Virus record (IMG/VR): IMGVR_UViG_3300030389_003466
Span: 1 to 28,178 of that record
Length of the DNA: 28,178 nt
Direction: 5' to 3' (one strand)
DNA from: a virus
A program made the position numbers and the translations under genes. A model generated the notes under the pieces. It saw only the letters and a list, made by a program, of their open reading frames with translations. It had not been told where the DNA came from and ran no database searches. This document shows positions 1 to 28,178 of the stretch, in pieces (position 1 is the first letter of the stretch; the number at the start of each line of letters is the position of its first letter).

Positions 1-1
1 A

Positions 2-412
2 GATTTTTACCCGACAGCCGCTGCAAGACAGAAGGGCGTCGTAAGCGTTCCTGTTGGTATGCAAAAAGATATTCAAGCGGGGCAGGGGTCTTTAAAACGG
101 GCGATTGTTCTGGATCGCGGGGATTTAGCTACCAAATATCCTTCAGAGCAAGGTTTGATAGATGTGGTTCCGGCGAAAGGTATGGATGACCCTACTGGTG
201 GTTTGATAAACCCAGACGCATTTCCACCAGAAATAAAAAGAGAACTAAGGTTCAAAGGGTCTGAGGCTCAGTTTGAACCACAAAAATTCGCGGACGGCGG
301 TCTGGTGTCTCTTGCCCCAATCGCACGCAACATGTTCCGCGGACCACGGGCCTTACAATCACTAGCTCCTGTAGCTAGGAACATGGATCGTTCTATGCTA
401 CGCTCCGGCTAA
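2..412 (+). CDS. 3' end of an unidentified phage gene (5'-truncated)
   Basis: The reading frame is open to the left edge of the window, so the first ATG at 59 is probably internal and this is the C-terminal part (136 codons visible) of a longer protein. I do not recognise a catalytic domain. The tail contains FADGGLV, a short glycine-pair motif I associate with marine phage virion proteins, followed by a duplicated element, SLAPIARNM then SLAPVARNM, 17 residues apart. It sits directly upstream of the portal gene, where a terminase or a head-associated protein would be usual, but nothing visible proves either. The stop is followed by a good ribosome-binding site for the portal gene, so the two are probably co-transcribed. 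Confidence 0.7.
   Translation, partial: DFYPTAAARQKGVVSVPVGMQKDIQAGQGSLKRAIVLDRGDLATKYPSEQGLIDVVPAKGMDDPTGGLINPDAFPPEIKRELRFKGSEAQFEPQKFADGGLVSLAPIARNMFRGPRALQSLAPVARNMDRSMLRSG
308..385 (+). repeat. Degenerate internal duplication, 51-base period
   Basis: Bases 308-334 and 359-385 encode SLAPIARNM and SLAPVARNM. The peptides are nearly identical but the codons differ at many third positions, which points to an old duplication kept by selection on the protein. Confidence 0.75.
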
Positions 413-424
413 AGGAGAAGCCAA

Positions 425-2863
425 ATGTCACAAACACCAAATGCCGGGATGGTTGATAAAAACGTACCATCTCAACTTGATACGGAAGACCTTGCCGCTG
501 AGATAGAGGTCGAGCTACCGGGCTCACAGGAAAATCAAATTGATTTTATGGGCTCCGCTATAAACATGGATGTTGAAATCATACCGGAAGAAGACGGTGG
601 CGTGACGATTGACTTCGAGCCTGCTGATGCAGCGAAAGGCAGCGAAGAGTTTTACGACAATCTGGCAGAAAATCTGTCGGAGGGGGAGCTTGGCAGAATT
701 AGTAGCGAATTACTGGGAGAGTTCGATGCTAACAAGGCCAGCCGTCAGGAGTGGGAAGACGCTTATGCGAATGGTTTGGAGTTGCTTGGCTTCACTTATG
801 AGGAGCGCACCCAGCCGTTTAGAGGAGCGTCGGGCGTAACGCATCCTTTGCTAGCTGAATCGGCTACACAATTTCAAGCGCAGGCGTTTAATGAGTTATT
901 GCCCGCGTCTGGTCCCGTCCGAACTACCATTCTGGGTGACGAAACACGCGAAAAACAACAGCAAGCGCAGCGCGTTCGTCAATTCATGAATTACTACATC
1001 ACGACAGTAATGGAGGACTACACGCCGGACATGGACCAAATGCTGTTTTATTTGCCATTGGCGGGTAGCACCTTCAAAAAAGTTTACTACGATGAAACTT
1101 TGGGCCGTGCGGTAAGCAAATTCATACCCGCAGAACAGCTTGTTGTGCCGTATGAAACCTCTGATCTGGATAGCTGCCCGAATATCACGCAGGTAATACG
1201 CATGTCCCTTAATGATTTGCGTAAAAAACAGGTTTCTGGGTTCTATCTGGACATCCCGGTGATACCGGCACAAGAAGAAATGAACAGTGTGGATGATGAG
1301 ATAAACCGAATTGATGGTTTATCGCCTAGTCAGGTCGATTATGACTGTACAATACTGGAGTGCCACGTTGATCTGGACTTGGAGGGCTATGAAGATGTGG
1401 ATAATGACGGTGAACCCACCGGTATTAAGGTTCCTTACGTTGTAACTATCAGTCAGGATAACGGACAGATACTTTCTATCCGCCGTAACTTCAACGAAGA
1501 CGATGAATTGAAGCGCAAAATCCAATATTTTGTGCATTTCAAGTTTTTGCCCGGTTTTGGTTTTTACGGATTGGGTCTGATTCATACAATTGGCGGTCTT
1601 TCGCGGACCGCGACTGCTGCTTTGCGTCAATTGATTGATGCAGGCACGCTTTCCAACCTGCCAGCAGGGTTCAAAGCCCGCGGACTGCGGATCAGGGACG
1701 ATGATGACCCACTTCAGCCGGGTGAATTCAGAGATGTTGACGCTCCGGGCGGTGCAATCCGTGACAGCTTGATGCCATTGCCGTTTAAAGGACCTGATCA
1801 GACGCTTTTTGCCCTTCTTGGGTTTGTCGTGGACGCCGGTCAGCGGTTCTCGACGATTACCAATCTAAAAGTTGGCGATGGAAACCAGCAGGCAGCAGTC
1901 GGAACGACAATTGCGCTGTTGGAGCAGGGTTCGCGGATCATGAGCGCAGTGCACAAACGTCTGCACTACGCGATGAAGCAGGAATTTAAGATTCTTGCTC
2001 GTGTGATGGGCGAAAGCCTGCCGCAAGAATATCCGTATGCTGTTGAGGGTGCGGATACAAAGGTGATGGCTCGTGATTTTGATGACCGCGTAGATATTTT
2101 GCCGGTATCTGATCCGAACGTATTTTCACAAGCACAGCGTATTGCCCTGTCCCAGACCAAACTGCAATTGGCTGGAGCCGCGCCAGAGATGCACAATATG
2201 TATGAAGTGTATCGAGACATGTATGACGCGCTTGGTGTGCGTGATGCAGAGCGGATTATGAAGCGGGTGCCGGATGAAGAGCCGATGCCGAAAGATCCGG
2301 CGCAAGAGAATATTGACGCACTGGATATGATTGAGTTGAAAGCTTTTGAAGGTCAGAATCATCAGGCGCATATTATGGCTCACTTGGTTTTCGGATCATC
2401 TCCGATGGTTCAGGGTTTACCTGCTGTAGCGATGGCGCTGCAAAAGCATGTGATGGAGCATGTTCGCATTGAAGCTAAAGAAAAAGCAGTTGCTGCTTAC
2501 TTCCAACAAGCGCAAACTGCAAACGTGCAGTTGCCACCGGAAGAGGAAGAGCTACAGATAGAGGCTTTGGTCGCTCAGTTTGTGGCGGAAGGTATGCAGA
2601 ACGTCAAACAGCTTTCTGCACAAATTTCGGGCCAAGGCCCCGATCCGTTGGTTCAACTCAAAGAACAAGAGCTTCAGATCCGGGCGCAAGCGGAGCAGTC
2701 CGACACGCAGCTTGAGCAGGCGAAGCTCAATCTGCAAGCGGCCAACCAGCGTCAGCGGGCAGATCAATTCCAGCAGCGTTTAGCTAGTCAGGAACGTCAG
2801 ACACAGTCGCGTATTGATGCAGCTATGCAGCGGGAGTTTATAAAACAACGCGGGGATAGTTAA
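425..2863 (+). CDS. Portal protein (P22-like/podovirus type)
   Basis: An 812-residue portal: the dodecameric ring at one head vertex through which DNA is packaged and ejected. Length and layout match large portals of short-tailed phages: an acidic N-terminal stretch (about residues 20-90), a central body with the TYEERTQPFRGASGVTHPLL segment near residue 125, and a glutamine/arginine-rich coiled coil at about 740-805 that would form the inner barrel or crown. The central segment resembles portals of uncultured marine phages; this is recognition from memory. The start is supported by AGGAG at 413-417, eight bases upstream. The stop overlaps the next start by one base. The P22-type assignment fits the gp4-like and gp10-like genes downstream. 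Confidence 0.88.
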   Translation: MSQTPNAGMVDKNVPSQLDTEDLAAEIEVELPGSQENQIDFMGSAINMDVEIIPEEDGGVTIDFEPADAAKGSEEFYDNLAENLSEGELGRISSELLGEFDANKASRQEWEDAYANGLELLGFTYEERTQPFRGASGVTHPLLAESATQFQAQAFNELLPASGPVRTTILGDETREKQQQAQRVRQFMNYYITTVMEDYTPDMDQMLFYLPLAGSTFKKVYYDETLGRAVSKFIPAEQLVVPYETSDLDSCPNITQVIRMSLNDLRKKQVSGFYLDIPVIPAQEEMNSVDDEINRIDGLSPSQVDYDCTILECHVDLDLEGYEDVDNDGEPTGIKVPYVVTISQDNGQILSIRRNFNEDDELKRKIQYFVHFKFLPGFGFYGLGLIHTIGGLSRTATAALRQLIDAGTLSNLPAGFKARGLRIRDDDDPLQPGEFRDVDAPGGAIRDSLMPLPFKGPDQTLFALLGFVVDAGQRFSTITNLKVGDGNQQAAVGTTIALLEQGSRIMSAVHKRLHYAMKQEFKILARVMGESLPQEYPYAVEGADTKVMARDFDDRVDILPVSDPNVFSQAQRIALSQTKLQLAGAAPEMHNMYEVYRDMYDALGVRDAERIMKRVPDEEPMPKDPAQENIDALDMIELKAFEGQNHQAHIMAHLVFGSSPMVQGLPAVAMALQKHVMEHVRIEAKEKAVAAYFQQAQTANVQLPPEEEELQIEALVAQFVAEGMQNVKQLSAQISGQGPDPLVQLKEQELQIRAQAEQSDTQLEQAKLNLQAANQRQRADQFQQRLASQERQTQSRIDAAMQREFIKQRGDS

Positions 2864-3303
2864 TGCTAGCAGAGCTTGCCGCCGCCAACGCTGCTTTTGC
2901 AGTTATAAAGCAAGCCGTTCAAAATGGACGCGAGTTGGCAGATGCTGGTTCTGCAATAACCAAGTATGTTGGAGCTAAAGAAGAACTGTCGAGACGAGCT
3001 AAAAAAAAGAAAAAACGGGGCACTGCTAATACTGACCTTGAAGAGTTTATGGCGCTTGAAAAACTCAAGCAGCAAGAGGAGCAGTTGCGGGAGACGATGA
3101 TCTGGTCGGGCCGACCCGGACTATGGAAAGACTGGCAAGCGTTTCAAGCGCAGGCACGTAAATCGCGGCGGGTCCAAGAGGCGCTTGCCAAGAAGCGTCG
3201 CGAGGAATTAATAGCCGCGGTGGCTATTTTTGTGGGTGTTATATCAGGCATCGTTGGCATTTGTGCGTTAATTATCTGGGCCCTGTTTTTACGAGCGCTA
3301 TAA
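2863..3303 (+). CDS. Coiled-coil protein with C-terminal membrane anchor
   Basis: 146 residues. The first 110 are alanine-, lysine- and glutamate-rich and probably helical, with a KKKKK basic patch near 47-51 and a WSGRPGLWKDW segment at 81-91. Residues 116-141 form one strong hydrophobic helix, so the protein would be inserted by its C-terminus with the coiled coil in the cytoplasm or along the envelope. I recall similar proteins next to portal genes in marine phages, without an assigned role. The topology would allow a lysis accessory or an ejection-related role, but no spanin lipobox is present. It overlaps the portal stop by one base (TAATG), indicating translational coupling. Confidence 0.8.
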   Translation: MLAELAAANAAFAVIKQAVQNGRELADAGSAITKYVGAKEELSRRAKKKKKRGTANTDLEEFMALEKLKQQEEQLRETMIWSGRPGLWKDWQAFQAQARKSRRVQEALAKKRREELIAAVAIFVGVISGIVGICALIIWALFLRAL

Positions 3304-3530
3304 TGATGGATGTTTTTCTGCTGCTGGTTTATTTGGGCGTTGGAGAAAACCGGCGAATAGAAAGCAACAATATGCATTTTCGCGATTTGAATGATTGCAA
3401 TTATTTTGCCTCCCAGCTTTCTAAGAGATATGGTACATATCGTCATAGGGGTGCAATTGATCCGCGGGACAGAGTGATGGCTTACTGTGTGCCGCGGCGG
3501 GTAAACCCGCAAAGAACTAAAGTTTATTAA
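3303..3530 (+). CDS. Small secreted or membrane-tethered protein
   Basis: 75 residues from the ATG at 3303, which overlaps the preceding stop (TAATG). An in-frame start at 3261 exists but would lie inside the preceding gene, so 3303 is preferred. The N-terminus MMDVFLLLVYLGVG is a short hydrophobic stretch that could be a signal or anchor. The remainder has two cysteines, one in the DLNDCNYFA segment and one in AYCVPRR, which could pair in the periplasm. Small proteins with this pattern (N-terminal hydrophobic stretch, NMHFRDL, AYCVP end) recur in marine phage late operons as far as I recall. Function unknown; position before the lysis genes makes an envelope role plausible. Confidence 0.75.
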   Translation: MMDVFLLLVYLGVGENRRIESNNMHFRDLNDCNYFASQLSKRYGTYRHRGAIDPRDRVMAYCVPRRVNPQRTKVY

Positions 3531-3540
3531 GGAGAGAGAA

Positions 3541-3666
3541 ATGGTCGCGCAAAAAAACAGACGCAGAATACGTAAAGTAATCAAAGGCCTCAACAAGGCC
3601 TCCAAACTTCACGCCAAGCAAGCCAAAACTTTGAAAAAAACTCTTTCAAATAAAGGCAGAGCGTAA
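3541..3666 (+). CDS. Very small, highly basic protein
   Basis: 41 residues, about a third of them lysine or arginine, with the core KGLNKASKLHAKQAKTLKK predicted to be an amphipathic cationic helix. The start is supported by GGAGAG at 3531-3536, just upstream, and the stop overlaps the next start (TAATG). I recognise the KASKLHAKQAKTL pattern from other marine phages but know of no function. A nucleic-acid-binding or membrane-active role is possible from charge alone. Gene finders with a length cutoff would miss it. Confidence 0.65.
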   Translation: MVAQKNRRRIRKVIKGLNKASKLHAKQAKTLKKTLSNKGRA

Positions 3667-3818
3667 TGGGTTGCATTTGGGCTGGTCGTTGGAAACAATA
3701 TTTTAAAATTAAAAAAGAAATTTACGAGTGGCATAAACAAGGTTTCTCGCGGCAAGATATTGAAAACAAGCTGCGCCGAAAACTTGAGGGCGTAGAGTTG
3801 AGGGTGGTTAATGGCTAA
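3666..3818 (+). CDS. Small hypothetical protein
   Basis: 50 residues, starting at the ATG that overlaps the previous stop and ending in another TAATG overlap, so it is locked into the operon on both sides. It is rich in tryptophan and basic residues, and its second half (QGFSRQDIENKLRRKLEGVE) looks like a short helix-turn-helix-like pair of helices, though it is too small to call as a DNA-binding domain. No family recognised. Confidence 0.6.
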   Translation: MGCIWAGRWKQYFKIKKEIYEWHKQGFSRQDIENKLRRKLEGVELRVVNG

Positions 3819-3931
3819 TGGACCTAGTAAATGCATGGAACGAATTGAGTTACTTTGACGGTGTTCTGTTTACTGTCTGGTTAGGCATTCTATATGTCGG
3901 CAAAAAGAAAATAGATAAGTGGTTAGACTAG
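3818..3931 (+). CDS. 37-residue single-span membrane miniprotein
   Basis: Starts in the TAATG overlap with the previous gene and stops immediately before the next start at 3932. Residues 14-28 (FDGVLFTVWLGILYV) form one hydrophobic helix, followed by KKKKIDKW, a positive patch that would keep the C-terminus cytoplasmic. The size and topology resemble small phage holin-accessory or envelope peptides. No family recognised; the call rests on the overlaps, the membrane span and the otherwise gap-free packing. Confidence 0.6.
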   Translation: MDLVNAWNELSYFDGVLFTVWLGILYVGKKKIDKWLD

Positions 3932-4252
3932 ATGGATAACAAAAAATTAGAGCAGGGCAGTCGTTACGAAGCGCATGATTTAGACGGCGATGGTATCGTC
4001 ACGGACGAAGAGATTGCGCGTGAAAAAGAAATGATTGAATTGGAGCTTCGGGAGGAAAAAGCCAATGCACAACAGTGGATGGCGTGGGTCGCGATGGGAA
4101 GTATGCTTGTTTTTACAACAGTGCTGTTTCTTCCTGTGGTTTCTACCAGTCGTGTTAATGCTCTCGCTGATCTCCTTGGTCTTTTTTACATTGCTCAAGC
4201 TGGGGTTGTGGGTGCATACATGGGTGTATCAGCGTGGATGAGCAAAAAATAA
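3932..4252 (+). CDS. EF-hand protein with two membrane spans
   Basis: 106 residues. Residues 16-27 form a complete canonical EF-hand loop: D16, D18, D20, G21, a hydrophobic residue at 23, and E27 at position 12. A charged helix (26-46) then leads into two hydrophobic spans at about 51-70 and 77-99. This gives a cytoplasmic or periplasmic calcium-binding head on a membrane hairpin. I recall the same arrangement in other marine phages, where it is left as hypothetical. Two closely spaced spans next to a holin and endolysin suggest a holin, pinholin or lysis regulator; calcium binding is inferred from the loop, its use in lysis is speculation. The ATG directly follows the previous stop. Confidence 0.8.
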   Translation: MDNKKLEQGSRYEAHDLDGDGIVTDEEIAREKEMIELELREEKANAQQWMAWVAMGSMLVFTTVLFLPVVSTSRVNALADLLGLFYIAQAGVVGAYMGVSAWMSKK

Positions 4253-4368
4253 TTTACAGATACGAAGGCCCAATAAACAAATTTAGGCAGTACAATCTTA
4301 TGCGAAAAAAGTTGCGGCGATTGAAGAAAGAGTGGAACAAGGAAACCGGAAAATTTAAGGGGTTTTAA
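4234..4368 (+). CDS. Small basic protein, GTG start
   Basis: 44 residues in a different frame from the preceding gene, overlapping its last 19 bases and stopping directly before the ATG of the holin gene at 4369. The product is strongly basic (RKKLRRLKKEW) with aromatic residues in its first half (YRYEGPINKFRQY). The GTG is the first start codon that gives a full-length product; ATG at 4300 would give only 22 residues. There is no clear ribosome-binding site, so it is probably translated by coupling. Without it there would be an unexplained 116-base gap in an otherwise gap-free region. Confidence 0.55.
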   Translation: MDEQKIIYRYEGPINKFRQYNLMRKKLRRLKKEWNKETGKFKGF

Positions 4369-4830
4369 ATGTTAAGCGTAATTGGTTCTTTGATAGGTTT
4401 TGCCAGTAGCACGGCTCCGGCTCTTGCAGATCATTTTAAACAAAAAAGTAATCAAAAGTTTGAGCTTGAAAAAATGAAAACAATGGCGGAACTGCGTAAG
4501 GCAGGCTTTGACCATGAGCTCAAAGCTTTTGAGGCACAGGCTGCTGATAAAGAGCACGACAGACTTATTCAGCATGATATTAGTATTAACAGCGGCACAG
4601 GAATTATTTCCGCACTTCAGCGGTCCGTTCGTCCTGTGATCACTTATTGTTTTTTTGGTTTGTTTTTGGCGATTGAAATTACTTTGTTAAGAGAGGCTTT
4701 AAATAGCGGAATGAGCGTGGCAGAGTCTTTGAATGTTTTATGGGATGAAGACACAAAAGCAATTTTTGCTGCAATCATTAGTTTCTGGTTTGGCTCCCGC
4801 GCCATTGATAAAGCAAGAGGTAAAAGCTGA
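4369..4830 (+). CDS. Holin, gene-transfer-agent 3TM type
   Basis: 153 residues with three hydrophobic segments: about 1-20, 88-106 and 129-145, separated by a long charged helical linker (21-85). The block RSVRPVITYCFFGLFLAIEI followed by DEDTKAIFAAIISFWFGSRA is what I recognise as the holin family first described from gene transfer agents (GTA_holin_3TM). Holins open the inner membrane at a set time so that the endolysin can reach peptidoglycan. The gene overlaps the endolysin start by one base, the classic holin-endolysin pairing. An alphaproteobacterial host would fit this family but is not proved by it. Confidence 0.85.
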   Translation: MLSVIGSLIGFASSTAPALADHFKQKSNQKFELEKMKTMAELRKAGFDHELKAFEAQAADKEHDRLIQHDISINSGTGIISALQRSVRPVITYCFFGLFLAIEITLLREALNSGMSVAESLNVLWDEDTKAIFAAIISFWFGSRAIDKARGKS

Positions 4831-5342
4831 TGGCTGATAATTTTCAAGCTAGTCTGAAAATGGTTTTGAAACACGAAGGTGGGTTTGTAGATCATCCGAA
4901 AGATCCGGGTGGGGCAACTAACAAAGGCGTCACCCGACAAACTTATGAGTCGTTTTTGGGTAGACCCTTGGAGAGCGTTAATGAGCTTATTGAAATCCCT
5001 GACGAGCACATACGAGAAATTTATCGCATACGGTATTGGGATAAGGTCAAAGGGGATGACCTTCCTTCTGGCCTTGATTTTTCTGTTTTTGATTGGGGTG
5101 TAAATAGTGGTCCATCCCGTTCTGCAAAATTTTTGCAAGGTTTGGTAGAAGTGACACAGGACGGGGCTATCGGACCAAGAAGTCTTGAAGCTATTTCTCA
5201 ACATGACCCCAAAGATTTAATTGTTGAGATGGCCGCCAAGCGCGAAGGGTTTTACCGGTCTCTTTCTACCTTTGACACTTTTGGAAAAGGCTGGTTACGA
5301 CGTAATGAAGAAACTCGTGACTTTGCTCTCGAACTTGTATAG
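4830..5342 (+). CDS. Endolysin, GH108 muramidase
   Basis: 170 residues. The N-terminus holds KHEGGFVDHPKDPGGATNKG, the GH108 signature; E16 of the EGG triplet is the expected catalytic acid. The second half (about 75-125: DLPSGLDFSVFDWGVNSG and then QDGAIGPRSLEAI) matches the peptidoglycan-binding part normally fused to GH108 enzymes. It would cleave the N-acetylmuramic acid-N-acetylglucosamine bond of the host wall. There is no signal peptide or anchor, so export should depend on the holin encoded immediately upstream and overlapping by one base. Length is typical for the family. Confidence 0.93.
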   Translation: MADNFQASLKMVLKHEGGFVDHPKDPGGATNKGVTRQTYESFLGRPLESVNELIEIPDEHIREIYRIRYWDKVKGDDLPSGLDFSVFDWGVNSGPSRSAKFLQGLVEVTQDGAIGPRSLEAISQHDPKDLIVEMAAKREGFYRSLSTFDTFGKGWLRRNEETRDFALELV

Positions 5343-5374
5343 AAGGGTATAAGACTAGATGCGGAGATATAGGT

Positions 5375-5569
5375 TTGAGCATACATGTCGCGGAATCGGT
5401 GTTTCGCATAGTAAGAGAGCACCGCGCAACGATTGAAAATTTACTTGTTTATGACAATGTAAAAAATATGGAGCAATACCGTGAACTAATGGGACAATTG
5501 AAAGCATTAGAGCACGTTGAACAGGAACTCAAGAGCCTGCTAGAAAAACAGGAGCAGATAGATGACTAA
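5375..5569 (+). CDS. Small coiled-coil protein, TTG start
   Basis: 64 residues, almost entirely helical with heptad-like spacing (MEQYRELMGQLKALEHVEQ and ELKSLLEKQEQ), so probably a dimeric coiled coil. The TTG at 5375 is preceded by GGAG at 5362-5365, about nine bases away, and is preferred over the next start (GTG at 5399). The stop overlaps the GroES start by eight bases. I recall similar small coils beside structural genes in marine phages; the function is unknown. Confidence 0.72.
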   Translation: MSIHVAESVFRIVREHRATIENLLVYDNVKNMEQYRELMGQLKALEHVEQELKSLLEKQEQIDD

Positions 5570-6011
5570 AGCAAAGCCCAATTTGAAAGCGGCAGCAGAA
5601 GGCGTAGCGAAACTATCAGAAGCATATGTTGACGTTACGGACAAAAAATTAGACCCCGATAATATCGGGGGTTCTCTCTTAGATAGGATGCCGGACCCAA
5701 CAGGGTGGCGGCTTTTGATTTTACCTTACAGAGGAAAAGGAAAAACCGACGGCGGTATTTTCCTTCCAGACCAGACAGTAGAAGAACACACCATTTCCAC
5801 ACAGGTTGGGTATGTTCTAAAAACTGGTCCTTTGGCATACCAAGATCCAGAAAAATTTGAATCTGGTCCGTGGTGTGAAAAAGGCGATTGGGTGATGTTT
5901 GCCCGATATGCTGGCTCTCGTTTTAAAATAGATGGCGGTGAAGTACGCATTCTAAATGACGATGAGGTTTTAGCTAAAATTCAAGAGCCCGAAGATATTT
6001 TGCATTTCTAG
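5562..6011 (+). CDS. Phage GroES-like co-chaperonin
   Basis: 149 residues. Residues about 48-140 match the chaperonin-10 fold: the GWRLLILPYRG strand, a mobile loop at about 57-72 containing TDGGIFLPD, and the C-terminal KGDWVMFARYAGSRFKIDGG and EVRILNDDEVLAKI strands. The loop hydrophobic triplet IFL corresponds to the GroEL-contacting IVL of bacterial GroES. About 45 extra N-terminal residues precede the fold, absent from the usual 97-residue GroES. It would cap the host GroEL, replacing host GroES for folding large capsid subunits, as T4 gp31 does. Position just before scaffold and capsid genes supports this. No groEL is visible. Confidence 0.88.
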   Translation: MTKAKPNLKAAAEGVAKLSEAYVDVTDKKLDPDNIGGSLLDRMPDPTGWRLLILPYRGKGKTDGGIFLPDQTVEEHTISTQVGYVLKTGPLAYQDPEKFESGPWCEKGDWVMFARYAGSRFKIDGGEVRILNDDEVLAKIQEPEDILHF

Positions 6012-6019
6012 GAGATATT

Positions 6020-6916
6020 ATGAGTGACGAAGATGTTAAAGAGCAGGAACAAGTTGAACTTGAGCTACCGGAACAAGAGTCCGATGACGCTGTGGTTGTT
6101 GAAGAAACAAGCACAGAGGAAGGGTCTGACAACTTTGAAAAGGCAGAAAGCGCAACGCAAAAGCGCATAGACCGCCTAACAAAACGTATGCGGGAGGCCG
6201 AACGCGATAAAGACGAGGCCATACGTTACGCACAACAGGTGCAAAACGAAAACACTCAATTTAAACAGCGCATACAAAACATGGATCAGAACTATGTTTC
6301 TGAGTTCAGTAATCGCGTTGAATCACAACTTGGCTCTGCCGAAGCGGAGTTAGCTCGTGCTGTTGAATTGGGGGATTCTGCTCAAGTCGTAGAGGCTCAA
6401 AAAAAGCTGACACAATTGGCTATTGAAAATGATCGTGCTCAACAGGCAAAAGTGCAGCAAGAAAGACTTGCCCAACAGCAAGCCGCATATCAACAGCAAG
6501 CCGCATATCAACAGCAGCAACAGCCGCCACAGGCCCAACAAGCTTACAAAGAACCCGACCCGAAAGCGCAGAGATGGGCTGAAAGAAACGATTGGTTTGG
6601 GTCTGACGAAGCCATGACTTACGCTGCTTTTGGTATCCACAAAAAACTTGTCGAGGACGAGGGATTTGACCCAACCTCTGACGAGTATTATAGTGAGTTG
6701 GACAGCAGAATGATTGAGGAGTTTCCTCATAAGCTTGATTCTGCTCAAAACGACAAACGGGGAAGCAAAAGATCCGCCCAAAATGTTGCTTCAGTATCCC
6801 GCTCTACCGGTGGGCGCAGTAAAGGAAAAAAGGTTAGACTCACCCCTAGCCAGATTTCTATAGCTAAAAAATTGGGTGTGCCGCTTGAAGAATACGCGAA
6901 ATACGTGAAGGAGTAG
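6020..6916 (+). CDS. Head scaffolding protein
   Basis: 298 residues with the composition of a phage scaffold: a very acidic N-terminus (1-40), a long coiled coil (about 45-150), a low-complexity glutamine run (150-175), a WAERNDWFGSDEAMTYAAF segment (187-205) and a basic C-terminus (about 245-298, including RSKGKKVRLTPSQ) that would contact capsid subunits. It lies two genes upstream of the decoration/capsid pair, the normal place for a scaffold. AGGAG at 6010-6014 supports the start. Assignment rests on composition and position as well as resemblance to marine phage scaffolds; no protease domain is seen, so scaffold removal without proteolysis is likely. Confidence 0.82.
   Translation: MSDEDVKEQEQVELELPEQESDDAVVVEETSTEEGSDNFEKAESATQKRIDRLTKRMREAERDKDEAIRYAQQVQNENTQFKQRIQNMDQNYVSEFSNRVESQLGSAEAELARAVELGDSAQVVEAQKKLTQLAIENDRAQQAKVQQERLAQQQAAYQQQAAYQQQQQPPQAQQAYKEPDPKAQRWAERNDWFGSDEAMTYAAFGIHKKLVEDEGFDPTSDEYYSELDSRMIEEFPHKLDSAQNDKRGSKRSAQNVASVSRSTGGRSKGKKVRLTPSQISIAKKLGVPLEEYAKYVKE
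6473..6508 (+). repeat. Two exact 18-base tandem copies in the scaffold gene
   Basis: The unit caacagcaagccgcatat occurs at 6473-6490 and 6491-6508, encoding QQQAAY-type repeats in a glutamine-rich linker. Exact copies suggest a recent slippage event. Confidence 0.9.
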
Positions 6917-6919
6917 TTT

Positions 6920-7402
6920 ATGACGGACGATCAAATCAATGAAGGTACGGCAAAACGTGCTTCTCGCGCAAAACAATCTAGGGAGAGTACGGAAAGGCGT
7001 AAACCGTGGGCTCCCCCCTCAATGCTAGATGCACCGCCTGCACCAGATGGCTTCAAACATCGTTGGATAAGAGCAGAAGCTCGTGGCTTTGATGATACTA
7101 AAAACGTGAGCGCAAAAATGCGTGAAGGTTGGGAATTAGTTCGCAAAGACGAATATCCGGATTTTGAAGCCCCAGTAGTTGAATCAGGTAAATATGAAGG
7201 TGTTTTTGGCGTTGGAGGTTTGATTCTTGCACGGATTCCCGTGGAAACTATTGAAGAAAGGTCAGCTTACTTTAACCAAAGAAACGCTGACCAAATGGAA
7301 GCAGTAGACCACGATATGATGCGCGAGAATTCACATTCATCCATGACGATCAATAAACCTGATCGTCAAACTCGTGTAACCTTTGGCGGTCCACAAAAAT
7401 AA
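6920..7402 (+). CDS. Conserved phage protein between scaffold and capsid
   Basis: 160 residues. A basic N-terminus (1-40) is followed by DGFKHRWIRAEARGFDDTKN, an MREGWELVRKDEYP segment and GVFGVGGLILARIPVE, a pattern I recall from marine phage head operons where it is annotated as hypothetical or structural. The first third is proline- and charge-rich and probably disordered; the middle looks like a small beta-rich domain. It is separated from the scaffold by three bases and its stop codon lies inside a hairpin (7385-7410). A head-assembly role is likely from position only. Confidence 0.75.
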   Translation: MTDDQINEGTAKRASRAKQSRESTERRKPWAPPSMLDAPPAPDGFKHRWIRAEARGFDDTKNVSAKMREGWELVRKDEYPDFEAPVVESGKYEGVFGVGGLILARIPVETIEERSAYFNQRNADQMEAVDHDMMRENSHSSMTINKPDRQTRVTFGGPQK

Positions 7403-7410
7403 GGACCGCC
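7385..7410 (+). promoter_or_regulatory. Perfect 8-bp hairpin straddling a stop codon, before the capsid genes
   Basis: Bases 7385-7392 (ggcggtcc) pair perfectly with 7403-7410 (ggaccgcc) around a 10-base A-rich loop containing the TAA of the upstream gene. No T-run follows, so it is not a canonical terminator. The next gene's GGAGG lies at 7417-7421, just outside the stem. It could be an RNA processing or stability element protecting the downstream capsid message, or a partial attenuator. Confidence 0.65.
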
Positions 7411-7428
7411 TGATTTGGAGGAAACAAA

Positions 7429-8079
7429 ATGGCAAATCAAGAAACTGCCTTTGGTCTTCGTCCTATCGGGCTTGTTGGAAGTGCAGCTAATTCAACTGGG
7501 GTAACTCAGTATGAAATTGCAAGCGACAACACGAATGCCTTGTTTCAATTTGGTATAGTAGTTCCTACTGCTGCCGGTGTAATTGATCAAGCTGGTGCCA
7601 CAAGTGGTGGTACTACACCAGCACTTGGTGTCCTGATGGGCGTAGAGTATGTCGATAGTTCTCTAAAGAAAACTGTCTTCAAAAACTTTTGGCCGGGAGC
7701 AAATAGTGTAAGCGTAGATACCAATTTCCCGGTAAAAGCGTTTGTCGCTGATGATCCCCGCCAACTTTTTAAAGTTGCTTCTGACGCATCACTCACGGAT
7801 CGTGCAACCGCACTAGCCGGGGTATTCGCTAACGCAACTTTGGGAACATCTGCTCGTACCGGTTCTACAAGCACCGGTTCAGCAAATGGAGCACTTAGCG
7901 TGTCTTCAATCGCTGTCACAGCTACCCTGCCGCTAAGAATTGTTGGCATTCTAGATGACGAAGCCAACAATGATTTTACTGCCGCAGGCATTCCGCTGAT
8001 TGTACGGTTGAATGCACATTTCAACGCCAGCACGAGCCGTTTTGATTCGCAGACAACTGCGACCTCAACCGGCCTTTAG
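7429..8079 (+). CDS. Putative head decoration/minor capsid protein
   Basis: 216 residues, rich in Thr, Ser, Ala and Val and low in charge, so probably beta-structured. It begins MANQETAFGLRPIGLVG and has GTTPALGVLMGVEYVDSSLKK in the middle, features I recall from proteins paired with the major capsid gene in marine phages. It lies 13 bases upstream of the capsid gene and has a strong GGAGG at 7417-7421, consistent with high expression. It could stabilise the shell as a decoration protein; a role as an internal head protein is not excluded. Confidence 0.72.
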   Translation: MANQETAFGLRPIGLVGSAANSTGVTQYEIASDNTNALFQFGIVVPTAAGVIDQAGATSGGTTPALGVLMGVEYVDSSLKKTVFKNFWPGANSVSVDTNFPVKAFVADDPRQLFKVASDASLTDRATALAGVFANATLGTSARTGSTSTGSANGALSVSSIAVTATLPLRIVGILDDEANNDFTAAGIPLIVRLNAHFNASTSRFDSQTTATSTGL

Positions 8080-8092
8080 GAGGGGATAGAAA

Positions 8093-9001
8093 ATGGCTAT
8101 TTCTCGCGCACAATTAGCGAAAGAGCTTGAGCCCGGACTGAACGCACTGTTTGGCCTTGAGTATGACCGCTACGACAACGAACACGCCGAAATTTTTGAA
8201 GAAGAGACTTCGGATCGTGCTTTTGAAGAAGAGGTAATGTTGGGTGGATTCTCAACTGCACCCGTGAAAGGTGAAGGCACCGCCATCACTTTTGACAGTG
8301 CACAAGAGACATTCACGGCTCGTTACACTCATGAAACGATTGCACTGGCGTTTTCAATCACTGAAGAAGCAATTGAAGACAATCTTTATGATCGTCTTGC
8401 TGCTCGTTACACCAAAGCTTTGGCACGCTCTATGAGCCAGACCAAACAAATCAAAGCTGCTGCAATTTTGAACAATGCGTTCAGCACAGGTAGCCCGATT
8501 GGTGACGGCGCAGCCCTGTGTTCTTCTTCACACCCTTCTCTTTCCGGAAACCAGCGGAATGTTCTTTCAACAGCATCTGATCTCAACGAAACTTCGCTTG
8601 AGCAAATGCTGATTGACATTGCTGGCTTTACGGATGAGCGTGGATTGAAAGTCGCAGTTCGTGGCACAAAACTTATCATTCCGAAAGAACTGCAATTTAT
8701 TGCAGAGCGGGTGATCAACTCTAACCTGCGTCCCGGCACAGCTGATAATGACGCAAATGCAATGAAAAACATGGGCATGATTCCAGACGGAGCAGTGGTG
8801 AATCACTTCCTCACTGATACAGATGCGTTTTTCATTAAAACAGATGCGCCGAACGGATTTAAATTCTTTAACCGTTCACCTATCAAAACCGCTATGGAAG
8901 GCGACTTTGATACAGGCAACATGCGTTTCAAAGCACGGGAGCGTTACAGCTTTGGTGTTTCAGATTGGCGTGCCGTTTTTGGTACTCCCGGTGCCGCCTA
9001 A
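8093..9001 (+). CDS. Major capsid protein (Mu gpT-like, HK97 fold)
   Basis: 302 residues, of a size suited to an HK97-fold capsid subunit. Resembles the Mu gpT-type major head subunit family: KELEPGLNALFGLEYDRYDN at the N-terminus, a YTHETIALAFSITEEAIEDN stretch near 85-105, and FKARERYSFGVSDWRAVFG at the C-terminus. No separate delta domain or prohead protease is visible, matching a scaffold encoded as its own gene. GGAGGGG lies just upstream of the ATG. It is the last gene before a strong terminator, so capsid transcripts probably end here. Confidence 0.87.
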   Translation: MAISRAQLAKELEPGLNALFGLEYDRYDNEHAEIFEEETSDRAFEEEVMLGGFSTAPVKGEGTAITFDSAQETFTARYTHETIALAFSITEEAIEDNLYDRLAARYTKALARSMSQTKQIKAAAILNNAFSTGSPIGDGAALCSSSHPSLSGNQRNVLSTASDLNETSLEQMLIDIAGFTDERGLKVAVRGTKLIIPKELQFIAERVINSNLRPGTADNDANAMKNMGMIPDGAVVNHFLTDTDAFFIKTDAPNGFKFFNRSPIKTAMEGDFDTGNMRFKARERYSFGVSDWRAVFGTPGAA

Positions 9002-9014
9002 TCTGTTTCTTGAG

Positions 9015-9042
9015 GGGGCGGCAGTTGCCGCCCCTTCTTTTT
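9015..9042 (+). terminator. Strong intrinsic terminator after the capsid gene
   Basis: Bases 9015-9022 (ggggcggc) pair perfectly with 9027-9034 (gccgcccc) around an AGTT loop, followed by ttctttttat. An eight-pair GC-only stem plus a T-run is a textbook rho-independent terminator and the strongest one seen in the window. Confidence 0.93.
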
Positions 9043-9060
9043 ATGCGTATACTTTATATT
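9025..9060 (+). promoter_or_regulatory. Candidate sigma-70-type promoter overlapping the terminator
   Basis: TTGCCG at 9025-9030 (4 of 6 matches to the -35 consensus) lies exactly 17 bases before TATACT at 9048-9053 (5 of 6 to the -10 consensus), giving a start near 9060. The -35 falls in the terminator loop and descending stem. It would re-start transcription for the tail operon. Short promoter matches arise by chance, so confidence is moderate. Confidence 0.45.
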
Positions 9061-9065
9061 CCTGA

Positions 9066-9084
9066 CAGTCGTATAGGGCGACTG
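9066..9084 (+). promoter_or_regulatory. Inverted repeat in the leader of the tail operon
   Basis: cagtcg (9066-9071) pairs perfectly with cgactg (9079-9084) around a seven-base loop, within the only sizeable gap of the window (9002-9110). It may be a 5' leader hairpin or an operator-like palindrome. CTGACA also occurs directly repeated at 9062-9067 and 9082-9087. An AGGAG at 9099-9103 follows for the gene at 9111. Confidence 0.4.
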
Positions 9085-9110
9085 ACACTAGCCAAGACAG
9101 GAGATATGAT

Positions 9111-9617
9111 ATGGCTAATACAACTTTTTCGGGACCCGTGCGTTCTGAGAGCACTCTTAAAACCGTAAGCAAAAACTCAAGCACCGGCGCTGTTACAGAG
9201 GTAACCACTCTTGGCGACGGTCCTGTAAGTCTAAGTGACGGAGACGTTACACTTACAAATGCAACGCATAGTGGTCGTGTTCTTCTTGTTCCAGATGGGG
9301 GTCAAGATAACACTTACACGCTGCCTGCCCCGATTGCCGGTTCAGTATTCCGCTTTGTTTATGCAGGTGGGGCCGCTGATGCCACAGACGCAATTATTTT
9401 AACTCCGGGCAACACAAACTTTTTTGTCGGTGGTGTAACTTTTCTTGATACAGACAATGAAGTCAGCGCTGTTTTTTCTGATGGAAACTCAAACAGTAAA
9501 ATTCAATTGAATGTTCCTGCTGGTTTTGATGTCACGATCATTGGTAAAGATACAACTAATTATCAAATTTTCGGTAATGTAACGGGTGCAACGGCTCCAA
9601 CCTTTGCTGACCAGTAG
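9111..9617 (+). CDS. Putative virion surface/decoration protein
   Basis: 168 residues, Thr/Val/Gly-rich with regular beta-strand spacing. It begins MANTTFSGPVRSESTLKTVS, a start I associate with post-capsid virion proteins of marine phages. The middle has a TLPAPIAGSVFRFVYAGG segment resembling beta-sandwich fibre or head-decoration domains. It is the first gene after the capsid terminator and has a good AGGAG (9099-9103), so it is probably made in quantity. The exact location on the virion is not known. Confidence 0.72.
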   Translation: MANTTFSGPVRSESTLKTVSKNSSTGAVTEVTTLGDGPVSLSDGDVTLTNATHSGRVLLVPDGGQDNTYTLPAPIAGSVFRFVYAGGAADATDAIILTPGNTNFFVGGVTFLDTDNEVSAVFSDGNSNSKIQLNVPAGFDVTIIGKDTTNYQIFGNVTGATAPTFADQ

Positions 9618-9626
9618 GGGGTAGAC

Positions 9627-10031
9627 ATGGCTGATACGGTTGCATCACAGACCATAGTAGATGGTCCTAAATATGCGGTACTGAAATTTACCAATGTTTC
9701 AGATGGCACCGGCGAAAGTGCTGTGACTAAAGTGGATGTCTCTGCTTTGGCTACTAGCACCGACGGTACAACTTGTACTTCCGTAGTAATTGAAAGACTT
9801 TGGTGGCAATGCATCGGCATGAAAGTGCAGATTTTATTTGATGCAAGTTCTGATGTTTTTTGCATTGAGTTAGGCGAAAACCAAAGTGGTCATCACGATT
9901 ACACTGTATTTGGCGGTCTACCAAACAACGCGGGATCCGGTAAAACAGGCGACATAAACTTTACTACGGTGGGGCACTCAAGCGCCGATACTTATACGGT
10001 AATAATGTATCTTCGTAAAAACTTTGACTAG
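9627..10031 (+). CDS. Conserved structural protein
   Basis: 134 residues of beta-rich character. The segments KYAVLKFTNVSDGTGESAVT, a central RLWWQCIGMKVQILFDASSD and GKTGDINFTTVGHSSADTYT are strongly patterned and familiar to me from marine phage genomes, where the protein is uncharacterised. The start is nine bases after the preceding stop with GGGGG upstream. Probably a small virion protein; a head-tail or decoration role cannot be separated from sequence alone. Confidence 0.75.
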   Translation: MADTVASQTIVDGPKYAVLKFTNVSDGTGESAVTKVDVSALATSTDGTTCTSVVIERLWWQCIGMKVQILFDASSDVFCIELGENQSGHHDYTVFGGLPNNAGSGKTGDINFTTVGHSSADTYTVIMYLRKNFD

Positions 10032-10039
10032 GAGTAATT

Positions 10040-10324
10040 ATGGCGACGACAGCAGATGTTCAACGACTTCCCTCTGGTAGAATAAAATACAGAGGTGAAA
10101 CATTTGCCGGTTTTAACAAACCAAAAAGAACCCCCGGTAAATCCAAAAAAAGCGCAGTTCTTGCCAAGAAAGGCAAAGAAATAAAGCTTGTAAGATTTGG
10201 TGATCCTAATATGTCTATCAAAAAAGATCAGCCCGGTCGTCGCCGTAATTTTCGTGCTCGTCACAACTGTGACACTGCGAAAGATAAGTTTAGTGCTAGA
10301 TATTGGTCTTGTAAGGCTTGGTAA
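10040..10324 (+). CDS. Small basic conserved phage protein
   Basis: 94 residues, strongly basic. The C-terminal half RFGDPNMSIKKDQPGRRRNF followed by RARHNCD and ARYWSCKAW is a pattern I recall from cyanophages and other marine phages. A central lysine cluster (KSKKSAVLAKKGKEIKL) precedes it. The conserved His and two Cys near the C-terminus could bind metal or form a disulphide. No function is established that I know of; a compact nucleic-acid-associated virion protein is plausible. AGGAG at 10030-10034 supports the ATG. Confidence 0.75.
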   Translation: MATTADVQRLPSGRIKYRGETFAGFNKPKRTPGKSKKSAVLAKKGKEIKLVRFGDPNMSIKKDQPGRRRNFRARHNCDTAKDKFSARYWSCKAW

Positions 10325-10325
10325 A

Positions 10326-10484
10326 ATGAAAGTAGCAGAGGTTTTAGAGCGACTTGAAAAGCACGAAGAAGAGTGCGTCAAACGATATACCGATATCCAA
10401 AAACAATTGGATAAGTTTGACACTCGTCTTTGGGGCATAGCGGTCCTGATAGTTGCAACTGCAATAGCAAATAAGTTTGTGTAA
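10326..10484 (+). CDS. XhlA-like coiled-coil plus membrane-span protein
   Basis: 52 residues from the ATG at 10326, one base after the preceding stop. Longer in-frame starts back to 10197 lie within the preceding gene and are rejected. Residues 1-33 form a charged amphipathic helix with heptads (VLERLEKHEEECVKRY, DIQKQLDKFDTRL) and 34-51 a hydrophobic C-terminal span. This is the architecture of haemolysin XhlA-type phage membrane proteins and resembles small proteins in other marine phages. It may assist lysis even though it lies outside the holin-endolysin cluster. Confidence 0.72.
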   Translation: MKVAEVLERLEKHEEECVKRYTDIQKQLDKFDTRLWGIAVLIVATAIANKFV

Positions 10485-10678
10485 TGAGTTATTCTCGTAA
10501 ATCAAAAAAAGCGTCTTCAAAAAGCAAGGGCAGTAAAATTTGTCCGGAAGGCAAAGCTTGGGCTCAACGCACATTCGATACGTATCCATCGGCATACGCA
10601 AATTTGGCAGCGTCCAAATATTGCAAAGATCCGAATTACGCCAAAAAAGCCAAGGGCGGAAAAAGAAAGGGTCGCTAG
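10484..10678 (+). CDS. Small lysine-rich protein
   Basis: 64 residues. A Ser/Lys-rich N-terminal tail (1-18) precedes KICPEGKAWAQRTFDTYPSA and then AASKYCKDPNYAKK, a compact core with two cysteines, and a basic C-terminal tail ending KGGKRKGR. I recall the core from marine phages as a recurrent hypothetical. The basic tails on both sides suggest binding to nucleic acid. The start overlaps the preceding stop by one base (TAATG). Confidence 0.75.
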   Translation: MSYSRKSKKASSKSKGSKICPEGKAWAQRTFDTYPSAYANLAASKYCKDPNYAKKAKGGKRKGR

Positions 10679-11008
10679 ATGGGTGAACTGAAAGATTGGC
10701 TTAAGCAAGATTGGGTACGAATTGATAGCTCTGGTAATATCAAAGGTCCGTGCGGCACATCTAAGGATAAAAAAAATCCTGACAGATGCTTACCGCGGGC
10801 TAAAGCACAAAGTCTCTCAAAAGCTGAAAGAGCAGCGACGGCAAAAAAGAAAAAACGCGAAGGCAAAAAAGGCAAAACGGTAGTCGCCAACACAAAAGAG
10901 GCTAAAGTGCAGAACCTTGGAGGAGGCGGAATTGTTGCAAGGGGCTGCGGCGCAATACTGCCTGACAGAAGAAAATACACAAGTGGCTCTGTTTCAAAAA
11001 CCTATTAG
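10679..11008 (+). CDS. Basic two-part protein with conserved Cys motif and RGCGA tail
   Basis: 109 residues in two recognisable parts. The first (1-60: WVRIDSSGNIKGPCG, DRCLPRAKAQSLSKAERA) matches a small Cys-containing basic family I recall from phages and large DNA viruses. The second (about 78-109: NLGGGGIVARGCGAILPDRR) resembles a short tail I associate with separate small proteins in other marine phages. A lysine-rich linker (KKKKREGKKGK) joins them. This may be a fusion. Starts directly at the base after the previous stop. Function unknown. Confidence 0.75.
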   Translation: MGELKDWLKQDWVRIDSSGNIKGPCGTSKDKKNPDRCLPRAKAQSLSKAERAATAKKKKREGKKGKTVVANTKEAKVQNLGGGGIVARGCGAILPDRRKYTSGSVSKTY

Positions 11009-11017
11009 GAGAGTAAA

Positions 11018-11314
11018 ATGTCAAATTCGCGAGTAAATTTGGGGGCAGGCGGCTTCCAACAAAAAACCACTAAAAAGAAACCAAAAAAGAACGGTAACAA
11101 AATGAAAGCCAAAGGCATGGCCAAAGGTGGTGCTGTAAAGAAAATGGCTAAAGGCGGCTCAGTCAAAAAAATGATGAAGGGCGGCCCCGTTAAGAAAATG
11201 GCTAAAGGCGGCCCCGTTAAGAAAATGGCAAACGGCGGAGTAATGAAGAAAAAAGGCATGGCTAAAGGCGGTGCTGTGAAAAAAATGAAACGTGGCGGTA
11301 AAGTTACGAAGTAA
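11018..11314 (+). CDS. KGG-repeat lysine-rich protein
   Basis: 98 residues dominated by degenerate nine-residue repeats of the form KKMAKGG(A/S/P)V, about seven copies from residue 34 onward, giving an extremely basic, probably disordered chain reminiscent of histone H1 tails. The N-terminus (NSRVNLGAGGFQQKTTKKK) is unrelated to the repeats. GGAG just upstream (about 11008-11012) supports the ATG. It may bind and condense DNA inside the head, or act as a flexible linker; both are inferences from composition. Stop and next start overlap (TAATG). Confidence 0.78.
   Translation: MSNSRVNLGAGGFQQKTTKKKPKKNGNKMKAKGMAKGGAVKKMAKGGSVKKMMKGGPVKKMAKGGPVKKMANGGVMKKKGMAKGGAVKKMKRGGKVTK
11117..11305 (+). 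repeat. 27-base tandem repeat array encoding the KGG repeats
   Basis: Degenerate copies of a 27-base unit. The two best copies, starting at 11180 and 11207, are identical over the first 23 bases (ggcggccccgttaagaaaat...), so the array has expanded recently at its centre. Confidence 0.85.
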
Positions 11315-12000
11315 TGCCTTTTTTACAGAGCAGCCTACCGCAGTATTTTAAATGCTGGGTACGCCGAGAATATACGTGCAATCATGACCGTTATCATGGG
11401 GAGTTTTTGCACGCGATGGCAGTGGCCGTCACAACGATGCCAATGAGATGCTTGAGTTTTCAGGTAATTTTCACGGGATACGAGTCCGACAGCACTGATG
11501 AACCTAACGTACACGGAGGTGCTATGTGGGCAAGGATGCCCATAACTGCACTGGTTGGTGACACTCAAATGGAGGACTGGCCGCAACCGATGGCTGTACA
11601 TCATGCACAGCCTTGGGATTGTATGAGTCATACCCACGCTGTGTACACAATTAATAGGGCCCAGCCTTGTCCGTGGCTAGCAAAAATCGACGGTAATTTT
11701 TATCCTGCAAAGTACTATTTTACCGTTGATTATACAGATCACGAAATAGCGGATGATCCGGCGCAACACAAACAAAGCCATGTTTTGGAGTTGCTAGACG
11801 CTGGAGAGTGGACAGGCAACATAGTTGCGCTTCCAAATAATCGTGTAAGGGTGACACACCCCGCTTGGTACGAAACAGGAGAGGGGGCCCCGGACTTTCG
11901 TCCTTCTCAACATATACATTACTCCAAATCTGATTTAGACTACACTTTGGATGTAAACCAGATTTTTGATAATCTATACGCGGACGATGAGGACAAGTAA
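11314..12000 (+). CDS. Conserved hypothetical phage protein
   Basis: 228 residues with features I recall from marine phage operons: an N-terminus FKCWVRREYTCNHDRYHGEF, a central MWARMPITALVGDTQMEDWP, and the later GNFYPAKYYFTVDYTDHEIA. It is rich in aromatic residues and histidine and looks like a globular beta-rich domain. No catalytic motif is clear. Position between the small basic proteins and the gp4-like adaptor suggests a tail or connector component, but this is position-based only. Overlaps by one base on both sides. Confidence 0.75.
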   Translation: MPFLQSSLPQYFKCWVRREYTCNHDRYHGEFLHAMAVAVTTMPMRCLSFQVIFTGYESDSTDEPNVHGGAMWARMPITALVGDTQMEDWPQPMAVHHAQPWDCMSHTHAVYTINRAQPCPWLAKIDGNFYPAKYYFTVDYTDHEIADDPAQHKQSHVLELLDAGEWTGNIVALPNNRVRVTHPAWYETGEGAPDFRPSQHIHYSKSDLDYTLDVNQIFDNLYADDEDK

Positions 12001-12665
12001 TGGCTACCTCCGACAGCAGAAATTTTGAACTAGATGTAGCTGATTATGTTGAAGAGGCTTTTGAGCGTTGTGGTTTAGAGGTGCGAACAGGATACGACTT
12101 AAAATCAGCAAAAAGGTCTTTGAACCTAATGCTGGCGGAGTGGGCCAATCGTGGCCTCAATCAATGGACTATCAAACAAAAAACGCAAGCCCTGACTTCT
12201 GGCACGAGTGCTTACGCTTTGGGCACAGATGTAATTGATGTTCTGTCAATTGTTGTGCGTCGTAGTGATACTGATTTTACAATGTCGCGCATCAGTAGGG
12301 ACACTTATTTGAACATTCCTACGAAAAGCACGACAGGTCGTCCAAACCAATTTTTTCTTGATAGGCAGGTGACGCCGAATCTTAAACTTTGGCCGACACC
12401 AGAGAATAGCACGGACGTTCTACATTATGATGCGCTGGTGCGTATGGATGATGCAGATACTTATACAAACACTTTGGATTTGCCTTTCAGGTTTTATCCA
12501 TGTTTAGCCGCTGGGCTTGCATATTACATTGCACTTAAACGCGCTCCAAACCGTTTACAAGTTTTAAAAGCTGTGTACGAAGAAGAATTTGAGCGTGCGA
12601 TGGCCGAAGATAGGGATCGTGCATCTTTCAACGTAGTTCCGCAGATTCAATATTTTAGGATTTAG
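12000..12665 (+). CDS. Head-tail adaptor (P22 gp4-like)
   Basis: 221 residues. The N-terminal helical part, DVADYVEEAFERCGLEVRTG followed by KSAKRSLNLMLAEWANRGLN (residues about 12-60), has the pattern of the P22 tail accessory factor gp4, which attaches under the portal and closes the filled head. The remainder is beta-rich with LKLWPTPENSTDVLHYDALV, then DLPFRFYPCLAAGLAYYIAL (about 160-180) and a C-terminal helix (VLKAVYEEEFERAMAEDRDR). The match is from memory of the family, not an alignment. Coupled to the preceding gene by TAATG. Confidence 0.8.
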   Translation: MATSDSRNFELDVADYVEEAFERCGLEVRTGYDLKSAKRSLNLMLAEWANRGLNQWTIKQKTQALTSGTSAYALGTDVIDVLSIVVRRSDTDFTMSRISRDTYLNIPTKSTTGRPNQFFLDRQVTPNLKLWPTPENSTDVLHYDALVRMDDADTYTNTLDLPFRFYPCLAAGLAYYIALKRAPNRLQVLKAVYEEEFERAMAEDRDRASFNVVPQIQYFRI

Positions 12666-12667
12666 CG

Positions 12668-13387
12668 ATGGCTAAATTTGCCACAGGAAAAAATTCTTTT
12701 GCAATATCGGATAGATCCGGTATGCGGTATCGTTACCAAGACATGCGGCGTGAATGGAATGGTTCTCTCGTTGGCAAGGATGAATTTGAAGCAAAACACC
12801 CTCAATTAAAACCGTTTCCAAAAATTTTTGACCCAGAGTCTCTGCAAGATGCAAGGCCAGATCGTAAAGAACCAATGGAAGTTCCTGTGGGGGCCGGAGG
12901 TTTTCCAAATAGAGGTATTGCTACTCGCGGTCTAGCTGTTCTTGGAGTGGTAAGCATTGGTGGGGACGCCGCGACAGATTTTTCAGTTACCGTTGGGCTA
13001 ACAAGCGTATCAGCCACGGCTTCCGTTGGAACTGTTACAGCGACAGGCTCTGTTACAGCAACTTACACGATTACAGTCCAATCTTATTATGGGGCTAACA
13101 AATATTATATTGACGGTAGTCGCCAAGCCACACTTACCTTGTCGGAAGGTTCTACATATCGCTTGGATCAAAGCGATAGCTCCAACAGCGGGCATCCCCT
13201 ACGGTTCTCTACAACATCTGATGGGACGCATGGAGGCGGGTCTGAGTATACAACGGGTGTAACAACTAATGGCACTCCGGGCTCATCTGGCGCTTACACA
13301 CAAATTACGGTGGCTTCAGGCGCTCCAACGTTATACTATTATTGCACCAATCACAGTGGCATGGGCGGGCAGGCGAACACACCATGA
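12668..13387 (+). CDS. Virion protein with C-terminal cupredoxin-like copper site
   Basis: 239 residues in three parts. Residues 1-75 (KNSFAISDRSGMRYRYQDMR, EWNGSLVGKDEFEAKHPQLK) are a conserved N-terminal domain found, as I recall, beside connector genes in marine phages. Residues 107-130 hold a VSATASVGTVTATGSV beta repeat. Residues 134-239 are cupredoxin-like: H176 in SGHPLRFS, then C226, H229 and M232 in YYYCTNHSGMGG, the spacing of a type 1 copper site (His, Cys, His, Met). Copper binding is inferred from these residues; the biological use on a virion is unknown. The stop overlaps the next ATG (ATGA). Confidence 0.82.
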   Translation: MAKFATGKNSFAISDRSGMRYRYQDMRREWNGSLVGKDEFEAKHPQLKPFPKIFDPESLQDARPDRKEPMEVPVGAGGFPNRGIATRGLAVLGVVSIGGDAATDFSVTVGLTSVSATASVGTVTATGSVTATYTITVQSYYGANKYYIDGSRQATLTLSEGSTYRLDQSDSSNSGHPLRFSTTSDGTHGGGSEYTTGVTTNGTPGSSGAYTQITVASGAPTLYYYCTNHSGMGGQANTP

Positions 13388-14031
13388 GTTTTACATATGC
13401 AACCCTGAAAACGGCAATTCAAGACTATACTGAAAACCAAGAAACCACCTTCGTAAACCAGCTTCCCACGTTTATAAAAGGGGCTGAAGAACGTATTTTT
13501 AAAAGTGTTCAACTTAATTTGTTTCGCAGAAATGCCACGGGTACGGTCACTTCAAGTAACAAGTTTTTGAATTGTCCATCTGATTTTCTTGCGCCTTACA
13601 GTCTTTCAATCATATCAAGCAGTGAAAATATATTTTTGGATTATAAAGACGTAAATTTCTTGCAAACGGCTTTTCCAAATCCCAGCACCACGGGCACGCC
13701 TAGATATTACGCTTTTTTTGATGTTGAAAATTTTTTGTTAGCACCGACGCCCAATAGTGGGTTTACCGCAGAACTGCATTACTACTACCGTCCAACTAGT
13801 TTGACTGCTGGTTCTGATAGCGGAACCACTTGGTTAGCTACTAACGCGCCTTTAGCCATGTTGTATGGTTCTCTTTTAGAAGCCTACACCTTTATGAAAG
13901 GTGAAGCTGATGTTCTACAGAACTACACTATTCAATTTGCAGAATCTATTGGAAGATTGAAAAATTACGGCGAAGCCTTAGAGGACACAGACGCCTATAG
14001 AACTGGGCTCGTAAGGCGCGAGAAACTGTAA
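13384..14031 (+). CDS. Conserved connector or tail protein
   Basis: 215 residues from the ATG at 13384, which overlaps the preceding stop (ATGA); the longer in-frame start at 13342 would run into the cupredoxin domain and is rejected. The N-terminus (TYATLKTAIQDYTENQETTF, LPTFIKGAEERIFK) is helical and the middle beta-rich (PRYYAFFDVENFLLAPTPNS, ELHYYYRP), an order also seen in short-tailed phage tail tubular proteins of the gp11/gp4 type. I recall such proteins in marine phages as structural. Together with the gp4-like gene it probably forms the connector. Confidence 0.75.
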   Translation: MSFTYATLKTAIQDYTENQETTFVNQLPTFIKGAEERIFKSVQLNLFRRNATGTVTSSNKFLNCPSDFLAPYSLSIISSSENIFLDYKDVNFLQTAFPNPSTTGTPRYYAFFDVENFLLAPTPNSGFTAELHYYYRPTSLTAGSDSGTTWLATNAPLAMLYGSLLEAYTFMKGEADVLQNYTIQFAESIGRLKNYGEALEDTDAYRTGLVRREKL

Positions 14032-14324
14032 TGTTTACTTTAGACCTTAAAGTTGACGAGTCGCCAATTGTAAATGTAGTTACTACACAAAATCGTGGTT
14101 TTACCCCCGAAGAGGTTGCCCACCGTTGCACTGAAAAAATCATGTCAGTTTCTGAAAACAGCCCTCCTGCTATTCGAGACCAAGCCATTGCGTTTAAAAC
14201 TAATATGGAGCGGATTATTGCTTTTTACATGCGAGAAGCTATTCGCAGTGACCGCACTTCTGTGTATAATGCTCTTATTAATTCAGGTCATCCAGAACTA
14301 GCAGAGATGATTAGGAGGCTTTAA
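14031..14324 (+). CDS. Small helical conserved protein
   Basis: 97 residues, beginning in the TAATG overlap. Residues 25-97 (EEVAHRCTEKIMSVSENSPP, IRDQAIAFKTNMERIIAFYM, EAIRSDRTSVYNALINSGHP) form an all-helical domain I recall from other marine phages at this place, next to the connector genes. Unknown function; a chaperone or connector role is suggested by position only. Followed one base later by the next start. Confidence 0.75.
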   Translation: MFTLDLKVDESPIVNVVTTQNRGFTPEEVAHRCTEKIMSVSENSPPAIRDQAIAFKTNMERIIAFYMREAIRSDRTSVYNALINSGHPELAEMIRRL

Positions 14325-14325
14325 A

Positions 14326-14766
14326 ATGGCTATTTCACAAGCAATGTGTACTTCTTTCAAAAAAGAATTGTTAGAAGGTAAACACAACTTTACTAACGGA
14401 GCTCACACTTTCAAACTGGCCCTTTTTACCAGTTCTGCTTCCTTGGATGCAGCAACTACCGATTACAGTACCAGTAATGAAGCATCGGGAACTAATTATA
14501 CTGCTGGCGGAGCAAATCTGACGAATGTAACGCCCTCTAGCAGTGGCACGACGGGTTTGACAAGTTTTAATGATTTGACTTTTTCAAGCGCAACAGTCAC
14601 CGCAAACGGCGCTATTATTTACAATTCTACTACGGCTGGCGGCAGTAGCACTACGGATGCCGTCTGTGTGTTGGCTTTTGGGGGAGATAAAACATCTACA
14701 AACGGTGATTTTACGATACAATTCCCTACAGCAGACGCCTCAAACGCAATTATTCGCATAGCGTAA
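14326..14766 (+). CDS. Putative tail/fibre-base structural protein
   Basis: 146 residues. A helical start (AISQAMCTSFKKELLEGKHN) is followed by a Thr/Ser/Gly-rich beta region (HTFKLALFTSSASLDAATTD, GAIIYNSTTAGG). This pattern is familiar from marine phage tail regions where the protein is described as structural. It is the first of the beta-rich genes leading into the fibre region. An AGGAGG lies just upstream (14312-14317). Exact role unknown. Confidence 0.72.
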   Translation: MAISQAMCTSFKKELLEGKHNFTNGAHTFKLALFTSSASLDAATTDYSTSNEASGTNYTAGGANLTNVTPSSSGTTGLTSFNDLTFSSATVTANGAIIYNSTTAGGSSTTDAVCVLAFGGDKTSTNGDFTIQFPTADASNAIIRIA

Positions 14767-14779
14767 GGACTCGCTCGTT

Positions 14780-15346
14780 ATGGCTAGTATAGCTGGATGG
14801 GCGAGAGGTTCTTGGAACGAGGGTGCTTGGGGCACTGCTTTACCCGTCCAAGTAACGGGAAATGCCGGAACAGGAACACTTGGAAACGTTAGCGCTCAAG
14901 GCGCAGTTGTTGTATCTCTTTCAGGTGTTGCTGGAACCGGCACCCTCGGCAACGAAACGATTTTAGCAGGCGCAGTTGTAAGCGCGTCTGGTAATGCGGG
15001 CACAACCACACTTGGCAGCGTAACTGTAGCGGAGGGCATTGGCGTCGTTGTATCAGGCGTTTCTGCTTCATTGGGACAAGGTTCTGTAACTATTATCGGT
15101 AAAGCGGTAGTCCCGGAGACTGGTTTGCAAGCCACCGGAAATGCTGGTACTGTTGTTGTAGCAGCAGATAGCGACGTAAGTGTCACGGGTGTTAGCGCCA
15201 CGGCTGCTTTGGGGTCAGTAGAGGTTTGGAGTCAAATTACACCAAGTCAAACGCCAAATTGGTCGGGAGTAAGTCCTTCGCAATCGCCTAGTTGGTCTGC
15301 GGTTTCTCCCTCTCAAAGCCCATCATGGGGCGATATAGCAGCGTAG
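14780..15346 (+). CDS. Repeat-rich virion protein with SPSQSPSW tail
   Basis: 188 residues. An N-terminal WARGSWNEGAWG segment (7-18) precedes about six degenerate repeats (residues 22-150) of roughly 17-26 residues, each built around (V/A)SG(N/V)AGTGTLG(N/S)V and suggesting a stacked beta structure. The C-terminus has three copies of an 11-residue unit (ITPSQTPNWSGV, SPSQSPSWSAV, SPSQSPSWGDI; 153-186) with a tryptophan at the same place each time. Such Trp/Pro repeats are often ligand- or surface-binding. The gene lies between tail genes and fibres. Function otherwise unknown. Confidence 0.78.
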   Translation: MASIAGWARGSWNEGAWGTALPVQVTGNAGTGTLGNVSAQGAVVVSLSGVAGTGTLGNETILAGAVVSASGNAGTTTLGSVTVAEGIGVVVSGVSASLGQGSVTIIGKAVVPETGLQATGNAGTVVVAADSDVSVTGVSATAALGSVEVWSQITPSQTPNWSGVSPSQSPSWSAVSPSQSPSWGDIAA

Positions 15347-15355
15347 GAGAAACAC

Positions 15356-15964
15356 ATGGCAAGCACTTTTACAACTAATTTTGCCATCGAAAAACCGGGC
15401 ACGGGGGAACAAAGCGGAACTTGGGGCACCACTACTAATCACAATTTTGATATTTTTGACCGTTTAGCGGGCTACAAATCGGTAACTCTATCCAATACAA
15501 GTTCTACGCTAACAATACGCCCGTCTTCTCCTAGCAGCGGCTCAAGTAATGCCGAAGATGGGATGTTTCGTGCAATTAAATTTGCGGATGGTGGGGACGT
15601 TGGCGGGGCAGTCACTCTGACGGTTTCTCCAAACACAGCAGCTTGTTTTTTTCTTTTTCAAAATTCTTTGTCGGGAAGCAGAGACATCGCCGTTACGCAA
15701 GGATCAGGCGCTAATGTCACAATTACAAATGGTCAAACGCAAATTTTGTATTGCGACGGAGCCGGTTCCGGGGCGGCGGTAGTAAGCATCAGTGATAATT
15801 TATCCATGTCTAATGCCAAAATTACGGGAGGCACCGTCACCGGCATCACTGATTTGGCAATTACAGACGGTGGAACGGGGGCCTCAAGTGCTGCCGCAGC
15901 AAGAACTAATTTAGATGTGGATCAGGCGGGCACAGCAACCGCTCTGGCAATTGCGTTAGGATAA
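15356..15964 (+). CDS. Tail fibre protein (short, marine phage type)
   Basis: 202 residues. TTNFAIEKPGTGEQSGTWG at residues 5-23 is the N-terminus I associate with phage tail fibres that attach to the tail. The middle is a Ser/Thr-rich beta domain, and ITDGGTGASSAAAARTNL (about 169-186) is the short tail-fibre repeat common in many fibres. At about 200 residues it is short for a fibre, so it may be a fibre base or one part of a multi-subunit fibre. AGGAG lies 10-14 bases before the ATG. Confidence 0.8.
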   Translation: MASTFTTNFAIEKPGTGEQSGTWGTTTNHNFDIFDRLAGYKSVTLSNTSSTLTIRPSSPSSGSSNAEDGMFRAIKFADGGDVGGAVTLTVSPNTAACFFLFQNSLSGSRDIAVTQGSGANVTITNGQTQILYCDGAGSGAAVVSISDNLSMSNAKITGGTVTGITDLAITDGGTGASSAAAARTNLDVDQAGTATALAIALG

Positions 15965-15967
15965 AGC

Positions 15968-16318
15968 ATGGCAAATACTTTTAAACTTAAAACACATGCG
16001 GCCATGCCAGCTTCAGCAGGCACGCCGGAAACACTTTACACGGTAGGCAGTTCAACCACTACAGTTATACTGGGTCTTATACTTTGTAATGTAGGAACAG
16101 CCCAACACACTGTGGATGTTGTATTAGAATCTGACACAAGTGACACAGAAACAAATGCAACCGTAAAATTGCTTGAAAATGTACCGATACCAACTGGTTC
16201 ATCGTTGGAAGTTTTATCTGGGGGAAAGGTTGTTTTACAAACAACAGATGTGTTGAAAATTGACGCAGACACAGCGGCAAAAATTGACGCGACATTGAGC
16301 ATTATGGAGATCACTTGA
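15968..16318 (+). CDS. Small beta-rich structural protein
   Basis: 116 residues. MANTFKLKTHAAMPASAGTP and GSSTTTVILGLILCNVGTAQ are typical of a small protein placed before fibre genes in marine phages, in my memory. The alternating hydrophobic pattern (TVDVVLESDTSDTETNATVK) suggests a beta-sandwich. Function unknown, probably a fibre-associated or tail-tip component. Its stop overlaps the next start. Confidence 0.74.
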   Translation: MANTFKLKTHAAMPASAGTPETLYTVGSSTTTVILGLILCNVGTAQHTVDVVLESDTSDTETNATVKLLENVPIPTGSSLEVLSGGKVVLQTTDVLKIDADTAAKIDATLSIMEIT

Positions 16319-17445
16319 TGCCTTACGTTGGCAAAAAAGCCACAAACGTAGTGGACGTAGCAGAGTCACAATCCCTTACGATTGATGATAATCTAACGAC
16401 TCCCTCTATTAACAGCGGTCAGATTGGTGGGCGGCGCAACCTTGCGTATAACGGCGCAATGAAAATTTCTCAACGTGGAACCCAAACAAGCCAAACAGGA
16501 AGTTCCTACACGGCTTGCGATAGGTTTTTGACATCTGAAAGTGGTGCGGCTATTACAACCTCCACCCAAGAAACAGATGTTCCGTCGGGTCAAGGATTTG
16601 CTAATTCTTTAGAAATTGACGTAACAACGGCTGACGCCAGTTTAGCTGCTTCTGATAATTTTTTAATTATTCAAAGGCTGGAAGGGCAAGATTTACAGCA
16701 TTTGCTATATGGCACTAGTGGTGCAAAAGAGTTGACTATTAGTTTTTGGGTAAAGTCGCCAAAGACCGGGACGCATATCCTTGAACTGCGCCACAATGAT
16801 GCAACTTATTTTAACTCTCAAGCGTACACTATTGCATCAGCAAACACTTGGCAGAATGTCCAACTTACCTTTGCTGGATACACGACAACGGCTTTTGACG
16901 ATGACAACGCCCATAGTTTAAGTATGAATTGGTGGTTAGCCGCAGGCAGTAATTTTTCGGGCGGCACATTGAACTCAAACACTTGGCACAATACTGCTGC
17001 CAATCGTGCAGTTGGTCAGGTAAATTGTGTCGATGATGAGGCTAATAATTTCTATCTGACGGGCGTTCAACTTGAAGTCGGCTCAGTAGCCACCGAGTTT
17101 GAGCATCAAACTTTTGGTGAAGAGTTGGCGTTGTGTCAGAGGTATTATCAAAGCATTGATACAAACACAAACCAAGCTCTCGCCTTTGGTACAAGACAAA
17201 CTACAAACACTGTAAGATTTAGTATTCCAACGCCAGTAACATTAAGAGCCAGTCCGTCTATAACTATTTCTGGAACAGTAGAGTGTCAGGAAAGCGACGG
17301 GACTACCACATCAATCACCAGTATTTCAGCCGTACAAAGTTCAGGTAATTATGTTGTTGCCACAGGCACAGCGTCTGGTGTTGTTGCTGGGTCAATAACT
17401 GTAAGCGCAAACAGTGGCGCAACGGCTATAGATGCGGAGTTATAA
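16318..17445 (+). CDS. Receptor-binding fibre, first copy
   Basis: 375 residues from the ATG at 16318, which overlaps the preceding stop TGA; a TTG at 16315 adds one residue and is less likely. The MPYVGKKATNVVDV start is a probable attachment segment. RRNLAYNGAMKISQRG and FLIIQRLEGQDLQHLLYGTS begin the main beta domain, which ends with the ITGVQLEVGSVATEFEH-like motif (TGVQLEVGSVATEFEH) and EELALCQRYYQ. The last 80 residues are the most divergent part relative to the second copy and are probably the host-recognition tip. A paralogue lies immediately downstream (17627), each followed by a related small gene. Confidence 0.82.
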   Translation: MPYVGKKATNVVDVAESQSLTIDDNLTTPSINSGQIGGRRNLAYNGAMKISQRGTQTSQTGSSYTACDRFLTSESGAAITTSTQETDVPSGQGFANSLEIDVTTADASLAASDNFLIIQRLEGQDLQHLLYGTSGAKELTISFWVKSPKTGTHILELRHNDATYFNSQAYTIASANTWQNVQLTFAGYTTTAFDDDNAHSLSMNWWLAAGSNFSGGTLNSNTWHNTAANRAVGQVNCVDDEANNFYLTGVQLEVGSVATEFEHQTFGEELALCQRYYQSIDTNTNQALAFGTRQTTNTVRFSIPTPVTLRASPSITISGTVECQESDGTTTSITSISAVQSSGNYVVATGTASGVVAGSITVSANSGATAIDAEL

Positions 17446-18417
17446 TAATGAATGAAATGAATATTGCTTCTGCAAAGTATGTTGCCGACGACACAGGCAA
17501 TATTGCAATTATCGCCACCATTGATGGCTCTGAATGGGGTGTTCCCATATCGGAGGGCAACCGCCACTACACGGAAATCATGCGCCAAGTAGAAGCTGGC
17601 ACACTTACGATACAGGATGCTGACTGATGGCAAGTAAAGCAAGACAACTAGCACAATCCGCCAGCGCCCCTGAAGGGCGTAAGAATATTATAACAAATGG
17701 TGCGATGCAGGCGGCACAACGCTCAACTTCAGTTGCGGGTATAGGTGCGACTAATGGTGCTGCTTATCATACAGTTGATAGGTTCAACGTAAGTTTAAGT
17801 GGTCTTGCTGACGGGTCTAACAGTGGTGGAAGATTAACCATGTCGCAGGACAGTGATAGTCCTGACGGTTTTGCTAACTCGGTAAAATTTGCTTGCACAA
17901 CAGCACAAACCACCTTAGATGCAGGCGATTTTGTTTGGTTCAACACTCGTCTTGAGGGTCAAGATTTACAAAGATTTGCCAAAGGAACGTCTAGCGCAAA
18001 AAACTTTACACTAAGCTTTTATGTAAAAGCAAACTCTGCTCGTACTATGGTCGCAGAACTTTTTGATTCTGATAACACTAGAGCAGTTAGCAGAACATTT
18101 ACAACAACTACAGGTTGGTCACGCATCGAAATTGATTTTGGAGCAGATACCACAGGGGCATTTGATGATGATGGTAATTTAAGTTTATATGCTGCTATTT
18201 GGTTAGCAGCAGGGTCAACATACAGTAGTGGAACTTTGCAAACATCTTGGGTTTCTTCAACTGTTGCGAACAGAGCCGCAGGTAGTTCTAACTTTTTAAG
18301 TAGCACAGACAACACCTTGTTTATTACTGGGATGCAACTTGAAGTCGGCTCTGTAGCCACCGAGTTTGAGCATCGCAGTTTTACGGAAGAGTTGGCGTTG
18401 TGCAAGCGGTATTATCA
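17071..18417 (+). repeat. Imperfect 80-base direct repeat from the fibre duplication
   Basis: Bases 17071-17150 and 18338-18417 are highly similar (both begin cttgaagtcggctc), encoding LEVGSVATEFEH and EELALC of the two fibres. Further matched segments are at 17431 and 18620 (gatgcggagtt) and at 17558-17625 and 18756-18823. Only the named segments, not the whole span, are conserved. Confidence 0.85.
17448..17627 (+). CDS. Small fibre-associated protein, first copy
   Basis: 59 residues, start two bases after the fibre stop, stop overlapping the next fibre start by one base. The sequence begins MNEMNIASAKYVADDTGNIA and ends NRHYTEIMRQVEAGTLTIQD plus AD. It is clearly homologous to the 62-residue protein at 18637, with which it shares the NRHY.EI.RQVEAGTLTIQDAD ending. 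Such small genes directly after fibre genes are often assembly chaperones or capping subunits; that role is inferred from position. Being under 60 codons, it would escape many gene finders. Confidence 0.82.
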   Translation: MNEMNIASAKYVADDTGNIAIIATIDGSEWGVPISEGNRHYTEIMRQVEAGTLTIQDAD

Positions 18418-18634
18418 TGCACTTAGCACTGATAGGACTTTGTATGCTTCCGACTATGGCTCTCATTCGTTTGCTAGACTAGCGGCCCCAACAACAATGA
18501 GAGCAGTCCCGACTGTAACGGCAACGGCAAGTAGCACAGTTATTGGAACTTATCACACGCATGACATGATTCAGCTTTATCTTAATGGTAATGCCGCCAA
18601 TGCTAGTAGTGCAAAACTCGATGCGGAGTTGTAG
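17627..18634 (+). CDS. Receptor-binding fibre, second copy
   Basis: 335 residues. The start MASKARQLAQSASAPEGRKN differs from the MPY(V/I)GK starts of the fibres at 16318 and 18825, so it may attach differently. From ITNGAMQAAQRS onward it is paralogous to the first copy, sharing RLEGQDLQ, GTSSAKNFTLSFYVK, WLAAGSTYSSGTL, QLEVGSVATEFEH and EELALCKRYY. The C-terminal segment (about residues 265-335) diverges strongly, as expected for a receptor-binding tip. Together with its small downstream gene it forms the second unit of a duplicated cassette. Confidence 0.82.
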   Translation: MASKARQLAQSASAPEGRKNIITNGAMQAAQRSTSVAGIGATNGAAYHTVDRFNVSLSGLADGSNSGGRLTMSQDSDSPDGFANSVKFACTTAQTTLDAGDFVWFNTRLEGQDLQRFAKGTSSAKNFTLSFYVKANSARTMVAELFDSDNTRAVSRTFTTTTGWSRIEIDFGADTTGAFDDDGNLSLYAAIWLAAGSTYSSGTLQTSWVSSTVANRAAGSSNFLSSTDNTLFITGMQLEVGSVATEFEHRSFTEELALCKRYYHALSTDRTLYASDYGSHSFARLAAPTTMRAVPTVTATASSTVIGTYHTHDMIQLYLNGNAANASSAKLDAEL

Positions 18635-18636
18635 AA

Positions 18637-18825
18637 ATGAATGAAATGACAATCACATCGGCACAATATTTTGCAGACACTTTGGGCGATGGGGGAAACA
18701 TATCTGTCAAGGCTACCATTGATGGTGTTGAAATGTATGTCCCCCTCGACCCAGACAACCGCCACTACGCGGAAATCTTACGTCAAGTAGAAGCTGGCAC
18801 ACTTACAATACAGGATGCAGACTAA
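18637..18825 (+). CDS. Small fibre-associated protein, second copy
   Basis: 62 residues, starting two bases after the second fibre stop and overlapping the next gene by one base (TAATG). It is homologous to the protein at 17448 (MNEM start, VPLDPDNRHYAEILRQVEAG end) with a few inserted residues in the middle (LGDGGNISV). The conservation of both the protein and the local spacing shows the fibre and small gene were duplicated as a unit. Function not known; a fibre chaperone is the simplest guess. Confidence 0.82.
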   Translation: MNEMTITSAQYFADTLGDGGNISVKATIDGVEMYVPLDPDNRHYAEILRQVEAGTLTIQDAD

Positions 18826-20201
18826 TGCCTTATATTGGAAAAGACCCCGGAACTGGTTTACGCGGCAGATTTATCTACACCGCGACGGCTAACCAAACTA
18901 CGTTCAGCGGATCTGACAGTCTTGGTCGCACCCTGACATACACAGATTCTGAATACACAGACGTATATTTGAACGGCGTCAAGTTGGATAAGACAGACTA
19001 TACAGCCACCAGCGGCACAAGCGTCGTGCTTGATAGCGGTGCTTCAGCGGGCGATATTCTTGAAATTTTGGCTTTCGACACGTTTGGTCTGTTTTCTGGT
19101 GACTTTGCACAAGATGTAACGGTTGCAGGAGATCTTACGGTCTCCGGCACAACCACCGTTGCAGCCACTACAATGACAGGCGATCTGTCTCTTGCAGATA
19201 AGATTGTTCATACAGGCGATACCAATACCGCTATTCGCTTTCCAGCCGCCGATACGGTTACAATCGAAACGGCTGCATCGGAACGTATACGTGTCACTGA
19301 TGCTGGGAAAATTGGAATTGGCACCACGACACCAGAAAATCCTATTGAAATAGAAACCGCAAACACTTTGGGTTCGACGTTTACAGGAACCACACACGGC
19401 GAAGGTTTGCGGGTAACTCAATCTAGTTATTCGTCTGGTAATTTTGTTAGTCTTGTAGAGGCTCCTTATCAACCTAATGGCGTTCCAAATGTTCGTATGG
19501 CTGCTTTGTTTACTGGTAGCGGCTCAAGTCTAGCGTTTGGTACGTCTAATAGCTTTGGTTCGGGTGTTACAAACGAAGCAATGCGTATTGATAACAATGG
19601 CAATATTTTGTTGGGCATCACCAGCACTGGCACTACGGGTGCATATTTCGACCCAGAGTCCCTTGACAGAACTGTATTATTTACTGGAAGTTCTTCAGCT
19701 TCAAGTGGCATCACTTTAGTAGCATTTAATAATCCAAATGGAATTGTAGGCGGTATAAGCACTGCCGCCAGTTCTACATCCTTTAATACTTCATCAGATT
19801 ACCGCCTGAAAGAAAATATTACTGACATCACAGGTGCTATTGACCGCGTTAAAACACTAGCCCCAAAGCGGTTTAATTTTAAAGTTGACCCAGACAATAA
19901 GGTTGATGGTTTCTTGGCGCATGAAGCGCAGGAAGTTGTCCCCGAAGCAGTAACTGGAACCAAAGACCAAACAGAAGCCATCGGTGATTTGAAAGATGCA
20001 GATGGCAACGTTACAGAAAGCAAAGTGGTCAAACCAGACACGCTTCAAGAAGGATACACTTGGACAGAAACAGAAACACGACCAGTGTATCAAGGCATCG
20101 ACCAAGCCAAGCTAGTGCCGTTGCTTACAGCCGCATTGAAGGAGGCTATAGCAGAAATCGAAACTCTAAAAACTAAAGTCGCCGCTCTAGAGGCTGAATA
20201 A
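18825..20201 (+). CDS. Tail fibre with self-cleaving S74 chaperone domain
   Basis: 458 residues. The N-terminus (MPYIGKDPGTGLRGRFIYTA, then NQTTFSGSD and VYLNGVKLDKTDY) is a fibre attachment domain common in marine phages. The middle (95-320) is Thr/Ser/Gly-rich, including VAGDLTVSGTT and AGKIGIGTTTP, the collar-like motif that often precedes S74. SSDYRLKENI begins at about 323, where Ser324 is the likely autocleavage residue; APKRFNFKVDP and GFLAHEAQEVVPEAV follow, and the C-terminal ALKEAIAEIETLKTKVAALE is the trimerising coiled coil. The S74 domain assists trimer folding and then cuts itself off. Confidence 0.93.
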   Translation: MPYIGKDPGTGLRGRFIYTATANQTTFSGSDSLGRTLTYTDSEYTDVYLNGVKLDKTDYTATSGTSVVLDSGASAGDILEILAFDTFGLFSGDFAQDVTVAGDLTVSGTTTVAATTMTGDLSLADKIVHTGDTNTAIRFPAADTVTIETAASERIRVTDAGKIGIGTTTPENPIEIETANTLGSTFTGTTHGEGLRVTQSSYSSGNFVSLVEAPYQPNGVPNVRMAALFTGSGSSLAFGTSNSFGSGVTNEAMRIDNNGNILLGITSTGTTGAYFDPESLDRTVLFTGSSSASSGITLVAFNNPNGIVGGISTAASSTSFNTSSDYRLKENITDITGAIDRVKTLAPKRFNFKVDPDNKVDGFLAHEAQEVVPEAVTGTKDQTEAIGDLKDADGNVTESKVVKPDTLQEGYTWTETETRPVYQGIDQAKLVPLLTAALKEAIAEIETLKTKVAALEAE

Positions 20202-22060
20202 TGCCTTTTACCAAATTACAATTTAAACCCGGCATAAATAGAGAGGGTACACGTTACTCAAATGAAGGCGCTTGGTTTGATGGTAATTACATCCGTTTTA
20301 AATACGGATATGTTGAACGCATTGGTGGTTGGCGGAAGGTCAATTCAACCGCTTTTGACGGCACAATTCGTAAACTACACAATTTTGTAACTCTTTCTTC
20401 TTTGAATCTTCTTTTTATGGGGGGCAACGAAAAGGTATATCTTGAAGAGTCCGGCACTCTTAATGACATTACACCAATTCGATCTACCGTAAGTTTGCCA
20501 AGTAATCCAATAAATACCACCGGTGGGGCGGGTAGTGGCGTAGTTACAGTTACCACCTCTACAGCACACGGTGCCGCTATAGGCGATTTTGTGACTTTTG
20601 CCTCTTTAACGGCAGTAGACGGACTTACAACAGACAATTTGAACAAGGAACATGTGGTCGTTTCTGTTCCTACCACCACAACTTTTACAGTCAACACAGG
20701 CGGCTCTGCTACAAGCGGAGGTGTCGCTGGCGGTGGATCTTCCGGCACAGCGGCATTTCAACTTAGCATCGGACTCGACTCTACAGTGCTGGGGCCGGGT
20801 TGGGGTGCTGGCACATGGGGCCGGTTTACGTGGTCATCAAGTGCGGGTTCCTTGGCAGGGCAAACGCTGCGTTTGTGGTTTGCAGATGATTTTGGTGAAG
20901 ACTTAATTTTTAATGTGGCCGATGGACAGTTGTTTTATTGGGACGCTACCAACGGCGTTGGCACACGAGCAATAAATTTGGCAGACAAAGACGGGGCCAA
21001 TGAAGTGCCCTCTGTTGCCCGAAAGGTTCTTGTGTCCGAAGTAGACCGGCATGTTCTTTGCTTTGGAGCAAACCCTATTGGCTCTGCTGATCAAGACCCC
21101 TTACTTATACGGTGGTCAAGTCAAGAAAGTGCTGTGGATTGGTTTCCATCATCAACAAACACCGCAGGCGACTTGCGTTTGTCGCAAGGGTCCGAAATAA
21201 TTACGGCTGTCAGAACAAGCCGTCAAATCCTAGTTTGGACAGATCACAGCTTACACTCTGTACAATTTAGCGGAGCTCCATATACGTTTGGCACAGCTTT
21301 ATTGGCAGACAACATAAGAATTGCGGGCCCAAACACAGCAATTAGTGTGAATGATATTGTTTTCTGGATGGGCCAAGAAAATTTCTATGTTTATGACGGG
21401 CGCATACAACCTCTTCCGTGTTCAGTCCGGGATTATGTTTTCAGTGACTTGAACACCCAGCAATCTTTCAAGTTTCATGCCGGTAGCCTTTCGTCACAAT
21501 CAGAGGTTTGGTGGTTCTATTGCTCTGCAAGTTCCAATGAAATTGATAGATATGTCATATATAATTATGGAGAGCAGACTTGGTATTATGGAACGCTGGC
21601 GCGGACAGCTTGGAATGACCGGGCCGCAGGACAAAGGAGCTTTCCGCAAGCCGCAAGCACTGATTCGTTTCTGTATGATCACGAATATCTGTTAGATGAC
21701 GGTAGTCAAAGCCCCGCGATTGCAATACCTGCATTCGTGCAGTCCGCTGATTTCGATATTGGGGACGGTGACAAATTTATGCTTATCCGTCGAATTCTGC
21801 CGGACATTACATTTAATGGTTCTTCGGACAGCACACCGGCTGTAACTTTTACTATGCAATCACGCGATTTCAACGGCAAAGCCGTTAACGAAACAGTTAC
21901 AGGCTCTGTCGAGGAAACAAGCACAGATATTTATACCAATCAAATATTTTTACGTGCTAGAGGACGTTCCATGAATTTCAAAGTAAGCAACTCCGACACT
22001 GGCGTAAACTGGCGTTTGGGGGTTTCGCGTTTAGATGCAAGACCGGACGGTGGACGATGA
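20201..22060 (+). CDS. Tail hub / packaged-DNA stabilisation protein (P22 gp10-like)
   Basis: 619 residues. The N-terminus FKPGINREGTRYSNEGAWFD and IRFKYGYVERIGGWR, and the C-terminal FLRARGRSMNFKVSNSDTGV followed by WRLGVSRLDARPDG, are signatures I recognise in short-tailed marine phages and in the P22 gp10 type of tail proteins. The intervening region is beta-propeller-like with repeated blades (for example LLIRWSSQESAVDWFPSS, VWTDHSLHSVQFSG, NDIVFWMGQENFYVYDG). It would close the tail beneath the gp4-like adaptor and hold packaged DNA. A Gly/Ser/Thr-rich insert near 107-180 is not typical of the core fold and may be a surface loop. Confidence 0.85.
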   Translation: MPFTKLQFKPGINREGTRYSNEGAWFDGNYIRFKYGYVERIGGWRKVNSTAFDGTIRKLHNFVTLSSLNLLFMGGNEKVYLEESGTLNDITPIRSTVSLPSNPINTTGGAGSGVVTVTTSTAHGAAIGDFVTFASLTAVDGLTTDNLNKEHVVVSVPTTTTFTVNTGGSATSGGVAGGGSSGTAAFQLSIGLDSTVLGPGWGAGTWGRFTWSSSAGSLAGQTLRLWFADDFGEDLIFNVADGQLFYWDATNGVGTRAINLADKDGANEVPSVARKVLVSEVDRHVLCFGANPIGSADQDPLLIRWSSQESAVDWFPSSTNTAGDLRLSQGSEIITAVRTSRQILVWTDHSLHSVQFSGAPYTFGTALLADNIRIAGPNTAISVNDIVFWMGQENFYVYDGRIQPLPCSVRDYVFSDLNTQQSFKFHAGSLSSQSEVWWFYCSASSNEIDRYVIYNYGEQTWYYGTLARTAWNDRAAGQRSFPQAASTDSFLYDHEYLLDDGSQSPAIAIPAFVQSADFDIGDGDKFMLIRRILPDITFNGSSDSTPAVTFTMQSRDFNGKAVNETVTGSVEETSTDIYTNQIFLRARGRSMNFKVSNSDTGVNWRLGVSRLDARPDGGR

Positions 22061-22341
22061 CAACTAAAACAATTAGAACAGTTCTGCCTATTGCACCGAA
22101 TGTGTATGACCAGAATTTCGCCAACCAACTTGCGCGGAACTTGGACCGTGTTATTGATGATCAAAGAAATCCTGTGTTGAACATACAAAACGTGCCTTCG
22201 GATGGCGTGGCAAATATTTTGGAAGTTGGAGATTTGTTTCAAGAAAATGGTTTTGTCCGAATAGTCAGACAAAATGACAAATTTAGTGGCTCTGTCAGTG
22301 CGACGGGCTCCATTGGAACAGTAACGGTAAGTACACCATGA
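22057..22341 (+). CDS. Small protein with a VSATGSIGTVTV beta repeat tail
   Basis: 94 residues, starting four bases inside the gp10-like stop (ATGA). The first part (LPIAPNVYDQNFANQLARNL, DRVIDDQRNPVLNIQN) is helical and resembles small virion proteins at this position in other marine phages. The C-terminal 17 residues (SGSVSATGSIGTVTV at 77-91) repeat a motif found in the 188-residue repeat protein and the cupredoxin fusion. Function unknown. It ends in another ATGA overlap with the zinc-ribbon-like gene. Confidence 0.75.
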   Translation: MTTKTIRTVLPIAPNVYDQNFANQLARNLDRVIDDQRNPVLNIQNVPSDGVANILEVGDLFQENGFVRIVRQNDKFSGSVSATGSIGTVTVSTP

Positions 22342-22571
22342 GCGATGAAAGCATTATTACATTAGAAGATGGCAGCAAATGGCGGCCTTCAACAAGTAAA
22401 GATTTGGTCAGTTGTGCGTTGTGTCCAAATATTGTTGACACTCCCGAAGAGATTGCATCTTGGCCGGAGGGAAAATGTCCTGATTGCGGCAATCCGTGGA
22501 CAGGTAATGAGAAAAGAAGTACTGTTATCAGTGTAACAGTACCAGAGTCTATTGGTAGCGGAGTGGGCTAA
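22338..22571 (+). CDS. Small zinc-ribbon-like protein
   Basis: 77 residues with two CxxC pairs, CALC (C26, C29) and CPDC (C47, C50), separated by 17 residues, the arrangement of a zinc ribbon. WRPSTSKDL leads in and NPWTGNEKR follows the second pair. The C-terminus has an ISVTVPESIGSG beta-like stretch. A zinc finger in a tail operon is unusual; it may be a virion component injected with the DNA or a small structural protein using zinc for stability. Coupled to both neighbours by overlap (ATGA upstream, TAATG downstream). Confidence 0.78.
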   Translation: MSDESIITLEDGSKWRPSTSKDLVSCALCPNIVDTPEEIASWPEGKCPDCGNPWTGNEKRSTVISVTVPESIGSGVG

Positions 22572-24769
22572 TGCAAGCAGCGAAAAAAGAAACTGTATTT
22601 GAGTTTCCTGAAGGTGGGATCGCAGATTTTTATATGACTGACGAGCAGTTTGCGGAGCTAGAGCGACGCGAAACGGTGGGCCATGGCGGCATTGCAAATG
22701 TCCACAACATAGCAGACCGCATCGCTGAATACGGACGCTATGGCGACGACACGTTGGCTCACGTTGAAACAGGTGAACTGGTAGTTCCAAAAGCGCTGCT
22801 TGACAAGAACCCCGCCCTTAAAGCAAGTATTTTTGAGCATCTCGAAGAGCTTGGGGTTAAAGACCCCGAAAGATATATAGTCGGTTCGGAATTCAATTCA
22901 CTGAACCCCGACACTCAATTGCCTGAGTTTTTCCTTAAAAAATTATTTAAAAAAGCCAAGAAAGCTTTTAAAAAAGTCGTAAAAGGCGTCAAAAAAACTC
23001 TGAAAAAAATTGGTAAGGTGCTAAAGAAAGCTTCTTCCGTCATACTGCCTGTAGTCTTGAACTTTGCGTTTCCCGGCATGGGGGCGATCATGACAGGCGC
23101 TTTGTCGGGCGGTATTGGTACTTTAATAAATGGCGGTAATTTAAAAGACGCTCTTAAAGCTGCCGCCATTGGCGGTGTGACCGGAGCAGTCGTCAAAGGT
23201 GGGTACAACAAACTTACAGGCAAAGCTGGCTTCGTTGATACCGTTAAATCTGAGGTATCAAATTTAACAAATCTTAAATCGCAATTCTCCACGGCAGGCG
23301 GAATTTTAGACCCGACCTCGAAATACTATACCAGTGCGGCGGGCTCCGTTGCTGGCACAGCCGCTCCAGCGGCCGGAGCACAGGCGGCTCCTGTTACTAC
23401 TCAACCTCTACCGGAAATTCAAGGCCCGCCAACCGCCCCACCTATTCAGGGACCCCCAACCGCGGCTGAAGCTGCGTTGATAGGCGAACCTACATTTATG
23501 CAACAAGCTGTGACAGCCGCAGAAAATATAGATCTTACAAAGAGCTTCCCACAGTTAGACGCGCCGCTTGATCCTTCTTTAGGTAATTTCCAAACGGACA
23601 GTGTTTTAGATTTATTAGACACTCAAGCTCCAATAGGAACAACGGCAACCAGCAGCCTCCCTCAAGCGGTTCAAGATGCAATTAGCACGCAACCTTCCTT
23701 TGATGAATTTGGTAATAAGTTTATTGGTGGTGAACTTGTTCCAAAAGGTAGCATGATTGCTCCAGATGGCACGCTTGTAGAGTTGGCCGCACAAAAGTCT
23801 GCGGAGCAACCTGTTACGGCAAGTGTTCTTGATAATATACCAAAACCGTTTGTGCCGGGTCAGGCCGCCCCCACAATACCGGGATTAGAAGCTCCCACTT
23901 ATACCCCTCCCGGTGGTGTTGATAACATATTCACCGGTGGGCAGCCTATAACACCGGCTGGCCCTTCAGTAGCATCATCGTCAGCATTTACGCCATACAC
24001 CCCGCGTGAAATTTTCCCAACAATGAAAGATATTGTGACCGGTGGAAAGACAGGTGGGTTTAGCGGACGTTTAGATGCTACAAAAGAATTGTTTTTCCCA
24101 TCAGGACCAACCCCAGAACAGGTTGCAGTCGCAAAAGCACAAGCAGGTGCCGCAGCGAAAAAAACAGCAATAGACGCCGCAGCATCTTTAGGACTTCCAA
24201 AACCCACCGATGTTTCTTTAGCGCAGACAGCCGCTGATGCCGCTAAAGGGGTCACAGCAAGCTCCTTGTCTCCCAGTATGTTGAGCACTTATGGTCCTGC
24301 TCTGGCTGCAACGGGACTAGCCGCCCAACAAGCGGGATTTTTTGAAACGCCAACTTACGATCCTGTTACCCTAATAGAGTTAGAAGAAAGCATGGGCGGC
24401 AAAACAGCCGAAGAATTAATTAAAATGGACCCAAACAAGTACCGTATCGATAATCTTGGTCGTCCAGTAATTATTGATCAAACTCTTGTACCAAGTACAA
24501 CCGCGCCACCCATGACAACTATGCCGGGTGAAACCTTGCAATATTACAGGCAAGGTGGACAAGCGTTTCCACGTAGGACCGGTGGCATAGACCCGTCTGA
24601 AGGCGTGCCAAACCAAGATTCTGTCCGCGCTATGTTGATGCCGGGTGAGTTCGTCATGACCACAAAAGCTGTGCGCGGTATGAGCCGAAACGGAGACTCT
24701 CGCGAAGGCATTAGAAACATGTATTCCATGATGCGTAATCTTGAAGCACGCGAAAGGAAGATGGGCTAA
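22571..24769 (+). CDS. Large virion/ejection protein with cationic membrane-active-like segment
   Basis: 732 residues. The N-terminus has two glycine-pair motifs (EFPEGGIADF, VGHGGIANVH) and DTLAHVETGELVVPKALLDK (59-78). Residues 119-153 are almost purely Lys/Phe/Val/Ala and amphipathic (FLKKLFKKAKKAFKKVVKG), followed by a hydrophobic, glycine-rich stretch at 154-188 (LPVVLNFAFPGMGAIMTGAL) and another GGVTGAVVKGG near 201-211. The remainder is Ala/Pro/Thr-rich and low complexity, ending in YRQGGQAFPRRTGGI and MLMPGEFVMTTKAVRG. Composition and position fit an internal virion protein ejected with DNA to cross the envelope. The membrane role is inferred from the amphipathic segment. Confidence 0.78.
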   Translation: MQAAKKETVFEFPEGGIADFYMTDEQFAELERRETVGHGGIANVHNIADRIAEYGRYGDDTLAHVETGELVVPKALLDKNPALKASIFEHLEELGVKDPERYIVGSEFNSLNPDTQLPEFFLKKLFKKAKKAFKKVVKGVKKTLKKIGKVLKKASSVILPVVLNFAFPGMGAIMTGALSGGIGTLINGGNLKDALKAAAIGGVTGAVVKGGYNKLTGKAGFVDTVKSEVSNLTNLKSQFSTAGGILDPTSKYYTSAAGSVAGTAAPAAGAQAAPVTTQPLPEIQGPPTAPPIQGPPTAAEAALIGEPTFMQQAVTAAENIDLTKSFPQLDAPLDPSLGNFQTDSVLDLLDTQAPIGTTATSSLPQAVQDAISTQPSFDEFGNKFIGGELVPKGSMIAPDGTLVELAAQKSAEQPVTASVLDNIPKPFVPGQAAPTIPGLEAPTYTPPGGVDNIFTGGQPITPAGPSVASSSAFTPYTPREIFPTMKDIVTGGKTGGFSGRLDATKELFFPSGPTPEQVAVAKAQAGAAAKKTAIDAAASLGLPKPTDVSLAQTAADAAKGVTASSLSPSMLSTYGPALAATGLAAQQAGFFETPTYDPVTLIELEESMGGKTAEELIKMDPNKYRIDNLGRPVIIDQTLVPSTTAPPMTTMPGETLQYYRQGGQAFPRRTGGIDPSEGVPNQDSVRAMLMPGEFVMTTKAVRGMSRNGDSREGIRNMYSMMRNLEARERKMG

Positions 24770-25821
24770 TGTCTACATACGGTGATGTAACTACTCAGAT
24801 TGTACGGGAAGATCCTGAAATCGAAGCCATTAAGCTTGGGCTTTTACAGGATGCACAAGCACTTGCAGATCAGCCTGTTGGCATACCTGTTTTGGACGAA
24901 GCGGGTAATCCAGTTCTGGACGCTCAAGGCAACCCGGTAGTTCAATTACCACAATCCAAAATTGCAGATATGAGCCAATTGCAAACAGATGCAATTGCTA
25001 ATGTTACTGCGGCAACTGGGGCTGACGGTCAAGGTATTGGTGGGTTTCAGCAATACCTAACTGATGCGGGCATGACTTTAGATGAAGCCCAGAACTTGCT
25101 CTTGGGAGCTACAGGGGAGGATGGAACTGTAAGTCCCGGAGCCTTCCAACAGGCAATAGATGCTTACACTACGGGCATGGGGGGTGTAACCTCCGAATTG
25201 CGTGATGAATATATGAATCCCTACCAAGCAGCGGTGCAGGCAGAGATTGATAGAACATATGATGTGCAACAAGCACAAAGAGGTCTTGAAGCTGCTGGAG
25301 CGGGCGCGTTTGGTGGGTCTCGTTTTGCTGTGGCCCAGTCAGAAATTGATCGTAACAGGGCTCAACAACTTGCTTTGGCGCAAGCACAAGCTTTTGAATT
25401 TGCCCAAGGGGCCGCAGAAAGAGAATTGGGACGACAACTACAAGCCGCCCAAGGTATAGGTAATTTAGGTATTGCAGGCACGCAAGCTTTAGGAACTCTT
25501 GGATTGCAAAAAGCAGGGCTTGGAGAGCTTGCTCAGAAACAATCTTTGCTCGATATCGAAACAATGTTTAATTTAGGCAAACAACAGCAGCTTCAAGATC
25601 AAGCTGTACTTGAAGCACAAAAACAAAATGAACTGGCTGCGTTATATGAGCCATACAATCGAATATCATTCTTATCGGATATTTACAGGGGCGCACCGTC
25701 CAGCCAACAGACAATTGCAGCGTCATCAAGTCCGGCTGTTTCGCCCGCCCAAACTTTCTTGGGCCTTGGTGTAGGTGCTTTGTCTGCCGCGGCGGGCGCA
25801 AAAGAATCGGGGTTATTTTAA
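24769..25821 (+). CDS. Ejection-type virion protein, Ala/Gln-rich
   Basis: 350 residues, Ala and Gln-rich and mainly helical. DEYMNPYQAAVQAEIDRTYD (146-165) and GAGAFGGSRFAVAQSEIDRN (177-196) match a marine podovirus protein pattern I recall, usually annotated as structural or internal virion protein. A long helical region (195-290) of AQ-rich heptads follows. The C-terminus (GLGVGALSAAAGAKESGLF) is hydrophobic and glycine-rich and could insert in a membrane. It lies between two similar large proteins, as the ejection gene set does in P22 and T7 relatives. The start overlaps the preceding stop by one base (TAATG). Confidence 0.78.
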   Translation: MSTYGDVTTQIVREDPEIEAIKLGLLQDAQALADQPVGIPVLDEAGNPVLDAQGNPVVQLPQSKIADMSQLQTDAIANVTAATGADGQGIGGFQQYLTDAGMTLDEAQNLLLGATGEDGTVSPGAFQQAIDAYTTGMGGVTSELRDEYMNPYQAAVQAEIDRTYDVQQAQRGLEAAGAGAFGGSRFAVAQSEIDRNRAQQLALAQAQAFEFAQGAAERELGRQLQAAQGIGNLGIAGTQALGTLGLQKAGLGELAQKQSLLDIETMFNLGKQQQLQDQAVLEAQKQNELAALYEPYNRISFLSDIYRGAPSSQQTIAASSSPAVSPAQTFLGLGVGALSAAAGAKESGLF

Positions 25822-25822
25822 A

Positions 25823-28039
25823 ATGATGAATCGTAGTCTCATGCAAAGACAAATGTTCAGAAATGGCGGGGAAGCTCTGAAGCCAATACCCGCTGGTAAC
25901 AAAGGTCTTCCAAAACTTCCTCAACAAGTTCGTAATCGCATGGGTTACATGGAAGCAGGCGGAGCCGTTCCGCCAGCAGCTATGGAACCTATGCCGCCCG
26001 TTCCGCTAGCATCAGCCCAACCTCCCATGATGCCCGGAGAGACAATGGCAGCCACCCTGCCGGAAGATCCAATGCGTGACACGCTTGCCGCGGTTCAAGA
26101 AAACCTTGCAACGCTTGATGAAGCGGACAATGCCGAAGATATGATCAACGCTATCCGTGGTAACGAGTTGCCCCTCGAAGCGCGGTACGCGGAACTTGCT
26201 GAATTAGTCGGGCCCGAAGATGCAAAGCAGACGCCAGAGTCTGTGCTTGCTTTGGTGCAGCCCACTATTCTTATGAGTTTAGACCAAGGCATCGGTGCAC
26301 TAGCGCAAGAAGAGATGGACGTTCCGGTAGAGGGGCCGATGGCAGAGGGGATCATGTCTACCGTGGCACCGCCCGCGGACCCCGGACCTTCGATGCCCAT
26401 GCCAATGGGGGCACCTCCCGTAAATTTTAACCAAGGCGGGCTGGTCCGCCGCGGAGACAACCAGCCGGTTCAATACTTTCAAGATGCTAATCCAAACAGG
26501 GTTGCCGGAATGCCCTCCTCACCCTTGATGGATAGTTTTGAACAACGTCGAGATGTTTATCAAAGCGTTTTGGGCGATCCGTCAAAAAACATTGAAGAGC
26601 AAGAGCGCTTGACACGCGCACAAATGCTTTTCGACATTGCTCAAACGGGTTTGGCTTTTGCTGCACCTATGCCGGGAGAGAAGATAGGCATGAGTCCCGC
26701 ACAGCGTTTAGCATTAGCGGCAACAACCACACAATTGCCGCAAACTATCGGAGCGCGGGCCGCGGAACTACAAAAGGTTAAAACTCTTGCGGACGAACAA
26801 AGGCGTTCTTTGGATTTAGCAGCATTACAAGCGGCTGAAGCAGAGCAAACGGCGCTCGCAAAAGCGCAGGCTGACAGAGACACCGCTGTGGTGAAAGCCC
26901 AACTGGATTTAGAAAAAGATTTAGCAGTTTTGGGCGCAAAAAACATTTATGAATTAGAACAACAAGAAAATCTTTTCAACCAACAAACAGAGTTACAAAA
27001 TACTAGATTAGAAATTGAACAAAAAATTGCAAAATTGGAGCGAGATAGAAAAGAGCGACAAGACGCAATTACAAACGCGCAAGGAGAACGCAAGCTACAG
27101 TTGACGGCTGAGGCACAGGCGTTTGATGAAGTATATAAAAACGAAAAATTAGCGCTTGAGGGTTACGCCAAAAGGCTTACGGAATTTGGTACTACGACAG
27201 ATGCAAGGTTGGGGGTATATTTCTCTGATCCAGAGCTTCTTGCTAAATACGCTGCGGGAACCTTAACCCCAGACGAAACAACAAAATTTAATACAATGCT
27301 TGCTCAGTATAATAATGAGAAAAAAGTTTGGGATGACGAACTTAAAACCTTCAAATTGAGTCCGGGTAATCCGTTGTCAAATGAGTTGATGAGCGCCATT
27401 GAGATGCGGCGCACAAACAAAACAGGGCCCTTGCCGAACATTGCGTATGTACGGGAGCTTAACAAAAGAGAGAACGAAGAAAAATCTGATCCAGAAAAGC
27501 CCGATGCTGTTTTCAGCAGAATAATGGAAGGCGTTGACGACCCAACGGCTGCCTTTGGTTCTGATGCATCGGGTAAAGATATAATAAACTCAGCAGTAGA
27601 ATTTGTGACGCTTGGGTATGCAGGTGCGCCTTTTAAAGCCACCAAAGACGCGGTTACGGGTGCTCAATTCTTGAATACAAAAACTGTACAGACGTTTCAA
27701 AAAGCTGCTGAGTTACGGGACAGTGTGGCACAGTTAAATTTACTGAAAAGTCTTACAGCCGACCCCGCAGCGTTTTTCACAGGTGATGACGCCGCCGCAT
27801 CCAAAATAAGTAAAATTATTGCCCTTGTAGATGAAGCAACTGATTTGATTGATACGACATTGAATGAATATCCTTTGGATTCCGCAGAATACACGGAAGC
27901 CAAGAAAAACAAGATTATTTTTGGTCAAATAAAAGCGGGTTACGAGGTCTTTGATAATGCGTACAAAATGCGTGAAGGAAGAAGCGAAGAATTAGAAAAT
28001 GAAATGCGTGAAATATTAGGTCTGAACCCAAAACAATGA
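25823..28039 (+). CDS. Large ejection-type virion protein with coiled coil
   Basis: 738 residues from the ATG at 25823; an in-frame start at 25775 would lie inside the preceding gene, and ATG at 25826 is one codon later. The N-terminus (MFRNGGEALKPIPAG, QVRNRMGYMEAGGAVPPA) has the glycine-pair motifs typical of this neighbourhood. A low-complexity Pro/Met/Ala region runs to about 200, FNQGGLVRRGD sits at 202-212, and a long charged coiled coil covers about 310-455. The C-terminal 280 residues are mixed helical. Probably an internal virion protein injected with DNA; no lytic transglycosylase motif is visible here. Confidence 0.78.
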   Translation: MMNRSLMQRQMFRNGGEALKPIPAGNKGLPKLPQQVRNRMGYMEAGGAVPPAAMEPMPPVPLASAQPPMMPGETMAATLPEDPMRDTLAAVQENLATLDEADNAEDMINAIRGNELPLEARYAELAELVGPEDAKQTPESVLALVQPTILMSLDQGIGALAQEEMDVPVEGPMAEGIMSTVAPPADPGPSMPMPMGAPPVNFNQGGLVRRGDNQPVQYFQDANPNRVAGMPSSPLMDSFEQRRDVYQSVLGDPSKNIEEQERLTRAQMLFDIAQTGLAFAAPMPGEKIGMSPAQRLALAATTTQLPQTIGARAAELQKVKTLADEQRRSLDLAALQAAEAEQTALAKAQADRDTAVVKAQLDLEKDLAVLGAKNIYELEQQENLFNQQTELQNTRLEIEQKIAKLERDRKERQDAITNAQGERKLQLTAEAQAFDEVYKNEKLALEGYAKRLTEFGTTTDARLGVYFSDPELLAKYAAGTLTPDETTKFNTMLAQYNNEKKVWDDELKTFKLSPGNPLSNELMSAIEMRRTNKTGPLPNIAYVRELNKRENEEKSDPEKPDAVFSRIMEGVDDPTAAFGSDASGKDIINSAVEFVTLGYAGAPFKATKDAVTGAQFLNTKTVQTFQKAAELRDSVAQLNLLKSLTADPAAFFTGDDAAASKISKIIALVDEATDLIDTTLNEYPLDSAEYTEAKKNKIIFGQIKAGYEVFDNAYKMREGRSEELENEMREILGLNPKQ

Positions 28040-28178
28040 CAGAAATTAATTTAAATCCTGTGACTATTGACCGCCCAAAAATGGAGCGTATCGTTGAAAT
28101 ATATGGTGGCGATGCTGCGGGAGCGGAAGCGGGGCTTGCTCGTCAATTAACGGGCGAGGTGGCGATAGATTACCCCGA
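28036..28178 (+). CDS. 5' end of a further virion gene (truncated by window)
   Basis: The ATG overlaps the preceding stop by four bases (ATGA), and the frame stays open to the window end (47 codons). Visible residues begin MTEINLNPVTIDRPKMERIV and continue IYGGDAAGAEAGLARQLTGE. The N-terminus is too short to identify a domain. By position it should be another large ejection or internal virion protein. Confidence 0.65.
   Translation, partial: MTEINLNPVTIDRPKMERIVEIYGGDAAGAEAGLARQLTGEVAIDYP

Follow-up and report, generated by a model that had tools for sequence, protein, structure and literature searches.

The stretch of DNA analysed here, hereafter the window, comprises 28,178 bases of a marine phage and is classed in IMG/VR as a linear virus contig; its portal protein is ca. 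50–52% identical to those of Phage DSL-LC04 and the Pelagibacter phages HTVC023P and HTVC027P, and 44% identical to those of the Roseobacter phages CRP-901 and CRP-902. The row of tail-fibre genes, on the plus strand like both genes that flank it, starts directly downstream of 'pre' (15968–16318), a conserved gene coding for 116 aa, and comprises F1 (16318–17445; 375 aa), the slot-1 tail fibre, with its small partner gene S1 (17448–17627; 59 aa), the second tail fibre F2 (17627–18634; 335 aa), with the small partner gene S2 (18637–18825; 62 aa), and the third fibre G (18825–20201; 458 aa). Downstream lies n1 (20201–22060), coding for a conserved virion protein (phrog_3287) that served as the positional marker for finding relatives. 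F1 and F2 each consist of an N-terminal anchor (N1 and N2, respectively), a core resembling carbohydrate-binding modules (CBM), a tip, and a DAEL end, and G of an N3 anchor and a C-terminal Peptidase_S74 domain (chaperone of endosialidase; PF13884, E 5e-11). Elsewhere in the window, a gene located upstream of the tail-fibre region (11314–11997) matches phrog_3704 ('ferredoxin', auxiliary metabolic category; E 1e-27), and the protein encoded at 14780–15343 has internal repeats (GNAGTGTLGN-like, then SPSQSPSW) and no Pfam or PHROGs family match. In the related pelagiphage HTVC023P (L282), three annotated 2OG-Fe(II) oxygenase genes adjoin the tail-protein region.

The two adjacent units of a fibre and a gene of ca. 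60 residues (16318–18825; 375+59 and 335+62 residues) had been noticed in a preliminary description of the sequence, and their ORFs and lengths are as given there, as is the paralogy of their products. Residues 38–320 of F1 and 17–302 of F2 are 41.6% identical (E about 5e-67), and S1 and S2 are 67.7% identical over the whole length (E 4e-28). The similarity is not of a generic low-complexity kind, since both fibres match over their cores the profile of the tail-fibre family phrog_4492 (E 6e-56 for F1 and 1e-45 for F2), which defines the class-F fibres. The differences between S1 and S2, 14, 9, and 24 at the three codon positions and thus mostly at the third, form the pattern expected of real coding genes. 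At the DNA level, repeat D1 (17050–17150 and 18317–18417; 101 nt, 82% identity) spans the core/tip joint (GVQLEVGSVATEFEH..CQRYY), and repeat D2 (17558–17629 and 18756–18827; 72 nt, 90%) covers the 3′ halves of S1 (NRHY..GTLTIQDAD) and S2, both being slightly longer than first described; a further repeat is found at the fibre 3′ end and small-gene start (17431–17489 and 18620–18678; 59 nt, 78%). The tips past the RYY motif are unrelated, in agreement with the divergence reported for them; the N-termini also differ, but as two distinct anchors and not as one diverged end.

Both small genes start 2 nt past the fibre stop codon and the start of the next fibre gene overlaps the preceding stop by one base, a packing that fits coupled translation. 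Such a one-base overlap with the next start codon was found for 81 of 104 small genes, and translational coupling may run through the whole fibre row. Readthrough or frameshifting from the fibre into the small gene was rejected, the small genes having their own start codons in another frame. An AGGA is present near the 3′ end of both small genes (17612–17627 and 18810–18825), shortly before the next fibre start.

Relatives were sought in 160 viral-contig loci fetched by the neighbouring virion protein or by S2, and later in 280 loci. They yielded 226 distinct class-F fibres, of which 186 are followed by a homologue of the small gene (S), a rate inflated where the loci had been fetched by S itself or by the end box described below; at the loci fetched by the virion protein all class-F fibres but one (L032) are followed by S. 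Next to 35 of the 40 fibres without S lies another ORF, mostly of 50–66 residues with an NxDYQxxLxW..GN motif. The pair of fibre and S is widespread among viral contigs of marine origin. A locus carries from 0 to 4 class-F copies, with one-, two-, three-, and four-copy variants all existing in related contigs, and the copies, rather than occupying unrelated loci, share the tail-fibre region, where a third fibre gene frequently separates them. The cultured phages HMO-2011 and Melnitz-2 have one copy each in the stretch examined, and among bacterial and archaeal genomes only four S-bearing contigs were found, all from metagenome-assembled bins.

Although unrelated in sequence, almost all tips terminate in DAEL or a close variant of it, encoded by a box conserved at the nucleotide level (GATGCGGAGTTATAA). 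In F1 the box GATGCGGAGTTATAA (17431–17445) encodes DAEL and the stop codon, in F2 it reads GATGCGGAGTTGTAG (18620–18634), and in both units the end of its GGAG lies 8 nt ahead of the small-gene ATG. A third GATGCGGAG is present at 5358–5366, outside the fibre genes; the window contains three matches to it against 0.14 expected. In fibres that had not been fetched by the end-box motif, the alanine codon of the box is GCG in 93 of 101 cases, compared with 13% elsewhere in the same genes, the glutamate codon is GAG in 101 of 107 (38% elsewhere in the same genes), and the aspartate codon is nearly always GAT. GGAG precedes the ATG of the small gene by 5–9 nt, mostly by 8, in 95 of 107 cases. The exact 15-mer GATGCGGAGTTATAA has at least 123 matches in viral contigs; 114 of the 123 listed end genes of the fibre family, and among the listed matches at fibre ends the next gene is mostly S and in the rest mainly another small gene. 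The end box is likely to be the ribosome-binding site for S, contained within the last codons of the fibre gene. It is possible that it also acts as a homology joint for exchange, a role not separable here from that in ribosome binding. It could be argued instead that the DAEL end is conserved for the sake of the protein, as a C-terminal signal recognised by S, the codon pattern being secondary: glutamate occupies its position in nearly all complete fibres, preceded by alanine or serine, and the motif ends tips that are otherwise unrelated. However, the codon bias far exceeds that elsewhere in the same genes (homozygosity of the alanine codon 0.84 vs 0.30 expected) and the spacing between GGAG and the start codon is tight, which makes this explanation rather unlikely, although both causes may act together. 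No description of the DAEL end box was found in the published accounts of related fibre systems that were consulted, and neither Shine-Dalgarno nor ribosome is mentioned in one of them (PMC10579305).

Chimeric fibres occur in relatives. In that of L145, an anchor and core close to those of F2 (84% nucleotide identity) are joined to a tip (78%) and a small gene (about 85%) of the F1 kind, with the breakpoint in QLEVGSVATEFE/RRSFGEELALCQRYY, i.e. in repeat D1 (maxchi 198, reached by 0 of 2000 permutations). One fibre of L083 (L083-A) comprises the N1 anchor on an F2-like body followed by an S 94% identical to S2, the breakpoint being at GGQIGGRRN (0 of 2000 permutations). In a survey of 167 pairs of fibre and S, compared all against all and not phylogenetically independent, the core was kept (≥75% identity) and the tip lost (<35%) in 11 comparisons, and the tip kept (≥50%) and the core lost (<60%) in another 11. 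S reaches 80% identity between fibres that have only the tip in common, against a background of 51% (p 5e-6, with the same non-independence of the pairs), and 69% between those that have only the core in common (p 0.0015, same background); these two values do not differ significantly from each other (p 0.11). Comparison at the DNA level revealed that S was replaced together with the tip in L037/L052 and L042/L079, while in L120/L133 and L065/L068 the crossover lies inside S, whose N-terminal half is more variable than its C-terminal half. Global distances of S do not correlate with those of the core or anchor, and correlate weakly with those of the tip (a value reached by 2 of 500 permutations). 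The linkage of S to the tip is only a tendency, since S is also fairly similar when the core but not the tip is shared and crossovers also occur inside it. As for the proposal that the direct repeats form a hotspot for swapping tips, the swapping of tips and the coincidence of D1 with the L145 crossover support it, but recent recombination or conversion between F1 and F2 within this genome is not proven, since D1 of F1 is closer to that of L003 (0.889) than to that of F2 (0.844).

The model of F2 (mean pLDDT 87.8) has a jelly-roll core that resembles the carbohydrate-binding modules CBM4 and CBM16 (best E around 1e-6). S2 is predicted (AF2, mean pLDDT 91.9; model input without rows from phage records) to fold as beta-beta-beta-alpha (strands 6–13, 21–28, and 31–36, helix 42–53), an arrangement otherwise found in uncharacterised phage proteins. 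S has no Pfam or NCBIfam match above the cut-off, including Caudo_TAP and Tfa (Mu, lambda, T4 gp38), and no PHROG match better than E 0.03; the PDB gave nothing convincing in a sequence search and no match at E ≤ 0.001 in a fold search (Foldseek). SHOCT-like and DUF1905 were discarded as families of S, the matches being weak and below the cut-off. In Pfam, neither S nor any of 79 relatives matches DUF4376, which was found only in the alternative partner of the class-F fibre of L252 (128 aa; above the cut-off), the N-terminal part of which matches the S profile (hhalign probability 93.5% over 25 columns). The alternative small partners match the same profile with a probability of 98.6%.

The Alteromonas phages A5 and V22 have a module of tail fibre and chaperone that is common to distant phages, according to two accounts (PMC10579305, PMC7289586), by which the V22 chaperone is needed by its fibre for host binding and DUF4376 is present in its relatives. 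As in the window, the fibre gene there is directly followed by a small gene, which codes for the chaperone, and the L252 partner provides a further likeness. However, chaperones of the V22 gp27 and A5 gp9 type are 195–239 aa long, unlike S, which has 56–67 aa and no DUF4376, and the accessible parts of both accounts contain no anchors with core/tip crossovers within the fibre. A fibre with a downstream partner is also found in Pam3 (gp24/gp25) and Mu (Tfa), and in Pam3 the distal part of the fibre is bound by the N-terminal ca. 55 residues of gp25, which form beta strands and a short helix (PMC9608196). In contrast to gp25, a protein of 162 aa in all with a C-terminal trimerisation domain (PMC9608196), S in the model ends after one helix and the helical trimerisation domain is absent. 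HMO-2011 (gp28–gp27, GU557055) and Melnitz-2 (gp177–gp178, MZ577096) carry pairs of the same family in the same order, with a small protein 57–63% identical to S2 and annotated in Melnitz as a 'tail assembly chaperone'; unlike the window they have a single copy each, and no published account treating the pair as an exchangeable unit was found.

S is most likely a fibre-assembly partner (chaperone). By analogy, it would be the equivalent of the binding part alone of a Pam3-type chaperone, with no fold match to solved chaperones. Alternatively, S could belong to the virion structure, as a distal adhesin or cap that is kept on the fibre and forms the receptor-binding unit together with the tip, instead of being a transient chaperone. 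Its tendency to travel with the tip and the greater variability of its N-terminal half speak for such a role, for which there are precedents in Tfa of Mu, which remains bound, and in gp38 of S16, an adhesin at the tip (both cited in PMC7289586). Nevertheless, next to the hypervariable tips S is a small and fairly conserved protein, and sister loci replace it with other proteins of the NxDYQxxLxW..GN kind and once with one bearing DUF4376, in the same source the domain of the V22-type chaperone; a structural S is considered improbable.

The N-termini at the locus are of three anchor types, N1, located after 'pre', N2, and N3. Strong matches to the N1 anchor of F1 (MPYVGKKATNVVDV..GQIGG; 16318–16431) directly follow 'pre' in five lineages (the window, L003 with near-identical contigs, L083/L084, L145, and L192), a homologue of 'pre' directly precedes every strong N1-type anchor found, and the tips behind these anchors differ. 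N1 carries class-F bodies in the window and L083, other fibres in L003 and L192, and an S74 body in L145; N3, which bears the S74 body in the window, is joined to a class-F body in L083. As the same anchors bear different bodies across lineages, anchors are tied to a position and bodies are mobile, so that position-specific N-terminal anchors with exchangeable C-terminal parts are present, best documented for N1. The order of the slots varies, being N1–N2–N3 in the window and N1–N3–N2 in L145 and L083. A second tip class has a partner of ca. 90 residues (phrog_6228), 89% identical between L003, where it lies behind N1 (5759–6061), and L192, where it lies behind N3 (10169–10447). This partner family follows the different tip class in many loci and moves between anchors. 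An exchange of C-terminal parts by homologous recombination on conserved N-termini is known from the branched tailspikes TSP1–TSP4 of Ackermannviridae (PMC11414711), where each phage likewise has several receptor-binding proteins with conserved N-terminal structural parts; unlike the fibres described here, the tailspikes are joined via XD/TD domains and have no small downstream partner, and chaperones are not mentioned in that account.

The preliminary description ascribed the two units to a local tandem duplication of one cassette of fibre and small gene followed by divergence, in keeping with their adjacency, the same gene order, the 41.6% and 67.7% protein identities, and the DNA repeats. 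The codons of D1 are, moreover, more alike than those of the rest of the core (20 of 25 vs 48 of 115, p 0.0007), and L178 and L172 each have related copies in a single genome. In a quick tree of 70 cores, however, F1 and F2 fall into different supported clades that include relatives from other phages, the former with L003 and L083-C and the latter with L145 and L192; their sister grouping is rejected, a tree constrained to it being worse by 170 log-likelihood units (p-AU 0.001). The anchors of the two units also differ and carry other bodies in relatives, and the closest relative, L003 (93% identity in n1), combines an F1-like body with the N2 anchor rather than showing a single copy that predates a duplication. 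A local duplication is therefore very unlikely to have produced F1 and F2. Duplication does occur elsewhere, with related copies in L178 and sister copies in L172; on the single contig of L178 (498–8957) three of the four fibres of the same family have related cores, and duplication looks likely there.

A diversity-generating retroelement (DGR) or an invertase-type switch, suggested by the concentration of variation at the 3′ end of the fibre gene, can practically be dismissed as the diversifier of tips, which differ in length and whole sequence and not at single positions, no inverted repeats being seen around the units and the observed differences being those between genomes and slots.

Building on the observed anatomy, anchors, chimeras, conservation of the end box, and separate ancestry of F1 and F2, we regard it as quite probable that the locus is a row of slots rather than a duplicated unit. 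Each slot would have its own N-terminal anchor (N1 after 'pre', N2, or N3), onto which an exchangeable receptor-binding body, comprising the carbohydrate-binding-like core, the variable tip, and the S gene, would be placed. Cores and tips would have been moved by homologous recombination, the presumed process of exchange, at short joints, namely GGQIGGRRN between anchor and core, D1 between core and tip, the end box encoding DAEL, and the 3′ half of the small gene; the tip would mostly be accompanied by S, or by the first half of S. This protein would bind the distal end of the fibre and aid its folding or trimerisation, as do other fibre chaperones encoded just downstream. The conserved last codons of the fibre gene would serve as the ribosome-binding site for S, and thereby any acquired tip would keep S translated. 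The window would have class-F bodies in two of its slots, the third being occupied by an S74 body that has its chaperone built in. Several fibres would presumably be displayed together on one particle, and it is plausible that the two class-F fibres confer two receptor specificities, as previously proposed.

Shared modules of fibre and chaperone (PMC10579305) and the exchange of C-termini on conserved N-termini (PMC11414711) were already known; what is added here is that anchors specific to each slot, two joints within the fibre, a minimal partner with a tendency to accompany the tip, and the end box occur in combination. More tentatively, marine phages might share a common exchange grammar, in which units of tip and partner plug into position-specific anchors and a box of ca. 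15 nt is at once the last codons of the tip, the ribosome-binding site of a minimal chaperone of ca. 60 residues, and a homology joint; if so, foreign tips would arrive ready for translation and folding. The points at which receptor-binding parts of marine phages are cut and joined are located by these findings, and a testable function is offered for an uncharacterised family of small proteins in hundreds of viral contigs. The end box provides a short DNA signature by which tips of unknown sequence may be located in metagenomes, useful for studies of host change in phages.
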